Positions 1 through 64,000 of a stretch of 64,000 bases of DNA are shown piece by piece; positions within the stretch are counted from its first letter, which is position 1, and every line of letters begins with the position of its first letter. Source of the stretch: Methylocystis sp. L43 (GTDB lineage: Bacteria > Pseudomonadota > Alphaproteobacteria > Rhizobiales > Beijerinckiaceae); contig NZ_JADNRA010000036.1 in assembly GCF_015709525.1 (NCBI RefSeq), positions 248,001-312,000 of the forward strand. The letters are read 5' to 3'. The notes under the pieces were generated by a model, which worked only from the letters and a program-made list of their open reading frames with translations, had not been told where the DNA came from and did no database searches. The position numbers were made by a program, and so were the translations under genes.

Positions 1-814
1 GATGCAGCGCGTAGAGCTGCGTCGCGGCGGCTCCGAGCGGAGAGGCCGAGCCCGCATGCGCGGCGGCTTCCTGCGCCAGTCGCAAATCTTTCAGCATCAG
101 GGCGGTCATGAAGCCGGGTTTGTAGTCATTGTTCGCGGGCGACGCGGGGGTCATCTCCGGCACGGGACAATAGGTGGTGAGCGACCACGATTGGCCCGAG
201 GAGATCGACGCCGCGTCGAACAGCGCCCGATGCGAGAGGCCGAGTCTTTCCGCAAGCACGAAAGCCTCGGCCGTCGCGATCATCGTGACGCCGAGCATCA
301 GATTGTTGCAGATTTTCGCCGCCTGCCCCATGCCGGCGCCGCCGCAATGAAGCACATGCGCGCCCATATGTTCGAGGATCGGCTTCGCCGCCGCGAACGC
401 CTCCTGCTCAGCGCCGCACATGAAGGTCAGCGTCGCCGCTTTCGCGCCGGCGACGCCGCCCGACACCGGCGCGTCGACCGAGCGCGCGCCGCTCTCCTGC
501 GCGAGCCGATGCGCGGCGCGCGCGCTTTCGACGTCGATCGTGGAGCAGTCGATGAGGAGCTTGCCGCGAACCTGAGGCGCGATTTCGCGCCAGACGGCAA
601 GCGTCTGATCGCCGCTCTGCAGCATGGTGATCGCAATGTCAGCGCCGTCGATCGCATCGCGCAAGGTATTGGCGGCGGCGACGCCTTCCTGGGCGGCGGC
701 TTCGACGAGCGATGCGTTAAGGTCGAATCCTCGCGTCTCAACGCCGGCGCGCGCCAGCGCAGCCGCCATCGGACGACCCATGTTGCCCATACCGATGAAA
801 GCCGCGCGCATCAT
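1..814 (-). CDS. mmsB: 3-hydroxyisobutyrate dehydrogenase (C-terminus beyond window)
   Basis: This enzyme oxidises 3-hydroxyisobutyrate to methylmalonate semialdehyde with NAD+ in the distal valine pathway. The minus-strand translation opens with a Rossmann dinucleotide motif (FIGMGNMGRPMA), then the substrate-binding signature DAPVSGG and the catalytic-lysine region (GAGMGQAAKICNN), as in the beta-hydroxyacid dehydrogenase family. Two adjacent ATGs (814 and 811) are possible starts. The gene begins 2 nt after the mmsA stop, so the two are co-transcribed. About 270 residues are visible and the last part lies outside the window. Confidence 0.93.
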   Translation of the reverse strand, partial: MMRAAFIGMGNMGRPMAAALARAGVETRGFDLNASLVEAAAQEGVAAANTLRDAIDGADIAITMLQSGDQTLAVWREIAPQVRGKLLIDCSTIDVESARAAHRLAQESGARSVDAPVSGGVAGAKAATLTFMCGAEQEAFAAAKPILEHMGAHVLHCGGAGMGQAAKICNNLMLGVTMIATAEAFVLAERLGLSHRALFDAASISSGQSWSLTTYCPVPEMTPASPANNDYKPGFMTALMLKDLRLAQEAAAHAGSASPLGAAATQLYALH

Positions 815-816
815 GG

Positions 817-2313
817 CTAGGACAAGGTCGGCATGACGAAACTCGCGCCGGTCCTGACGCCGCCCGGCCAGCGCGATGCAACGGTCTTGGTCTTTGTATA
901 GAAGCGGATCGCGTCCGGCCCGTGTTGGTTGAGATCGCCGAACATCGAGCGCTTCCATCCGCCAAAGGTGTAGTAGGCCAACGGCGTCGGGATCGGCACA
1001 TTGACGCCGACCATGCCCACTTCGACGCGCGAGGCGAATTCGCGCGCCGCGTCGCCGTCGCGGGTGTAGATCGCGACGCCATTGCCATATTCGTGATCAT
1101 TGGCCAGCGACAGCGCCTCATCGAAGCCGCGCGCGCGCACGACGCAGAGCACCGGACCGAAGATTTCCTCCTTGTAGATCCGCATCTCCGGCCGCACCTC
1201 GTCAAACAGACATCCGCCCATGTAGAACCCGTTCTCATAGCCTTGCATTTTGAAACCGCGTCCGTCGACGCGTAATTTCGCGCCCTCTTGGACGCCAAGC
1301 GCGACGTAGTCCTTGACCCGCTCCAGATGCGCGCGGGTGATCAGCGGACCGAAATCGGCTGAAGGATCGGTCGAAGGCCCGACGCGCAGATTTTCGACCC
1401 GCGGTTCGAGCCGAGCGACCAGCGCGTCGGCGGTTGCTTCCCCGACCGGCACGGCCACCGAGATCGCCATGCACCGCTCGCCGCCGGAGCCATAGGCGGC
1501 GCCGATCAGGGCGTCGACCGCCTGATCCATGTCGGCGTCCGGCATGATCACCATGTGGTTTTTTGCGCCGCCGAAGCACTGCACGCGTTTTCCGTGGGCG
1601 GCGCCATGCGCATATACATATTCGGCGACCGGCGTCGAACCGACGAAGCCGATGGCCTTGACGTCAGGGTCTTCCAGCAGCGCGTCGACCGCTTCCTTGT
1701 CGCCGTTGACGACATTGAGCACGCCCGGCGGCAGGCCGGCTTCGAGCATCAGTTCGGCCAGAAACAAGGGTGCGCCAGGATCGCGTTCGGAAGGCTTCAG
1801 AATAAAGGAATTGCCGCAGGCGATCGCCGGGGCGAATTTCCACATCGGAATCATCACCGGAAAATTGAAAGGGGTAATGCCGGCGACGACGCCGAGCGGC
1901 TGGCGCATCGAATAAACGTCGAGGCGGGCCGCCGCGGAATCGGTAAATTCGCCCTTCATCAGATGCGGCACGCCAATACAAAATTCGGCGACTTCGACGC
2001 CGCGCTGGATCTCGCCCTGCGCATCGGCGAGCGTCTTGCCGTGCTCGCGCGCGAGAATCGCCGCAAGCCTCTCCTTCTCGCGTCCGACGATATCGACGAA
2101 TTTCATCAGCACGCGGGCTCTGCGCTGCGGATTGACCGCCGCCCATTCTCGCTGCGCTGCGGCGGCGTCGGCGATCGCCTCACGCACCTCGTCGCGGCTG
2201 GCGAGCGGCACGCGCGAGATCGCCGCGCCCGTCATCGGCTCATAGGCGTCAGTAAAACGGCCCGACTTTCCCTTGACTCGGCGACCGCCGATAAAATGCG
2301 AAAGCTCTTCCAT
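817..2313 (-). CDS. mmsA: Methylmalonate-semialdehyde dehydrogenase (CoA-acylating)
   Basis: This is an aldehyde-dehydrogenase superfamily enzyme of 498 aa, the usual length for MmsA. It converts methylmalonate semialdehyde plus CoA and NAD+ to propionyl-CoA and CO2. The oxyanion Asn lies in TPFNFP (about residue 150), the NAD-binding glycine motif is FVGSTP, and the catalytic Cys is in GGERCMAIS (about residue 281). It is immediately upstream of mmsB, and that pair is the classical valine-degradation operon. It is divergent from phhA across about 100 bp. The match to the family is strong along the whole length. Confidence 0.96.
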   Translation of the reverse strand: MEELSHFIGGRRVKGKSGRFTDAYEPMTGAAISRVPLASRDEVREAIADAAAAQREWAAVNPQRRARVLMKFVDIVGREKERLAAILAREHGKTLADAQGEIQRGVEVAEFCIGVPHLMKGEFTDSAAARLDVYSMRQPLGVVAGITPFNFPVMIPMWKFAPAIACGNSFILKPSERDPGAPLFLAELMLEAGLPPGVLNVVNGDKEAVDALLEDPDVKAIGFVGSTPVAEYVYAHGAAHGKRVQCFGGAKNHMVIMPDADMDQAVDALIGAAYGSGGERCMAISVAVPVGEATADALVARLEPRVENLRVGPSTDPSADFGPLITRAHLERVKDYVALGVQEGAKLRVDGRGFKMQGYENGFYMGGCLFDEVRPEMRIYKEEIFGPVLCVVRARGFDEALSLANDHEYGNGVAIYTRDGDAAREFASRVEVGMVGVNVPIPTPLAYYTFGGWKRSMFGDLNQHGPDAIRFYTKTKTVASRWPGGVRTGASFVMPTLS

Positions 2314-2412
2314 GTTCGCTCATCTAAGGCGCGTCCGGCCGTTGTCACCTCGCAAGACGAGACCGCGCGCCTATATGTCGGAGAGAGACGGCTTCCACGA
2401 CGGACACCCGCG

Positions 2413-3291
2413 ATGGGACTGCAGCTCACGAGCGAAAGCAAGAATAGATACGCGCAGGCGCCTCGACAGGCGGACTGGACGATAGATCAGAATTGGGCCT
2501 CCTACAGCGACGAGGAGCACGATCGCTGGAACAGGCTGTTCGCCCGCCAGGCGAAGCTCTTGCCCGGCCGGGCCTGCGACGAGTTCCTCGAGGCGAAGCA
2601 ACAGCTCGAACTGTCGCGCTCCGGCATTCCGGAATTCGCGGATCTGAGCCGCCGATTAGGGGCGATGACCGGTTGGAGCGTCGTTCCGGTGGCCGGGCTG
2701 ATTCCCGACGACGCCTTCTTCGATCATCTCGCCAATCGGCGCTTTCCCGCCGGCGCATTCATTCGCCCGGAGTCGGAGCTTGAATATCTGCAGGAGCCCG
2801 ACGTTTTCCATGACGTCTTCGGCCATGTGCCGCTCCTCGCCAATCCGACCTATGCGCGCTTTCTCGAATCCTATGGCAAGGGCGGCCGACGCGCGCTCGC
2901 GCGCGGGCAGCTCCACAATCTCGCGCGGCTCTACTGGTACACGATCGAGTTCGGCCTGATCGAGACGGCGAAAGGGCTGCGCATTTTCGGGGCTGGAATC
3001 ATGTCCTCGCCTTCCGAGACGATCTTTTCGCTGGAAGACTCGTCGCCGAACCGCGTCGCCTTCGAGCTCGAACGCGTCATGCGGACGAATTACATCATCA
3101 GCGATTTTCAGCAGACATATTTCGTCATCGAAAGCTTCGAGAAGCTTCTCGCCGACGGTTATCAGGATTTCGGCCCCATCTATGATCGCCTGCGCAACGC
3201 TTCTGATTTAGCGGCGCATGAGCTCGCGCCAGCAGACCGCATCATTTCGCGCGGCGATTTCCATTATTTCCGCGCCAAGCGCAGCGCTTAA
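2413..3291 (+). CDS. phhA: Phenylalanine 4-monooxygenase
   Basis: This is a non-haem iron, tetrahydropterin-dependent hydroxylase that converts L-phenylalanine to L-tyrosine in the cytoplasm. It has 292 aa, typical of the bacterial single-domain form without the regulatory ACT domain. The iron-binding 2-His-1-Glu triad is visible: His133 and His138 in HDVFGHVP, and Glu179 in YTIEFG. The ATG at 2413 is chosen because the same frame is open much further upstream but there runs antisense through mmsA with a non-protein-like sequence. It feeds the tyrosine/homogentisate operon encoded convergently downstream. No pterin-4a-carbinolamine dehydratase gene is in the window. Confidence 0.95.
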   Translation: MGLQLTSESKNRYAQAPRQADWTIDQNWASYSDEEHDRWNRLFARQAKLLPGRACDEFLEAKQQLELSRSGIPEFADLSRRLGAMTGWSVVPVAGLIPDDAFFDHLANRRFPAGAFIRPESELEYLQEPDVFHDVFGHVPLLANPTYARFLESYGKGGRRALARGQLHNLARLYWYTIEFGLIETAKGLRIFGAGIMSSPSETIFSLEDSSPNRVAFELERVMRTNYIISDFQQTYFVIESFEKLLADGYQDFGPIYDRLRNASDLAAHELAPADRIISRGDFHYFRAKRSA

Positions 3292-3319
3292 TCCTACAGC
3301 AGAATTGGGTGAACAATTG

Positions 3320-3454
3320 TTTTCCTCACCCTCATGCTGAGGAGGCTCCGCAGGAGCCGTCTCGAAGCACGAGGGTGAAGGAAAACTACGCGAAAACGGG
3401 CTTCCTCGTCCTTCGAGACGCTTGCTGCGCACGCTCCTCAGGATGAGGAAGCCC
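3320..3454. repeat. Pair of palindromic intergenic repeats in opposite orientation
   Basis: Copy A (3320-3385) and copy B (3398-3454) share cores of the type CCTCATGCTGAGGAG and TCTCGAAGCACGAGG, copy B being inverted. Each folds as an imperfect stem-loop. They lie between the convergent phhA and fahA genes, where they may also serve as a bidirectional terminator. Elements with this core are familiar as high-copy palindromic repeats in Rhizobiales such as Bradyrhizobium; the assignment is from memory, not a search. Confidence 0.75.
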
Positions 3455-3470
3455 TTCACCGATCGTCCGG

Positions 3471-4490
3471 TTAACCCTGAGGCCTTGAGTTGGCCACCTG
3501 TTGCTCGATGGCGCCGAAAATCGAGCGCCCATCGGCGGCGCGCATCTCTATGCGCACCACATCCCCCGTCGTCAGAAATGGCGTGCGCGGCGCGCCCTCG
3601 ATGAGCTTCTCGACCACGCGCTGCTCGGCGATGCAGGAGTAGCCATCTCCCCCCTGTGCAATCGGTCTGCCGGGCCCGCCGTCGGCGTCCCGGTTGGAGA
3701 TGGTGCCGGAGCCGATGATCGTGCCGGCGGAAAGCGCGCGCGTGCGCGCCGCATGCGCGATGAGACGCGGAAAGTCGAAAGTCATATCCTTTCCGGCGTC
3801 CGGCCGGCCGAGCGGCGCGCCATTGACGAAGGACAGCAGCGGCAGCGACAGTCGCCCGCCGTCCCAGGCGTCGCCAAGCTCGTCAGGCGTCACGGCGACC
3901 GGAGAAAAGGCGGAAGGGGGCTTTGACTGGAAAAAGCCGAAGCCTTTTGAAAGCTCCGGAGGGACCAGCCCGCGCAAGGTCACGTCATTGACCAGCATGA
4001 CGAGCCTGATGTGCTCGCGCGCCTCCTGTGGCGTCACGCCCATCGGCACATCATCGGTGACGATGGCGACTTCGGCTTCGAGATCGAGATCGTGCTTTTC
4101 ATCGAGCAAGGGAATGGCGTCACGCGGGCCAAGGAAGACGTCGGAGCCGCCCTGATACATCAGCGGATCGCTCCAAAAACTCTCCGGCATCTCGGCGCCG
4201 CGCGACTTGCGGACGAGCGCGACATGATTGACATATGCCGAGCCGTCCGCCCATTGATAGGCGCGCGGCAGCGGCGAGGCGCAATCCTGCTCGCGAAAGG
4301 GAAAGCTCTCGCGAAGTCCGCATTCGAGCCGCGCCGCCAGCGCCCGCAGCTCCGGCGCGACGGTTTCCCAGTCTTCGATCGCCGACTGCAGAGTGGGCGC
4401 GACGAAGCCGGCCGCAACAGCCCGCGTGAGATCCCGCGAGACGAGGATGAGGGCGCCGTCCCGTCGGCTCTTCAGGGATGCGAGCTTCAC
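3471..4490 (-). CDS. fahA: Fumarylacetoacetase (FAH family)
   Basis: This enzyme hydrolyses fumarylacetoacetate to fumarate and acetoacetate, the last step of tyrosine degradation. The protein is 339 aa, the short bacterial type. The C-terminal FAH fold carries the metal-binding acidic residues ([11 protein letters not shown]) and conserved blocks such as GFGFFQSKP and [11 protein letters not shown]. The start is a GTG at 4490 that overlaps the hmgA stop by 4 nt (GTGA), which indicates translational coupling; the same frame continues upstream inside hmgA without family similarity. It ends next to the palindromic repeat pair. Confidence 0.93.
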
Positions 4491-5788
4491 GGTCCATTGC
4501 CGGTAAAGTTGCGGCGCAAATCCGACCAGCACTCCGCGTAATCTTGCTGCAGGGTTTCAAGCGACATGGCGAAAGAGGTCGGATAGAGCGGCAGTCGGGA
4601 TTCGAACATGAAGGCGAGAGCGTCGTCGATCTTCACCGGGCTTAGATCGGCCTCAGAGGCCTGCTCGAAAGCTTCCGCGTCCGGGCCATGCGGCAGCATC
4701 GCATTGTGCAGCGACATGCCGCCGGGCTCGAAGCCGGACGGCTTCGCGTCGTAGCGTCCGTAAATCAAACCCATGAACTCGCTCATAATGTTCAAATGAT
4801 ACCACGGAGGCCGAAACGTATGTTCCGCGACTTGCCAACGCGGCGGGAAAATCGCGAAATCGACGTTGCCCACGCCGCTTTCGTCTGAAGGAGAGGTCAG
4901 CACCGTAAATATCGATGGATCGGGATGATCGAACAGCACGGCGCCGACCGGACAGAATTTTCGCAGATCATATTTATAGGGCGCGTAATTTCCATGCCAG
5001 GCGACGACGTCGAGCGGCGAATGGTCGATGTCGCAGCGATAGAAGCGGCCGCCCCATTTGACGCGGAGGCGGCAGGGCGTTTCCTTGTCTTCGAACGCGG
5101 CGGTCGGCGAAAAGAAGTCGCGCGGATTGGCGAGTCCATTCGCGCCGATGACGCCGCGATAGGGCAATGTAAATGGCGCGCCGTAGTTTTCACAGACATA
5201 GCCGCGAGACGGGCCCGCCGAGAGCTCAACCCGAAATTTCACGCCGCGCGGTATGACGCATATCTCACCGGGAGAGCATTCCATGAGGCCGAACTCGGTG
5301 AAGGTGCGCAGGTCGCCGAACTGCGGGACGATCAGCAACTCGCCGTCGGCGTCGTAGAAATAGTCGTCGACCATCGACTGGCCGGCGAGATAGAGATGCG
5401 CCGCCATGCCGATTCTCAGGCTGCAATCGCCCGCGGTTACGATGGTGCGCATTCCTTCGATGAAGGAGCCTGCGTCTTCTGGGACGTCGCTCGCGCCCCA
5501 GCGCAGCTGCCCGAGCGGCGCGTCAGCCTCGCGGCAGGGCGCGGTCTTCCAGTGGCTCTGCTCGATGTCCCTGGGGTTGCGGACGTGCAGGACGGAAGGT
5601 CGTATCCTGTAGAGCCAGGAGCGTTTGTTGAGATGGCTCGGCGCGGTGAATGCCGAGCCGGACAATTGTTCGGCGTAAAGGCCATAAGGGCACCGCTGCG
5701 GCGAGTTCTGCCCCATCGGCAACGCGCCGGGCAGAGCTTCGCTCTCGAACTCATTGCCGAAGCCATGCAAATAGCGCGGGGGCGACAT
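4487..5788 (-). CDS. hmgA: Homogentisate 1,2-dioxygenase
   Basis: This Fe(II) ring-cleavage enzyme opens homogentisate to maleylacetoacetate. The 433-aa length is normal for the family. The N-terminal block [13 protein letters not shown] is diagnostic, and the C-terminal cupin carries the iron ligands in [12 protein letters not shown] and the His-rich loop around MLPHGPDAE. It starts 2 nt after the hpd stop and overlaps fahA by 4 nt, so hpd-hmgA-fahA form one operon in pathway order. Confidence 0.97.
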
Positions 5789-5790
5789 GC

Positions 5791-6888
5791 CTAGCCTACC
5801 GCCCGGTTCAAAACGCCGCGGCGGATCTGATCCTCTTCGATCGATTCAAATAGCGCCCGGAAGTTTCCTTCGCCGAAACCTTCATCGCCCTTGCGCTGAA
5901 TGAATTCGAAGAAGATGGGTCCGATGACCGTCTTGGAGAAAATCTGCAGCAGCAGACGGTGGGCGTCCGTCGTGAGTCCGTCGGCCAGAATGCCGAGTTC
6001 CTTAAGACGCTGCGTCGGCTCTCCGTGGCCAGGAAGCCGATGCTCCAGCGCTTCATAATAGGCGTCCGGCGGCGCCGGCATGAAATCGAGCCCGTTATTG
6101 CGCATTGCGACAACGGTCTCGTAAATGTCCCGGCACGCGCAGGCGATGTGCTGAATCCCTTCACCCCTGTATGCGTCCAAGAATTCCTCGATCTGACTTT
6201 TTTCGTCGGCGCTTTCGTTGATCGGGATACGAATCTTGCCGCAGGGGCTCGTCATGGCGCGAGAGCGCAAGCCCGTCATCTTGCCTTCTATGTCGAAGTA
6301 GCGAATTTCACGGAAATTGAAGATGCGCTCATACCATGCCGCGAGCGCGTCCATGCGGCCACGCCGAACATTGTGAGTCAGATGGTCGATATTGGTCAGC
6401 CCCACGCCTGGAGGATTAGGATCGCGCTCTCCTATCCACCTAAAGTCGATGTCCCAGATCGAACCCTGATCGCCATAACGGTCGACGAGATAGATGAGCG
6501 AACCTCCGACGCCTTCGATGGCGGGAATGTTCAGCTCCATCGGGCCAACGCCGAAGGCGACAGGCTTGGCGCCCAGAGAAATAGCGCGGCGCATCGCTTT
6601 TGCGGCGTCGACGACGCGGAAGCCGATGCAGCACACCGACGGGCCGTGCGCCTTCTGGAATTCGGCGGCGAAGCTGTGAGGCTCCGCGTTCAGCACATAA
6701 TTCACTTCCCCCTGCCGATATAGCGTCACGTCCTTGGAGCGGTGACGCGCGACGGCGACAAAGCCCATCTTCTCGAACAGCGAGGCGAGTTGCGCGGGAT
6801 CGGGATGCGCGAATTCGACAAATTCGAATCCGTCCGTTCCCATCGGGTTTTCGGCGAGCGTTCCAGCGCCGCCAAGCGTCGAGTCCAT
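5791..6888 (-). CDS. hpd: 4-hydroxyphenylpyruvate dioxygenase
   Basis: This Fe(II) enzyme converts 4-hydroxyphenylpyruvate to homogentisate. The 365-aa protein has two vicinal-oxygen-chelate domains, and the C-terminal one carries the iron ligands: His in DHLTHNV, His in IQHIAC and Glu in FFEFIQR. It is first in the hpd-hmgA-fahA operon and divergent from maiA across 71 bp, a likely shared regulatory region. A later in-frame ATG (position 6843) is an alternative start, since no clear ribosome-binding site precedes 6888. Confidence 0.96.
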
Positions 6889-6959
6889 GAGCAGGCCCTA
6901 TATACAGCTTTGGCTGACCTGCTATTTAGATATTGCGTTCCCGATCCGGTTAAAGGCCT

Positions 6960-7589
6960 ATGATCCTTTACGACTATTATCGCTCGTCGGCGGCCTATCG
7001 CGTGCGGATCGCCATCGCGCTCAAAGGGCTCGTTGTGGAACGCCGCCGCGTCCATCTCTTGCACGGCGAACAGCGTGATCCCGGCTATCGCGCGAAGAGC
7101 CCGCTGGGCATCGTGCCGACCCTCCAACTTGATGACGGTCGACTCATTACCCAGTCGCTGGCGATCATAGACTATCTCGACGCGCTGAAGCCTCAGCCGC
7201 CGCTCTTGCCAAAGGACCCCGTCCTGGCGGCGCAGGCGCGGGCGGCGGCGTTGACGATCGCCTGCGAGATTCATCCGCTCGCCAATCTGCGGGTGATAGA
7301 GGCGCTGCAAGGGGAATTCGGCGCGAGGGACGATCAGATCGCCGCTTGGCGCAGACGCTGGATCGCAGAGGGTCTGACAGCGGTCGAGGCGCTCATCGCG
7401 GCTGGCCCCTTCGCCTTTGGCGCAGCGCCTTCGCTCGCTGACATTTGCCTCGTTCCGCAGGTTTACAACGCGCGACGCTTTGACGTCTCCCTCGACACCT
7501 GCCCGCGCATCGTTGCGGTGGAGGCGGCTTGCGCCGCGCACCCCGCTTTCATGGAAGCGCGTCCAGAGGCGCAGCCGGACGCCGAATAG
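6960..7589 (+). CDS. maiA: Maleylacetoacetate isomerase (zeta-class GST)
   Basis: This is a glutathione-dependent cis-trans isomerase that converts maleylacetoacetate to fumarylacetoacetate. The 209-aa protein has the thioredoxin-fold N-terminus with the zeta signature SSAAYRVRIA and the cis-proline segment GIVPTL, followed by an alpha-helical C-domain. AAAGG lies a few bases before the ATG. It completes the homogentisate route: phhA, hpd, hmgA, maiA and fahA are all within 5 kb. It ends 2 bp from the convergent E2 gene. Confidence 0.95.
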   Translation: MILYDYYRSSAAYRVRIAIALKGLVVERRRVHLLHGEQRDPGYRAKSPLGIVPTLQLDDGRLITQSLAIIDYLDALKPQPPLLPKDPVLAAQARAAALTIACEIHPLANLRVIEALQGEFGARDDQIAAWRRRWIAEGLTAVEALIAAGPFAFGAAPSLADICLVPQVYNARRFDVSLDTCPRIVAVEAACAAHPAFMEARPEAQPDAE

Positions 7590-7591
7590 AT

Positions 7592-8692
7592 TTAGGCCGC
7601 GAGCGTCAGATCGGCGATCACCGCCCCCAGGAAGCGGCCTGCTTCGCCGCCGGTGACGACGCGGTGATCGAAGGTCAGGCTCAGAGGCAAAATCCGATGC
7701 ACCGCTGGCGCGCCATCGACAGCGACCACCTCGTCGCGGATCCGCCCGGCCCCAAGAATCGCGACCGTGGGCGGCAACACGATCGGGGCGGCGTAGCGCC
7801 CGGCGATCATGCCGAAATTTGAAAGCGTAATGGTCGCGCCGCGCAGCTCCTCGGGCGGAATTCGTCGCGCCGCTGCGTCCTGCCGCAGGCGGTCCAGACC
7901 TTTGCGTAAGTCCTGCGCGTCACGATTGCCGACATCCCGCAAGACAGGAACGAACAGGCCCTCTTCCGAGAGGTCCACGGCGACGCCAAGGTCGATCTTC
8001 TTCATCACGCGGCGCGCGAAGGCATGAGACTCGAACCAGGCGTTGAGCGCAGGCTCCGCCTTGCAGGCCTGGGCAAGAGCGCGGATCAGACGGATGGTTG
8101 TATCTGTCCCGGCGGCCCACGCGTGGATGTCCGCGTCGTCGACGATCGTGGCCGCGGCCACCTCCCCCTGCGCCTGCGCCATATTATGGGCCATGGCGCG
8201 GCGCACGCCCCGCAGCGGCTCGGCGGCTTCTGTCTCGCTGAGAATGCGCGCGACGCGCTCGATGTCCTGCGTCGTGATCAGCCCGTCCGCGCCGGAGGGC
8301 GTCACCATGGCGAGATCGACGTTCAGCTTTCGCGCGAGGGCCCTTACGGCAGGCGTCGCCCGCACCGCGCCGCCGACGTGGCCGACTGAGATCGGCTGGT
8401 CGCGCACGACGCCAGCGCCCTGCTGAACGGCGCCGACCACTGAGCCCGTGTCCTCTCCCGCGCCCTCGAAACCCACCAGCGGCGCGCCGATGCGGATCAC
8501 GTCACCCGCGGAGGCGAACAGCCGCTCGATGCGGCCTCCCCGAGGCGATGGGATTTCGACGACCGCCTTGGCGGTTTCAACCGCCACGAGCGGCTGATCG
8601 ACTTTAACGTCCTCGCCGGCGGCGACGCGCCATTCGACGAGTTCGGCCTCCTGCAACCCCTCTCCGAGATCGGGAAGACGAAAGATGTTCAT
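7592..8692 (-). CDS. 2-oxoacid dehydrogenase E2 (dihydrolipoamide acyltransferase)
   Basis: This is the acyltransferase core of a 2-oxoacid dehydrogenase complex, 366 aa. Domains in order are one lipoyl domain (lipoyl Lys42 in VETAKAVVE), a peripheral-subunit-binding domain around residues 110-145 (ATPAVRALARKL), and the catalytic domain ending in DHRVVTGGEA. The active-site His is present, but the usual Asp of HxxxDG is replaced by Thr-Gly, a variation I have seen in related short E2s. The start overlaps the E1beta stop by 4 nt (ATGA). A branched-chain substrate is inferred from context; the sequence alone does not exclude pyruvate or acetoin. No E3 gene is present. Confidence 0.88.
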   Translation of the reverse strand: MNIFRLPDLGEGLQEAELVEWRVAAGEDVKVDQPLVAVETAKAVVEIPSPRGGRIERLFASAGDVIRIGAPLVGFEGAGEDTGSVVGAVQQGAGVVRDQPISVGHVGGAVRATPAVRALARKLNVDLAMVTPSGADGLITTQDIERVARILSETEAAEPLRGVRRAMAHNMAQAQGEVAAATIVDDADIHAWAAGTDTTIRLIRALAQACKAEPALNAWFESHAFARRVMKKIDLGVAVDLSEEGLFVPVLRDVGNRDAQDLRKGLDRLRQDAAARRIPPEELRGATITLSNFGMIAGRYAAPIVLPPTVAILGAGRIRDEVVAVDGAPAVHRILPLSLTFDHRVVTGGEAGRFLGAVIADLTLAA

Positions 8693-9669
8693 GACGCCTC
8701 CATCACTTGCCGAACGCCGTCGACGATGCGGTCCACGCTTGGAATATATTGCTTCTCCAGCTTCGCCAGCGGCACGACCACGTCATAGCCGGTGACCCGC
8801 TTGATGGGCGCCAACAGCGAGTAAAGCGCGCGCTCAGCGATTTCGGCGGCGACCTCGGCGCCAAAGCCCGCCGTGCGCGGCGCCTCGTGAACGATGACGC
8901 AGCGTCCGGTCTTTTCGACGGAACGCAGGATCGTTTCCACATCGAGAGGTTTCAAGGTCGCGACGTCGATCACTTCAATCATCACGCCCTCTTCTTCGAG
9001 CTTTTCAGCGGCGGCGAGCGTTTCGGGCACCATCGCGCCCCAGGTGACGACCGTCGCGTCGGCGCCTTCCCGCAGGATGAAGCAGGCGTCGAGCGGCAAT
9101 TCCACGCCGTCATCCTCGACCTCTTGGCGGAAGAGACGATAGAGGCGCGTGGGCTCGAGAAAGATCACCGGATCGGGATCGCGCACCGACGCCAGAAGTA
9201 GCCCGTAGGCTCGGGCGGGGGATGAGGGCGCGACGACGCGGAGCCCCGGCATGTGGGCGAACATCGCCTCCGGACTTTCCGAGTGATGCTCGGGCGCATG
9301 GATGCCGGCGCCGCAAGGCGAGCGGAGCACCATTGGACAGGTCAGCCGCCCCCGCGTGCGGTTGCGCATACGAGACGCGTGATTGATGATTTGGTCGATC
9401 GCCGGATAGATGAACCCGGAAAACTGAATTTCGGCGACCGGCTTCAGCCCCATCGCCGCCATGCCGACCGCAACGCCGGCGATGCCGCCTTCGGCCAAGG
9501 GCGTGTCGATGACGCGCTCGCGGCCGAACCGCGCCTGCAGGCCGTTGGTGGCGCGAAACACGCCGCCATTGACGCCGATGTCCTCGCCAAGCAGGAGGAC
9601 GTCCTTGTCTTCGCTCATTGCGCGCGCGAGCGCGAGATTGACCGCTTCGACAAGAGTGATTTCAGCCAT
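8689..9669 (-). CDS. 2-oxoacid dehydrogenase E1 component, beta subunit
   Basis: This transketolase-type subunit forms the thiamin-diphosphate active site with E1alpha. It begins at the ATG at 9669 (MAEITLVEAVNLAL), giving 326 aa, which fits the family; the open frame extends upstream into the E1alpha gene. Recognisable blocks include LLGEDIGVNGGVFRAT, AEGGIAGVAVGMA and the C-terminal swivel domain. The start lies inside the last codons of E1alpha (8-nt overlap) and the end overlaps E2 by 4 nt, so all three subunits are translationally coupled. Confidence 0.92.
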   Translation of the reverse strand: MAEITLVEAVNLALARAMSEDKDVLLLGEDIGVNGGVFRATNGLQARFGRERVIDTPLAEGGIAGVAVGMAAMGLKPVAEIQFSGFIYPAIDQIINHASRMRNRTRGRLTCPMVLRSPCGAGIHAPEHHSESPEAMFAHMPGLRVVAPSSPARAYGLLLASVRDPDPVIFLEPTRLYRLFRQEVEDDGVELPLDACFILREGADATVVTWGAMVPETLAAAEKLEEEGVMIEVIDVATLKPLDVETILRSVEKTGRCVIVHEAPRTAGFGAEVAAEIAERALYSLLAPIKRVTGYDVVVPLAKLEKQYIPSVDRIVDGVRQVMEAS

Positions 9670-10771
9670 GACCGTTTCCGTTGCCATTTGCGCTGCGCTG
9701 GGCAAATCGGCGCGCTTCTTCGCGTTGCCACTGCAGGGTATCCGGGAGCTTTGCGTAGAGATGCTCGAACATGGCGTCGGAGTTCAGCGGCGAGGCGTGC
9801 AAGTAGGCTGCAACCTCGCGATCGACCTCTTCCGCACACTCCTTGTGCAGCTCCGCCTCTTGCTCTTTCGACCAGGCGCCTTCGCTCACAAGGTAAGCGC
9901 GCAGCCGAGCGATCGGCTCGCGCGTCCACTGCGCGCGCACGACTTCTGGATCGCGATAGCGCGATGCGTCGTCGGCGGTGGTGTGATCGCCGAGCCTATA
10001 GGTGAGCGCTTCAATGAGCGTCGGTCCGCCGCCCGATCGCGCCTTGTCGATCGCCCGTCGCACGACTTCATGCACCGCAATGACGTCATTGCCGTCGACC
10101 TGACGCCCCTCGACGCCGGCGGCGACGCCCTTTTGCGCGAGAGTCTCCGCCGCGCTCTCAAGTTCCCGCGGCGTCGATATCGCCCAGCCATTATTGTTGA
10201 TGATGAACACGACAGGCGTTTTCCAGACTCCGGCCATGTTCAACGCTTCGTAAAAGGCGCCGTTGGAGGTGCCGCCGTCGCCGATGAACGTGACGACGAC
10301 GCGATCCTCCTTCCGCGCCATCAACGCGTAAGCCGCGCCGACCGCCTGCGGGGCCTGCGTGGCGACGGGGACGCAGTTTGGGAAGTCGCTTCGCGCATTC
10401 TTGAAATCGCTGCCGCGCTCGTCGCCGCCCCAATAGAGCAGACATTCGGACATCGCCATGCCGCGATAGAATTGCGCCGCATGATCTCGATAGGACGGCA
10501 CGAGCACGTCGCGTTCGTCCATCGCCGCGGCCGCCCCGACGCCGATCGCTTCCTGGCCGAGCGCCGACGCGAACGTGCCCAGCTGCCCGGTGCGTTGAAG
10601 ACTGATCGCCTTGTTGTCGAAGATTCTGGTTCGCGTCATCGCGCGATAGAATCGGACCAGTCGCTCGATATCTTTCGCCGAATTGCTGGCCGCCTTGCTG
10701 ATCTCGCCGCTCGGCGACAACAGCTGAACAAGATCCATATGGAGATCGAAGCCCATCTCAATGTTTCCCAT
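9662..10771 (-). CDS. 2-oxoacid dehydrogenase E1 component, alpha subunit
   Basis: This is the thiamin-diphosphate-binding subunit that decarboxylates the 2-oxoacid. The ThDP motif is GDGGTSNGAFYEALN followed by IINNN, and the phosphorylation-loop region YRLGDHTTADD is typical. AGGAG lies 7 nt before the ATG at 10771, giving 369 aa; upstream in-frame starts lack such a site. By sequence it resembles the PdhA subgroup often labelled pyruvate dehydrogenase. The neighbouring leucine dehydrogenase-like, mms and liu genes favour branched-chain 2-oxoacids. It heads the E1alpha-E1beta-E2 operon and is divergent from the amino-acid dehydrogenase. Confidence 0.9.
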   Translation of the reverse strand: MGNIEMGFDLHMDLVQLLSPSGEISKAASNSAKDIERLVRFYRAMTRTRIFDNKAISLQRTGQLGTFASALGQEAIGVGAAAAMDERDVLVPSYRDHAAQFYRGMAMSECLLYWGGDERGSDFKNARSDFPNCVPVATQAPQAVGAAYALMARKEDRVVVTFIGDGGTSNGAFYEALNMAGVWKTPVVFIINNNGWAISTPRELESAAETLAQKGVAAGVEGRQVDGNDVIAVHEVVRRAIDKARSGGGPTLIEALTYRLGDHTTADDASRYRDPEVVRAQWTREPIARLRAYLVSEGAWSKEQEAELHKECAEEVDREVAAYLHASPLNSDAMFEHLYAKLPDTLQWQREEARRFAQRSANGNGNGHG

Positions 10772-10920
10772 CGCCCCGCTCCTGATGAGCGAAGTAGCGC
10801 GGCGATACGCGAGGTCACGGCTCTGCGACATTTTTTTTGGCGATTTCCCGGCGCCGCAGCGCAGGAAAAGGGGCTCAGCTGCGGGCTTGACTGTATGGCC
10901 GATTGTCCAATTTACCGATC

Positions 10921-12042
10921 ATGCCCGCCAAATCGGAAATCGATCCTTTCTCATTTCGAGACGAATTTGGCCCCGCGAAGATCGTCCACATCTGGTCGCC
11001 TTCGGTCGAACTGCGCGCCGTCGTCGTCATCGACAATGTCGCCGCAGGTCCCGCCATCGGCGGCACACGTATGGCGCCGGACGTCAGCGTCACGGAGTGC
11101 TTCCGACTCGCTCGGGCGATGACTTTGAAGAACGCGGCCTGCGGATTGCCGCATGGCGGCGCAAAATCCGTGATTTTCGGCGATCCCGATATGGCGCCGG
11201 CCGACAAAGAACGGCTCATTCGCGTGTTCGCCAAATCCATTGAGCAGCTCGTCGACTATATTCCCGGACCCGACATGGGCACGGACGAGACGGCGATGGC
11301 CTGGGTGCATGACGAAATCGGCCGCTCGGTCGGTCTCCCGGCGGAGATTGGCGGCATTCCTCTCGATGAAATCGGAGCCACGGGTTTTGGCGTGATGATC
11401 GCTGCCTGCGCAGCCGCGCCCTTCGCCGATGTTTCACTAGGCGGAGCGCGCATCGTCGTGCAGGGGTTTGGCGCCGTGGGCATACACGCTGCGCGGTTTC
11501 TGGCGAGCAAAGGCGCGCGAATGGTCGGCGTATCCGACAGCCGCGGCGCGGTGGCTGACGAGGATGGGCTCGATATCGAGGCGCTCGCCGCGTTGAAGCG
11601 CCAGGGCAAGAGCGTCGGCGATCTGGAGCGCGCGCGCGCCATCGACCCCGAGTCGCTCATCGCCTTGCCTTGCGAGATCTTCATCCCGGCTGCGCGCCCC
11701 GACGTGCTGCGCGCGGACAATGTTGACATGCTCGACTGTAAATTGGTGGTGCAGGGCGCGAATATTCCCGCCACCGTCGAGGCGGAACGCATGATGTTCG
11801 CGCGGGGAATCGTCAGCGTCCCGGATTTCATCGCCAACGCCGGCGGCGTGATCTGCGCGAGCATTGAATATAGCGGCGGCGGCGAAGCGGCGGCCTTCGC
11901 GGCGATAGAGGAAAAAATCGGGCGCAACACGCGGCTCTCGCTGGAGCGGTCGCGCGCCGAGAGCGTCTCTCCTGTCAACGCCGCGATGGAACTTTCGACC
12001 GACCGGCTGCGCAAGATCATGCAACTGAGGCGCTGGGGCTAG
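10921..12042 (+). CDS. Glu/Leu/Phe/Val dehydrogenase, probably leucine dehydrogenase
   Basis: This NAD-dependent oxidative deaminase would convert branched-chain amino acids to 2-oxoacids, feeding the divergent 2-oxoacid dehydrogenase. The 373-aa protein has the N-terminal substrate domain with the catalytic Lys in GLPHGGAKSVI (about Lys82) and a C-terminal Rossmann domain with GFGAVG. Its length fits leucine/phenylalanine dehydrogenases and not hexameric glutamate dehydrogenases (about 450 aa). The ATG at 10921 is preferred to an in-frame TTG 18 nt upstream. Its 3' end overlaps the convergent thiolase by 4 nt. Confidence 0.88.
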   Translation: MPAKSEIDPFSFRDEFGPAKIVHIWSPSVELRAVVVIDNVAAGPAIGGTRMAPDVSVTECFRLARAMTLKNAACGLPHGGAKSVIFGDPDMAPADKERLIRVFAKSIEQLVDYIPGPDMGTDETAMAWVHDEIGRSVGLPAEIGGIPLDEIGATGFGVMIAACAAAPFADVSLGGARIVVQGFGAVGIHAARFLASKGARMVGVSDSRGAVADEDGLDIEALAALKRQGKSVGDLERARAIDPESLIALPCEIFIPAARPDVLRADNVDMLDCKLVVQGANIPATVEAERMMFARGIVSVPDFIANAGGVICASIEYSGGGEAAAFAAIEEKIGRNTRLSLERSRAESVSPVNAAMELSTDRLRKIMQLRRWG

Positions 12043-13229
12043 GCCGGACGCTCGATCGCCATCGCGGTCGCTTCTCCGCCGCCGATGCAGAGCGCCGCCA
12101 CGCCCCTTTTTAGGCCTTTAGCTTCCAGAGCGGCGAGAAGCGTGACGATGATCCGTGCGCCCGACGCGCCGATCGGATGGCCGAGCGCGCAGGCGCCGCC
12201 ACGGACATTGACCTTCTCATGCGGCAAGTCCAGTTCGCGCATCGCCGCCATGGCGACGACGGCGAATGCTTCATTGATCTCGAAGAGGTCGACGTCGTTC
12301 GCCGCCCAGCCCACCCGGTCCAGGAGTTTGCGGATCGCTTCGATCGGCATGACGGAAAAGCGGCTCGGCGCGCCTGCGACCGTGACATAGCCACGAATGA
12401 CGGCGAGCGGCGTCGCGCCGGCGCGCTCGGCCTCGTCGACGCGCATCAGCGCGAGCGCCGCCGCGCCGTCGGATATCGCGCTGGCGTTGGCGGCGGTGAT
12501 CGTGCCGTCCTCCCTGAAGGCCGGTTTCAGCCGGGCGATATCCTGCGCCTTGGCCTTGCCGGGCAGCTCGTCGCTGGCGATGGCGCGCGCGTTGCCGCCT
12601 TTTCCCAGGGTTATTGGCGCGATCTCCTGCGCGAAAGAGTCGTCGCTCGTTGCGCGTTGCGCGCGCGCCAGCGACGTCGACGCATATTGGTCCTGCATCT
12701 CGCGGGTAAATTGATACTCCGTCGCGCAATCCTCCGCGAAGGAGCCCATCAGCCGACCCTTTTCGTAGGCGTCCTCCAGACCGTCCAGAAACATGTGATC
12801 GAGGACCTTGCGGTGTCCCATTCGATAACCGGTGCGCGCGCGATCGAGCAGATAAGGCGCGTTGCTCATGCTCTCCATGCCGCCAGCGACCGCGATCCGC
12901 GCGCCTCCAACGGCGAGCTGGTCGCTCGCGAGCATCACCGCCTTCATTCCAGAGCCGCACATCTTGTTGATGGTGACGGCGCCCGTCGTCTCCGGCAACC
13001 CGGCGCCGAGCGCCGCCTGCCGCGCCGGGGCCTGGCCAAGGCCTGCCGAAAGCACGCAGCCCATGACGACTTCGTCGATGTCGTTCGGCGCCAGGCCGGC
13101 GCGGGTCACCGCCGCCTCGATGGCGTGCGCGCCGAGCTGCGGCGCCGAAACGTCCTTCAATTCTCCCAGAAACGCGCCGATCGGGGTGCGCGCGGCGCCG
13201 ACGATGGCGACCGGTGCGGCAGCGCTCAT
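12039..13229 (-). CDS. Acetyl-CoA C-acetyltransferase (thiolase)
   Basis: This 396-aa thiolase-II type enzyme probably cleaves or forms acetoacetyl-CoA, linking the acetoacetate released by HMG-CoA lyase and fumarylacetoacetase to acetyl-CoA. The nucleophilic Cys91 is in NKMCGSGM, the catalytic His in CALGHPIG, and the second Cys in ALCIGGG. It lies downstream of the valine/leucine genes in the same direction, 25 bp after the HIBCH gene start region. A 2-methylacetoacetyl-CoA thiolase role in isoleucine degradation is also possible. Confidence 0.92.
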   Translation of the reverse strand: MSAAAPVAIVGAARTPIGAFLGELKDVSAPQLGAHAIEAAVTRAGLAPNDIDEVVMGCVLSAGLGQAPARQAALGAGLPETTGAVTINKMCGSGMKAVMLASDQLAVGGARIAVAGGMESMSNAPYLLDRARTGYRMGHRKVLDHMFLDGLEDAYEKGRLMGSFAEDCATEYQFTREMQDQYASTSLARAQRATSDDSFAQEIAPITLGKGGNARAIASDELPGKAKAQDIARLKPAFREDGTITAANASAISDGAAALALMRVDEAERAGATPLAVIRGYVTVAGAPSRFSVMPIEAIRKLLDRVGWAANDVDLFEINEAFAVVAMAAMRELDLPHEKVNVRGGACALGHPIGASGARIIVTLLAALEAKGLKRGVAALCIGGGEATAMAIERPA

Positions 13230-13254
13230 GACAATCTCCTCATCGGCTGGCGAG

Positions 13255-14328
13255 CTAACCCCTCCAAGCGGAATATGGGGTCGAATCCCAACTTTTGAAC
13301 GCCGGCAGCGGCGTGTCGTCCCCGGCGAGAATGTTTTCGACGATTTTGTCGCTCACCACGTCGAGCCGGTCCGGAGACCATCTCGGGCGCCGGTCCTTGT
13401 CGATGATCGCGGCGCGGATGCCTTCATAAAGATCATGGGTCGACAGCATACGGCACGCCGCCTTGAATTCGTTCGTGAGGCACGTCTCGACGTCAGGCGC
13501 TCCCGCGGCGCGCAGCAGCAATGCGCGCGTCACTTTCAGCGCCGTCGGCGACTTCGCGCCGATGTCCTCCGCCGCACGCAACGAGAATTCCGACCCTTCA
13601 CGCTCGAAGGCGGCGACCACGTCTGCGACGTTCTCATGCGCCGTCGCTGCAGCGAGCAACGGCCTGTGCAGCGAGAGTCGGCCGCTCCCTGGGTGGCGGG
13701 CGAGGCGCCGCAAGGCAACATCGACGTCTTCGGCGGCTCCTATCGTCGCCAGCGTGTCGATCAGCGGCGAAATGTCCTCCGCATGAATTAGAACATCCGC
13801 AAGACCGGCCTCTATCGCGTCCGCCGCCGCCACCGACGTCGCCGAAAGCGCCAGATAGGCGCCGATTTCGCGCGCTCTCGAAAGAAGCCAGGTCGCGCCA
13901 ACGTCAGGAAGGAATCCAATGCCGACCTCCGGCATCGCGACGCGGCTTCGCTCCGTGACCACTCGCCGGTTGCCATGCGCAGATATGCCCACGCCGCCGC
14001 CCATCACGACGCCATCCATGATCACGACATAGGGTTTGGGAAAGGAGGCGATGCGGGCGTTCAGCGCATATTCCTCGCGCCAAAAGTCGGCGAAAAGCCG
14101 CTTTTGCGAGCGCTCCAGTTCGTAAAGAATCCTCACATCGCCGCCAGCGCACAGACCGCGATCGCCGGCCCCTGTGACGAGCACGGCGCTGACGCTTGGG
14201 TCGCTCCCGAAGTCGTCAAGCGCGCGCCGGAACTCGCGCACCATCGGCAGCGTCAGCGTGTTGAGCGCCTGTGGTCTGTTGAGGAGGATACGTCCGAGAC
14301 GGCCCTCTCGCGAAGCGACGAGATCCAT
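13255..14328 (-). CDS. 3-hydroxyisobutyryl-CoA hydrolase
   Basis: This is a crotonase-superfamily thioesterase, 357 aa, which releases 3-hydroxyisobutyrate from its CoA ester in valine catabolism and supplies MmsB. The oxyanion-hole glycines are in GLCAGGDVR and MGGGVGIS; the HIBCH-type acidic residues are in PEVGIGFLPDVG. The protein is about 90 aa longer than a standard enoyl-CoA hydratase, which matches the HIBCH subfamily. It begins 4 nt after the stop of the acyl-CoA dehydrogenase gene. Confidence 0.92.
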   Translation of the reverse strand: MDLVASREGRLGRILLNRPQALNTLTLPMVREFRRALDDFGSDPSVSAVLVTGAGDRGLCAGGDVRILYELERSQKRLFADFWREEYALNARIASFPKPYVVIMDGVVMGGGVGISAHGNRRVVTERSRVAMPEVGIGFLPDVGATWLLSRAREIGAYLALSATSVAAADAIEAGLADVLIHAEDISPLIDTLATIGAAEDVDVALRRLARHPGSGRLSLHRPLLAAATAHENVADVVAAFEREGSEFSLRAAEDIGAKSPTALKVTRALLLRAAGAPDVETCLTNEFKAACRMLSTHDLYEGIRAAIIDKDRRPRWSPDRLDVVSDKIVENILAGDDTPLPAFKSWDSTPYSAWRG

Positions 14329-14332
14329 AAGC

Positions 14333-15484
14333 TCACTTCAATAACGAGCGCGCGATGATGACGCGCATGATTTCATTCGTGCCTTCGAGAATTTGATGGA
14401 CGCGAAGGTCGCGAACAATCTTCTCGACGCCATATTCGCTAAGATATCCGTAGCCGCCATGCAATTGCAGCGCCTCATTGGCCACCACGAAGCCCGCGTC
14501 GGTCACGACGCGCTTGGCCATGGCGCATAGCGTCGTGGCGTCTGGCGCCTTGACGTCAAGCGCCGCCGCCGCGCGCCAAAGGAATATGCGCGAGACTTCA
14601 AGCTGCGTGGCCATATCCGCGAGCCGGAACTGCAGCGCCTGGAACTCGTCGAGCGCGCGTCCGAACGCCTTGCGGCTCGCCATGTAGCGCAGACTATGGT
14701 CGAAGGCCGATTGCGCCCCGCCAAGCGAACAGGCGGCGATGTTGAGCCGCCCACCATCGAGCGCGGCCATGGCGATCTTGAATCCGTCGCCCTCGCGTCC
14801 GATGAGATTTTCGGCCGGCACGCGGCAGTCGTCGAAGATGACGGCGCGCGTCGGCTGGGCGTTCCAGCCCATTTTTCGCTCGAGCGCGCCAAAACTGAGG
14901 CCTGGCGCGCCACCCTCGACGACGAAGGCCGAAATGCCTTGCGGCCCCGACTCGCCGGTACGCGCCATGACCACATAGAGATGGTCGGCGCCGCCCGCGC
15001 CGGCGCCCGAGATAAACTGCTTCGCGCCATTCAAGACGTAGTGATCGCCGCTGCGCCGCGCCTGCGTGCGTAGCGCCGCAGCGTCCGAACCGCTGCCCGA
15101 TTCCGTCAGGCAGTAGCTCGAGAGAACCTCCATCGTGGCGAGCTTTGGCAGCCATGCATCGATCTGGCGTTCGGTTCCGAAAGCGTCGATCAGGCCCGCG
15201 CACATATTGTGAATCGAGAGATAAGCGGCGATCGTCGGACAGCCCATTGCGAGCGCCTCGAAGATCAGCACACCGTCAAAGCGCGTCAGCCCCGTGCCGC
15301 CGGAAGCCTCTCGCACAAAGATCGCCGCCATGCCGAGCGCCGCCGCCTCGCGCAGCGTGTCTGTCGGAAACACATGCTCGCGGTCCCAGTCGAGAGCAAA
15401 GGGCGCAAGGCGATCGCGTCCGAAGTCTCGCGCCAATTCACGAATGGCTTGCTGCTCGGCGCTCAATTCGAAATAGGACGACAT
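14333..15484 (-). CDS. Acyl-CoA dehydrogenase, probably isobutyryl-CoA dehydrogenase
   Basis: This FAD enzyme probably oxidises isobutyryl-CoA to methacrylyl-CoA. The 383-aa protein has the three acyl-CoA dehydrogenase domains; signatures include YCLTESGSGSD, the FAD/dimer segment LQLHGGYGYL, and the catalytic Glu in ILEGTNEIM near the C-terminus. Glu in this position and the adjacent HIBCH gene support the isobutyryl-CoA (ACAD8-like) assignment. The ATG at 15484 is preferred; an in-frame GTG 12 nt upstream is the alternative. Confidence 0.88.
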   Translation of the reverse strand: MSSYFELSAEQQAIRELARDFGRDRLAPFALDWDREHVFPTDTLREAAALGMAAIFVREASGGTGLTRFDGVLIFEALAMGCPTIAAYLSIHNMCAGLIDAFGTERQIDAWLPKLATMEVLSSYCLTESGSGSDAAALRTQARRSGDHYVLNGAKQFISGAGAGGADHLYVVMARTGESGPQGISAFVVEGGAPGLSFGALERKMGWNAQPTRAVIFDDCRVPAENLIGREGDGFKIAMAALDGGRLNIAACSLGGAQSAFDHSLRYMASRKAFGRALDEFQALQFRLADMATQLEVSRIFLWRAAAALDVKAPDATTLCAMAKRVVTDAGFVVANEALQLHGGYGYLSEYGVEKIVRDLRVHQILEGTNEIMRVIIARSLLK

Positions 15485-15510
15485 TCGGCCATTCACCGCA
15501 ATTGTTGACG

Positions 15511-16470
15511 TTAATCTGTCGCGTCGAAGCTTTTTGGCAAGTCAGCGACGCAAGGGGCTTCAGTCGGATCGCCGCATCTGGCGGCATAGGCTTGCGCCAC
15601 ACGGCTCGCCGGCACGCGCTTCAACTCGCGGCAGGCGAAAGCTCCGGCCTCCAAGAGTCGATCGAGCGACACGCCGGTTTCAACGTCCATTCGCTCAAGC
15701 ATATAGACGACGTCCTCGGTCGCTACATTTCCGGCGGCGCCGGGCGCAAAAGGACATCCGCCAAGGCCGGCGACCGAACTGTCGACAACGCTGACGCCGA
15801 CTTCGAGGCACGCGAAAATATTGGCGAGCGCCTGTCCGTAGGTGTCGTGAAAATGCACCGCGATTTTGTCGAGCGGCGCGACGCGCGCCACTCTTTCGAC
15901 CATTCGGCGGGCGGGCAGCGGCGCGCCCACGCCGATCGTATCGCCGAGCGAGACCTCGAAGCAGCCCATTTCCAGAAGAGCGGAGGCGACCGACGCCACT
16001 CGACCGCTATCGACCTCTCCTTCGTACGGACAGCCTAAGACGCAGGAAATGTAGCCACGGGCCATGACGCCGTATCGCCGGGCTTCCGCGACGACTTTGG
16101 CATATCGCGTGAGACTTTCCTCGATCGAGCAATTGATATTGCGCTTTGAAAACGTCTCCGACGCCGCAGCGAACACAGCGATCTCGTCCGCCCCGGCCGC
16201 AAGCGCCGCCGCGAGTCCGCGCAGGTTTGGAACCAGCACGCTCAGCCGCAGATTTTGCCTTGGCGCAAGCGCAAGAGTCTCATCCGTGTGCGCCATCTGC
16301 GGCACGGCCGTAGGGGAGACGAAACTTCCGGCTTCGATGCGCGATAGGCCCGCGGCCGCAAGACGGCTGATGAGTTCGGCCCGGGTCTGCGGCGACAACG
16401 TCACCGTCTCGTTCTGCAGGCCGTCGCGAGGGCCGACCTCCACGATGCTGATGCGCGCAGGAAAGCTCAC
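15511..16470 (-). CDS. liuE: Hydroxymethylglutaryl-CoA lyase
   Basis: This enzyme cleaves HMG-CoA to acetyl-CoA and acetoacetate, the last step of leucine degradation. The 319-aa TIM barrel shows the N-terminal VGPRDGLQNE, the metal-binding HFHDTYGQ, and the active-site Cys loop GLGGCPFAPGAAGN. The start overlaps the stop of the biotin carboxylase gene by 4 nt (ATGA). Together with the following genes it reproduces the liu order in transcription direction. Confidence 0.95.
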   Translation of the reverse strand: MSFPARISIVEVGPRDGLQNETVTLSPQTRAELISRLAAAGLSRIEAGSFVSPTAVPQMAHTDETLALAPRQNLRLSVLVPNLRGLAAALAAGADEIAVFAAASETFSKRNINCSIEESLTRYAKVVAEARRYGVMARGYISCVLGCPYEGEVDSGRVASVASALLEMGCFEVSLGDTIGVGAPLPARRMVERVARVAPLDKIAVHFHDTYGQALANIFACLEVGVSVVDSSVAGLGGCPFAPGAAGNVATEDVVYMLERMDVETGVSLDRLLEAGAFACRELKRVPASRVAQAYAARCGDPTEAPCVADLPKSFDATD

Positions 16471-18473
16471 TCCTCGTCCTTTCGCAGGATCGTGACGAGT
16501 TCGGCGCCTTCGATCGCCATGTCCCCCACTTCGCAGGCGACGCTTTTGACGACGCCATCGCGCGGCGCGGCCATGGCAATCTCCATTTTCATCGCCTCCA
16601 AGACGACGAGCGTCTCGCCTTTGCTGACGGCGTCGCCCGGCTTCACCGCAACTCGCGTGACGGTCGCCGGCATCGGGGCCAGCACTTGCTCGTTCGATGG
16701 TCCTTCACTTTGCGAGGAGGTTGCCGCTTTCGCCCAGTGGATCACATAGTTTTTCCCGCGCAGAATGACGACAAGGCCATGATCCAAAGCGACTGTTGAG
16801 ACTTCGTGCTTAACGCCGTCCACAAGCAACGAGAGGCGACCTGCGACAGTTTGAACGCCAACTTCCGTGACCGCGTCGCCAAAATTCAGCAGGAAGCCGC
16901 CGTCCTGCGGACGCATGATGTGTGCAACAAGCGTCCGGCCCGCATGCGTCACCCTGAGTTCATGATCAGCGCGCTCGTAGAGCCGCCACGCGTCCGTTCC
17001 GGCCCAGGGCGACCAATCGTCGCCGAGCGATCTACTCGCTTCAAGCGCGGAGCGCCGAGAGTCGGCCAGGAAAACCGCTGCCGCCGCCGCAAGAAGGACG
17101 CGGTCGCAATCCGTGCTCGGAACCGCGGCGCACGTCAGCATAGCGATATTGCTCCCGACATATTCCGTGTCGTAATCGCCGGCCGCCATCGCGTCGCTTT
17201 TGGAGATGGCCCGCAGCAGATCGAGATTTGTGGCGACGCCAACGATCTCGACCGCGTCTAGTCCCCCCTGCAGGCGACGCAACGCCTGCTCGCGATTTTC
17301 GCCGAAGACGATGAGTTTCGCCAACAGCGAATCATAATAGGGCGTGACGCGATCCCCGGCGCGCACGCCTGAGTCGATGCGCAAGAAAGGCGTTTCCCGC
17401 GGCGCACGAAAATGGGCGATCTCGCCAACCGAAGGCATGAACCCGCGCGCAGGATCTTCCGCGCAGATCCGCGCTTCAATTGCGCAGCCGCTCATCCTCA
17501 GGTCGCTCTGCGTCAAGGGAAGCGGCGCGCCACAGGCGACGCGCAACTGCCATTCGACGAGATCCTGCTTCGAGACCATCTCGGTGACAGGATGTTCGAC
17601 CTGCAGCCGCGTGTTCATCTCGAGAAAATAGAAGTGGTCTTCTCCGACGAGAAATTCGACCGTGCCTGCGCCGGTGTAGCCAGCGGCGCGGGCGGCGCGG
17701 ATCGCCGCGTCGCTCATCCGCGCACGTAACGAGGGCGTTAGACCGGGCGCGGGCGTTTCTTCAATGATCTTTTGGTGGCGGCGCTGCATCGAACAGTCGC
17801 GCTCAAGAAAAGATACGACGTTGCCATGGGAGTCCGCGAAAATCTGGATTTCGACGTGCTTATAGCCCGAGAAATATTTCTCGATGAACAGCGTGTCATC
17901 GCCGAAGGCGGCGCCCGCTTCACGCCGCGCGCTTTCGATCGCCGACGACAATTCTTCCGGCGCGCGCACAATGCGCATGCCCCTGCCGCCGCCGCCGGCG
18001 GACGCCTTCACGAGCACTGGAAGGCCGATGGCGCGCGCCGCTTCGCACAATTCAGCGTCGTCGCCCCCGGACGACCCCGGCGCCACAGGCACCCCTGCCC
18101 GCACCATCGCGGCCTTGGCCTCGCTCTTGGAGCCAAGCAGCCGCATCGCGTGGGGCGGAGGCCCGACAAAGATCAACCCATTGGCCAGGCAGGCTTCGGC
18201 GAAGTCCGCATTCTCGGCCAGGAAACCATAGCCCGGATGTACGGCGTCCGACCCGGAACGATGCGCAATTTCGATGATCTTCCCGATCGACAGATAACTG
18301 TCGCGCGCCGGCGCGGGTCCGAGAAGATAGGCTTCATCGGCCAGTTCGACATGCAACGCATGTGCGTCGACTTCGGAATAAACGGCGACGGACGCGACGC
18401 CCAGCCTTTTCGCGGTACGTATGATTCGGCAAGCGATCTCGCCGCGATTCGCGATGAGGAGCTTACGCATCAT
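16467..18473 (-). CDS. liuD: Methylcrotonyl-CoA carboxylase, biotin-containing alpha subunit
   Basis: This subunit carboxylates its own biotin (ATP, bicarbonate) and hands the carboxyl group to the beta subunit for 3-methylcrotonyl-CoA. The 668-aa protein opens with LLIANRGEIACRIIRTA and has an ATP-grasp biotin carboxylase domain (KASAGGGGRGMR, EMNTRLQVEHPVTE), a linker, and a C-terminal biotinyl domain with the modified Lys in EAMKMEIAM. Adjacent ATGs at 18473 and 18470 are possible starts; the first lies 1 nt after the hydratase stop. The frame is open further upstream but there overlaps liuC. Context separates it from a propionyl-CoA carboxylase. Confidence 0.94.
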   Translation of the reverse strand: MMRKLLIANRGEIACRIIRTAKRLGVASVAVYSEVDAHALHVELADEAYLLGPAPARDSYLSIGKIIEIAHRSGSDAVHPGYGFLAENADFAEACLANGLIFVGPPPHAMRLLGSKSEAKAAMVRAGVPVAPGSSGGDDAELCEAARAIGLPVLVKASAGGGGRGMRIVRAPEELSSAIESARREAGAAFGDDTLFIEKYFSGYKHVEIQIFADSHGNVVSFLERDCSMQRRHQKIIEETPAPGLTPSLRARMSDAAIRAARAAGYTGAGTVEFLVGEDHFYFLEMNTRLQVEHPVTEMVSKQDLVEWQLRVACGAPLPLTQSDLRMSGCAIEARICAEDPARGFMPSVGEIAHFRAPRETPFLRIDSGVRAGDRVTPYYDSLLAKLIVFGENREQALRRLQGGLDAVEIVGVATNLDLLRAISKSDAMAAGDYDTEYVGSNIAMLTCAAVPSTDCDRVLLAAAAAVFLADSRRSALEASRSLGDDWSPWAGTDAWRLYERADHELRVTHAGRTLVAHIMRPQDGGFLLNFGDAVTEVGVQTVAGRLSLLVDGVKHEVSTVALDHGLVVILRGKNYVIHWAKAATSSQSEGPSNEQVLAPMPATVTRVAVKPGDAVSKGETLVVLEAMKMEIAMAAPRDGVVKSVACEVGDMAIEGAELVTILRKDEE

Positions 18474-18474
18474 C

Positions 18475-19263
18475 TCAATCGGCCGCGATCCAGTGCGGCG
18501 CTCTTTTTTCAAGAAAGGCTGAGAGACCTTCCTGCGCCTCCGCGCTCGATCGTCTTGCGGCGAGACGATGCGCGGCCTCGCGCAAGAGTTCCGCGTCGAC
18601 GCCGTGGCCATAGCATTCCGCAAAGAAGCTCTTGACGTCCGCCTGCGCGCCGGGCGCGCCGCGCAGCAAGTCCGCGACGATCGCCGCATGCGCCAAATTG
18701 ACCTCCAACCTTGGCGCCACACGATGGACGAGACCCAATTTCTGCGCCTCGGCGGCGGAAAAGCGCTCCGCTGTCAAAGCATATCGGCGCAGCTGCCGCA
18801 GGCCTATGGCCCGGATGAGAAAGGGCGCGACGATCGCCGGAAGCAAGCCCAGCCGCACCTCATTGAGCGAGAATGACGCGTCGTCGGCGGCCACGACGAT
18901 GTCGCAACACGCAAGCAGACCGACGCCTCCGCCGACGACGACGCCCTTGGCCAAGGCGATCGTCGGCTTTGACACCGTGTCCAAAACCCGCAGCATTCGG
19001 GCGAGCGCCAGGGCGTCCTGTTCATTGGCGCTCGATGAACGCTGCACGACGCGGATCATCGAGCCGATGTCGCCGCCGGCGCAAAAATAGTCTCCCGCGC
19101 CCTCAAGCGTAATGATGCGGACGTCCGCGCGCGCATCCAATTCTTCGAGCGCATTCTTCAGAAGGCCAATAAGCTCATAGTCGAGCGCATTGCGCTTGTC
19201 TGGACGGTTCAGCGTCAAAGTCGCGACGCCGTTCGCGTCAATCGATTGCAGCAAAGTCGTCAT
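18475..19263 (-). CDS. liuC: Methylglutaconyl-CoA hydratase (enoyl-CoA hydratase family)
   Basis: This 262-aa crotonase-family protein would hydrate 3-methylglutaconyl-CoA to HMG-CoA. The oxyanion-hole glycines are in DYFCAGGDIGSM and VVGGGVGLLACCD, and an acidic residue is in SLNEVRLGLLPA. The start at 19263 (MTTLLQSID) puts the gene 10 nt after the beta-subunit stop. The assignment as LiuC rests on its place between the two carboxylase subunit genes. Confidence 0.9.
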   Translation of the reverse strand: MTTLLQSIDANGVATLTLNRPDKRNALDYELIGLLKNALEELDARADVRIITLEGAGDYFCAGGDIGSMIRVVQRSSSANEQDALALARMLRVLDTVSKPTIALAKGVVVGGGVGLLACCDIVVAADDASFSLNEVRLGLLPAIVAPFLIRAIGLRQLRRYALTAERFSAAEAQKLGLVHRVAPRLEVNLAHAAIVADLLRGAPGAQADVKSFFAECYGHGVDAELLREAAHRLAARRSSAEAQEGLSAFLEKRAPHWIAAD

Positions 19264-19273
19264 TGCACATGAC

Positions 19274-20881
19274 TCACATGCGAAATAAGCCAAAGCGCGT
19301 TTCTTCGATCGGCGCCTTCAGCGCGAAGGATAACGCCAAAGCGACAATCCGTCTCGTGTCGCGCGGGTCGATAACGCCGTCGTCCCAAAGTCGGGCGCTG
19401 GAATAGAGCGGCAGGCTCTGCCGCTCATATTGCTCGCGAATCGGGCGCGCGAAATCCTCTTCCTCTTCTTCCGAGAAAGCCTTGTGCTGTTTCTCCATGG
19501 CCTCGCGTTTGACGCGGGTCAACACGCTCGCGGCCTGTTCCCCGCCCATGACGCCGATGCGCGCGCCGGGCCATATCCATAGAAAGCGCGGAGAGTAGGC
19601 GCGTCCGCACATGGCGTAATTGCCGGCGCCAAAACTGCCGCCGACGATGATCGAGAGCTTCGGCACCGCGGCCGTCGCCACCGCCGTCACCATCTTCGCC
19701 CCTTCCTTGGCGACGCCGGCGCTTTCATACTTCGCCCCGACCATGAAGCCCGTCGTATTGTGCAAAAACAGCAGGGGTATTTTTCGTCGCGCGCAAAGCT
19801 CGATGAAATGCGCGCCCTTTTGCGCGCTCTCGGGAAACAAGACGCCGTTATTGGCCACGATCCCGACGGGATAGCCATGGATGTGCGCGAAACCTGTCAC
19901 AAGCGTCGGACCATACAGCTTGCGGAATTCTTCGAATTCGCTCGCGTCGACGAGGCGCGCAATCACCTCGCGTATGTCGAACTGCTTTCGTGGGTCCTGC
20001 GGCAACAGACCGTAGATCTCAGCGGGGTCGTAGTAGGGATCCGCAGGCTTTCTCACCGGAACGGTGACGGCGCCGGAAGGCCCGAGATTGCCGACGATAT
20101 CCCGCGCGATCTGCAGCGCATGCGCGTCATTCTCAGCGCAATGATCGGCGACGCCAGAACGGCGGCAGTGAACGTCGGCGCCGCCAAGCTCCTCGGCGGT
20201 CACAACTTCGCCCGTCGCCGCTTTGACGAGAGGCGGACCCGCCAGAAATATCGCGCCTTCGTTGCGCACGATAATCGTTTCATCGCTCATCGCCGGAACA
20301 TAAGCGCCGCCGGCGGTACACGAACCCATGACGACGGCGATCTGCGCAATGCCGCGCGAAGACATCGTGGCCTGATTGTAAAAAATCCGGCCGAAATGAT
20401 CGCGGTCGGGAAACACATCCTCCTGGCTCGTCAGATTGGCGCCGCCTGAATCGACGAGATAGAGACAGGGCAAGTTGTTCTGCGCGGCGATCTCTTGCGC
20501 GCGCAGATGCTTCTTTACAGTTAAGGGGAAGTAGACACCGCCTTTGACCGTCGCGTCATTGGCCACGATCATACATTCGCGGCCGCGCACCCGCCCGACG
20601 CCAGCGATGACTCCCGCCGCCGCGACACGCCCGTCATACATGCCGTGGGCCGCAAATGGCGCAATTTCGAGAAAGGGCGAAAAGGGATCGACAAGCGCGT
20701 CAATGCGCTGACGCGCGAGCATTTTGCCGCGGGCGAGATGCCGCTTACACGCCTGCTCGCCGCCACCTGCTCGAATATCCGCCGCAATCCGCCTCAACTC
20801 GGCGACGCGATCGGTCATCACTTGGTGATTGTTGGCGAAATCGGCGTCTTTTGGATGAACAAGGCTATCGAGGCGGGGCAT
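19274..20881 (-). CDS. liuB: Methylcrotonyl-CoA carboxylase, carboxyltransferase beta subunit
   Basis: This 535-aa carboxyltransferase moves CO2 from biotin to 3-methylcrotonyl-CoA. The acyl-CoA carboxylase fold is recognisable in [36 protein letters not shown], and [20 protein letters not shown]. The QEDVFPD segment is characteristic of MCC and geranyl-CoA carboxylase and differs from propionyl-CoA carboxylase. The gene starts 15 nt after the isovaleryl-CoA dehydrogenase stop and precedes liuC and liuD. Confidence 0.95.
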
Positions 20882-20896
20882 ATCGTAAATCCAAAA

Positions 20897-22066
20897 TCAG
20901 GCTGTCTCCTGAAAGAGTTCGCGCCCGATCAGCATGCGGCGAATTTCGCTTGTTCCCGCGCCGATCTCGTAAAGCTTGGCGTCGCGCAACAATCTGCCCG
21001 TCGGATATTCGTTCATATAACCGTTGCCGCCGAGGCACTGAATGGATTCGAGCGCCATCCATGTCGCTCGTTCAGCGGCGAAAAGGATCGCGCTCGCCGC
21101 ATCCTTTCTGGTCACGCGGCCGCGATCGCTTGCCTTCGCGACCGCATAGACATATGCGCGCGTCGCCATGACCGCCGTGTACATGTCGGCGAGCTTGCCC
21201 TGCATGAGTTCGAACTCGCCGATCGGCTGCCCAAATTGCTTGCGTTCGTGCACATAGGGAAGCACGACATCCATGCAGGCCTGCATGATTCCAAGCGGAC
21301 CGCCGGCGAGCACGGCGCGCTCGTAATCCAGGCCGCTCATCAGCACATTGACTCCCCGCTCGGGAAGGCCGAGCACGTTTTCTTCGGGAACCTCGCAGTC
21401 CTGGAATACGAGTTCGCATGTATTGGAGCCGCGCATGCCGAGCTTGTCGAGCTTCGCGCTTGATGAAAATCCGGGAAAGACGCGCTCGACGATAAAGGCC
21501 GTTATGCCATGCGAGCCGGCGCCTGGATCCGTTTTGGCGTAGACGATCACGACATCGGCGTCGGGACCGTTCGTCACCCACATCTTGCTGCCGTTCAGAA
21601 CATAGCGATCGCCGCGCTTCACCGCGCTTAGCTTCATGTCCGTGACGTCGGAGCCGGCGCCAGGCTCCGACATCGCGAGCGCCCCGACGTTTTGTCCCGA
21701 GACGAGGTTGGGCAGGTATCGCCGCTTTTGTTCGTCCGAGCCGTTACGATGGATCTGATTCACGCAGAGATTGGAGTGCGCGCCATAGGACAGTCCGACC
21801 GACGCTGAGGCGCGGCTGATTTCCTCCATCGCCAGCACATGTTCCAGATAACCCATGCCCGCGCCGCCATACTGCTCATGCACGGTCAGACCCAGCGCGC
21901 CGAGCGCGCCGAGCTTGGGCCAAAGATCCGGCGGAAAAGCGTTTTGCGCATCGATCTGCTGCGCCCGCGGCGCAATTTCCGCCGTCGCGAAGGCTTCGGT
22001 CGCGCTGCGCACGCGGTCGGCGACGTCGCCGAGATCAAAGTCGAAAGTAGGCGTCCAGTGGCGCAT
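20897..22066 (-). CDS. liuA: Isovaleryl-CoA dehydrogenase
   Basis: This FAD enzyme oxidises isovaleryl-CoA to 3-methylcrotonyl-CoA and is first in the liu operon. The 389-aa protein carries [11 protein letters not shown], and [16 protein letters not shown] with the catalytic Glu in the position specific to isovaleryl-CoA dehydrogenases, not in the C-terminal EGT position. GGAGG lies 6 nt before the ATG at 22066 and directly abuts an upstream in-frame ATG at 22072, so 22066 is the better start. Confidence 0.95.
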
Positions 22067-22174
22067 GCGCATCCTCCGACGGCGCACCAAGATAGAGCCT
22101 ATATTTCTCGGATCAGCGAAGTTTCAAGTTGCGTCCTGCTTGCGCGACTCTGTTTGCGCAAGTCGCGCGCCTGG

Positions 22175-23776
22175 CTATCGGACGACGCCGGGCTGGGCGT
22201 CGAGCACCTGCTGGTCGACGACGGGGGCGAAACGGCTGAAGTTCGCCTCGAACATTCCGATCAGCTTTTTAGCCATCTGGTCAAAATCTTCGCGCGAGGC
22301 CCACGTCTGGACAGGATCCAGCATTTTTGAGTCGACGCCGAGCGCGGACGTCGGCACGCACAGACCAAAGGAGGGATCCGTGCGGAAGTCGGCTTGCGTA
22401 AGGGACCCGTCGAGAGCGCCCTGAAGCAAAGCGCGCGTCGCCGCGATCGGCATTCGACGTCCGATCCCATAGGGTCCGCCCGACCAACCGGTGTTCACCA
22501 GCCAGCAGTTCGCTTCGCTGGAACAGATGAACTCGCGCAGCAGATCGGCGTATTCCGTCGGCCGGCGTGGCATGAAGGGCGCGCCAAAGCAGGCGGAGAA
22601 CGTCGCCTGGGGCTCTTTGACGCCGCGCTCGGTCCCCGCGACTTTGGCGGTGTAGCCGGACAGAAAGTGATACATCGCCTGGGCGGGCGTGAGACGCGCA
22701 ATCGGTGGCAGCACGCCAAAGGCGTCGCACGTCAGCATCACGATGTTCCGTGGATGGCTCGCGCGACGGGTCTTCGAAGCATTAGAGATGAAGTCGAGCG
22801 GATAGGCGATCCGCGTGTTTTCAGTTTTCGAATCGTCGTCGAAGTCGAACCGCCCCGCGCGGGGATCGTATGCCACGTTCTCCAGAATCGCGCCGCGGCG
22901 GTGAGACGCGGCGTAAATGTCGGGCTCAGAATGCTGCGCAAGCCGGATCGCCTTGGCGTAGCAGCCGCCTTCAAAGTTGAAGAGGCCATTCGCGTCCCAG
23001 CCATGCTCGTCGTCGCCAATCAGGCTGCGCGTCGGATCGGCGGAAAGCGTCGTCTTGCCTGTGCCAGACAGACCGAAAAACACCGCCGATCCGCCCTCGC
23101 CGTCATTGACGGCGCAATGCATCGGCAACACGCCTTTCGCGGGCAAAATGTAGTTGAGATAGGTGAAGATCGATTTCTTGATCTCTCCCGCATATTGGGT
23201 GCCGCCGATGAGCACGACGCCTCGTGAGAAATCGATGGCGATCACTGTCGAGGAGCGACACCCGTGCCGCAATGGATCGGCCCGGAAGGAGGGCAGATCG
23301 AGAACCGTCAACTGCGGCTCAAAACTCCTCGCGCGCTCAACCGGGGTAAAAAGGTGCCGCGCAAAGAGCGAATGCCAAGCGTATTCTGTCAAAACGCGAA
23401 TATTTGACCGATGCGCTGGCGCGGCGCAGGCATAGAGATCCTGAGCGTAGAGCGTCATGCGACGCGCGTGCGTCAGCATGTCCTGATGCAGCCGGGCAAA
23501 TTGCTCTGGCTTCATCGAGAGATTGTTGTCCCACCAGATCGTCGGTTCAGTCAGTGCGTCGCAGACGATAAACTTATCGTTCGGTGATCGCCCCGTGTGG
23601 GCGCCGGTTTCCACGACCAGTCCACCCGTCGAGGCTGCGACCCCCTCCCCGCGTCGGATCGCTTCGTCGTAGAGTTCGCTCGTCTCGCAATTCCGACGCG
23701 CCTCTGTGAGGAGGTCTGTATCTTCGACCGCCGAACCTCCGACGTCGTCCGCCCGCCACATCGCCGTGTTCGCCAT
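22175..23776 (-). CDS. pckA: Phosphoenolpyruvate carboxykinase (ATP)
   Basis: This gluconeogenic enzyme converts oxaloacetate and ATP to PEP, CO2 and ADP. The 533-aa length is normal. The P-loop is [13 protein letters not shown], the kinase-2 motif LIGDDEHGW, and the substrate/metal site lies around [11 protein letters not shown]. The start at 23776 ([11 protein letters not shown]) has a GAGAGGA element upstream; the frame stays open 69 nt further but without a better site. It suits an organism growing on amino acids or serine-cycle C1 carbon. A GC-rich inverted repeat lies just after the stop (about 22139-22167), a possible terminator without a U tract. Confidence 0.96.
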
Positions 23777-23946
23777 CCCGAGATCTTCCTCTCCGGCTCG
23801 CTCACATGCGACGCGAACTGCGTTGGACGCGCCAGTTAAGCGCAAGCACTTTCAGGAAATAAAGCGTAGATCATTCAAATCAAGCCGCCGTAGACGTTCC
23901 GCTGAACGGCTGCGAACAGCGACGCCCAAGGCCCTTTTTCGCGATT

Positions 23947-23971
23947 GGAACAACGATGACGCCGGGGGGTT
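23947..23971 (+). promoter_or_regulatory. EcfG-like promoter (GGAAC-N16-GGTT)
   Basis: GGAAC at 23947-23951 and GGTT at 23968-23971 are 16 nt apart, 38 nt before the chosen ATG of the DUF883-like gene. This matches the alphaproteobacterial general-stress sigma factor EcfG consensus (GGAAC-N16/17-GTT). Confidence 0.55.
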
Positions 23972-24009
23972 AAGGCGAGGCTCGAACTATTTCGAGGATG
24001 GAGGCAAGA

Positions 24010-24339
24010 ATGGCGACGCCAGAACTGGAGCGCATCCGACAATCGGATCGCCCGATCAGCGAGACTGCCGCGGTCATGGGCGACAAAGCAATGGCGGCGG
24101 CCGACAGAGTCGGGCAACGCATCAATCAGACCATGGAGCAAGCCGGATCGGCGATGTCGACGGTGCAGGAAAAGGGCAGCGAAGTCGCCGGACGCGCCGG
24201 CGATGTGATCGGCAATTTCCGGCAGGCCATAGAGAAGTCGGCGCGCAGTCAGCCAACGACGACTGTGCTTATGGCCGTGGCCGCGGGATTTATGCTGGGC
24301 GCGATGTGGAACTCGGGCAGCAGCTATCCGCGCGACTAA
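24010..24339 (+). CDS. DUF883/ElaB-YqjD-like membrane-anchored stress protein
   Basis: This 109-aa protein is mostly a charged, amphipathic helical region (residues about 5-80, many Ala/Gln/Glu) followed by one C-terminal membrane helix (TVLMAVAAGFMLGAMW). That is the layout of the ElaB/YqjD family, whose members sit in the inner membrane and bind ribosomes in stationary E. coli. GGAGG lies 5 nt before the ATG at 24010; an upstream in-frame ATG at 23998 abuts its GAGG, so 24010 is preferred. The EcfG-like promoter upstream fits a stress role. Family membership is by architecture. Confidence 0.75.
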   Translation: MATPELERIRQSDRPISETAAVMGDKAMAAADRVGQRINQTMEQAGSAMSTVQEKGSEVAGRAGDVIGNFRQAIEKSARSQPTTTVLMAVAAGFMLGAMWNSGSSYPRD

Positions 24340-24356
24340 GGTTTGGCGGATGAAGA

Positions 24357-24382
24357 ATGGCCGGCGCATGCGCGTCGGCCAT
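24357..24382. terminator. Hairpin between convergent genes
   Basis: An inverted repeat with an 11-bp stem (one G-T wobble; arms ATGGCCGGCGC and GCGTCGGCCAT) and a 4-nt loop lies between two convergent stops. It has no long U tract, so it is a likely but not certain bidirectional terminator. Confidence 0.45.
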
Positions 24383-24384
24383 AT

Positions 24385-24999
24385 TCAGGCTCGATCCGAT
24401 GCGCCCGGGATTCGCTGCGCGGCAGGCGGTAAGGCGCTGGGCCAGTCATCGGTTTGAAGCGCCGGCAGGGCGTCGAGTTCCTTCCTTGACATTTTGATGT
24501 GCGCAACGCCGTCCGTGAACTCTATGCACGCCGGATCAACGGCGCGTAGCGTTTCACCGACGCCGCCCAATTCATATTCGGCGATGACCACATAGGCGAG
24601 GCCGCGCTGATCGCGTTTCAGCATCAAATCAACGACGACGCCGAGTTTTTCGCCGCTCGCGTCTATGACGCTAGCGCCAACGGCCGCCGAGGCGGAAAAG
24701 AGCGTGGGCGTGCCGCCCGCCTGGCTCTTGCGCACGGCCTTGATGCTTCCGTCCTCATGCCTTGCCTGCCTGCCCAACCACCGCCAGACGCCAATCAGAT
24801 TGACCGCCGTGAGAAAAAGGTTGGTGAGCAGCAGATTGCGCTGATGGGAGTAGGTCGCCGCCAAGCTCCAAGCGACGGAGCCGACTGTAAACACGACGAA
24901 GCCCCATCCGGTGGTGCGCGCCCCGGCATTGGCGGCCGTCATCATCGCGGCGATCATTGTTGCGGCCGGAGCGATCCAACCTAACGCCCATTCCCACAT
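24385..24999 (-). CDS. Membrane protein with C-terminal PRC-barrel domain
   Basis: This 204-aa protein has about three membrane helices in residues 1-80 (WALGWIAPAATMIAAMM, WGFVVFTVGSVAWSLAA, LLLTNLFLTAVNLIGVW). A PRC-barrel-like domain follows at residues about 105-170 (GASVIDASGEKLGVVVDLML ... LGGVGETLRAVDP). The N-terminal helices recall short PnuC/YgjV-type membrane segments. No enzymatic motif is visible. A close match to the EcfG consensus lies 52 nt upstream, so it is probably a general-stress gene. PRC barrels often act as adaptor modules; the partner is unknown. Confidence 0.72.
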   Translation of the reverse strand: MWEWALGWIAPAATMIAAMMTAANAGARTTGWGFVVFTVGSVAWSLAATYSHQRNLLLTNLFLTAVNLIGVWRWLGRQARHEDGSIKAVRKSQAGGTPTLFSASAAVGASVIDASGEKLGVVVDLMLKRDQRGLAYVVIAEYELGGVGETLRAVDPACIEFTDGVAHIKMSRKELDALPALQTDDWPSALPPAAQRIPGASDRA

Positions 25000-25050
25000 A
25001 AGTGACCGCCAGTAGACCCGCGCCCGCCGCCGTTTGTAAGGCCTGCCTTA

Positions 25051-25075
25051 AACGCGCCGTTAGAGACGCTGTTCC
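25051..25075 (-). promoter_or_regulatory. EcfG promoter (GGAAC-N16-CGTT)
   Basis: On the minus strand GGAAC (25075-25071) is followed after 16 nt by CGTT (25054-25051), the exact consensus. It lies 52 nt before the PRC-barrel gene and back to back with the EcfG-like site at 25159. Confidence 0.65.
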
Positions 25076-25158
25076 GACAGATGTAATGACCGTGTCGGAG
25101 ATCGCGGCGCCCGCGGCCACTGGCCGGCCTTCAAACCTGTCCAACTGTTCATGTTGTC

Positions 25159-25183
25159 GGAACAAAGTTGCTGAACCCGAGTT
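25159..25183 (+). promoter_or_regulatory. EcfG-like promoter (GGAAC-N16-AGTT)
   Basis: GGAAC at 25159-25163 and AGTT at 25180-25183 lie 51 nt before the glycosyltransferase start. The first base of the -10 box differs from the CGTT consensus, so support is weaker than for the divergent site. Confidence 0.45.
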
Positions 25184-25233
25184 TGTTCAGGGAGACCGAA
25201 AAGCAAAGAAAACGGCAAGGCTTGAGGTGGGGC

Positions 25234-26373
25234 ATGATGTCAGTTCCAAGTCATCTTTTTTGTTTCTCCCATCTTCGTTGGAACTTCGTTTATCAGCGAC
25301 CACAGCATCTTTTGAGTCGAGCAGCCAGAAATCTCGGCGTGTTTTACGTCGAAGAGCCGATCTTTTCTAAAGATGGCGGGGGCGTAAACATCCAAAGGGA
25401 TGAAGCCTGCGGCGTCGTTGTCGTCACGCCTGTTCTTTCAGAAGGCCTCTCGCCGGACGAAATCACTAACGCGCAACATCGAGTCGTCAACGAGTTGCTC
25501 GCTGATGTACGGCCGTCGCGATGGGTTAGCTGGTACTATACGCCCATGGCGCTCCAGTTTACTCGCCATCTGACTCCCAACCTGCGCGTCTATGACAATA
25601 TGGATGAGCTTTCCGCTTTTGCTGGAGCGCCGCAAGGCATTCTCGATCTCGAACGAGAGTTGATGGCCAAGTGCGATCTCATGTTCGTCGGCGGACAGAG
25701 CCTGTACGAATCCAAACGTCAGCGACACGACAACATTCACGTTTTTCCGAGCAGCGTCGACACCGCTCACTTCAAGAGCGCGCGAGACCGCAGCGTTGAT
25801 CCCGATGATCAAAGGGAGATTGCGCATCCCCGCATCGGGTTCTTTGGCGTGATCGATGAACGCATGAATATGGATATCGTCGCCGGCATCTCGGCGCTTC
25901 GGCCGCAATGGCAATTGGTGATGATCGGCCCCACCGCGAAGATCAGCCCGGAATCTCTGCCGCGCGCCGAAAACATTCATTGGCTGGGCTGCAAACAGTA
26001 TCAAGAGCTTCCGAATTACCTATCCGGATGGGACGTCGGAATCATGCCATTCGCGTTGAATGAAGCGACGCGCTTTATCAGTCCGACAAAAACGCCCGAG
26101 TTTCTTGCTGCAGGCGTGCCGGTGGTTTCAACCCCGATCACCGATGTCGTCAATCCCTACGGCGCGGCCGGGCACGTTGAAATCGCGTCGAGCGCGGAAG
26201 AGTTCGTCGCCAAGATTGATCTGTTGCTGGCGCGGCCGAAGGCGCACTGGCTCGGCGCCGTCGATGCGCATCTTGCAGAAATGTCATGGGACAAAACCTG
26301 GGCGAGGATGATGCTGCACATCGCGAGCGTCGGCGCCGAGTCCAAATCAGCGCGGGAGGGGCAACTTGTTTGA
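25234..26373 (+). CDS. Glycosyltransferase (GT-B fold, GT4/GT1-like)
   Basis: This 379-aa cytoplasmic protein has the GT-B architecture. An N-terminal acceptor domain begins HLFCFSHLRWNFVYQRPQHL, and the C-terminal nucleotide-sugar domain has RIGFFGVIDERMN, IHWLGCKQYQELP and the donor-site segment SPTKTPEFLAAGVPVVST (its Glu fits the EX7E region). ATG codons at 25234 and 25237 follow GAGGTGG; the frame is open further upstream without a better site. Its stop overlaps glf by 8 nt, so the two are coupled, and a galactofuranosyl or related transferase role is inferred from that. The acceptor is unknown. Confidence 0.85.
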   Translation: MMSVPSHLFCFSHLRWNFVYQRPQHLLSRAARNLGVFYVEEPIFSKDGGGVNIQRDEACGVVVVTPVLSEGLSPDEITNAQHRVVNELLADVRPSRWVSWYYTPMALQFTRHLTPNLRVYDNMDELSAFAGAPQGILDLERELMAKCDLMFVGGQSLYESKRQRHDNIHVFPSSVDTAHFKSARDRSVDPDDQREIAHPRIGFFGVIDERMNMDIVAGISALRPQWQLVMIGPTAKISPESLPRAENIHWLGCKQYQELPNYLSGWDVGIMPFALNEATRFISPTKTPEFLAAGVPVVSTPITDVVNPYGAAGHVEIASSAEEFVAKIDLLLARPKAHWLGAVDAHLAEMSWDKTWARMMLHIASVGAESKSAREGQLV

Positions 26374-27508
26374 CTGGCTTATCGTCGGGGCAGGCTTCGC
26401 GGGAAGCGTGCTGGCCGAGCGGCTCGCGTCGCAGCGCGACGAGCGCGTCCTTCTCATCGATCGTCGGCCGCACATTGGCGGAAACGCCTATGATCGCTAC
26501 GACGACGCCGGCGTGCTCATGCACCAGTACGGCCCGCATATCTTTCATACGAACTCCGAAGCCGTCTTCGAGCATCTTTCGCAGTTCACGCGTTGGCGCC
26601 CGTACGAGCACCGCGTGCTCGCGAATGTGGACGGCATGCTCGTGCCCATTCCGATCAACTTGGACACTGTGAATCGTCTCTACGGTCTCTCGTTAAATTC
26701 CGACCAGCTTGCGCAGTGGTTCGCGAGCCGCGCCGAACATTGTGAGGAGATCAAAACGTCTGAGGATGTCGTCGTCAGCACGGTGGGGCGAGAACTCTAC
26801 GAGAAATTCTTTCGCGGCTACACCAAAAAGCAGTGGGGCGTCGAGCCGTCGCAGCTGGACAAGTCCGTAACGGCGCGGGTGCCCACGCGCCTCAATCACG
26901 ACGACCGCTATTTTGGCGATGAGTACCAGTTCATGCCGCTTCACGGCTATACGCGCATGTTCGAACGGATGGTGGACCACCCCAACATCAATATCATGCT
27001 GCAGACCGACTTTGAGGAGCTGCGCAACGAAGTCTTCTATAAACGACTGATCTTCACCGGGCCGATCGATGAATATTTCAACTTCCGCTTCGGCAAGCTG
27101 CCCTATCGATCGCTACGCTTCGAACATGTCACGCTCGATAAGCGGCGGCATCAACCTGTGGCCGTCGTCAACTATCCGCAGACGGAAGCCTATACGCGGG
27201 TGACGGAATACAAGCATCTCACGGGTCAGGACCATCCGAAAACAAGCTTGACCTATGAATTTCCCAGCGATGAAGGCGACCCCTATTACCCTGTGCCGCG
27301 CCCGGAAAATGCCGAAGTCTACAAGCGCTACGAGAAGCTTGCGATCGCGCAGCAAGATGTTTGGTTCGTCGGCCGGCTTGCGACCTACCGCTACTACAAT
27401 ATGGATCAGGTTGTCGGACAGGCGCTCGCGACGTTCCGACGGATCAATAAGGAGATCCCTGCCCGAAACAGCGCCGCCTTCGCTACCGCCTCGGTGGCCG
27501 CTGAATAG
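26366..27508 (+). CDS. glf: UDP-galactopyranose mutase
   Basis: This flavoenzyme interconverts UDP-galactopyranose and UDP-galactofuranose. The 380-aa protein opens with the FAD-binding VGAGFAGSVLAERLA and contains the UGM hallmarks RPHIGGNAYD, QYGPHIFHT, GYTKKQWG and the C-terminal FVGRLATYRYYNMDQ. The start is an unusual TTG at 26366, 7 nt after GGGAGG; no ATG in frame would keep the FAD motif. The 8-nt overlap with the glycosyltransferase stop supports this start. It supplies the Galf donor for the cluster. Confidence 0.95.
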   Translation: MFDWLIVGAGFAGSVLAERLASQRDERVLLIDRRPHIGGNAYDRYDDAGVLMHQYGPHIFHTNSEAVFEHLSQFTRWRPYEHRVLANVDGMLVPIPINLDTVNRLYGLSLNSDQLAQWFASRAEHCEEIKTSEDVVVSTVGRELYEKFFRGYTKKQWGVEPSQLDKSVTARVPTRLNHDDRYFGDEYQFMPLHGYTRMFERMVDHPNINIMLQTDFEELRNEVFYKRLIFTGPIDEYFNFRFGKLPYRSLRFEHVTLDKRRHQPVAVVNYPQTEAYTRVTEYKHLTGQDHPKTSLTYEFPSDEGDPYYPVPRPENAEVYKRYEKLAIAQQDVWFVGRLATYRYYNMDQVVGQALATFRRINKEIPARNSAAFATASVAAE

Positions 27509-27695
27509 TTAAGTCGCGACGCGATGATGAGCTAAACTCTGCGGGGCCGCGCGATCCGGCTAAGCTTGAGTCGTGAATAAAAATACTGGCGTTTTGACGG
27601 TCGCTATGTAGAAAATCGTCTGTGGATCGCTCATTGTTATATCGACCAACGCATCGATGCTCCGGCGCCGGCGCTTTTGGTCGAGGTGAGGTTTG

Positions 27696-30434
27696 GTGAG
27701 CGCAGCGCGCATATCCCTAGACGGGTCATGGGACTTTAAATATCTCGGCTACGGCGCTAAGCCGGCCGAGAGCAGGACGATTCTTGTCCCCAGCCCTTGG
27801 CAAGCTCAATTCGCCGATCTGCGCATGCGCGGCGGCGTCGCGGTCTATCGCCGCGACGTGGAGATACCGGAAGAGTGGCTGGAGCAGCGGGTCTTTCTGC
27901 ATTTTGGCGCCGTTTTTCACATCACCCATGTGTTTGTTAACGGCGCATTCGTGGGTAGCCATGTGGGCGGCTTCCTGCCCTTTCATTTCGACATCACAGA
28001 TCGCATCGTCAACGGAAAGGCCGAGATAAAGGTAAAGGTGGAAAGCCCCACCGACGATCCGTTCGAATTCCCCACGACGCCATTCGCCGAAATGCCGTTC
28101 GGCAAGCAGAGTTGGTACGGCCCACTCTCTGGGATATGGCAGTCCGTGTATCTCGAACGGCGGATCGCGGACCACGTGGCGACGGTGCGCGTGCGTTCAT
28201 CGCCGGCGAGCGGAGAAATTTCGGCGCAGGTTCGCTTCGAGAGCCCGCTTACTGATGCCGCCGACGTGATGATAACGGTCTTGGACGCAGAGGAAAACGC
28301 CGTCGCGCAGTCATGCGCCAAACTCGCGGCCGGCGTTGAGAACGCCCTGCTGTATTCGTTTGTGCCTGCGCCGCGCTGCTGGTCGCCTGACAGTCCCTAT
28401 CTCTATCGGCTGCAAGTCTCGATGATGCGCAAAGACGTCGTCGTCGACCAGGCCGAAACGACATTCGGCTTTCGCAGCATCGAGACCCGCGACGGGAAAT
28501 TGTATCTCAACGGCAAGCTGTTTTATCTGCGGGCCGCTCTAGACCAGGACTATTATCCCGATACGATCTGCACCCTGCCCTCCGTCGAATTTCTCGAGGA
28601 CAGATTTTACAAGGCGAAGCAACTCGGGCTGAACGCTCTGCGCTGTCACATCAAAGTGCCGGACCCGCGCTACTATGAGGTTGCCGATCGCCTTGGCCTG
28701 CTGATTTGGGCGGAACTGCCGAACGCAGGGGATTCGACCGAACTCTCGCGAGAGCGCAAGGAGCTCACGCTGAAGGGCCTTATCGATCGCGACGGAAACC
28801 ATCCTTCGATCTTTTGCTGGACGCTGATCAACGAGAACTGGGGCGTCGACCTTGTCCATGACGCCTATCACCGCGCATGGCTGAAGAAGCTGTACCTGTG
28901 GCTCAAGTCCTACGATCCGTCCCGGCTTGTCGTCGACAATTCGCCCTTGGCGCCAAGCTTTCACGTGCAGACCGATCTCGCGGATTTCCATTTCTATGCG
29001 GCCATTCCCGATAGTCGGGAGGACTGGGATCAGTTCGTCGAGGAACTCGCCGGCAGGGCCGAATGGCTGTTCAGCCCCGAGGGCGACGCCGTCATTACGG
29101 GACAAGAGCCGCTGCTATGCTCGGAATTTGGCAATTGGGGGCTGCCCGACCCTGAGAAATTGAGAGACGCGGCCGGCGCCGAAGCCTGGTGGTTCGAGAC
29201 AGGCCACGACTGGAGCGAAGGCGTCATGTATGCGCATGGCGTTCGCAACCGATTTCAAGACTGGAGTCTCGACCGCGTGTTCGGAACGTTCGAAAGCTTC
29301 GTCGAAGCGACGCAGTGGCAACAGTTTCGGGCGCTGAAATACCAGATCGAGGTCATGCGCCGGAAGCCGCAGATCGCCGGCTACGTCATCACCGAGCTGA
29401 CCGATTGTCACTGGGAGGCGAACGGCCTGCTCGACATGCGGTCGAACCCGCGCGCTTTTCACAATCTCTTTCACTCGATCAATGCCGATACGGTTATTCT
29501 GCCCACGCTTGATCGCCCCGCCTACTGGTCGGGAGACGCCGTTCGGCTCTCGCTCTGCGTCGCGCATGGCGGGCCAAATCCGTTGGAGCCGGCGTCTCTC
29601 GACATAACGCTCGCCGAGCCGATGACGCTGGAAATCCCGTCCATCGAGCCGGGCGCCGTGGTCGATCTTGGCATGATGTCGGTGACCCTTCCGGTGGTCG
29701 AGCACTCCTGCCTGCGCCGTCTCACCCTGCGCTTGCGCTCTCTTGACGGACGGCTTCTCGCGAGCAACGAAATCGACGTTGCCGTGCATGCGAAGGCTCG
29801 ACTGCCGGAGCTTTCGCTATGGTCGTCGCACGGCGATATTCGGGACCGGTTGCAGGCGCTTGGCTATGGATTGGCGGAAGGCGCCGAGACGGCGGACGTC
29901 GTCATCGAGACGCAAGCTTCCACCGCGCTGGCGGCCTATGTGCGCGCCGGCGGCCGAGCGGTTCTCTTGACCGAAACGCCGGGCTCGCTCACGCCATTTT
30001 TTCCCCATTGGCAGAACGTCAAGGTGATGGCGCGCGACGGCACGCTCTGGAGAGGCGACTGGGCGTCCTCCTTCGCCTGGCTTCGACGGCAGGGTCCGTT
30101 TGCCGCGATTCCCGGCGGACCGCTGCTTGACCATGCGTTTGATCGTGTGATCCCGACGCATATCATCTCCGGCTGCAATCTCCTTGATTTTCAGGCGCGC
30201 GTTCACGCGGCGCTGGTTGTCGGATGGATTCATCGTCCAGCTGCGATTGCGGTCGGACGCAACTACGGCACCGGCCGCGTCGTGATCTCGACCTTCAAAC
30301 TGTTCCGAGATCCTCCGGGAGAGGACCCAACCGCCGCGGCCTTGCTTGGCGGGCTGATCGAGGCTGCGGCGCGCAGCGCCGGTCCGGCGCCCGCGATCTC
30401 CAAGCTCGAACCCGTGGGCTGGGAAGACCTTTAG
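27696..30434 (+). CDS. Glycoside hydrolase family 2 protein (beta-galactosidase/glucuronidase-like)
   Basis: This protein of about 912 aa has the GH2 layout: an N-terminal sugar-binding jelly roll (residues about 5-155, with the GSWDF and PSPWQAQF blocks), an immunoglobulin-like domain (about 160-260), a TIM barrel (about 262-600) and a further C-terminal region (about 620-910). The acid/base Glu380 is in LINENW and the nucleophile Glu477 in LLCSEFGNWG. No signal peptide is visible, so it should act in the cytoplasm. The start is the GTG at 27696 (an in-frame TTG at 27693 is adjacent), after GAGGTGAGG. It follows glf and precedes an ABC exporter. The substrate is not determinable here. Confidence 0.85.
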   Translation: MSAARISLDGSWDFKYLGYGAKPAESRTILVPSPWQAQFADLRMRGGVAVYRRDVEIPEEWLEQRVFLHFGAVFHITHVFVNGAFVGSHVGGFLPFHFDITDRIVNGKAEIKVKVESPTDDPFEFPTTPFAEMPFGKQSWYGPLSGIWQSVYLERRIADHVATVRVRSSPASGEISAQVRFESPLTDAADVMITVLDAEENAVAQSCAKLAAGVENALLYSFVPAPRCWSPDSPYLYRLQVSMMRKDVVVDQAETTFGFRSIETRDGKLYLNGKLFYLRAALDQDYYPDTICTLPSVEFLEDRFYKAKQLGLNALRCHIKVPDPRYYEVADRLGLLIWAELPNAGDSTELSRERKELTLKGLIDRDGNHPSIFCWTLINENWGVDLVHDAYHRAWLKKLYLWLKSYDPSRLVVDNSPLAPSFHVQTDLADFHFYAAIPDSREDWDQFVEELAGRAEWLFSPEGDAVITGQEPLLCSEFGNWGLPDPEKLRDAAGAEAWWFETGHDWSEGVMYAHGVRNRFQDWSLDRVFGTFESFVEATQWQQFRALKYQIEVMRRKPQIAGYVITELTDCHWEANGLLDMRSNPRAFHNLFHSINADTVILPTLDRPAYWSGDAVRLSLCVAHGGPNPLEPASLDITLAEPMTLEIPSIEPGAVVDLGMMSVTLPVVEHSCLRRLTLRLRSLDGRLLASNEIDVAVHAKARLPELSLWSSHGDIRDRLQALGYGLAEGAETADVVIETQASTALAAYVRAGGRAVLLTETPGSLTPFFPHWQNVKVMARDGTLWRGDWASSFAWLRRQGPFAAIPGGPLLDHAFDRVIPTHIISGCNLLDFQARVHAALVVGWIHRPAAIAVGRNYGTGRVVISTFKLFRDPPGEDPTAAALLGGLIEAAARSAGPAPAISKLEPVGWEDL

Positions 30435-30457
30435 GCGAGCTGGCGCGTTATAGCGCC

Positions 30458-32281
30458 ATGCATTCTACGCAAGACATGACAGACGTCGCGGTTTATCGCC
30501 GGGCGCTGACATACTTCCTACAAGACCGGGTGCGGATCGCCGCGCTTGTTGCGATGATAGCGATCTCCGTGAGCGTGGGCCTCCTGGAGGCGTGGCCGCT
30601 GGCGGTGCTTGTCGACTCCGTGCTTTCCAGCGAGCCGAAAGGCAACTGGATACACAGCTACTTCCTTGCCGTATTGCCGAAGGACAAGCCGGGGCAGATC
30701 GCGGGTCTGGTCGCGATCGGACTTGGACTGCAACTCGTCGGATATACGGCCTGGATGGGCCGCATGATGATCAACTATTATCTCAATTATCGCGGCACGA
30801 CGCGGGTGCGGCTCGATCTTTTCACCAAGCTTCAAAATCTTGGCCTGACCTATCACCGCAGCCGACCGCAGGGCGATTCAATCTATCGTCTGACGACAGA
30901 CGCCTTCGGCCCGTGGGGCATCGTCGACGTCGTGATTGGAACCTCGGTTGCGGCCGTAACGCTCACCGTGATGACCTTTATTCTTCTCTCTCGAAACGTC
31001 AGTTTAACGCTGGCGGCATTTACCGTCGCGCCCTTCATGATATGGAGCAACTGGCGATTTGGCGTCAGGATCCACAAACGCGCGCTTGACTCGAAGCAGA
31101 TCGACGCTGATCTGACCGCGCACATTCAGCAGGCGATGGCCCGTATACCTTTGGCGCAGGCGTTTCGTCGCGAGGCTTTCGAATTCAGACGCTTCTCCGG
31201 CGCGGTCGGCAGAAGCGTCGAGGCGCTGCTGAGCTTGAATTGGCAGGAACAGCTCTATCCTCTCGCGCGCGACGGCATCCTGTCCGTGGGCGGCGCGATC
31301 ATCCTCGGCTATGGAGGCTGGCTCGTGTACCGCGACCAGTTTCTCGTGCCCGTCGCCGATGGAATGACTGTCGGAACGCTGCTCATTTTCATCGACTACT
31401 TGCGCAAGCTTTGGGACCCGCTGAAATGGCTCAGCGAGTTCTTCGCCAAAGTGCGCATCTTCGAGGCCGCGTCTCGACGGGTTTTTCATGTGCTTGACGA
31501 ACCGGAAGCCGTTGTCGATGCGTCGGCGGCGCGTTGGATTTCGAGCAAGCCGCGAACTCTGACGCTCGAACGCGTAAGTTTTGACTACGGGAGCGGCAAG
31601 CAAATTCTCACCGACGTTTCGGCAACGATACGGCCGCGCCAGATGGTGGCCTTCGTCGGAGCGAGCGGCGCCGGCAAGAGCACACTCTTGAGTCTCATGC
31701 TTCGGTTCTACGATCCAACGAGCGGGGCGCTACGCCTGGATGGCGTCGACTTCAGGAACGTACGGCTCGAGGCGCTAAGAGCGCATTTCGCGCTCGTCGC
31801 ACAAGACAGCCTCGTGCTGCCGGCGACCATCGCAGAAAATCTCGCCTATGGCCGGCAAAACGCCACACGCGCGGACATCGAACGAGCGGCCGAAGACGCG
31901 GGCGCCGCCGAATTCATTCACCCTCTGCCTGATGGCTATGAGACCATGCTGGCCGAGGGCGGCGCGAATCTCTCCGGCGGTCAGCGGCAGCGAATCGCCA
32001 TTGCGCGCGCGCTGTTGTCCAACGCGCCGTTCCTCGTCCTCGACGAACCAACGAGCGCGCTCGATCCCGAACAGGAGCGGAGGCTGATAGAAACGCTGCA
32101 CCGGCTGAAAGGATCACGCACGATTATTCTCGTGACCCATCGTCTGGAGTCGGTTGTCGATTGTGATTGCATCTTCGTCATGAGCAAAGGACAAATCGTC
32201 GAACGCGGCGTCCACGACGCGCTCATCTCTTCAGGCGGCGCTTTTTCAAAAGCGCGGAGACGTGCTGAAGCGGCGGAGTGA
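30458..32281 (+). CDS. ABC exporter with fused membrane and ATPase domains
   Basis: This 607-aa half-transporter has five to six membrane helices in residues 1-330 and an ATPase domain at about 360-600 with Walker A GASGAGKST, signature LSGGQRQR, Walker B FLVLDEPTSALD and the H-loop VTHRLES. The layout matches homodimeric type-IV exporters (MsbA/NdvA-like). The start at 30458 is used because the open frame upstream overlaps the end of the GH2 gene; a second ATG at 30476 is possible and neither has a strong ribosome-binding site. It lies 23 nt after the GH2 stop. Export of the glycan or glycolipid made by this cluster is inferred. Confidence 0.88.
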   Translation: MHSTQDMTDVAVYRRALTYFLQDRVRIAALVAMIAISVSVGLLEAWPLAVLVDSVLSSEPKGNWIHSYFLAVLPKDKPGQIAGLVAIGLGLQLVGYTAWMGRMMINYYLNYRGTTRVRLDLFTKLQNLGLTYHRSRPQGDSIYRLTTDAFGPWGIVDVVIGTSVAAVTLTVMTFILLSRNVSLTLAAFTVAPFMIWSNWRFGVRIHKRALDSKQIDADLTAHIQQAMARIPLAQAFRREAFEFRRFSGAVGRSVEALLSLNWQEQLYPLARDGILSVGGAIILGYGGWLVYRDQFLVPVADGMTVGTLLIFIDYLRKLWDPLKWLSEFFAKVRIFEAASRRVFHVLDEPEAVVDASAARWISSKPRTLTLERVSFDYGSGKQILTDVSATIRPRQMVAFVGASGAGKSTLLSLMLRFYDPTSGALRLDGVDFRNVRLEALRAHFALVAQDSLVLPATIAENLAYGRQNATRADIERAAEDAGAAEFIHPLPDGYETMLAEGGANLSGGQRQRIAIARALLSNAPFLVLDEPTSALDPEQERRLIETLHRLKGSRTIILVTHRLESVVDCDCIFVMSKGQIVERGVHDALISSGGAFSKARRRAEAAE

Positions 32282-32305
32282 CGTCTTGCGGCGATAAGGA
32301 TCTCG

Positions 32306-33520
32306 TCAACGCGCCGCGTAGCGCTTGCGCCTCGCAAGATTGAACTGCGGCTCGCCGCGATATTCAGCCTCCTGCTGCGCCTGATGAAGCGCTTCGAGCG
32401 GCGCTGCGCCTTGCAGCGCTTCCGCCATCGGTTCGCATAGAAGCCGGCCTGCGCCGGGATCGCGGTGACAGAGCGGATCCCACAGGCCCATAGGCGTCCA
32501 GAGATCGCGATCATGCCACTCGGGCATTCCCAGGATCGGATAAAGGCACGCCCCGCGCAAGGGCACGTTCTGCAGCAAGAGCGCATGGCAAGCGCTGACC
32601 ACTTCGCACAGCCACGGTCCACGATTGTCCCCGACGTGACTGGTCTCCGTGATCATGACCTCGCGGCCGTAACGCTGCCAAACGGAGAGAATGAGATCCG
32701 AGAGCGGCGCTCGGCGCGGATCATCGTCGTCAAGCGGCGGCACGTTTCCGTCAGCGTTGGGCGCGTCGTTCAACTCCCACTGATTGGTCCAGTAATAATT
32801 GATTCCCACCACGTCCAAATGTTCAGGACTGCCGCCGAGTTCGGGCAGAAGCCTGCCGCACAACATGTCCCAGCTTTGAAACACAAGCCTGTAATTGAAA
32901 TCATGCACCTGAGGCGCAAGGTCCGGCCTGTCCTTGGGACAGACGACGCGGCACAAGGGATCGACACTGACGAAACGCGCATCGGGACAGGCGGCGCGTA
33001 TCGCATTAATGCCGGCGATTGCGCCGCGCGCGAGCGCGACCTTCAGCTCCCAGCCGCGTCCCGACCCGTATGGCGCGAACAGCGCCTTCTCGCCGCCGGC
33101 ATAGGCCATGAACGAAGGCTCATTGATCGGCGTGAAGACGCAGGGACCCTCCATGCGCGCGGCCACGAAGCGCGCCACCGCATAGCAGTAGTCGGCGAAT
33201 CGCCGGGGGAACGTCTCGGACCATAGGTCCACGTCCTGAGGGAAACCGTAGTGAAAGAGATCCCATATCACCCCGACGCCGTGGCGGTTTGCGGCCTCGA
33301 TGAACGGTTCGAGCGAGGAGAAATCGTATCGACCGCGGCAGTCGACGAGCGGCCAACGCACGGTCTCACGCGCGGCGTGCAAGCCCAGTCGCGCAATGTC
33401 GGCGTAGTCTTCGTCGACATTGGCGTCGTGACCTGTCGCGACGACCTGATCGAACCACTCGCCGTGCCGGTTGAAGCCTGTCGACCCCTCAAAACCCGCG
33501 AGAAAGAAACTCTGAAACAT
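32306..33520 (-). CDS. GH1-like clan A glycosidase
   Basis: This 404-aa (beta/alpha)8-barrel protein resembles family 1 glycosidases. It begins SFFLAGFEGSTGFN, with a proposed acid/base Glu134 in TPINEPSF and nucleophile Glu292 in MITETSH. There is no signal peptide. It is the second gene of a minus-strand pair (33 nt after its neighbour's stop) and convergent with the ABC exporter. Both catalytic acids are kept, so hydrolysis or transglycosylation is possible. Proteins of this type are sometimes labelled beta-glucosidase; the substrate is unknown. Confidence 0.78.
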   Translation of the reverse strand: MFQSFFLAGFEGSTGFNRHGEWFDQVVATGHDANVDEDYADIARLGLHAARETVRWPLVDCRGRYDFSSLEPFIEAANRHGVGVIWDLFHYGFPQDVDLWSETFPRRFADYCYAVARFVAARMEGPCVFTPINEPSFMAYAGGEKALFAPYGSGRGWELKVALARGAIAGINAIRAACPDARFVSVDPLCRVVCPKDRPDLAPQVHDFNYRLVFQSWDMLCGRLLPELGGSPEHLDVVGINYYWTNQWELNDAPNADGNVPPLDDDDPRRAPLSDLILSVWQRYGREVMITETSHVGDNRGPWLCEVVSACHALLLQNVPLRGACLYPILGMPEWHDRDLWTPMGLWDPLCHRDPGAGRLLCEPMAEALQGAAPLEALHQAQQEAEYRGEPQFNLARRKRYAAR

Positions 33521-33553
33521 GCCTTTACTCCCCGATCGCTCGTGGAGGCTGCG

Positions 33554-34846
33554 CTACGACAGCCGTGGCGTTGGCGCGAGCGGACCCACCGCAGACGCGC
33601 CACCGGACGTCAGTCGACGATAGGCGTCGACAAGGGGCGTCTCAATACGGTCCAGCCGCCCCGATGGATCGGGATCGAGATCCCATAGCCCCATTTGCAA
33701 AAGATGATCGTGGAGGGGCCGCAGCCCCTGACGATAGGCCCATGTCACCAGCGCGAACATCGGCCACCATGTGTAGCCCACAATCGGAACGCCGTCCGCG
33801 CGCAGCGTCTTCATCGCCTCGACGGAGTCCGTGAGCCAGGCCTGTCGCTGTCTCACCGAACCCTTGGTCGCGGTTTCCGAGATCATGATCGGCGCGCCGT
33901 AACGTTCGAAATACATCTCGCCGATCTTCGTCACGAGCGCGCCCGACGCGTAGGGCATTCGAACGCGCAGTCGCCCGAAACGGTCCCGCGACATCCTTTT
34001 GAGCGTGAAGATCGGGTAAAGGTTCACCCCAATGACGGAGAGCTCAAGCGGGCGTTCACGAAAGGCGTTCAGCGCCGGTTCCGCCGCCGCCTGGGTCAGA
34101 AGCCAGGTCCACAGCGGATGGCGCGGATCGACGCGCCCGCTGATGAGATCGAGCGCGAGAAACACGATCCCTTGACGCCGCTCTGCCTCCTCGGCCAAGG
34201 CGGGGTCGCTCGACTCGAAAACATCGGTGGCGTCGACGTGAAACGCGACGATTTCGGGGTCGACGTCATGTAGCGCACGGGTCGTTTCGACGATTCCGCG
34301 ACAGATCGACAACATCACCGCAACGAAACTCGACCAGCTGCGCCCGTAGGGCGGCCACCAGCCCAAACGTCCGCAATACCATGCGGTGATCCGAGGCTCG
34401 TTCAGCGGCGTGTACCACTTGATCCTCCCACGGAAGCGTTCAGCAAGGCGGGCGGCGTATTCCGCGACGCGGCTTGGATAATCCGCGTTGAGGAACGCGT
34501 GCTCCATCCAATGCGGCAAACCGTAATGCACGAGGTCAACGATAGGATCGATGTTAAGTTCCAGCATGCGCTCGAGCGCGGCGTCGACGAAGCTGAAATC
34601 CCAGGTCGCCGGCGCCGGTTGCACCCGATGCCAGGGCACGCCATAGCGCGCGCAGGGAACGCCCAACCGGGCCATCAGCGCGATGTCCTCTCCCCACCGC
34701 CGGTAGTGATCCGTCAACTCATATTCGTCGAGCATGCGTCCGGTTCTCGGATCCGGAGCGGTAATAAACGTGTCTTCAATGCCCGTCGCCCACAGAAAGG
34801 CGCCGGGCGCAGTGAGCCGCTCGAGTTCCGTCGCGCTGGGAAGCAT
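33554..34846 (-). CDS. GH1-like glycosidase (beta-glucosidase-like)
   Basis: This 430-aa protein starts FLWATGIEDTFI and has the GH1 acid/base Glu150 in TPLNEPRIT and a nucleophile Glu324 in MISETATKG. It is only distantly similar to its downstream neighbour. The ATG at 34846 is chosen because residues encoded upstream in the same frame (to 35029) are Arg-rich and not family-like. The nearest promoter match lies at 35065-35089, leaving a leader of about 200 nt or an unrecognised N-terminus. Cytoplasmic location is inferred from the lack of a signal peptide. Confidence 0.78.
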   Translation of the reverse strand: MLPSATELERLTAPGAFLWATGIEDTFITAPDPRTGRMLDEYELTDHYRRWGEDIALMARLGVPCARYGVPWHRVQPAPATWDFSFVDAALERMLELNIDPIVDLVHYGLPHWMEHAFLNADYPSRVAEYAARLAERFRGRIKWYTPLNEPRITAWYCGRLGWWPPYGRSWSSFVAVMLSICRGIVETTRALHDVDPEIVAFHVDATDVFESSDPALAEEAERRQGIVFLALDLISGRVDPRHPLWTWLLTQAAAEPALNAFRERPLELSVIGVNLYPIFTLKRMSRDRFGRLRVRMPYASGALVTKIGEMYFERYGAPIMISETATKGSVRQRQAWLTDSVEAMKTLRADGVPIVGYTWWPMFALVTWAYRQGLRPLHDHLLQMGLWDLDPDPSGRLDRIETPLVDAYRRLTSGGASAVGPLAPTPRLS

Positions 34847-35064
34847 CAGGCGCAGATCGTGAGAACGCGGGACGCAGCGGCGGCGATGAGCTTGCCGGCC
34901 CGAGGTCCGCCGTTGTCGGACAACGGACAGCGCTGGCGCGGGTCCGATGGCGCAGGAGCGTCGTTCAATAGGGCGTCCTCCGTCTCTTCGCCGCGCGTCG
35001 CGCGTAAACCGCGGCGAATGCGCGCTCACGCCCGAGGCTGCAGCGGCGCGCCGGCCCCTACCTT

Positions 35065-35089
35065 AACCCTAGAGATCGGCGTCGGTTCC
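35065..35089 (-). promoter_or_regulatory. EcfG-like promoter (GGAAC-N16-GGTT) upstream of the GH1 pair
   Basis: On the minus strand GGAAC (35089-35085) and GGTT (35068-35065) are 16 nt apart. It points toward the two GH1-like genes, but the distance to the chosen start (219 nt) is larger than at the other sites (38-74 nt). Confidence 0.45.
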
Positions 35090-35226
35090 GCCGCGCCGGC
35101 GCATCATGTTCCCGCTGCCAAGAAAGTCGGACGAGGGCAAACTGCCGCGTTGGAGCTGCGAGCAATGAAATTCATAAAGAAATGGCAAAGCGCACGGCCG
35201 CCTCCTGGCCGTGCGCTCCATTCGGG

Positions 35227-35520
35227 TCAGCGGGCGTTCTTTTGGATCGCATCCATGAGGGAAGAATTGGGCTTCTTCTTGCAATAACGCGTGATCTTAT
35301 CCGTATTGCGTTTCACGTAGCGCGATTCAATTACGGTGATGTTGTTCTTGGAGCTGAAATAGCCCCTCATCCAATTGGCGACAAAGTCCTGAGTGTCTGC
35401 GTCGTATCCGGCAAACTGCTTGCAGGTGATTTCCGACATTTCGATCGTGACCTGCGCGTTGGCCGGAACGGCGAAGGCGAGCGCGGCGAGAGCGCCTGCG
35501 AAAATAAGTTGGCGATTCAT
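35227..35520 (-). CDS. HdeA/HdeB-family periplasmic protein, copy 1
   Basis: This 97-aa protein has a signal peptide (residues 1-22, cleavage after PANA) and a mature part beginning QVTIEMSEITCKQF. The two Cys (about residues 33 and 79) fit the HdeA/HdeB disulfide, and the family typically chaperones periplasmic proteins at low pH. It lies 17 nt downstream of a paralog and must be co-transcribed with it. Rhizobial members are often annotated only as HdeA/HdeB family. Confidence 0.82.
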   Translation of the reverse strand: MNRQLIFAGALAALAFAVPANAQVTIEMSEITCKQFAGYDADTQDFVANWMRGYFSSKNNITVIESRYVKRNTDKITRYCKKKPNSSLMDAIQKNAR

Positions 35521-35537
35521 GTGGTTCCCCGTTCCTG

Positions 35538-35834
35538 TTACTTCTGCTCAAAAGCGCGCTGCAGACCCGCCATGACCGACTCATTCGGATTGGAAGCGCA
35601 CCAACTCTTGACGCTGGCGGAGTTTTTCCGAAACAAGTTCACGTCGATGAAGGTCCGGCCGCTTTTCTGCGCGAACCAGCCGCCCATAAACGCCCCGAAG
35701 TCTGCTTGATCGTCGGCCGGCATCGCCAACAATTCACCGCAAGTGATGCGGGTCATGTCGATCTTGACCTGCGCGTTCGACAGCGAAGGCGCGAGCGCTC
35801 CCGCCGCGGCAAGCGCAAATATCAGCTTCCTCAT
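35538..35834 (-). CDS. HdeA/HdeB-family periplasmic protein, copy 2
   Basis: This 98-aa secreted protein has a signal peptide ending SLSNA and a mature start QVKIDMTRITCGEL that mirrors copy 1. Two Cys are kept. GGAGG lies 7 nt before the ATG at 35834; the frame is open upstream but lacks such a site. With copy 1 it forms a tandem duplicated pair that has diverged considerably. Confidence 0.82.
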   Translation of the reverse strand: MRKLIFALAAAGALAPSLSNAQVKIDMTRITCGELLAMPADDQADFGAFMGGWFAQKSGRTFIDVNLFRKNSASVKSWCASNPNESVMAGLQRAFEQK

Positions 35835-36227
35835 AAGATTTCCTCCGATAAAACCAGATTTCCGAAGAGCCGCCTCACCCTGCGGCTTTCGCCGGAAAGG
35901 GCTCGCCAACGCTGGCGGTCAGCTGGACTTGCCTATCGCCCGCGCCTAACGTCCCCAGTCCGGCGCTTGAACTAAACATTTAAGAAATGAAAGTCCATCG
36001 GCGTGAATTGACCGTCGGCGATCGCTCGCAAGTCTTTAAATTTTTGCAGTGCGCGCCATTCAAGCTTTTCCAGGCCGCATCAGGCTGTTCGCCCTAGGGG
36101 CAGTTCGCTTTTAAAAACAGCGTTCTAGGGACGAAAGCCCAGCATAAGACGGCTCCCAGCATCTTTCGGAGCGAAGGAATGAGTCGCGTCGCCGGCCGCA
36201 CTGAAGATGGCGCTCTGCCGATAATTT
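35835..36227. other. Intergenic region, no gene seen
   Basis: About 390 bases between the HdeB-like pair and the HupE-like gene. Neither strand gives a convincing protein. It should hold the promoter of the HdeB-like pair, but no EcfG-type match was found there. Confidence 0.5.
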
Positions 36228-37367
36228 CTAGCCCAGCTCGGCAATACGCACAAAGAACCAATAGGCGCCAAAACAGGCGATGATCGCTGAGCAGACCTGA
36301 ACGAGGAATGGGCTGCGCTGACCGTGAGTGAAGTTCTTATCGATCAGGAGAAGTAAAGGGAGAACGACGAGCACGACGCCGATCTGCCCGACTTCGACGC
36401 CGATATTAAAGCTCGCCAGCGCCGGCACAATGGCCCGCTGAGGAACGCCGAGTTCGATCAGACCGCTCGCGAATCCAAAGCCATGGATGAAGCCAAACGC
36501 GAAGGTGTCGCGCCAGCGCCCGTCGACCTTGCGCGTAAAGAAGTTTTCAACTGCGACGTAGATGATCGACAGCGCGATTGCGATCTCGACCCAACTGCTG
36601 GGCAAATTGACGAGTTCAAGCGCCGCAAGCGACAGGGTGATCGAATGTGAGATGGTGAAAGCCGTTACGATCTTGACGGCGGGCCAGATACGCGTCGCCC
36701 ACAGCATCACGGCGATCAGGAAGCACAGATGATCATAGCCCGACACAATGTGCTCGACCCCGGCGGAGAAAAATTTCGGCGCGAGCTCCCAAGGCGTCAG
36801 CAACGGCTTGGAGAGATCAACCATCGCATCGCCGGGATAGATCATCACCTGCCCGGGCGCCGGCTCGCGGCCCAGGCGTTGCGCCTCGGTCAGATTGGCC
36901 TCATCGGCTTTCTCCCCGATGCTGACGAGTTGTTTCGCACGCGGCCCCTGCGCATCAAGAAGTCTGAACGGATTGTAAAAAATCTGCCCTTGAACCGCGC
37001 TGCAGTCCATCCGCAGCACGACTTTTGAGTCACTAGGATTGGTCGGATCATCGCCGACCAAAACGACCGTGCTCGCGCATGCCTGACCTTCCGCATTCTG
37101 CAGATCGACGCGCTTCTGAATGAACTTGCCGATCATGCCCTCGATCACGCCGGGCTCGGTGAGATCGACCTCGTCGCTCTTCGGCTTGTTTTCGGCGAAC
37201 ATGCGCTCGATGTCAGTTCCCAGAAAGCCGACCTCGACGCGATAAAGACCCTGCCCTTCCGGCACGATTCGGCTGCTGGAAATATTCGCCGTATGGGCGT
37301 GCGCCGCCGGCGCACTCGCGAAAAACGCCACAACGACTGCGACCGCGCCGTTCAGCAACCACATCAT
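36228..37367 (-). CDS. HupE/UreJ-2 family membrane protein
   Basis: This 379-aa protein has a signal peptide (residues 1-24, ending AHA, then HTANISSSRI), an extracytoplasmic domain to about residue 195, and about six or seven membrane helices. Conserved His motifs SGYDHLCFLIA, FTISHSITLSL and GFIHGFGFA are characteristic of the HupE/UreJ_2 family, which is linked to nickel, cobalt or other metal movement. The neighbours are CopC-like and PepSY genes, so a copper or other metal role is inferred. It is divergent from the CopC gene. Confidence 0.85.
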   Translation of the reverse strand: MMWLLNGAVAVVVAFFASAPAAHAHTANISSSRIVPEGQGLYRVEVGFLGTDIERMFAENKPKSDEVDLTEPGVIEGMIGKFIQKRVDLQNAEGQACASTVVLVGDDPTNPSDSKVVLRMDCSAVQGQIFYNPFRLLDAQGPRAKQLVSIGEKADEANLTEAQRLGREPAPGQVMIYPGDAMVDLSKPLLTPWELAPKFFSAGVEHIVSGYDHLCFLIAVMLWATRIWPAVKIVTAFTISHSITLSLAALELVNLPSSWVEIAIALSIIYVAVENFFTRKVDGRWRDTFAFGFIHGFGFASGLIELGVPQRAIVPALASFNIGVEVGQIGVVLVVLPLLLLIDKNFTHGQRSPFLVQVCSAIIACFGAYWFFVRIAELG

Positions 37368-37710
37368 TGGGCGGACTCCCTTGACGCGCCGCGCGCCTGC
37401 GGCGTATGCACTTTTCTAAAAAGATGCATATCGAGGGAGAAGGGCAAGCTCAAGTCCATCAGCGCGGCAGCCGTTGTGCGAGAGACGCTACAGGCTGCCA
37501 GCTCTGCGGCGGTGGAGCAGGATGCGCGGCGTTCTTGGAAAAAGAAGACGCGTTCGCGCGCTGAACGTGGCGCGATACCATTTTGGCGACGCGGCGGAAT
37601 GGCGTCGCTGATCAAGTCTGTGACAAGATGAGCAAACGGCGACTTGCGGCCCGACGCAGTCTTTGCGCGCGAGCGAGCTAGGAAATGACTATTGAATCGG
37701 ACTTCGCCCC
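37368..37710. other. Divergent intergenic region, no gene seen
   Basis: About 340 bases between the divergent HupE-like and CopC-like genes. Open frames here are Arg/Ser-rich and unconvincing. The region must carry both promoters; no clear operator was recognised. Confidence 0.5.
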
Positions 37711-38262
37711 ATGACGAAGAGCGGACAGGCAAGATTTTTCCGTCGAAAAAGTGCTTCTTGGACGTCGGTCAACCGGCATGCGCGCCTGCTATCGTTTGCC
37801 GCGGCGATCCTGTCAGTCGGCGCGACGCCTGATCCCGCTGCGGCGTACAGAACTGTCTCTGACTCCCCCGGTCGCGATCAACAGCTTAGCGCTGCTCCGG
37901 CGATGGTGCTCACCGGCCCGTCACGTCCGCCGCAAGCGGCGCAGCGCCCGGCGATCATTCTGGCGCATGCGATCGTTGTTCGCACCTCGCCCGCGCAAGG
38001 CGGCGTCGGCGCTGAAGACATCGGAAAAGTGGACGTATGGTACGACGCCGGCATTCGCGACGCCTTTGCCGCATTGGCGGTTGTGAGCGCATCGGGCGAA
38101 AGGGTCGACAAGCGCGACGCGGCGATTGATAGCGCCGATCCGAGCCATGTGTCAGTGAGCGTGAATCGGTTGAATCCCGGCAAATACACCGTGCGCTACC
38201 GGGCGCTTTCAGCTGACGGCCATCTCGTCAGCGGCGCTTGGGAGTTCGAGGTGCGTCCGTAG
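37711..38262 (+). CDS. CopC-domain periplasmic protein
   Basis: This 183-aa protein has an N-terminal hydrophobic export segment (LLSFAAAILSVGA) and a CopC-like beta-sandwich from about residue 85: AHAIVVRTSPAQG, NRLNPGKYTVRYRALSADGHLVSGAWEF. The N-terminal His after processing and the His in ADGH are the usual Cu(II) ligands of this family. The long linker between the signal and the domain (about 40 aa, Pro-rich) is unusual. The start at 37711 lacks a strong ribosome-binding site. It probably binds or delivers periplasmic copper. Confidence 0.82.
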   Translation: MTKSGQARFFRRKSASWTSVNRHARLLSFAAAILSVGATPDPAAAYRTVSDSPGRDQQLSAAPAMVLTGPSRPPQAAQRPAIILAHAIVVRTSPAQGGVGAEDIGKVDVWYDAGIRDAFAALAVVSASGERVDKRDAAIDSADPSHVSVSVNRLNPGKYTVRYRALSADGHLVSGAWEFEVRP

Positions 38263-38301
38263 AGGACGTCGCAACACGCAAAGGACAAGGAGCGATCAAC
38301 G

Positions 38302-38871
38302 ATGCGTCCGACTGTTCGCCTGAACTTGTTGCTATTCGCGGGCATCGTTCTGATCGCCGGCGTCAATATCGCGATGTTTTCCTATTCATTCTGGGGTCCG
38401 GCTTTCAACCAGCATTTGAATGACTTTTGGAAGGCGCATGTCCTCCAGCCCGCCGTCAAGGCGGGCGACCGCACGATATCGGAATGTCTTGGAGTCAGCG
38501 ACTTCTATTCCGTGCATCTCACCACATACTTCCTGCCGGACTCCGAAGAGAACGCCGGAGGGCCGACGGACGATTTGAGCAAATATGACGAGTTTTGCGA
38601 TCGCGTGCCCGGAACGGGCAAAGTCATTTTTTCCGTGACGCTCATGGAAAAGGAAGCGAGAAACGAGTCCGTCGCGCTTTCATTCTATCAATATGATGCT
38701 GATGGCGGCCTTAAGCAGATCAATGCGTTGCCGTCGCATCCGCATTCAAGCGGCTTTGTAACTTTGGACGCATCGGTCGCTCACAAGGGAAAATATCTCC
38801 TCAAGCTTGCCTTCGGCGAGGCGAAAAACGCAGAGGACACGATCGAAATGCCGATCTTCGTTGGGCGATAA
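38302..38871 (+). CDS. Membrane-anchored protein of unknown function
   Basis: This 189-aa protein has one N-terminal membrane helix (LLLFAGIVLIAGVNIAMF) and an extracytoplasmic domain with two Cys (about residues 62 and 98) and a C-terminal beta-rich segment (SGFVTLDASVAHKGKYLLKLAFGEA). I do not recognise the family. It follows the CopC-like gene by 39 nt in the same direction, and AAGGAG lies shortly upstream of the ATG, so it is probably in the same operon and shares a metal-related role. Confidence 0.7.
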   Translation: MRPTVRLNLLLFAGIVLIAGVNIAMFSYSFWGPAFNQHLNDFWKAHVLQPAVKAGDRTISECLGVSDFYSVHLTTYFLPDSEENAGGPTDDLSKYDEFCDRVPGTGKVIFSVTLMEKEARNESVALSFYQYDADGGLKQINALPSHPHSSGFVTLDASVAHKGKYLLKLAFGEAKNAEDTIEMPIFVGR

Positions 38872-38904
38872 CCCGCGTTTTATGGAACGGTCAGAACGGA
38901 TTTG

Positions 38905-40119
38905 TCAGTCTGCAGCGCGCCTTCGCGCACGGCGCTTTTGTCGCCATCGCAGAAAGCCCGTGACGTAAAGGACAAAGGGCGTCAGCCCGACCACCAGAAC
39001 GATCGATCGGCCGATCGCGCCGAAAGCCTCGCCGGTATGCAGCGGGAAGAGCCATTCGAGGAGCCTCTCCCCTGCGGTGAACGCACTGCGATCTTGCACA
39101 TACAGAACTTGTCCGCTGTACTGATCGACGCCGACATTCCGAAACGTTGTGGTTCTGTTGGGCTCGTCTCTCGACTGCTTGCCGACGACGTAGACGCCGC
39201 TTGGCGTGCTCGGCAGGAGAACCCAGTGAAGTCTTCCATCGGAGAAGATTTTATCGGCGATTGCAACGGCTTCGTCGACGCCGACCGGCGGTCGGACTGG
39301 AATTGGAGTCGACTTTCCATAATCCGGATCTGCGCGCACCTGGGAAAAAAGCCCCGCCACGGAACGCGTCGCCGGTTTAAAAATCATGGCGACTCCGGTG
39401 AACAGCGTAACCAACAAGAAAACGCTGAAGTAAGCGCCGACGCTTCTATGCGCGTCGTAAACGACTCTCTCTGGGCTTGCGCCCCACTTGATCTTAAAAC
39501 CCAGCCGCCAATCGCCATTGCGCGGCCACCACAGATAAAGACCGACAAGGATAGAGATAAGAATAAGTATGGCTATTGAACCGAGTATATAAGCGTTGTT
39601 GAACCCAAGCAGCAGGGTCCAATGAAAGGCCATGATGATTGGGACAAGGGGCTGTGACAGCGTCTTGTCTCCATGCAGATAAAGGCGCTGGCCTTTGACT
39701 TTCGCGGTGTAAGGATCGACGAACATCTCGTAGACATCGGTGTCGAGGTCGTCGGTCTCGACCATGTATGTGATCGCCACCGCCGATGCGGAATGGCGCG
39801 GCATTGTGACTCTCTCCGCCTTGCCGTCGGCGGGCATCGCCGTGATAGCGGCTGCGAGAATTTCATCAAGCGGGCGGCGAGCGGGCGGCGCCGGGATTTC
39901 AACGCGCATGATTGAAGCGTTCAGCCATTCGTCGATGTCCTCGCGAAAGGCGAGAATGCTGCCGCTGAGCCCGACCAGAACGAACACCGCCCCGGCGAAA
40001 AGCCCAATGGTTCGATGAATCTGAAGAAAGACTTGGCGAGTGAATTCGCGTCGACGCAGGACGCGCGACGGCGACGCGACTTCTTTTCCAAGGTCGGCTT
40101 CGACCGTCCTATCGGACAT
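38905..40119 (-). CDS. PepSY-associated membrane protein (PiuB/FoxB-like)
   Basis: This protein of about 404 aa has four membrane helices arranged as one near the N-terminus (FLQIHRTIGLFAGAVFVLVGLSG), two in the middle and one near the C-terminus. PepSY-like extracytoplasmic segments lie between them. The motif IHRTIG and later DAHRSVG and FPLHTGEAFG carry conserved His that in this family may bind haem for periplasmic reduction of ferric chelates. The start at 40119 (MSDRTVEAD) is preferred; the frame is open to 40224. It is convergent with the CopC-linked genes. Confidence 0.82.
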   Translation of the reverse strand: MSDRTVEADLGKEVASPSRVLRRREFTRQVFLQIHRTIGLFAGAVFVLVGLSGSILAFREDIDEWLNASIMRVEIPAPPARRPLDEILAAAITAMPADGKAERVTMPRHSASAVAITYMVETDDLDTDVYEMFVDPYTAKVKGQRLYLHGDKTLSQPLVPIIMAFHWTLLLGFNNAYILGSIAILILISILVGLYLWWPRNGDWRLGFKIKWGASPERVVYDAHRSVGAYFSVFLLVTLFTGVAMIFKPATRSVAGLFSQVRADPDYGKSTPIPVRPPVGVDEAVAIADKIFSDGRLHWVLLPSTPSGVYVVGKQSRDEPNRTTTFRNVGVDQYSGQVLYVQDRSAFTAGERLLEWLFPLHTGEAFGAIGRSIVLVVGLTPFVLYVTGFLRWRQKRRARRRAAD

Positions 40120-40589
40120 GGCAAAAGACTCGGTCCATGGCTCATTCGCACTCAGATTGATCGGACCGATTTCGGGCAGTTTTGTCAACGCAACCGGCTC
40201 CCGTCTCGCTGCGACAAGGCGCACGATCCACTTCCCGGCGGGCGATCCGCCTCGAACGCCCTCGTCACGTCCTTCAAAGGTGAACGACCAGATTCAGCTG
40301 CGCCGCGTCAATGCGTACCGGTCGGTGTGAGATTTATATTAAGTTGCATACCAAAAATACAGCCTTCGGCGCGCCATCAGCCCAGATGCGTCGGCGTTTC
40401 GGTTGATTTACAAGTCGTCGAGCATTCTCACGAATTCCTGACGCGTATACGTAGAGCGGCTGTGTGGGCGCCTTTCACATAGGTCCAATACTGTCGCCAA
40501 GGCGTGCGCATTTTTGCTTTACTATCCAAGATTGGTAAACCATGGTGGCAAACGTTTTGGTGCCATGCAGACAGGGATGAGACGAAAAT
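40120..40589. other. Intergenic region upstream of the PepSY and bufferin genes
   Basis: About 470 bases between divergent genes. The first 105 bases could encode an extended N-terminus of the PepSY protein. The remainder has an AT-rich stretch near 40330-40350, a plausible promoter area for either gene. No small gene was recognised. Confidence 0.45.
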
Positions 40590-40847
40590 ATGAAAACGGA
40601 TAGATGCAAGGGAGCGACGCTCGCGGTTGCTGCGATCTCAATCGTTCTCGCTGGCGCTGCGCCGCCCGCAAAGGCGGCGTCGACGGGCAAAGTGCATTGC
40701 CTCGGCGCGAATAGCTGTAAGGGCAAGGCCGACTGTCATTCACCCAAAAATGCGTGCAAGGGTATGAATTCCTGCAAGGGCCAGGGCTGGGTCTTCAAGG
40801 AGTCCGCCGCCGCTTGCGAAGAGGCAGGCGGTAAGGCTCTCGACTGA
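40590..40847 (+). CDS. BufA2-type bufferin metallophore precursor
   Basis: This 85-aa secreted peptide has a signal sequence (residues 1-30, ending AKAA) and a mature part with six Cys spaced as CLGANSC, ADC, NAC, NSC and AAAC, interleaved with GKAD/KGQG repeats. This matches the BufA2 family of bufferins: RiPPs whose Cys are converted to thiooxazoles and which bind copper in the periplasm. The modifying partners BufB (DUF692) and BufC usually lie adjacent but are absent here. A further Cys sits in the signal region. Confidence 0.8.
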   Translation: MKTDRCKGATLAVAAISIVLAGAAPPAKAASTGKVHCLGANSCKGKADCHSPKNACKGMNSCKGQGWVFKESAAACEEAGGKALD

Positions 40848-41294
40848 CGCTCGCCTCCTGAGAGAAGCGCGACCTCGCCTCCGCAGCAGTGGGTGAATCT
40901 TTGACGAAGTTGCGCGCACGCCGGCGCTGCGCGCCACTCTGCTCGGGCGCCGTTTGGCGTGCCGCTGGCGTGCTCCGGTCGCACCTTGCAGCGCCGCGCC
41001 GCCGCCTGAGCGATAGGCGACGAACATCGAGTCCAGCGAGACGATCCCGATCCAACTCAGCGTGATCGCGACCGCACATCCCATAGACTCAGACCCCACG
41101 CGAAAACCCGCGGTTGCGCGACGGAAGGCGCACTGCGAGCCGTCTCACGCGTTCTTGCGGTTCAAGACTTAACACGTGACGCGCGCGGTCACGCTCAAGG
41201 CGAAGTTGTGCGCGTCCGCTGATCGATCTTGCCGGCGCCAAATGGCCGCTAATTAAATCTTATCTTTTGGGGGCGTTGAAGTTGGGAGACGAAC
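40848..41294. other. Intergenic region, no gene seen
   Basis: About 450 bases between the bufferin gene and the first of two paralogous membrane proteins. Frames on both strands are Arg/Ala-rich and unconvincing. An expected bufB/bufC pair is not here. Confidence 0.5.
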
Positions 41295-42074
41295 ATGTCG
41301 ATAACGGTCGGTGAATCGGCTTTCCCCGCGCGCGCTAGGCAGGGCGGCTTGGTCGATGATGTTGGCGGTGTTGCAACCGTCATCCTCGCCATTCTCGGAC
41401 TCATCGGTTTCTACGCGCCGATAATGGCGGTGATCGCGACAATTGTATTCGGCGTCGCGCTGTTGATCCGGGGCAATGGCATGATGTCTGACCATGCCCG
41501 ATTTTCGGTGCTGTTCGGCGCGAACTCTCCAATGTTCAACGTCAGCAGCCGTTCGGCGCTTGTTCTGTTTGGCGCCGGCGGCATCGCTCTAGGCGTGCTT
41601 TCGCTGCTGGACTTCGATTCGGCAGTGCTGACGCCCATCGCGTCGATTATATTCGGAGGCGCGCTGATCTTGAGCAGCGTCTCTGCGTGGCATCTTAATG
41701 TCGTCAGCCGCGCATGCGCCAGGGACGAGGAGTCTTCGAGAGACATTCTCGCAAACGAAATGGTTTTTGATTCCGCCGGCATTCAGACCTTTAATGTCGT
41801 CAGCCGCGCATCCGCCAGGAGCGAGGAGTCTTTGAGAGACATTCTCGCAACCCAAATGGTTTTTGATTCCGCCGGCATTCAGACCTTTGGCGGCTTCGCC
41901 GCAGTCGTGCTCGGCGTTCTTGCCGTGTCCGGCGCCAGGAATGACCTTACGTTCAACCTCGTGGCGCTGCTCATTCTCGGCTCTGCGCTCGTTCTCAAGG
42001 GGGGCAGCCTGAACGCCATTCTTCTTAGCTTTATGCGCCCGACTTCGCGACGCTCGCCGACTCCCTGCGTGTGA
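41295..42074 (+). CDS. Six-helix membrane protein with internal repeats, paralog 1
   Basis: This 259-aa integral membrane protein is built from three helical-hairpin units, each ending in a phrase like IVFGVALLIRG, IIFGGALILSS or LILGSALVLKG. The layout recalls DUF308/HdeD-like small membrane repeats, but I cannot name the family. Between units two and three lies a soluble loop that has been duplicated: 32 residues occur twice in tandem (about residues 135-166 and 167-198). GGGAG precedes the ATG at 41295. A paralog lies directly downstream. Confidence 0.7.
   Translation: MSITVGESAFPARARQGGLVDDVGGVATVILAILGLIGFYAPIMAVIATIVFGVALLIRGNGMMSDHARFSVLFGANSPMFNVSSRSALVLFGAGGIALGVLSLLDFDSAVLTPIASIIFGGALILSSVSAWHLNVVSRACARDEESSRDILANEMVFDSAGIQTFNVVSRASARSEESLRDILATQMVFDSAGIQTFGGFAAVVLGVLAVSGARNDLTFNLVALLILGSALVLKGGSLNAILLSFMRPTSRRSPTPCV
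41697..41888 (+). repeat. 96-bp in-frame tandem duplication
   Basis: Units 41697-41792 and 41793-41888 are near-identical, differing at only a few positions, and each encodes 32 residues (NVVSRA...GIQTF). The paralog at 42231-42908 has a single equivalent loop, so the duplication occurred in this gene. Confidence 0.92.
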
Positions 42075-42230
42075 CACGCAAACTGAACCGAACTTGTGCG
42101 CGCTTGCCGCTTGGCTTGCGTCTGCTTCGGCGTAAACGCGCTGTCGATCTTGACTGGGTGAATCCAACGCTATGTGGAATCACGCGCGCTCTTGCTCGTG
42201 TGGCGATATCGCAAGTCTGGAGGCACTGTC

Positions 42231-42908
42231 ATGTCCATTACTTCTCGGGAGTCGACATTTCGTGAAACGGCGGCGTATGGAGGCTTGATCGACGCCATCG
42301 GCGGTCTGGCCACCGTCATTATCGCCATCGTTGGATTATCGGGCGTGAATGCGCCGATGATGGCGTCAATCGCCACCATCGTCTTTGGCGTCGCCTTGTT
42401 GATCCTAGGCGGAACGATGTTGTCCGAATACGCCCAGATCATCTTTCCAGCTGGCGCGAGAACCACAAACGTCGAAGGTTTTGGCGGCAGCAGCCTGTCG
42501 GTCGTCTTCCTCGTCGGCGCGGCCGGCATCGTTCTTGGCGTGCTTTCGCTGCTCGGCATCGAGCCTGCAACGCTGACGCCCGTCGCCGCGATCGCGTTCG
42601 GATCGGCTCTGGTTCTGAGCAGCAATGCCGTGTGGCAACTGCATGTGCTCAGCCAGGAGTCGCTGAGGAGCAGAGATCAAATGGGCGCCGGCGGCAGCGA
42701 AATTCTCGCAAGCGAAATGGCCTTTGGCTCAGCAGGCATTCAGGCGCTCTCGGGTTTGGCCGTGATCGTGCTCGGCATTCTCGCCATCGCGGGCGCGGCG
42801 AATGATCTGACACTCAACCTTGTCGCATTGCTTGCGCTTGGCGCGACGATCGTATTCACAGGCGGTAGCCTGAGCGCCACGTTGCTTAGCTTCATGCGCT
42901 CGCACTAA
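42231..42908 (+). CDS. Six-helix membrane protein with internal repeats, paralog 2
   Basis: This 225-aa protein is clearly homologous to paralog 1 along its length: MSIT start, the same three helical hairpins, and the shared ends NDLTLNLVALLALGA and LLSFMR. It has one copy of the loop (ILASEMAFGSAGIQAL) that is doubled in paralog 1. GGAGG lies 8 nt before the ATG at 42231. The frame extends upstream to 42174 without a better start. The function is unknown. Confidence 0.72.
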   Translation: MSITSRESTFRETAAYGGLIDAIGGLATVIIAIVGLSGVNAPMMASIATIVFGVALLILGGTMLSEYAQIIFPAGARTTNVEGFGGSSLSVVFLVGAAGIVLGVLSLLGIEPATLTPVAAIAFGSALVLSSNAVWQLHVLSQESLRSRDQMGAGGSEILASEMAFGSAGIQALSGLAVIVLGILAIAGAANDLTLNLVALLALGATIVFTGGSLSATLLSFMRSH

Positions 42909-42917
42909 CAGTCGCGC

Positions 42918-42947
42918 GACGATGCGAGGATCGCAACTCGCATCGTC
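42918..42947 (+). terminator. Perfect hairpin downstream of paralog 2
   Basis: A perfect 11-bp inverted repeat (GACGATGCGAG / CTCGCATCGTC) with an 8-nt loop starts 10 nt after the stop and is followed by a pyrimidine-rich run, TTCTCCTT. It is a likely intrinsic terminator. Confidence 0.65.
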
Positions 42948-43293
42948 TTCTCCTTGGCCGCCGCAGTTGAAGCGGCGGGTATTATAATCCCTTCCTGGGC
43001 TGTAAAGGGAGTCGCAATTTTCCAATTGCTGATGACGGCCGCCTGGTAACGCCCCGGCTCCGCCTTGTATTCAGGTGACTCAATCCCCAAATATTAAAGA
43101 CGATTTTCTGCGATATTCCCGGCGCCATCGCGAAATATTACGGCCAATGCGCTCCGCCGTGCTAATACTGCGTAGCCACGGAACTGGCATCGAGCCGTTT
43201 GGCGCCAAGTCGCCCCAATGGCGACGCCCCAAGGGCGATAAGATACATCCTGCCGCGCCAGCGCACGCAGTCCACTTCGAAGGGATATCTCAA
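42948..43293. other. Intergenic region, no gene seen
   Basis: About 345 bases. A GGAAC at 43180 is followed by CGTT only 11 nt later, too close for an EcfG promoter. A short palindrome lies near 42960-42980. No convincing gene was found on either strand. Confidence 0.45.
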
Positions 43294-43623
43294 ATGGCCA
43301 AAGCTGAACTTGGCGTGAAACGCCGATGCCTGACTTGTGCAACGGCGTTTTACGATCTCAACCGCTCGCCGATCGTTTGTCCAAAGTGCGCCGCGGCCTT
43401 TCAGGTCGTGGAGGTCTTGCGTTCGGCCGCAAGGCGTCCGTATTCGGCGAGTTTCGCCAGGCCTACGCCAGTAGCGCCAGTCATCGAACCGGTCGCCGAT
43501 GATGTTCTCTTGTCAACGGCTGATGACGAAGAAGAGTCAACGGCCGATGAGGAAGAAGACAGCATTGACGAGGTGCTGGAAGAAGTGGACGAAGCAGACG
43601 TCGTCGAAACCGCTATCGAATGA
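43294..43623 (+). CDS. TIGR02300 family zinc-ribbon-like protein
   Basis: This 109-aa soluble protein begins MAKAELGVKRRC and has two CxxC pairs (CLTC and CPKC) around the signature FYDLNRSPIVCP, so it should bind zinc. The C-terminal half is strongly acidic and low in complexity (Asp/Glu runs, residues about 70-109). This matches the alphaproteobacterial TIGR02300 family, of unknown function. The ATG at 43294 is the family start; the frame is open further upstream but without similarity. Confidence 0.85.
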   Translation: MAKAELGVKRRCLTCATAFYDLNRSPIVCPKCAAAFQVVEVLRSAARRPYSASFARPTPVAPVIEPVADDVLLSTADDEEESTADEEEDSIDEVLEEVDEADVVETAIE

Positions 43624-43643
43624 GCGGCGGACGTTCTGGCCCG

Positions 43644-43766
43644 TTAATCGAGGGTTGGATCCATCCCTGCCAAGGACAAGGCGAAGACGACGATGCACAG
43701 GGCAAGCGCAACCGTGACGCCGACAAGCGGCGCGGCAAAGCTTGGGAGTTTTTTAAGAAAGCGCAT
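43644..43766 (-). CDS. Possible 40-aa single-pass membrane protein
   Basis: A short minus-strand frame encodes MRFLKKLPSF followed by one hydrophobic helix (VGVTVALALCIVVFALSLAG) and ends LDPT-like with TAA. AGGG lies 4 nt before the ATG. It resembles small positive-inside membrane proteins, but only the hydrophobic pattern supports it. Confidence 0.35.
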   Translation of the reverse strand: MRFLKKLPSFAAPLVGVTVALALCIVVFALSLAGMDPTLD

Positions 43767-43893
43767 GAACCCTGTTCGCCTGAGAAAGATCGCGATCTAA
43801 ATAGCGAGCCGTTAAGAGTAGGTTTATTGACCGCTGTCAAGTGGGAAAGCGGTGCTCGGCGCCCGCCCGTCGATAATTCACTCTGTCAACCCG

Positions 43894-44076
43894 CTATTTG
43901 CGCCGTATCCGACGCCAGGAGTTGAAAATCCAGGCGCCGACGAGCAGCACTAAAAGATAGACGATCGCCGACCAAGCCAGTTCCGGGAGCTGATCCGCCA
44001 CCGCTGGCCAAAAAAGAAACGCGAGGAGAGTGACGACTCCTGCGACGAGGGCGGCCAAGAGCGCATCGTAATGCAT
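43894..44076 (-). CDS. Small two-helix membrane protein
   Basis: This 60-aa frame has two hydrophobic segments (ALLAALVAGVVTLLAFLFW and IVYLLVLLVGAWIF) and a basic tail (WRRIRRK), a sensible membrane topology. GGAGG lies 11 nt upstream of the ATG, slightly far. No family is recognised. Confidence 0.45.
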   Translation of the reverse strand: MHYDALLAALVAGVVTLLAFLFWPAVADQLPELAWSAIVYLLVLLVGAWIFNSWRRIRRK

Positions 44077-44374
44077 CGTCCGCGAAGCCTCCGACCCTGA
44101 ACGCCAGTCCGATGAGCTCGAGGCGGTTCGAGCGGAATGGATCGCCCTTCAGTGACTGGCGCCTGTTCCTTTTCAGAAATGTCGCGGGCCGAACCCACGC
44201 CTGCGCAAGAAACATAGCTGCACTGGCGCGGAATATCGAGCGCAATCCTATCTCAACGTCGTGACGGCCGGAGCCTATGCGCCGCGCGTAGTCGGCGACG
44301 CTTGCCCGCAATGGGCCGCGCTCTACGTGCGATAGCGTTGCAAATTCGTGACGTTGCAAACGCCGGAAAAAGTC

Positions 44375-46282
44375 ATGTCGCCTTTGCGCTCATCAAAGTT
44401 CAGGTCTTTGCCTCGTCCGACCTTTTGCCGGGGAATGTCACAGCGCGCCGCCGCTTGGCGCTTTGGTCTGTGTCTCTCTTTTTTCGCGCCCCTCGCGGCT
44501 GCGGCGCAGCCAAGCCTTTCCGATCTCGTCGCCGATCAAAAGAACTGGCCGATCGCTTCGCGCGATTACGCCAACACACGTTACAGCACTCTCGATCAGA
44601 TCAACGCCGAGAATGTCTCTCAGCTGAAGCTTGCGTGGTCCTTTTCGGTTGGCGTTGATCGTGGACAGGAAGCGGCGCCGCTCGTCGTCGATGGCGTGCT
44701 GTATGTCGCGGCGCCCTATGACGGGCCGCGTCCCAATCAGGTTTTTGCGCTCGACGCCGCCACGGGCGAGCTCAAATGGTCCTACGCGCCGAAGCCAGAT
44801 ATCGCAGCGAAGGGCGTCGCCTGTTGCGATGTCGTGACGCGCGGCCTCGCCTATGACAATGGCAAGATCTTTCTCAACACGCTCGACAATCACATGGTCG
44901 CGCTTGACGCGCGCACGGGCGTCGAATTGTGGGTGACAAAGCTCGGCGACATTAATCTCGGCGAGACGATCACCATGGCGCCGCTGGCGGTCAAAGGAAA
45001 AGTGCTCGTCGGCAATAGCGGCGGCGAAATGGGCGTTCGGGGATGGCTGACCGCCGTCGATCAGAACACCGGCAAGATCGTGTGGCGCGCCCATTCCACC
45101 GGCCCTGATTCCGAGGTGCTGATCGGCCCGGAGTTCAAACCTTTTTACGATTGGATGAAAGGAAAGGATCGCGGCGTCGACACATGGCCACACGATCGAT
45201 GGAAGACGGGCGGCGGCACGGTCTGGGGCTGGCTTTCCTACGATCCGAACCTCGATCTCATTTACTACGGCACGGCGAATCCAGGCCCCTGGAACTCCAA
45301 TCAGCGGCCCGGCGACAATCTTTGGACGAGCACGATCTTCGCGCGCGACGCCGATACCGGCAAAGCGAAATGGGCGTATCAGGTCAGTCCGCATGATCTC
45401 TGGGATCACGACGAGATCAACGAGAACGTGCTCGTCGATCTTGAGATTAACGGCGCGCAGCGCAAAGCGCTCATTCATCCCGGCCGTAACGGCTATATGT
45501 ATGTGATGGATCGCGAGACAGGCGAGGTTCTCTCGGCCGATCCCTACGACACGGTGACGGTCTACAAGGGCGTCGATCTGAAGACGGGCCGCATTGAACC
45601 CAATCACGCGTTAGAGCCGGTGTTGAACAAGACGATTGAGAACGTCTGTCCGGCGCCGCCCGGGGCCAAGGATTGGCAACCCACCGCCTGGTCGCCGCGA
45701 ACCAAGCTTCTCTATGTGCCGCACCAGCATCTTTGCGCCAATTTCAAAACAAGCGAAGTGAGCTATATCGCCGGCACGCCATTTGTGGGCGCCACCGTCG
45801 ACATGTACGCGGGCCCGGGCGGACACCGCGGCGAGTTCATGGCCTGGGACCCGGTGAAACGCACCAAGGTCTGGTCCATTACGGAAAATCAGCTCGTCTG
45901 GAGCGGCGCGCTGGTCACGGCGGGCGACATCGCTTTCTACGGCACCATGGACAGGATGTTCAAAGCCGTCGATGCGCGGACAGGCAAATTGCTGTGGCAG
46001 ATTCGCGCGCCCTCGGGCCTGATAGGACAGCCGGTCACCTTCGTCGGCAAAGACGGCGTCCAATATGTCGCCATTCTGTCAGGCGTCGGCGGCTGGCCTG
46101 GCGTCGTCGCCAACGCCGAGGTCGATCCCCACGTGCGCAACGGCGCCTTGGGATTCACCGGCGCGTCACAGGATCTGCCGCTCTACACTGTCGGCGGCGG
46201 AACGTTGCTGGTTTTTTCTCTCGGCAAGGAGGCGACGCAGCGACCTGCGGAGGCCCCGGCGATGCCGGGCGGCCATCCATGA
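44375..46282 (+). CDS. xoxF: XoxF-type lanthanide-dependent methanol dehydrogenase
   Basis: This periplasmic PQQ enzyme oxidises methanol (and probably formaldehyde), with electrons going to a cytochrome c. The protein of about 635 aa is an eight-bladed propeller with the vicinal disulfide CC150-151, metal ligands Glu218 (GGEMG), Asn302 (ANPGPWN) and Asp344. Asp346 in WDHD is the extra acidic residue that distinguishes lanthanide XoxF from calcium MxaF, which has Ala there. A signal peptide ends near LAAAAQ. The start is uncertain: GTG at 44348, ATG at 44375 (preceded by GGAA) or ATG at 44435. It is followed by xoxJ and xoxG in one operon. Confidence 0.92.
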   Translation: MSPLRSSKFRSLPRPTFCRGMSQRAAAWRFGLCLSFFAPLAAAAQPSLSDLVADQKNWPIASRDYANTRYSTLDQINAENVSQLKLAWSFSVGVDRGQEAAPLVVDGVLYVAAPYDGPRPNQVFALDAATGELKWSYAPKPDIAAKGVACCDVVTRGLAYDNGKIFLNTLDNHMVALDARTGVELWVTKLGDINLGETITMAPLAVKGKVLVGNSGGEMGVRGWLTAVDQNTGKIVWRAHSTGPDSEVLIGPEFKPFYDWMKGKDRGVDTWPHDRWKTGGGTVWGWLSYDPNLDLIYYGTANPGPWNSNQRPGDNLWTSTIFARDADTGKAKWAYQVSPHDLWDHDEINENVLVDLEINGAQRKALIHPGRNGYMYVMDRETGEVLSADPYDTVTVYKGVDLKTGRIEPNHALEPVLNKTIENVCPAPPGAKDWQPTAWSPRTKLLYVPHQHLCANFKTSEVSYIAGTPFVGATVDMYAGPGGHRGEFMAWDPVKRTKVWSITENQLVWSGALVTAGDIAFYGTMDRMFKAVDARTGKLLWQIRAPSGLIGQPVTFVGKDGVQYVAILSGVGGWPGVVANAEVDPHVRNGALGFTGASQDLPLYTVGGGTLLVFSLGKEATQRPAEAPAMPGGHP

Positions 46283-47088
46283 AATGCGCCGCCGGACTCC
46301 TTTGCCTCGTTGTTGCAGTCTTTGCCGGACTTGAGGGGGCGCGCGCAGATAGTCTGCGAGTCTGCGCCGATCCTAACAATTTGCCCTTCTCGGATTCCCA
46401 GGAACATGGATTTGAAAACAAGCTTGCTCAGCTCGTTGCGCGCGAGCTTGGAAAATCGGTTTCCTATGTCTGGTGGGCGCAACGTCGCGGCTTCGTCCGC
46501 AACACTCTTAAGGCGGGCGTTTGTGACGTGATCATGGGAGTGCCTGCGCATTATGACCTCGTCGAAACGACACGCCCTTATTACCGGTCGAGCTATGTCT
46601 TCGTGTCGCGCGCCGATCGGAGCATCCCCGTCTCGTCGCTGGGAGATCCCAGTCTGCGCACGTTGAAGATCGGCGTGCATCTGATTGGCGACGACGGGAT
46701 GAACACGCCGCCAGCGCACGCACTTGGCGAGCTCGGCATCGTCGAGAACGTCGTCGGCTTCACGCTCTATGGCGATTATCGGCAAGATTCGCCGCCGGCC
46801 CGTCTGATCGAGGCGGTTGCAAAAGGCGATGTCGACGTCGCCGCCGCATGGGGACCGCTCGCCGGCTACGCAGCCCTTCACTCCCCCGTGCCGCTGCGCG
46901 TGACGCCCATCAGCGAGACGCGGCGGTTCGCGCCGCTCAAATTCTCATTCGCCATCGCCATGGGCGTGCGCAAAGGCGACGACGCGCTCAAACGACAACT
47001 CGATGATGTTCTCCAACGCAAGGGCGATGAGATCGCGGCGCTGCTCGCGAGCTTCGGCGTCCCTTCCGTGCGAGAGCCCGCTGACTAG
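46279..47088 (+). CDS. xoxJ: XoxJ, periplasmic solute-binding-like partner of XoxF
   Basis: This 269-aa protein has a signal peptide (ending GARA) and the fold of type-2 periplasmic binding proteins (LRVCADPNNLPFSDSQ, CDVIMGVPAHYD, VDVAAAWGPLAGY). It belongs to the MxaJ/XoxJ group of quinoprotein-associated proteins, which are thought to help activate or assemble the dehydrogenase and not to transport solutes. The start overlaps the xoxF stop by 4 nt (ATGA), so translation is coupled. Confidence 0.92.
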   Translation: MKCAAGLLCLVVAVFAGLEGARADSLRVCADPNNLPFSDSQEHGFENKLAQLVARELGKSVSYVWWAQRRGFVRNTLKAGVCDVIMGVPAHYDLVETTRPYYRSSYVFVSRADRSIPVSSLGDPSLRTLKIGVHLIGDDGMNTPPAHALGELGIVENVVGFTLYGDYRQDSPPARLIEAVAKGDVDVAAAWGPLAGYAALHSPVPLRVTPISETRRFAPLKFSFAIAMGVRKGDDALKRQLDDVLQRKGDEIAALLASFGVPSVREPAD

Positions 47089-47098
47089 GACGACGCCG

Positions 47099-47824
47099 AT
47101 GCGCTTGCCATCCTACGCCGCCGTTGCGCTAACTCTGACGTTGGGCTGCGTATCGGTCGAGTCCACATTCGCGCGCACGCATCATCCCGTCGGGCGCCCA
47201 GCGGCGCCCCGGATGCAGCCCGAGCCTGAACCCTCGGCAACCAATCAGGCGGCCCAAGCGCCAGCGCCGCAGTCGCCCGAGCCATCCGCAACACAATCCA
47301 CCGAAAAGAAGACAGGGCCCGCGATCGGCTTCTATCAGGCAAGCGAGAAATATCTTCGTGCGCCTGTCACGATGCTCCTGCCGGGCAATCCGCCGCCCCC
47401 GCCCCCGATCATCAATCCCGTCAAAGGGGACCCGCAAGCTCTTCAGCGCGGCATGTCCTATTTCAACACGTTCAATTGCGTCGGCTGTCACGCGGCGAAC
47501 GGCGGCGGCGGCATGGGGCCTGCGCTGAGCAACCGCATCTTCATCTACGGCGGCGAGCCGGTGAACATCTATCTCAGCATCTATCATGGCCGGCCCCATG
47601 GCATGCCTGCCTGGGGCGCGATGCTGTCCGACGAAATTGTTTGGGACCTCGTCGCCTATGTGGAGAGCATCAGCCAGGCGCCAAGCAAAGGTTGGGGACA
47701 AACGATCTCGCGCGACGCGCTGAAGATCGAGCAGACTCCCGCCGAATTCATCGAAACCGCCAACCCTTGGAGTTACACGCAGACATTCAACTTTGGCCAG
47801 AAGCCGAGCGGCGGTCGTCCATGA
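47099..47824 (+). CDS. xoxG: XoxG-like cytochrome c
   Basis: This 241-aa secreted monohaem cytochrome has a signal segment in residues 1-26, a long Pro/Ala/Gln-rich linker (about 30-70), the haem site CVGCH (Cys127, Cys130, His131) and an axial Met candidate in GMPAWG. It should accept electrons from XoxF. AGGA lies 8 nt before the ATG at 47099, which is 10 nt after the xoxJ stop. The Pro-rich stretch PGNPPPPPPII just before the haem domain is unusual. Confidence 0.88.
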   Translation: MRLPSYAAVALTLTLGCVSVESTFARTHHPVGRPAAPRMQPEPEPSATNQAAQAPAPQSPEPSATQSTEKKTGPAIGFYQASEKYLRAPVTMLLPGNPPPPPPIINPVKGDPQALQRGMSYFNTFNCVGCHAANGGGGMGPALSNRIFIYGGEPVNIYLSIYHGRPHGMPAWGAMLSDEIVWDLVAYVESISQAPSKGWGQTISRDALKIEQTPAEFIETANPWSYTQTFNFGQKPSGGRP

Positions 47825-48101
47825 GACATCGGCCAGTGGGGTGCGGCTCCTGCCACAAAAAATCGCCGGGGCCGACGGGCTCGTGGGTCCGCCGCTCGAC
47901 TTCATCAGCAGGCGGATCTATCTCGCCGGCGTTCTGTGCAACACGCCACAGAATATGATGGCGTGGCTGCAGGACCCCCAGAAATTCGTGCCGGGGAACG
48001 CCATGCCCAATATGAATCTGAGCGAAGAGCAAAGTCGCAACATCACGGCATATCTTTGCACGCTGAAAATAATGAGATTCGGGCGACATGGCTGCCGATG
48101 A
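47821..48101 (+). pseudogene. Second cytochrome c gene, frameshifted
   Basis: The ATG at 47821 overlaps the xoxG stop. The first frame gives a haem motif (CGSCHKK) but then leaves the family. The remainder of a class I cytochrome c continues in another frame, from IAGADGLVGPPLDF through PQNMMAWLQDP and NAMPNMNLSEEQ to ITAYLCTLK. The switch falls at a run of six A (47857-47862); one more A would restore a single protein. It is either a true pseudogene or a homopolymer sequencing error. Its 3' end runs into foreign sequence at about 48075. Confidence 0.8.
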
Positions 48102-48135
48102 AGCCGGCCCCGCCGGTGATGAGGATTTTCGCCAT
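48084..48135 (-). pseudogene. Truncated 5' end of an NAD-dependent epimerase/dehydratase gene
   Basis: From the ATG at 48135 the minus strand reads MAKILITGGAGFIGSHVA, the classical start of an extended short-chain dehydrogenase (nucleotide-sugar epimerase). It then departs from the family and stops. Only about 18 codons remain, abutting the end of the cytochrome c gene. Confidence 0.75.
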
Positions 48136-48149
48136 AGGCTCGATCCCCG

Positions 48150-48416
48150 TCAGTTGCCGTTGCGGCGAATGAGCTTATTGAAGCGGCTGTCATCTTCGTC
48201 CTGGTAGAGAAAGGCGAGCTTGTTCCGCTCGAACGTGTCAAAGAATTCCGTCCAGGAAATCTTTTCCAGGCTCTCCTCCTGCGGGCCGAAATCGACACGA
48301 AGCAGGCCCGCGTCGGACTTCCCTCCCGTTCCCTTGACGCGTGAGGGATGACCGCCGCGCGATTCCACCCATTTCCGGATCGCGTCGTGGTCAACAGTGG
48401 TTTTTCCTTCGGCCAT
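48150..48416 (-). CDS. Small conserved protein, often mislabelled glucan branching enzyme
   Basis: This 88-aa soluble protein opens MAEGKTTVDHDAIRKWVESRGG, has a central LLRVDFG and ends with ISWTEFFDTFERNKLAFLYQ and SRFNKLI. I recognise this as a widespread small alphaproteobacterial protein that databases sometimes call 1,4-alpha-glucan branching enzyme without any catalytic domain. The true function is unknown. An EcfG-like promoter lies 51 nt upstream, suggesting stress induction. Confidence 0.78.
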   Translation of the reverse strand: MAEGKTTVDHDAIRKWVESRGGHPSRVKGTGGKSDAGLLRVDFGPQEESLEKISWTEFFDTFERNKLAFLYQDEDDSRFNKLIRRNGN

Positions 48417-48754
48417 GAACGGGTCTCCTCAAATTGCGCCTGAACCAGCTGCTGCTATTGCAGCTGAACCAGTGGCTACAGAGAAGGTTCCCGTAGACAG
48501 AGCTGAAAATGACAGTATTTATTAACCTTGTGCTTACGAAAAAGCCAAAGGACTAGTTTAGCTAGCAGAAGATAGATGTAGTTATCTTGCCTGAGCTTGG
48601 TGCGAGCCGCGCAACAGCCGCTAACTGGCTCATCGAGGCTTCGACGGGCTGCTGAATGTTGAAGCCGCCAGCCAAGGCGCAGCGTTATATGCGGCGAGCG
48701 TGGCTGGCGCTCCGTCGATGCCGCACTGCGCCCGTTTGACGCTGTTTGGCCCGC
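48417..48754. other. Intergenic region, promoter only
   Basis: About 340 bases. It holds the EcfG-like promoter at 48467-48491 and a short direct repeat (CTGAACCAG at about 48440 and 48464). The remainder, to 48754, is comparatively AT-rich around 48510-48570 and shows no gene. Confidence 0.5.
48467..48491 (-). promoter_or_regulatory. EcfG-like promoter (GGAAC-N16-GGTT)
   Basis: On the minus strand GGAAC (48491-48487) and GGTT (48470-48467) are 16 nt apart, 51 nt before the ATG of the 88-aa conserved protein. Confidence 0.55.
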
Positions 48755-49138
48755 TTAACGCTGACCCTGCGCCTGAGCTGCGCTGTATATATCCAGGAGC
48801 CCGATCGCGGCGACGGCGGCGACCGCGAGCCCGCTCACCAGTTGGCGGTTTCTACGAATGCTGTAGAGGCCTGGCGCGAGAGTCGCCAGGTCAAGCGCAT
48901 CGCCCGCAACGCGCGCCCAAAGCCACGGCGCTTTCTGGCGTGCGGCAAGAATGCCGACGCCGGCAAGAAATTCGCGAAGACCATAGGCCTGCACAAGGCT
49001 TCCATCGCCTTCGACGCCAACCATTCGGCCAACGCGGCGCGGCGCGACGAGTTCGGCGAGTCCTACCGCAATCGAAAACCAGCCGAGAAAGTTGGCTAGC
49101 TTCGAAGAGCGCGTTTCCTTCGTCACCAGAGCAGTCAT
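48755..49138 (-). CDS. Small membrane protein (DUF4267-like)
   Basis: This 127-aa protein has about four hydrophobic segments (FLGWFSIAVGLAELVA, FLAGVGILAA, ALDLATLAPGLYS, LAVAAVAAIGLLDIYSA) with conserved Gly and Arg between them (APRRVGRMVGV, YGLREFLAGVG). Similar short proteins occur beside SRPBCC/cyclase genes. The function is unknown. It lies 70 nt downstream of the Mn catalase gene in the same direction, separated by a strong hairpin. Confidence 0.68.
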   Translation of the reverse strand: MTALVTKETRSSKLANFLGWFSIAVGLAELVAPRRVGRMVGVEGDGSLVQAYGLREFLAGVGILAARQKAPWLWARVAGDALDLATLAPGLYSIRRNRQLVSGLAVAAVAAIGLLDIYSAAQAQGQR

Positions 49139-49169
49139 TGCAATGCCTCAGCCGTTTGCTGTCGAAGCG

Positions 49170-49200
49170 TTGGACGCCGGCTACCGCCGCCGGCGTCCAA
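49170..49200. terminator. Perfect 12-bp inverted repeat after the Mn catalase gene
   Basis: Arms TTGGACGCCGGC and GCCGGCGTCCAA flank a 7-nt loop. It sits between the catalase stop and the next start. No U tract follows on either strand, so it may be an attenuating hairpin or an mRNA-stabilising structure. Confidence 0.5.
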
Positions 49201-49208
49201 TCCTGGGA

Positions 49209-50108
49209 TCATTCCGCGGGCGAATGTCGTGCTTCGGCGCCGCCGCTGCTGCCCAGATCCGCCCCCGTCACCGGATCAGAACCGGGATTCGATTGCGTTC
49301 GCGCGGCGTAGTTGGCGAGATCCTCGCTTTGCGATGATCCGAGATTGACGCTCGCCGCACCGTCTCCGCCGTCAAGTGGAATGCCTCCGAGCACATCGTC
49401 CATGCGCTGCCAATTCTCGCCCGTGTTCCAAGGACCCTTGTGATCGGTCGGTCCCTGCGACGTGTTCACATAGAGGTGCGAGAACTGCGGCATGCCCGGC
49501 ATCTTGCCGGGGGGGAAGTTGGGTTGAATAGCGTAGAGCGCCTTCTCGAAGGAAATCTGGTGGGCGATCTCACGCGTCATGAGGAAGCCGAGCGCCTCCT
49601 TTATCCCAGCGTCGTCGGTGACGTTGATCAGTCGCTCGTAGACGATCTTGGCGCGCGCTTCGGCGGCGATGTTGGATCGCAGGTCCGCCGTCGGTTCGCC
49701 GATGGTGTCGACGTAAGCCGCGGTCCAGGGAACGCCCGAAGAATTGGTCAGGCCCGCGCCGCCGCCATACAGGATCGCCTGCGTGTGGCTGTCGGCCCCT
49801 TGCGTCACTGAGCGATACAGCTCCGCCTCGGACTGCGTCGCCTCCGCAAGCTGGCCTTTGGCGCCCTTGTTCAGCATGGATACGATGCTGCCGATGATCT
49901 CAAGATGGCTGAGTTCCTCGGTCGCGATGTCGAAAAGCATGTCGCGCCGGCCCGGATCGTCTTCGGCGATCGCCTGCGTGAAGTATCGCATCGCAGCCGC
50001 AAGCTCTCCCTGCGGCCCGCCGAACTGTTCGAGCATCAGACTCGCGAGGACCGGGTTGGGCTCGGATACCCGAACCGTATATTGGAGTTTCTTATTATGC
50101 GTGAACAT
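49209..50108 (-). CDS. Manganese (non-haem) catalase
   Basis: This 299-aa four-helix-bundle protein destroys hydrogen peroxide with a di-manganese centre. The ligand motifs are EELSHLE, EARAKIVYERL and TREIAHQISFEKAL. The C-terminal tail is low in complexity. AGGAG lies 5 nt before the ATG at 50108 (MFTHNKKLQ); an upstream ATG at 50126 would place that site inside the gene. An EcfG-like promoter lies 74 nt upstream, in keeping with Mn catalases being common general-stress genes in Alphaproteobacteria. Confidence 0.94.
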   Translation of the reverse strand: MFTHNKKLQYTVRVSEPNPVLASLMLEQFGGPQGELAAAMRYFTQAIAEDDPGRRDMLFDIATEELSHLEIIGSIVSMLNKGAKGQLAEATQSEAELYRSVTQGADSHTQAILYGGGAGLTNSSGVPWTAAYVDTIGEPTADLRSNIAAEARAKIVYERLINVTDDAGIKEALGFLMTREIAHQISFEKALYAIQPNFPPGKMPGMPQFSHLYVNTSQGPTDHKGPWNTGENWQRMDDVLGGIPLDGGDGAASVNLGSSQSEDLANYAARTQSNPGSDPVTGADLGSSGGAEARHSPAE

Positions 50109-50181
50109 GATTGCTCCTAGGTTCACGGTTCAAGGTCATGGGAAGCGTGGCGGCCGCACCGGCCGCAGTTGGATATCCATG

Positions 50182-50206
50182 AACTTGCGGGAAGAGACTT
50201 CGTTCC
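50182..50206 (-). promoter_or_regulatory. EcfG-like promoter (GGAAC-N16-AGTT)
   Basis: On the minus strand GGAAC (50206-50202) and AGTT (50185-50182) are 16 nt apart, 74 nt before the Mn catalase start. The -10 box differs from CGTT at one base. Confidence 0.45.
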
Positions 50207-50519
50207 TCATTCATTGCAGCGCATGCTTTTTTACTGAGAGTGCTTGCACGCCTGACGCGGAAGCAGCGATCGTCGTCAGGGTGGCGCCATCGTCGCCGCT
50301 TTGCGCTGGAGCCGCAGACGCCATCGCGCCGGCCGAAAACTCGAAATGATGTTCTGGCGCAGTCTCTTTAGGGAAGACTACAAACGATCGTAGGCATCAG
50401 TCGCTCCGCGCCGCACGCTTCAGCTTTCGCAGTTGCTCGGGACCGCTTCGGGGATGGAGGGCTCGAGCGGACCGGCCGCCGTCCTGCATGACACTAAAAG
50501 CTTCCATCAAGCTGAGCGT
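50207..50519. other. Divergent intergenic region, no gene seen
   Basis: About 310 bases between two outward-facing EcfG-like promoters. No convincing gene was found. The layout suggests coordinated divergent stress transcription of the Mn catalase and the FAD/Rieske oxidoreductase. Confidence 0.5.
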
Positions 50520-50544
50520 GGAACACGGAGCAGGCGCGTTCGTT
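50520..50544 (+). promoter_or_regulatory. EcfG promoter (GGAAC-N16-CGTT)
   Basis: GGAAC at 50520-50524 and CGTT at 50541-50544 match the consensus exactly, 62 nt before the FAD/Rieske oxidoreductase start. Confidence 0.62.
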
Positions 50545-50605
50545 CTACTCTCGCCTGGGCCGTCGTTTGCCGCCCGGCAACCCGATCGCAGACACGGAAC
50601 TCCCA

Positions 50606-52129
50606 ATGAATGTCTCATTTGAAAAAAGTCGATCCTTTTGGACGGACCAGCCTGTTCTCGAAGGCGCAGGCGCTCTTCTCAGCGACGAACGCGCTGATGT
50701 CGTCGTTGTCGGCTCGGGCATCGCGGGGATGTCCGCGGCGTATGAACTTGCGAGCAGCGGCAAGAAGGTCGTCATTCTCGATCGCGGTCCGATCGGCAAA
50801 GGAATGACCGCGCGCACGACCGCGCATCTCGCGTCAGCAAGCGACGACGGCTTTGATGAGCTCATCCGATTGCGCGGCATAGGCAATGCAAGCGCCTGGC
50901 GCGAAAGTCAGCAGGCCGCGATCGATCGCATCGAGACCTTGCAACAAAAGCTAAGGATCGACTGCGACTTCCAAAGGGTCGACGGTTATCTCTTTGCCGC
51001 AAGAAAAGAGGACGCCGAATGGCTCGAGCGCGAGTTCGAAGCGACGCAGAAGGCTGGACTTCCCGTCTTTAAGCAGACGGGCGTTCCCCTTGCCGGCCAT
51101 GACGTCACGCCGGCGCTTCGCTATCCCGATCAGGCCCGCGTGCATCCACTGAAATATCTTCACGGACTTGCGCGCGCGATCGTCGACGCCGGCGGACGCT
51201 TCTATGCCGACGCCACGGTGGTTGAGGTGGCGGAGGACCATGACGGCGTGAGAGTCGTGACGGCCGACGGCCGTACTGTCCGCGCGGATTTCGCGGTGGT
51301 CGCCACGAATGCGCCGATCAGCGACCGCTTCGCCATTCACACCAAGCAAGCGCCTTACCGCACCTACGCGATGGCGTTCGAACTGCGCTCCGGCACGCTG
51401 CCGGACGCATTGTATTGGGACACGCTCGATCCCTATCATTACGTGCGGCTGCAGCCTGGCGATGATGGCGTCGACATTTTGATCGTCGGCGGCGAGGATC
51501 ATCGCTCGGGCGAAGCAAATGATGCGCCTGATCGCTTCGCGGCTCTGGAGCATTGGATGCGCGCGCTTTTGCCTTCGCTCGGCAAAGAGCTTCGCCGCTG
51601 GTCCGGACAGGTTCTCGAACCCATCGACGGCATGGCTTTCATTGGTCGCGACCCTGGGAGCGAGCGCGTTTTCGTGGCGACCGGCGATTCGGGGCAAGGG
51701 ATCACGCATGGCGCGCTCGCCGGCCTGATCATCAAGGACATGATCCTGACCGGCGCCAGCCGCTGGGTCGAGGCCTATGATCCCGCGCGCTCGCCGCTCA
51801 ACGCCGTGGGCGAATATGTGAGCGAGAATCTCACCGCGCCGAAGAACTTCGCCGAATATGTCACGCCCGGAGAAATCAGCTCCTGGGATCAGCTTAAGCC
51901 GGGCGAAGGGGCGATTGTGCGCAGCGGCTTGAGCAAGGTCGCCGCCTTTCGTGACGACGACGGGACGCTGTTCCTGCGTTCAGCCGTTTGTACCCATCTT
52001 GGCTGTCTCGTGCACTGGAACGCCTTCGAGCGATGCTGGGATTGCCCCTGTCACGGATCTCAATTCGCGCCGAACGGCGAAGCGCTCAACGGCCCCGCTT
52101 ACGGACCTTTGCAAAAACATGAGCCTTGA
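50606..52129 (+). CDS. FAD-dependent oxidoreductase with C-terminal Rieske domain
   Basis: This 507-aa protein fuses a DAO-type FAD domain ([17 protein letters not shown], ending with [16 protein letters not shown]) to a C-terminal [2Fe-2S] Rieske domain with CTHLGC and CPCHGSQF. The layout matches the FAD/Rieske proteins found near stress genes in Rhizobiales and Bacillus YhfW-like proteins; the substrate is unknown. The ATG at 50606 (MNVSFEKS) is preferred to 50567. It precedes a membrane protein by 6 nt and has an exact EcfG promoter upstream. Confidence 0.88.
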
Positions 52130-52135
52130 GAGCGG

Positions 52136-52726
52136 ATGCTGATGGAACAGGATCCGACATTACTGGTGCTGATGTATTTTGTCGTGCCGGTCTGGCTGAT
52201 GGCGGGGTTCGCCGACTGGCTGTGTCATCGCGCCACAAACATCGAAACAACCTCCTGCGCAAAGGAATCCGTTCTTCACCTCCTGCTCTTCGCTGAAGTC
52301 GCGGGGCCGTTCCTCGCGGCGCTTCTGCTGGACATCAACGCGCTCGTGCTCGCCTTCATGATCGTGATGTTCTTCGTTCACGAGGCGACGACGCTTTGGG
52401 ATTTGAGCTATGCGGTGAATTTGCGCGAGATAACCCCGATCGAGCAACACGTTCACAGCTACCTTGAAATGATGCCGCTGATGGGCCTGCTGTTGGTCGC
52501 GGCGCGCCACTGGCCGCAATTTCTGGCGCTTTTTGGATTTGGCGATGAAGCGGCGCGCTTTGACATCGCGCTGAAAGTCCCTCCACTGCCGCCCGCCTAT
52601 ATTTTCAGCGCTGTCGCCGCAGCGTTGCTGTTCGCCGTCCTGCCCTACACCGAAGAACTCTGGCGTGGCTTGCGGGCCAATAACGGCCGCTTCGTTCCGG
52701 GCGCTGCAAGACTGTCCTCGCGGTAG
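52136..52726 (+). CDS. Polytopic membrane protein with conserved histidines
   Basis: This 196-aa protein has about five membrane helices and conserved His/Asp motifs near membrane boundaries (GFADWLCHRATNIE, FFVHEATTLWD, PIEQHVHSYLEMMP). The His spacing recalls metal-dependent membrane enzymes, but no family is certain; rhizobial relatives have been labelled diguanylate cyclase without a GGDEF domain. A second ATG at 52142 is possible. It is tightly linked to the FAD/Rieske gene, so the two may form a redox pair. Confidence 0.7.
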   Translation: MLMEQDPTLLVLMYFVVPVWLMAGFADWLCHRATNIETTSCAKESVLHLLLFAEVAGPFLAALLLDINALVLAFMIVMFFVHEATTLWDLSYAVNLREITPIEQHVHSYLEMMPLMGLLLVAARHWPQFLALFGFGDEAARFDIALKVPPLPPAYIFSAVAAALLFAVLPYTEELWRGLRANNGRFVPGAARLSSR

Positions 52727-52906
52727 ACCCAACCTTGGACGAAACTGGAATTTTTCGACTTACGTCCTGCCCCACCTCATTGATGAAACGCGGCCTTCGA
52801 TGCTCGGCCTCGACAATGGCGTCGTGAGCGCCCAGATATAAGGCGACGATCCAGCTTCTCGTGAGGGCGTCGCAATTAAGATGTTTCAAAGGCGAGCGAG
52901 GCACAC

Positions 52907-53248
52907 ATGCGTAAGACATCGAAATCTATCATCACCGCCGCCCTGTTTGGCGGGTTGGCCGCGACGGCTTTGACAGGTAACGCTTGGGCGGGACCTAATG
53001 TGGCGCGGTCGGCGGGCATTGATGCGCCATCATTAACTGATCAGATCTACTACCGGCGTTACTACCGAGGCGGCGGCTATTACCGCCGTGGCTATAATCC
53101 GGGCGCCGCCGCGGCCGCAGCGGCCGTTGGCGTGCTCGGCGCCGCCGCCGCAGCCGGCGCAGCCGGCGCTTACGCACAGCCGTATTATTATGGCTATCCG
53201 GCCTATGGCTACCCAGCTTACGGCTATCCCGACGGCTTCGGATGGTAA
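52907..53248 (+). CDS. Secreted Gly/Ala/Tyr-rich protein
   Basis: This 113-aa protein has a signal peptide (residues 1-28, ending AWA), a Tyr/Arg/Gly segment (YYRRYYRGGGYYRRGY), an Ala-rich hydrophobic core (about 66-88) that could insert in a membrane, and a C-terminal repeat of GYPAY units. CGAGG precedes the ATG. Low-complexity secreted proteins of this kind occur in Rhizobiales; the function is unknown. Confidence 0.65.
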   Translation: MRKTSKSIITAALFGGLAATALTGNAWAGPNVARSAGIDAPSLTDQIYYRRYYRGGGYYRRGYNPGAAAAAAAVGVLGAAAAAGAAGAYAQPYYYGYPAYGYPAYGYPDGFGW

Positions 53249-53498
53249 GAGCGGGGTTCGCCCTTTCGGCGGCGGCGGTTCCATGTAGACCGCTGCCGTC
53301 GACCTCAGGCTCAATCCAAGGGGCGGCCCAAAGGACGGCCGAAGGGGCGGCGCTGTAACGCGCGCGCTCCTGACGACCGCATCGCTCCGGCCTTCGTGAG
53401 CGGTTGAGCGCCAATCGGCCTGGCGCGGCAACAAATTGGCGGCAATGAGCGCGCCGACGCGGCGCTAAAAAGCAACGCGACGGCCCGATGGATGGCGC

Positions 53499-53885
53499 TT
53501 ACTTCGTCGCCGCCGACTTCAGTTTGGCGAGGGGCCGGATTTTGACGCGCACGCTTGCGGGCTTGGCGGCGGCTTTGACCATCTCGCCCGTCGCAGGATT
53601 GCGAACCAAAGTTCCCGCCTTGCGCGCCGGCACCTTGCGAAGGGTCGCTTTCAGAAGGCCCGGCAGGGTGAACTCGCCGACGCCGCGCGGGTGGACTGAC
53701 CCGAGAAACACATTCTCCAGCGTCGCGTAGACGCCCACCGCGGTCTTGCGAGGAATGTCATTCTCCTCGGCAATCCGGTTGATGAGAGCCGATTTTGTAA
53801 ATGTCTCTTTGATCGGCCGAATCGCGGCAGGTTCAGCCTTGTTGACCTTCCTGCTCGCCGCCTTCACCGGTTTTCCTCTAGCCAT
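53499..53885 (-). CDS. HU-family DNA-binding protein with basic extensions
   Basis: This 128-aa protein has a Lys/Ala/Arg-rich N-terminal extension (residues 1-27), an HU/IHF core (KSALINRIAEENDIPRK, then GVGEFTLPGLLKATLRK and RNPATGEMV) and a basic C-terminal tail. HU proteins bend and compact DNA as dimers. The core is divergent from canonical HU, and the basic tails resemble those of nucleoid proteins in other Alphaproteobacteria. AGGA lies 8 nt before the ATG. Confidence 0.85.
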   Translation of the reverse strand: MARGKPVKAASRKVNKAEPAAIRPIKETFTKSALINRIAEENDIPRKTAVGVYATLENVFLGSVHPRGVGEFTLPGLLKATLRKVPARKAGTLVRNPATGEMVKAAAKPASVRVKIRPLAKLKSAATK

Positions 53886-54324
53886 AAGATGTCCTTTACG
53901 AGTTAAGCGCCTGCATTATTGCTCGCCCGCACAAATGCGATTGCTAACGATTTCATTGGTGATTCGCAAATTTCTGTGCAGCGATTGCAAGCGGCGGAAG
54001 ATCCCGCGCCAACGCAATACTGATAATGCTGCGCGTGAGGAGCTAGTGGCGGCGTTCTAGGGGCCATCGAGTGAACAGCACTCATCGGCGCTCCGAGGAG
54101 CGCATGCGGCGCCTTCGCCCCGACGCCTGACGCCCTTTTAGGTCAGCGCAGATGTTGCGCAGAGTTCAATGACCGCCGAGCCAACCTACTGGAAATCAGC
54201 TTCTGTCCGAATTGCTCGAAATGATTTGCCAATGCGTCTCGCGCCGAGGCCCGATTTCCGGCGCGTTCTTCAGGACGTTCGCCAACTTCGGCTCGCGGCC
54301 TGAAGACGACGCTATCTTGGGACG
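53886..54324. other. Intergenic region, no gene seen
   Basis: About 440 bases. A 13-bp direct repeat (GACGCTATCTTGG, twice in tandem, about 54306-54331) ends just inside the next gene. No convincing open frame was found; the part next to the HU gene should hold its promoter. Confidence 0.45.
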
Positions 54325-54720
54325 CTATCTTGGCAAGCGTCCCTTTCGGGTTTTCAGCGCATCGGGGCCAAGCCCCAGACCTCGGCCTGCCTGCGTCTCG
54401 CCGGTCGATCCCCCCAAGTCGAAACCGGGCCGGTCAACTTGCTCGGAATCATCCGCCGGCTCTGCCCTGTCAGTCTCGGGTGACGACTCCTTCGGCTTCT
54501 CGGCGGCTGACGTGGCGTCAGGTTGAATTCTATCGTCGCTCGATGGGCGGCGATTGGCCGGGTTGTCCTTGTATTCATCGACCTGAACGCCTTTACTGTC
54601 CAAGCTCTGTCCAGGTCGTCTTTGGGCCTTGTCGCGATTACTGAGGATGTCGTTCTTCCTCACCTTTTCATCGTTCAGTTCCGTCCTCGCCCCGGTTCCA
54701 CTGCTTTGTCCTGACGACAT
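54325..54720 (-). CDS. Disordered hydrophilic protein, probable stress gene
   Basis: This 131-aa protein is almost entirely polar (Ser, Asp, Arg, Pro, Gly, Glu) with no hydrophobic core, so it should be intrinsically disordered. Segments such as NDEKVRKNDILSNRDKAQRRPGQ and DEYKDNPANRRPSSDD have no family that I recognise. AGGAG lies about 10 nt before the ATG at 54720. An EcfG-like promoter lies 52 nt upstream, which together with the composition suggests a desiccation or osmotic-stress role. Confidence 0.62.
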   Translation of the reverse strand: MSSGQSSGTGARTELNDEKVRKNDILSNRDKAQRRPGQSLDSKGVQVDEYKDNPANRRPSSDDRIQPDATSAAEKPKESSPETDRAEPADDSEQVDRPGFDLGGSTGETQAGRGLGLGPDALKTRKGRLPR

Positions 54721-54771
54721 CTTGCCTGCTCCTGTTCGCTCCACGAGGACCGCGGCGCCCCTAACAGAACC

Positions 54772-54796
54772 AACCCCTGGGCTAAGCGAGGGTTCC
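54772..54796 (-). promoter_or_regulatory. EcfG-like promoter (GGAAC-N16-GGTT)
   Basis: On the minus strand GGAAC (54796-54792) and GGTT (54775-54772) are 16 nt apart, 52 nt before the disordered protein. Confidence 0.55.
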
Positions 54797-55105
54797 CTTC
54801 CCGGCGCTATCCACGCCGCTGTCGCACGCTTCCGCCAGCACTTTGAGTCCTGAGAAACCCCGACGTCGCCGCCGGTTCGGGGAGGAGCGCGAGGGCAAGT
54901 CGCGACAAGTGAAATTTGGCTGTGCACGCAGTCCAGAGCGAACTCCGGCGCTTCCGCTTCGCGCGATCGATCCCGCGACGGGGCCATTTCGCCGATCGTT
55001 GGCGCAGCGCTTTGCATAAAGCCGCGCGGAATGCTGACGTCGCGGCAAGCAGCCAAAGACGCAGCTCTGAAGAACGCCTTGAGGCGTTCTTAACAGCAAA
55101 GATGT
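54797..55105. other. Intergenic region, no gene seen
   Basis: About 310 bases between the stress promoter and the transposase remnant. A frame continues from the disordered-protein gene on the minus strand, but it is Arg/Pro-rich and not supported. Confidence 0.4.
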
Positions 55106-55320
55106 AAACGACTCGACAAATGGCTTGACGACGCTCAGCGATCAGGAATTTACGCGATGCGACGCTTCGCTTGTAAGTTACGCAACGACATTCATGCGGT
55201 CCGCAATGCGGTGGCGGAACCTTGGAGCAATGGTCAAACCGAGGGACAGATCAATCGATTAAAAAACGCTCAAGCGGGGCATGTATGGCCGCAAGCGCCG
55301 AACTGCTACGAGCGCGTATG
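55106..55320 (+). pseudogene. C-terminal remnant of an ISL3-family transposase
   Basis: One plus-strand frame reads KRLDKWLDDAQRSGIYAMRRF and later AVAEPWSNGQTEGQINRLK, the well-known ISL3-type transposase C-terminus. A frameshift then breaks the following segment (SAELLRARMIPL appears in another frame). The catalytic part is missing. No terminal inverted repeats were recognised. Confidence 0.8.
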
Positions 55321-55545
55321 ATCCCGTTATCGGCATTCACGGCGCACGAAAAGTGAGGCAGACCCAATTAAATGGATATTCCCAAGCATCATGGCTCAGG
55401 CTAAATAATTGATTTTATTGAAAACGAATTCTCACGCCAAGATGGCTCCCGACACAGGCACCCCGGCGACGACGCCCAACCAATTGCCAACTGTTCCCGC
55501 GACGGGACCAACCGGGCGGCTGCGACTCCGACTGATCAACTGTCA

Positions 55546-55773
55546 TCAGGCGCGTTCCGACTTCTGGTCAATCCATTGATAGACTACCAGCGATTTAGCA
55601 CAAGGAAGGGTGCAGCTATGGCACTGTCTTTCGAATCGCGAAGCCTTGCCCTTGCGCACCCAATGTTCAAGCATTGCGTGCGCTGTTTGCGGAGAAATAT
55701 CGAAGTGGGCGGCGACATCGCGGACGCACACCCAGCTATGTGACGCTAAATAATCTTTGAGCTCCGAGAGCAT
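55546..55773 (-). CDS. feoC: FeoC-like regulator
   Basis: This 75-aa winged-helix protein (ELKDYLASHSWVCVRDVAAHF, PQTAHAMLEHWVRKG) ends with a Cys cluster (CHSCTLPC) that could bind an Fe-S cluster, as in FeoC. FeoC is thought to regulate FeoB stability or transcription. Its ATG shares one base with the feoB stop (TGATG), so it is translated by coupling. Confidence 0.87.
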   Translation of the reverse strand: MLSELKDYLASHSWVCVRDVAAHFDISPQTAHAMLEHWVRKGKASRFERQCHSCTLPCAKSLVVYQWIDQKSERA

Positions 55774-58700
55774 CAGGCTTTAGCCCCCAGGTCGCTCGCA
55801 GCGACAGTCGTCGGCCTTGCGCCAACGTACAAACTTACCGCGCCTAGTACGACAAAGTAAGTCACGACGCCCAAGATCCATGCGGCCGATGAGTAAGGAT
55901 GCAAGGCGAAAGTTCCAATCTGATAGAACAGCACTGCCGCGCCGTAGCCGATGCTGATTGTCCAAAGCACCATGAAGGCTGTCCATCGCTGGTTGGTCTC
56001 GCGCACGGTCGCAGCGGTTGTCGCTATGCAAGGGTAGCAGAGAATCAAGATGAGATAGGCGAGCGCGCCGACTTGGCCATCGAACTTGGTCGCCAGGGCC
56101 GGAGCGAGACCGGCGGCCGCTTTATGCAAACGCACCGGCTTGCCCATTCCCACCATCGCTTTGAGATTTTGTGGAACAGTCAAAGCCGCCCGATTCAGCC
56201 TTCCCAGCAGATCGAAGCCTTGCTCCTCCTTGGGCGGGGCGTGCTGCAGGCCTGGCTTTGGGCGGCCGCCCAGCTGATCGTCGCGCTGCGGCGCTTGGCC
56301 GGCATGCTCGGAGACCATTGGCGGCGCCTGCTCGGTTGCAGGCGGCGGCTTCTGCTCCATCGTCGTCGGCTTTTGCACTTCAGGCTGCACCGCGCCGGGC
56401 GCCCGGTCCGCCGCAGCCGGCGGAACACGTTGGGAAGCTGTGCGCGCCTGTTCAGCGGCGACGGCGGCGCGGACATGCGCCTGCGCCTCACTGACGTTCG
56501 GCAAGCTCATGGGATCGAGCCGGGCCATGCGCTTGCGGATAACCTTTGCGCTGACGCCCTCGATGCTGCGGCTAATCGGATGCGCTCCGCCTTTAGGGTC
56601 GATCAAAACGAGGTCGCGGCGTTCACCTCGGGCGAGATTCCATCCGGCCTCGGTGATGGCCGCGGCAAACGCCTGCGCCGTGGCCGTGCTTCGCCATAAT
56701 GCAGTAATCTTCGCTTTCGCGTCCTCCTGAGTCACACCGCCGCTGGCGCTCGTCTCGATCTCTCGCGCCGGCTTCTGGCCTGCTTGTTCCGTGACGTCCG
56801 GCGCAGCGGCCTCCGCAGGACTGGCGTCGGCCCGGTCGCTGCGTTGAACATGACCGCCTAGCGTTTGGCCTGAGCGATCGGCGCTCACCGTCTTTCCGTC
56901 CTCGGAGCCGGCGCCGCCGCCGCTCTGCTGGATCTCATGGCTGGGACTGGAGACTGCGCTGGAAGGCGGTCCTTCGATCGGTTTCGTTTCCGACGGACTC
57001 AGACTTGCCGCGGGCCCATTGTGCTGAGCTTCAGTAGGGACCGGCGGCTCCTTCGGCGGCTCCGCCGCTGCCGGCGCCATTTGCTGGGCCTGCTCCATAT
57101 AGATCGAGCTGAGCGTGGTCACGATCACCACCTTGTGCAAAGCCCCGGTGATGAGCGCCACGGTGGCCGGCCAATTGTCTTGCTGGACGCCCATTGGAGT
57201 CAGGACGGGCGTAATCGCGCGTCCTCCCGCAGCCAGCATTGATTGGTCGACGGGCTTCTGATTGAAGGAACCGTCAGTCCCCCATGCGCCAAGAATCTTC
57301 ACGAGAAACACGAGTGGGATGATGAATTTGCCGACCCGAAAGATGAACATCTTCAGGCGTATCCACGCATTGATCAGCACGTTTCTTAACTTGGGCCAGT
57401 GATAGGACGGCAACGTCTCCACGTGCAGCGAGCGCTCTTCCGGCAGCAAACTGAACTTCATGAGGAGGGATGTGAGCATCGCGAAGACGATGCCAAGAAG
57501 ATAAAAGCCGAAGATCACGAACTGGCCGTGCTCTGGAAAAAAGGCGGCAGCGAAGACCGTATACACCGCCAAGCGCCCGCCGCAGCTCATGAACGGGCTC
57601 ATCAGCACCGCCACGATCCGATCCCGCGGACGCTCCATCGTGCGCGTTGCCATGATGGCGGGCACATTACACCCGAAGCCCACCACCATCGGTATGAAGG
57701 CGTTTCCTGGAAGGCCCAACGACTTCATGACCCGGTCCATGACGAAATTGGCGCGCGCCATGTAGCCTGACTCTTCGAGAGCTGAAACGAAAAGATAGAG
57801 AAAGCCAATGATGGGAATGAAGGTCACCACCTGCAGCAGCCCGTTGCCGAGACCGTCAGCGATTAGGGCGTTGAGCCACGCGGGCGTATTGATCGTCCCG
57901 AGCAGATATCGAGGCCCGTCGATGAACAGCGTCTCGGAAAGCAACCAGAAGAATGGCCTGAAGGCGCGACTGAGCTCAATAGTGAACCAGAACAGGCAGT
58001 ACATGACGCCGACGAAAATGGGAATGCCGAGAAAGCGGTTCAGCACCACGCGATCAATCCGGTCCGACGCGCTGGAGCCAGTTACGGCGCGTTTGGGCAG
58101 CGCCTCCTCGGCAATCATATGAGCAAACCGATAGCGGCTATTGGCGATGACCGTGTCGGCCTCATCGCCCATCTCATGCAGAATTCCGCTGGCCAGCCGC
58201 ACATACGCCTGATTCACCGCCGGCGTGACCAGACGCGTTGCGAAACCGTCGCCCTCCAACAGGCGCAAAGCTAACCAACGATCGTCCAGGCGGCTTGTCG
58301 TCGACGTTTTGCGGATCATTAAGGACAGCTCCGAGATCGCTTGTTCAATCAATGGTGGATAATCGATGGAGAGGCTTGAGAACTTTCGCTCGGGGACCCA
58401 TTGCTGAACGTCAGCTTTGAGGCTTTCTATTTGTTTGCGCCTTGAAGCGACGATCGCTGCGACCGGGCAACCCAATCGGCGTTGGACAGCGTCGACATCA
58501 AGCTGCGCCTCGCGGCCATCGACGTCGTCCATAATGTTGAGCACGACCGCCACCGGAGCCGACATTTCCAGCAATTGCGTCGTCAGATAGAGACTGTGCT
58601 CGAGATGGGAGGCGTCGATGATATTGATGATCAGGTCGGCTTCCCCGGAGAGAACGTAATCTCGTGCGATCCGCTCATCGACCGACGTGGCTTCATCATA

Positions 58701-59150
58701 CGTGTCCAGGGAATGGATCCCCGGCATATCCACGACACGGAAGCGCTGATCTGCAAATTCAAACTCGCCCTCCTTCTTCTCTACCGTGACGCCTCCCCAG
58801 TTTCCAACGCGCTGATGGGTCCCCGTCAAGCCGTTGAACAGCGTGGTCTTGCCACAGTTGGGGTTGCCGACGATGGCGATCGTAATCGAATCTTTTCGAT
58901 CAATCTTCGCTTCGCCGGCGATGAGCTCAATCGACAAGGCCGACGCTTCGTCCCTACGCAGAGTGATGGATGTATCGCGCACCCGCACCTCGACCGGATC
59001 GCCGAGCGGAGCGACCCGCATGACGGTGAATTCGACGCCCGGCGTGAGGCCCATGGACAGTAATTTCTGTCGATGGGCTGTGTCGCCGCGCTCAAAGCCT
59101 GTCACGCGGCCCCGTTCTCCAACTTTCAGATCACCGAATTTGATTGTCAT
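55773..59150 (-). CDS. feoB: FeoA-FeoB fusion ferrous-iron transporter with large inserted domain
   Basis: This 1125-aa protein would import Fe(II). Residues 1-78 are a FeoA SH3-like domain (KLLSMGLTPGVEF). The FeoB G domain follows, with G1 GNPNCGKT (95-102), G3 DMPG (141-144) and G4 NIMD (205-208). The membrane part has gate motifs GFGCNVPAIMATR (491-503) and LCYPCIATTAA (1037-1047). Ordinary FeoB is about 600-800 aa. Here residues about 690-975 are inserted: Pro/Ala/Gln-rich linkers flank a folded segment at about 806-890 (ALWRSTATAQAFAAAITEAG ... LPNVSEAQ) that resembles an accessory domain of relaxase/mobilisation proteins. It is coupled to feoC downstream. Confidence 0.9.
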   Translation of the reverse strand: MTIKFGDLKVGERGRVTGFERGDTAHRQKLLSMGLTPGVEFTVMRVAPLGDPVEVRVRDTSITLRRDEASALSIELIAGEAKIDRKDSITIAIVGNPNCGKTTLFNGLTGTHQRVGNWGGVTVEKKEGEFEFADQRFRVVDMPGIHSLDTYDEATSVDERIARDYVLSGEADLIINIIDASHLEHSLYLTTQLLEMSAPVAVVLNIMDDVDGREAQLDVDAVQRRLGCPVAAIVASRRKQIESLKADVQQWVPERKFSSLSIDYPPLIEQAISELSLMIRKTSTTSRLDDRWLALRLLEGDGFATRLVTPAVNQAYVRLASGILHEMGDEADTVIANSRYRFAHMIAEEALPKRAVTGSSASDRIDRVVLNRFLGIPIFVGVMYCLFWFTIELSRAFRPFFWLLSETLFIDGPRYLLGTINTPAWLNALIADGLGNGLLQVVTFIPIIGFLYLFVSALEESGYMARANFVMDRVMKSLGLPGNAFIPMVVGFGCNVPAIMATRTMERPRDRIVAVLMSPFMSCGGRLAVYTVFAAAFFPEHGQFVIFGFYLLGIVFAMLTSLLMKFSLLPEERSLHVETLPSYHWPKLRNVLINAWIRLKMFIFRVGKFIIPLVFLVKILGAWGTDGSFNQKPVDQSMLAAGGRAITPVLTPMGVQQDNWPATVALITGALHKVVIVTTLSSIYMEQAQQMAPAAAEPPKEPPVPTEAQHNGPAASLSPSETKPIEGPPSSAVSSPSHEIQQSGGGAGSEDGKTVSADRSGQTLGGHVQRSDRADASPAEAAAPDVTEQAGQKPAREIETSASGGVTQEDAKAKITALWRSTATAQAFAAAITEAGWNLARGERRDLVLIDPKGGAHPISRSIEGVSAKVIRKRMARLDPMSLPNVSEAQAHVRAAVAAEQARTASQRVPPAAADRAPGAVQPEVQKPTTMEQKPPPATEQAPPMVSEHAGQAPQRDDQLGGRPKPGLQHAPPKEEQGFDLLGRLNRAALTVPQNLKAMVGMGKPVRLHKAAAGLAPALATKFDGQVGALAYLILILCYPCIATTAATVRETNQRWTAFMVLWTISIGYGAAVLFYQIGTFALHPYSSAAWILGVVTYFVVLGAVSLYVGARPTTVAASDLGAKA

Positions 59151-59374
59151 CGTAGCGACTCTCGCTAATTCGAACCGGCCGCCGAGGCCGATGGAGTTGG
59201 GCGACGGGAGCGAGAAATGCTCGCTTCCGCCGATCGAAGCCCGTTCGTCAGAAGCCGATGTCGGGAGCCATCTTGGCTTGAGAATATGGAACTTCGCGTT
59301 AAGAAAGCCATCAAACGGGTTTGTGCGTCGGCATCGGCGCGGGTCGTGCGGTCGATCGGGGAACAGCGCAGCTT

Positions 59375-59482
59375 CTAATTGGGCGCGCGAAGAAAATCGT
59401 CGTGCCTGTCGACCTCGATGGTCACCGTCGCCGTCATGCCCGGCTCAAGCAGCAAATCGGGATTGGGCGCATCGATGGCGAC
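59375..59482 (-). pseudogene. Fragment of a MacA/RND-type periplasmic adaptor gene
   Basis: The minus strand reads IDAPNPDLLLEPGMTATVTI and EVDRHDDFLRAPN, the late beta-barrel segment of HlyD/MacA-type efflux adaptors, and then meets a stop. No start and no other domains are present. Confidence 0.65.
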
Positions 59483-59504
59483 ATCGTTGGCCGCGCCATT
59501 TCCG

Positions 59505-59658
59505 CGGCGACGATCGCATCTATGTGGCGCGCGCTATTGCAGCGCGCGCTGGCCTCTCGCAGGCCGACGCCGAAAGGCGAGTCGGCGCGCTTTCCGAACA
59601 GCTGAAGACTTCCGCCGACAACGTGCGGGCAGCGACCGAAACCGCGCGCAAAGGCGGA
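59505..59658 (+). pseudogene. Fragment of a membrane-protein gene joined to smbP
   Basis: The plus-strand frame DDRIYVARAIAARAGLSQADAERRV followed by ETARKGG matches the pre-membrane C-terminal region of a common alphaproteobacterial membrane protein. The expected final membrane helix is replaced in the same frame by the smbP signal peptide. Confidence 0.55.
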
Positions 59659-59910
59659 ATGATCGCCTTGTTGACCCTCGGGCTGGTTTGCTCCTTTGCG
59701 CCGCGCCTCGCGCTCGCGCATGAGAGTCATTTGGCCCAGGCGATCTCCCATACTCGCGAAGCCGTCTCGGCCGGCCGGGAGGGTAAGCCAAGCTCGCTGG
59801 TCCTGCACGCCACTGAAGCCCTCCATCATGCCTCGGCGGCACAAGCCGAACGGCCGAATGCGCAGGTGAAGGAGGCGATCGCTCGCCTGAAGGAAGCGAT
59901 TATTTGGTAA
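59659..59910 (+). CDS. smbP: SmbP-like small metal-binding protein
   Basis: This 83-aa protein has a signal peptide (residues 1-20, ending LALA) and a His-rich helical mature part (HESHLAQAISHTREAV, LHATEALHHASAAQ). That is the pattern of SmbP, a periplasmic copper-binding helical-bundle protein described in Nitrosomonas. AAGGCGG precedes the ATG at 59659. The same frame stays open upstream into a fragment of another gene, so a longer fusion product cannot be excluded. It lies beside the feo locus on the opposite strand and is followed by a terminator. Confidence 0.8.
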   Translation: MIALLTLGLVCSFAPRLALAHESHLAQAISHTREAVSAGREGKPSSLVLHATEALHHASAAQAERPNAQVKEAIARLKEAIIW

Positions 59911-59999
59911 GAAGAAAACGCCGCGCTGCGACAACGATCGCTTACCGCGCGCTGCAACGACTGGAACGCGCGCCACAATAAGCGTTTGTGTTTGGTTAC

Positions 60000-60030
60000 G
60001 CGACGGCCTTTTCCAGGCCGCCGCTTTTTT
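60000..60030 (+). terminator. Rho-independent terminator after smbP
   Basis: A 9-bp GC-rich stem with one mismatch (GCGACGGCC / GGCCGCCGC) and a 7-nt loop is followed directly by six T residues. Confidence 0.75.
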
Positions 60031-60342
60031 ATTTCCGGAGTCACTTGCGAAAAGCGCAATGGTCGGCAGCGCACAACGATCACGACTAACATCGAGCTCT
60101 AGTCGGGGTTGTCAACTCACCGCGCGTCAGACCCTTTGCCAATTTTGCTGCAAGGAAAGTTATTCTGTTCCTCGGCATAAGCGGCGGTCAATGCGACTCG
60201 AACTTTGAGGCGCGAAACCGCTTCGAGGAAACGGGCCACTTCCGCGGCACTTGACCCGCTTGCCAGTTTGCGCGGTTCACGGGCGTAGTCCATCTGTTAG
60301 AGGATGCCCTCGCAGCCTAGCGTCACGTGCCATCGGGCGCTG
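60031..60342. other. Intergenic region, no gene seen
   Basis: About 310 bases between the smbP terminator and an IS remnant. No convincing gene or repeat was recognised on either strand. Confidence 0.45.
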
Positions 60343-60580
60343 CTAAAGTCGCGACGGCGTCCGCACGGCGAACGCCGGGATGAAGACCTCTGGCGCTGGC
60401 GCGGCTTGCAGCTCAATGATTCATTGCGGGCGCTCGGTATTGTAACGCCGCCGCCAACCTTTGATTGCGACCCTTGCCTCGTTACAAGAACAAAGAAACC
60501 TCGCCGTCGAGAAGTTCGCCTCGCGGTAAACGTTAGAGCTTTCGCGATACCGTTCTCTCAAGAACGCCGGGCGTGATATA
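60343..60580 (-). pseudogene. Remnant of an IS3-type transposase (OrfB C-terminus)
   Basis: The minus strand reads REANFSTARFLCSCNEARVA then IKGWRRRYNTERPQ and, after an in-frame stop, APAPEVFIPAFA. This corresponds to the integrase C-terminus (EAWRxDYNxxRPH) and the usual tail of IS3-like transposases. It is short, interrupted, and without recognisable ends. Confidence 0.7.
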
Positions 60581-60704
60581 GGAGGTCTTGGCGCCGACGC
60601 GCCGACCACCGGTTGTGACAAGAGTTTGTCGTATGACAAACTGAAAGCGAGACGAAATTCGCGGGGCGGACCACCGATTCGTCGGGGCGATTTTTGGAGG
60701 CCAC

Positions 60705-62498
60705 ATGAGCGAGCAAATCATTCAGGGCGGCGTTTCCCGTGACCGGGCCGCGCTTACAGAAGGACGGACCGGAGAGAGTTCGGATTCCCGTGGCGCAAAG
60801 GCCGCTAAGAAAAAACGCAATCGCAACACGCCGCTGTACCGATGGTCGTTCACCATCCACAAATGGGCCGGGCTCATCGCCGCCGTGTGGCTCGGCGTGC
60901 TGGGATTGACAGGCTTTTTCATGAACAATGGCGAATGGCGCTGGCTTCAACAGGTCACGGCGCCAACCTGGCTCGCCAGCGAGAATGTGGCGCAGAACGC
61001 CGCGCGCAATGTTTTCCGCTATCTGCAGATCGATCCGGCCAATACGTCCGTTCGCGTCGCTGGCGGCCCGCGTGGATTGTGGCGCAGCGCCGATGGCGGC
61101 GCCAGCTGGTCGCCGACTCGTTTCGAGGGCTACGCGCATCCGCAGATTTTCGCCGTCGAAGCGGACCCCGTGCGCGGCTGGGAAAGGCTGTGGATCGGGA
61201 CCGACGACGGTCTGTTCGTGACGACCGACAAGGGCGAGACGGCGCGGCCGGTGGCGCTTTCGGGCGAGTCTGTCACGGCGCTGGCGCAAGGCGCGTCTTC
61301 TTCCGAAATGCTCGGCGTCGTCGACAAGTCGCGCGTGTTTCGTTTCGATCCCAATACGCCGTCAAAGATCGAAATGCTCGATCTTGGGCCGCTGCCCAAA
61401 GAAGCGCGCCCAGAGTCGGTTCGCTTGCACCGATTAATCCGCTCGATTCATTTCGGGCGGGGACTGTTCGAGCCGGCGATTTCGCGGCTGATCAACGATT
61501 TCGGCGGGCTCGCGATGTTCTTCCTCGCGATAACCGGGCTACTGTATTGGGGATTCGGCAAGTGGTGGCGCATGCAGGCCAAGGCGGGCGTGCGCGGCAT
61601 GTCGCCGGAAGCCAAGCGCACGACGACGAGCTGGCTCTATCGGATTCACGGCGCGACCATCGGCTTGCTGTGCGCGCCCATCCTGCTTTATCTGGCGCTC
61701 ACCGGCATTGTCATCGACCATGACAGGGAACTCGGCGACCTGCTGCGCAGCACAATGACGCCGAAGGCGCTCTACACGCCGGCCTTCAGGCCGAGCCTTT
61801 GGGACGAGCGCATCGACGCGATCGTCGGCTATCCCGGCGCGCCGGGAGTCTTCTCGGTCGGCAATTTCCTCGGTCTGTTCACCACGGCCGACGGCGGCAA
61901 GACCTGGGCGCGCGAGGACGACGCCGAGGGCAAGCCGATTGGCGGCGCCAATCGCATGCGTCGCATTGGCGACCGCATCGTCATGATGTCGGGCATGGGC
62001 TCGAATGCGACGATCCGCGGCGACGACTTCGTCTTTCGTCAAGCGGCGCTTGCCCCGCCGGAAGGCATGGGCATAGGACCCGGCCGCGGCATGGGCAGGA
62101 CGAAGGAAATGAGCGAGCGCCGCGGCGATGCCGCCGCATCTGGAAATCAGCCTCCGCACGGGGCCGGCGAGTCAGCGGGCCGTCCCGCGCGGCCCATGAT
62201 GATGGGCGCGATGAGCCGCGGCTTTGCGCCCACCGACGTCACCGCCTTTAACGGCGATCTTTTATGGCGCACGGGCGCGAAGTTCGTCGTGACGAGCCTC
62301 GACGGCGCACGCATCAAAATGCTCGAACCGACGCAGCCCGAGGCGCCCGGCGTCCCGATGTTCATGTGGCTGCGCAGCCTTCACACCGGCGCGCTGTTCT
62401 GGAGCGAATGGCGCTGGGTGAACGATATTTTCGCGACGCTCGCACTCTTCCTGATCGCGACCGGCCTCATTCGCTGGTGGCGCCAGAAGTGGATGTGA
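60705..62498 (+). CDS. PepSY-type membrane protein with beta-propeller-like insert
   Basis: This 597-aa protein has the PepSY-TM layout: a first helix after IHKWAGLIAAVWLGVLG, a central pair (GGLAMFFLAITGLLYWG, IHGATIGLLCAPILLYLALTG) and a final helix (IFATLALFLIATGLI). The extracytoplasmic loops carry BNR/Asp-box-like units (GLWRSADGGASW, GLFVTTDKGE, GLFTTADGGKTW). A Met-rich segment (GMGIGPGRGMG, MMMGAMSRGF) could bind copper. GGAGG precedes the ATG by 5 nt. A role in periplasmic metal reduction is inferred from PepSY relatives. Confidence 0.83.
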   Translation: MSEQIIQGGVSRDRAALTEGRTGESSDSRGAKAAKKKRNRNTPLYRWSFTIHKWAGLIAAVWLGVLGLTGFFMNNGEWRWLQQVTAPTWLASENVAQNAARNVFRYLQIDPANTSVRVAGGPRGLWRSADGGASWSPTRFEGYAHPQIFAVEADPVRGWERLWIGTDDGLFVTTDKGETARPVALSGESVTALAQGASSSEMLGVVDKSRVFRFDPNTPSKIEMLDLGPLPKEARPESVRLHRLIRSIHFGRGLFEPAISRLINDFGGLAMFFLAITGLLYWGFGKWWRMQAKAGVRGMSPEAKRTTTSWLYRIHGATIGLLCAPILLYLALTGIVIDHDRELGDLLRSTMTPKALYTPAFRPSLWDERIDAIVGYPGAPGVFSVGNFLGLFTTADGGKTWAREDDAEGKPIGGANRMRRIGDRIVMMSGMGSNATIRGDDFVFRQAALAPPEGMGIGPGRGMGRTKEMSERRGDAAASGNQPPHGAGESAGRPARPMMMGAMSRGFAPTDVTAFNGDLLWRTGAKFVVTSLDGARIKMLEPTQPEAPGVPMFMWLRSLHTGALFWSEWRWVNDIFATLALFLIATGLIRWWRQKWM

Positions 62499-63795
62499 CG
62501 TTCGTGCGCAGGCGCGCGCTCACGTAGTGGGCGCCAAGACCGACGCAGATCAGGATGGTCGCGGCGATCGCGGATCCCGGACGCATGATGATGGCGGCGA
62601 CGGCGATGCCGGTCGTCGCCGCCAAAAACACGGTCGCTGCGCCGAGCAGGAAAACACGTACGCGTTGCGTGGAGCCAAGGAATTCTTGCCGCAGCCAGCC
62701 CACGATCACCGCGCCTGCTGAAACGCTGAGCGTCACGCCGACAAACTCCAGGAGCTCACGTAGGCTGGCGCTCCAGACGACGATGATGCAGAGCGCCGCT
62801 TGCGCGATGATGGCGATGCGTGGGTGCTCGCCGTGCAGGCGGCCGAGAATCGCCGGCAGCGCGCCGTCTCGCGCCATTTGGGCATAGACGCGCGGACCAC
62901 TGAGCAACATGGAGGAGGCGGAGGTCGCCAGCGCAAGCGCGATGAGGGCGCTGAGACCTTCCTCGGCGCGAACCCCGCCAAGCGCACGCGCGGCGACCGC
63001 GCCCGAGTCGGCGACGCCAGCCAACGCTTCTCGCGGCGCGCTATAGAGAATGACGGCGCTGACGCCGAGATAAAGCACGATGACGAGCGCCGTTCCGGAA
63101 TAGAGCGCGCGACGCACCGCCTCGCCGCCGCCCTCGACGTCGCCGGTGACGTAAACGGCGGCGTTCCAGCCGGAATAGGCGTAGGAGATCCATACGAGCG
63201 AGCCGCCGAAGGCGAGTAGCGAAAACGGCGATCCGTCGACGGCCGGAGAGACGCCGATCGCGTTGGCGACATGCGGCGCGCCGAGAAAGATAAAGGCGAG
63301 AATGGCGACGACTTTTATCGCGACCGCGCCGTTCAGAAAACGCACGCCCGTCTCCGGCGCGCCGGCGTGCAGCGCGGCGAGCATGACGATCAGCGCGCTC
63401 GCGAACCAGGGCGCGCCAGTTTCGAAACCGCCCACGCGCGCGGCATAGAGTTCCGCGCCAAGCGCCGCAGCGGCGATCGGAGAGGTGAAGCCGGCGACAA
63501 GCGAAACCCAGCCGGCGGCCGTGCCAAGCGCGGGATGCAGCGTTTCTCTGAGAAAAGCGTACTCGCCGCCCGACTGCGGAAATCGCGTGGCGAGATCCGC
63601 GTAGATCGCCACGCCCGAGAGCGCGTAGATTCCGCCAACCAGCCAGGCGAGCAGCACGAAGCCTGGCGACCCCAGGTCGGAGAGTGCGAAGCCGGAGGTG
63701 GTGAACACTCCCGTGCCGATCGTGTTGGCGACGACGAGCGCGATCGCGCCGCGATAGTCGAGAAGCCGCCTGCGCGGCCCCGCCCGATGCGTCAT
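62467..63795 (-). CDS. APC-family amino-acid permease
   Basis: This 442-aa protein has about twelve membrane helices and the APC hallmark ANTIGTGVFTTSGFAL in helix 1, with a conserved SGGEYAFLRETLHP loop. It should exchange or import amino acids, which would suit the catabolic genes at the other end of the window. The start at 63795 overlaps the upstream methyltransferase stop by 4 nt; the frame is open further but runs inside that gene. Its 3' end overlaps the convergent PepSY gene by 32 nt. Confidence 0.88.
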   Translation of the reverse strand: MTHRAGPRRRLLDYRGAIALVVANTIGTGVFTTSGFALSDLGSPGFVLLAWLVGGIYALSGVAIYADLATRFPQSGGEYAFLRETLHPALGTAAGWVSLVAGFTSPIAAAALGAELYAARVGGFETGAPWFASALIVMLAALHAGAPETGVRFLNGAVAIKVVAILAFIFLGAPHVANAIGVSPAVDGSPFSLLAFGGSLVWISYAYSGWNAAVYVTGDVEGGGEAVRRALYSGTALVIVLYLGVSAVILYSAPREALAGVADSGAVAARALGGVRAEEGLSALIALALATSASSMLLSGPRVYAQMARDGALPAILGRLHGEHPRIAIIAQAALCIIVVWSASLRELLEFVGVTLSVSAGAVIVGWLRQEFLGSTQRVRVFLLGAATVFLAATTGIAVAAIIMRPGSAIAATILICVGLGAHYVSARLRTNVTSTSGATSE

Positions 63796-64000
63796 TGCGC
63801 GCTCTTCTTGAAGATCGCAAAAAACTGGCGCGGGAGGAAGTCGGGGGCCTCGGCGAGCGTAAAGCCGGCCTTTTGCATGTCCTCGACGCACTTTTCGAAA
63901 GTGGGGCGGCGGTCCTTTGGAGGGCCCATCGACACGTCGGGCCGAGCGAGGATTAACGCGACGCGGCCATCCGGCTTCAGCTGACTTCTGAGCTTCGTGT
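63792..64000 (-). CDS. Class I SAM methyltransferase-like protein (C-terminal part)
   Basis: Only the last 68 or so residues are in the window. They read LRSQLKPDGRVALILARPD and end with FTLAEAPDFLPRQFFAIFKK, the beta6-beta7 end of a Rossmann-fold methyltransferase. The remainder is beyond the window edge, so the substrate cannot be judged. The stop overlaps the permease start (ATGA). Confidence 0.7.
   Translation of the reverse strand, partial: TKLRSQLKPDGRVALILARPDVSMGPPKDRRPTFEKCVEDMQKAGFTLAEAPDFLPRQFFAIFKKSAQ

Follow-up and report, generated by a model that had tools for sequence, protein, structure and literature searches.

A relaxase-homologous domain within the gate-2 loop of a FeoA-FeoB fusion protein from Methylocystis

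To our knowledge, the route of Fe(II) across the periplasm to FeoB and the existence of fixed envelope partners of FeoB are open questions. According to PMC11920956, no Feo protein is located in the periplasm. FeoA-FeoB fusions are a known type of ferrous-iron transporter, with an example in Bacteroides fragilis (PMC8980893). The fusion protein encoded in the window, i.e. the whole 64,000-nucleotide stretch of DNA from the methane-oxidising Methylocystis sp. L43 that was analysed, has FeoA, GTPase, a cytosolic helical domain and Gate regions in common with this type, but its gate-2 loop is longer by approximately 290 residues, which include a relaxase-derived domain. The transporter type is known; its variant with the relaxase-derived domain may represent a new mode of envelope anchoring or coupling. 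Among the matches listed in the open-licence literature, no title or abstract opening mentioned a relaxase, LysM or OmpA domain in a FeoB.

The feoAB gene and the limits of its insert

The feoAB gene (55773..59150; this and all features below lie on the minus strand) is a single uninterrupted open reading frame with an ATG start at 59150 and a stop at 55773, encoding 1125 residues including the insert. A preliminary description of the window had read it as a FeoA-FeoB fusion, and this is borne out by its Pfam domains, each of which scores above cut-off. These are FeoA (residues 7-75, 58926..59132; PF04023, E 1.1e-20), the GTPase domain FeoB_N (residues 90-247, 58410..58883; PF02421, E 9.8e-59), FeoB_Cyto (264-350), the Gate-1 or nucleoside recognition region (residues 442-536, 57543..57827; PF07670, E 4.4e-34), which is the better of two PF07670 stretches, and FeoB_C (546-598). 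The protein also exceeds the cut-offs of TIGR00437 and NF007105, and the G1 motif GNPNCGKTT and the gate-2 Pro-Cys can be read in its sequence. By domains and motifs it is a ferrous-iron transporter FeoB, with predicted Fe(II) transport and GTP hydrolysis. As in known Feo systems, the end of feoB is overlapped by feoC (55546..55773; 75 residues, PF09012, E 1.3e-14), whose start codon overlaps the feoB stop. An Rfam search of window positions 52000-64000 gave no match above the gathering scores.

The gate-2 hairpin (residues 662-684, 57099..57167), placed by a hydropathy segment at 662-680 and by comparison with sister FeoBs, abuts the insert. Its motif GALHKVVIVTTLSSIYMEQ is found at residues 669-687, and LILILCYPC follows at 1033-1041. 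The insert spans approximately residues 688-978 (291 residues), after the hairpin and ahead of the normal gate-2 loop; this loop is retained at residues 979-1026 (FDLLGRLNRAALTVPQNLK..., 56073..56216) and is followed by TM7-TM9 (residues 1027-1107, 55830..56072; hydropathy). The FeoABs of G023 and G020, two further genomes of this genus, lack the insert and have a normal gate-2 loop; in them the counterpart of residues 979-1026 directly follows the hairpin. From the end of the hairpin motif (684) to YPC there are approximately 354 residues in the window protein, compared with 90-92 in these sister proteins, against which the net gain is approximately 263 residues. When the same interval was measured by script in 41 FeoB ORFs, 33 had 29-92 residues and two other insert carriers had 280 and 299. 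The remaining six had no usable interval: the window's own truncated locus, a frame-broken piece from genome G032, one ORF that ends early, two in which the anchor motif was missed, and one with a misplaced anchor (422). The large insert and the much shorter loops of other FeoBs had both been recognised before and are real, but the earlier limits (about 285 extra residues from about 690) are corrected here. The earlier placement inside the iron gate needs qualifying: the domain lies beside gate 2 in the hairpin-TM7 loop, outside the pore.

Two linkers flank the domain, and their composition agrees with the Pro/Ala/Gln-rich flanks described before. The N-side linker (residues 688-806, 56733..57089), delimited by composition and gapped codons, contains 13% Pro, 17% Ala and 10% hydrophobic residues, and the C-side linker (residues 906-978, 56217..56435), delimited by composition, contains 21% Pro and 14% Gln. 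AlphaFold2 gave a mean pLDDT of 83 for residues 799-905, which makes the folded segment previously suggested at about 806-890 plausible. The full-length model was poor (pLDDT 44) and therefore of no use for orientation. Because most of the protein also scored low, the low pLDDT of the linkers cannot be taken as a sign that they are disordered.

Homology and recurrence of the inserted domain

Residues 807-905 (56436..56732), delimited by hhalign, AlphaFold2 and the lack of any gapped codon at 807-890, are homologous to the post-nuclease segment of MobA/VirD2-like (PF03432) relaxases. Aligned with hhalign, the FeoB-insert profile matched the relaxase-domain profile at 99.72% and E 1.6e-26 over 89 columns with 42% identity. 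A profile search had been named in the preliminary description as a possible refutation of the relaxase-type segment, and it found the relation. The assignment to the relaxase C-terminal region stands only as to the homology, since the counterpart lies directly after the nuclease domain and often mid-protein. A homologous post-nuclease domain is present in the relaxase of plasmid pTF4.1 from Acidithiobacillus ferrooxidans (48% identity, query residues 6-80). PF03432 relaxases have a nuclease domain, whereas the 1125-residue protein gave no PF03432 match at E values up to 10, and FeoAB is therefore no relaxase. By eye, the linkers resembled relaxases only in an Ala-rich helix that follows the domain. 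Residues 807-905 matched no Pfam or NCBIfam model above cut-off; the insert draws attention to a domain that many relaxases share, that has no name and that merits a family model of its own. Many weak matches of the domain were to the C-terminus of AccA, the acetyl-CoA carboxylase alpha subunit (locus L010; 20 loci were used for the AccA set). The FeoB-insert profile matched AccA at 86% (E 5.2e-6) and the relaxase-domain profile at 0.1% (E 0.53). Given the far stronger link to relaxases, the likeness to AccA was read as a probable coincidence and AccA was set aside as the source of the domain.

The same insert occurs in Methylocystis silviterrae FS (G004), in a MAG of the same genus as the window (G032), and on the complete circular plasmid pMSC49c of Methylosinus sp. 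C49. With the window genome (G000), four carriers are known. The domain was matched in 29 of 61 genomes, and by a FeoB in three of them (G000, G004 and G032). A pattern search found the domain in 2 of 31 loci, on contigs already recovered. In a search with alignment A1, viral contigs gave no relative of the insert, and the FeoB locus L116 lacks the insert; locus L117 is uninformative because its sequence breaks off immediately behind the gate-2 hairpin.

The linkers are less well conserved than the domain. Without gapped codons (807-890), the domain is 87% identical to that of G004 and 67% to that of C49, whereas the linkers show 76-79% and 37-38% identity, respectively, with 17-60 gapped codons (31 against G004 and 60 against C49 on the N-side). 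The dN/dS of the domain is 0.32 (G004) and 0.24 (C49), which exceeds the values for the TM core (0.07 and 0.09) by a factor of three to five. Against C49 the linker values of 0.39 and 0.36 are, as raw ratios, not far above the 0.24 of the domain. In a tree, the four copies from FeoBs group in a single clade (100/99), separate from 36 relaxase domains, which fits one transfer from a relaxase. With midpoint rooting, the relaxases fall into two main groups, one of which contains this clade. A single acquisition in the direction from relaxase to FeoB is supported, and would clearly exemplify the transfer of a domain from conjugation proteins to a membrane transporter.

Sister proteins and the membrane side of the insert

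The FeoABs of G023 and G020 belong to the same FeoAB clade as the window protein (100/100). Their tails consist of an extra C-terminal TM helix and a Pro-rich linker followed by LysM (E 1.7e-5) or OmpA (E 1.9e-7), with both matches exceeding the Pfam cut-offs. LysM and OmpA are peptidoglycan binders. Like the window protein, the sisters carry a domain on a linker at the side predicted to be periplasmic, but theirs is LysM or OmpA on the extra TM helix, whereas that of the window protein is relaxase-derived and located in the gate-2 loop. Such a FeoB subfamily, apparently with built-in periplasmic domains, gives a direct handle on the questions of the Fe(II) route and the envelope partners.

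Four hydrophobic segments separate the gate-2 loop from the LysM and OmpA domains of the sisters, which places both on one side of the membrane. Short-loop charges are in accord with this placement, with two Lys/Arg residues after TM7 and none after TM8. In the model of Pseudomonas aeruginosa FeoB, which was built on a distant template, the termini are cytoplasmic and the gate-2 cysteine sits on the periplasmic side, at the top of TMH7 (PMC4847171). Based on hydropathy, charge pattern, this model and the sister proteins, the insert is predicted to face the periplasm, and probably does so.

Possible roles of the insert

The explanation that we prefer, with a probability of about 0.42, is that a relaxase-derived periplasmic arm serves to tether FeoB, or to couple it, to a partner in the envelope. 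In one ancestral event, the post-nuclease domain of a MobA/VirD2-like relaxase would have entered the loop that joins the gate-2 hairpin to TM7 of a FeoAB. Because this loop is predicted to be periplasmic, two linkers of approximately 119 and 73 residues would suspend the domain outside the inner membrane. As an arm the domain would bind a fixed envelope component, either peptidoglycan or an outer-membrane partner, and could thereby position the transporter or couple the gate-2 mouth to the envelope partner. Binding is proposed solely by analogy: because the sisters carry cell-wall-binding domains at another site, the insert may anchor or couple the pump to the envelope. No binding site or partner of the domain was identified, nor any signature of peptidoglycan binding. 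The insert did not match the LysM or OmpA Pfam models, and fold searches of the domain against PDB and BFVD gave no confident match of any kind. A wider version, in which the FeoAB lineage of type II methanotrophs gained periplasmic anchors by different routes, FeoB takes part in an envelope-spanning iron-entry complex, and the relaxase domain was reused as an envelope-binding or gate-coupling module, is doubtful.

A regulatory or sensor domain, altering Fe(II) entry at the gate-2 mouth in response to a ligand, metal or partner and without anchoring to the wall, is the role raised in the preliminary description; it is one among several candidates and is unlikely. The insert adjoins gate 2, whose cysteine is a proposed Fe(II) sensor in P. 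aeruginosa (PMC4847171), and feoC is present in all insert carriers while no profile match was found in G023 and G020, which would fit a differently regulated system. However, the long linkers of varying length suggest a loose coupling to the gate, and no metal-ligand cluster is seen by eye in the domain. There is a small chance that the domain binds nucleic acid or another anionic polymer, in the periplasm or at the surface, as inherited from its relaxase ancestor. Three of the four FeoB domains are more basic (net charge +4, +7 and +8; C49 +1) than the relaxase mean of +2.3 (86 residues), and all four retain the LARG-D/E-R stretch, yet an arginine present in 33 of 36 relaxase domains is missing from two of the four FeoBs. 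A Ser-Asp pair, conserved in 31 and 34 of the 36 relaxase domains, respectively, is replaced by Thr/Ala-Ala in all four, and we know of no role of the post-nuclease domain in relaxases.

The chance is about as slight that the domain is a tolerated passenger, without any role in the permissive loop where it came to lie. Loop length differs among FeoBs, the carriers are few, and the dN/dS of the domain is raised over the TM core, but the domain is gap-free across two genera whereas the linkers gain and lose residues. A cytoplasmic insert would let the domain act in the vicinity of the G-domain, FeoC or DNA. The retained loop 979-1026 carries several Lys/Arg residues and the orientation is a prediction, but the short-loop charges, the tails four segments away and the periplasmic gate 2 of the published model make this side improbable. 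An assembly, frameshift or annotation artefact is very improbable: the G032 copy is frame-broken at the insert start, but the frame is open in the window, G004 and the circular C49 plasmid, and the search for other FeoBs with the same insert, recovering it from three other assemblies, speaks against the artefact considered earlier.

A neighbouring gene was counted in favour of the envelope arm. In C49, a gene annotated as an outer-membrane beta-barrel protein is located directly upstream of feoB, and a gene upstream of feoB in G032 matches residues 405-738 of this protein. Two results on it count against the arm: relatives of it were absent from the searched stretches of the window, G004, G023 and G020, and its only Pfam match (residues 83-254) is N-terminal and outside the part kept in G032.

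A long insert at gate 2 of a FeoA-FeoB fusion

The feoAB gene is a single open reading frame on the minus strand (window 59150..55773) encoding 1125 aa. Its product passes both FeoB models, TIGR00437 and NF007105, and Pfam places FeoA (residues 7-75), FeoB_N (90-247), FeoB_Cyto (264-350), Gate (442-536, the best of two stretches) and FeoB_C (546-598) above cut-off, all encoded on the minus strand. We infer that the two Gate regions are inverted hairpins. FeoA-FeoB fusions are already known, according to an excerpt of PMC8980893, and among the literature matches listed, none of the excerpts described a FeoB that carries a relaxase, LysM or OmpA domain.

The preliminary description had reported a long insert at gate 2 of this fusion, and this was borne out: about 290 residues lie after the gate-2 hairpin, which ends near residue 687, and before the normal gate-2 loop, which starts near residue 979. 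Interval lengths were measured by motif anchors in 41 FeoB ORFs. The interval was 29-92 aa in 33 of these, compared with about 354 in the window protein (from motif positions); two further ORFs, both other insert carriers, gave 280 and 299, and six gave no usable interval, including one false value of 422 caused by a misplaced anchor. Other FeoB proteins with the same insert were sought and found in Methylocystis silviterrae FS, in G032, an alphaproteobacterial MAG counted in the window's genus, and on pMSC49c, a circular plasmid from Methylosinus sp. C49 (L042, 9763-12912). The reading frame of the G032 copy is broken at the insert start.

Relationship of the inserted domain to relaxases

Residues 807-901 matched no Pfam model (best ACCA, E 0.12) and no NCBIfam model (best PRK05724, E 0.019) above cut-off, and the best E value against PHROGs was only 0.077. 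A search of plasmids with the domain at E 0.001 returned six records. One is a feoB and three are annotated as relaxases; the other two are hypothetical proteins from Xanthomonas hortorum, the one scanned being PF03432. The best relaxase match among the plasmids, the relaxase of pTF4.1, reached 48% identity across residues 6-80 of the query. A profile built from the four FeoB inserts alone found 36 domain copies in 36 loci (best 83 bits), loci that had been picked with the same domain beforehand. Compared with a relaxase-domain profile, it scored 99.72% with E 1.6e-26, which upholds the earlier recognition of a relaxase-type segment inside FeoB.

The FeoB-insert profile also scored against the C terminus of AccA (86%, E 5.2e-6), an observation that counts against a simple story; the relaxase-domain profile did not match AccA (0.1%, E 0.53). 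Because the relaxase match is much stronger, we take the similarity of the FeoB inserts to AccA as a probable chance likeness.

Among 52 domain-bearing ORFs of the gathered loci, the relaxase motif is present in 42, corresponding to 38 distinct places since two viral contigs were each counted three times. Six are FeoB (four distinct proteins, two counted twice), and the motif is absent from four, of which L058 and L044 are PF03432 by Pfam, L151 has the nuclease part in another frame, and L019 is a short fragment from a gene whose frame is broken. PF03432 was the sole Pfam match above cut-off in all five relaxases scanned (L015, L043, L044, L056 and L058); the domain following the nuclease domain had no such match in any of the five, and it merits its own family model. 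An order-wide search gave a domain match in 50 of 397 genomes at E 1e-6; as loci were fetched for the best matches only, the domain may also occur in further contexts.

AlphaFold2 modelled residues 799-905 from eight sequences with a mean pLDDT of 83 and a pTM of 0.71, as two helices, three short strands, one short helix and two longer helices. No confident relative of the modelled domain was found in the PDB by Foldseek or VIA-align, or in BFVD by Foldseek. The full-length model was poor (pLDDT 44) and was left unused.

Origin and conservation of the insert

A tree built from 40 sequences of the domain unites the four FeoB copies in one clade (100/99), which under midpoint rooting falls within a 16-row group of relaxase domains and adjoins pTF4.1 with weak support (88/61). 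A single FeoB clade inside the relaxase group is consistent with one transfer of the domain out of a relaxase gene into feoB. The FeoB tree comprised 37 rows and used the columns in which half or more of the rows had a residue; six of the 41 measured ORFs were omitted, whereas the window protein was added together with the N-terminal piece of G032. It contains a six-member methanotroph clade (100/100), made up of the four insert carriers (100/99) and the insert-free FeoABs of G023 and G020 (100/99).

The domain (807-890) aligns with zero gapped codons and is 87% identical to M. silviterrae and 67% to C49, and the linkers (688-806 and 891-978) show 76-79% and 37-38% identity, respectively, with 17-60 gapped codons. 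As point values, dN/dS was 0.07 and 0.09 for the transmembrane core, 0.32 (M. silviterrae) and 0.24 (C49) for the domain, and for the two linkers 0.43 and 1.87 against M. silviterrae but only 0.39 and 0.36 against C49. It is a fair statement that conservation appears to decrease from core to domain to linkers.

All four FeoBs have Ala in place of an Asp that 34 of 36 relaxase domains share, and two of the four have lost an Arg present in 33 of 36, while most hydrophobic and Gly positions are retained, suggesting that the function of the domain may have changed since the relaxase.

Topology and a putative periplasmic role

The G023 and G020 proteins, from the same genus, have normal gate-2 loops (92 and 90 aa) and carry C-terminal tails (L048/L154 on a 260 kb contig and L049/L155 on a 299 kb contig, respectively). 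Each tail consists of an extra transmembrane segment, a Pro-rich linker and then a domain that passes its Pfam cut-off, either LysM (E 1.7e-5) or OmpA (E 1.9e-7). Peptidoglycan binding is a known property of LysM and OmpA-like domains. Hydropathy gave three segments after the gate-2 loop, and a fourth in these sister proteins. The loop after TM7 holds two Lys/Arg and that after TM8 none, and the loop preceding the sisters' extra segment holds five and four. From these segments and counts, the gate-2 loop is predicted to be periplasmic, on the same side as LysM/OmpA. A published P. aeruginosa FeoB model built on a distant template, as given in an excerpt of PMC4847171, places both termini in the cytoplasm and locates the gate-2 Cys at the top of TMH7, on the periplasmic side.

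By analogy, we propose a putative envelope-binding role, in which the domain would be a periplasmic arm with a hypothetical partner and binding site. The proposal draws on the parallel with the sisters' LysM/OmpA, on the long, Pro-rich linkers and on an outer membrane beta-barrel gene directly upstream of the C49 feoB (L042, 7507-9723). It is weakened because the only Pfam match in that protein is OMP_b-brl at residues 83-254, and because searches of the window and of stretches of M. silviterrae, G023 and G020 found no relative of it. Its middle is His/Gly-rich, and its C-terminal part (405-738), without a match in the Pfam scan, is kept in G032, where it matches a gene upstream of feoB, a recurrence that counts in favour of the proposal.

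FeoC, found by profile in 8 of 61 genomes, is present in the insert-bearing window genome, M. silviterrae, G032 and C49, and was not found by profile search in G020 and G023. In this very small sample, FeoABs with the insert and a feoC and FeoABs with a tail but no feoC thus look like alternative forms. In the window, feoC (55546-55773, 75 aa) starts with an ATG that overlaps the feoB stop; the frame is 177 aa long in M. silviterrae and stops after 75 aa in the window. In the vicinity of the pMSC49c feoB are two TonB-dependent receptors, FecR, a sigma factor and feoC, as well as the methanobactin genes mbnF and mbnM. DNA downstream of feoC in the window (54948-55375) resembles transposase genes of the ISL3 family on plasmids of Methylocystis sp. 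MJC1, and DNA upstream of feoB (59658-60029) resembles smbP, encoding a small metal-binding protein, of a Methylocystis rosea plasmid.
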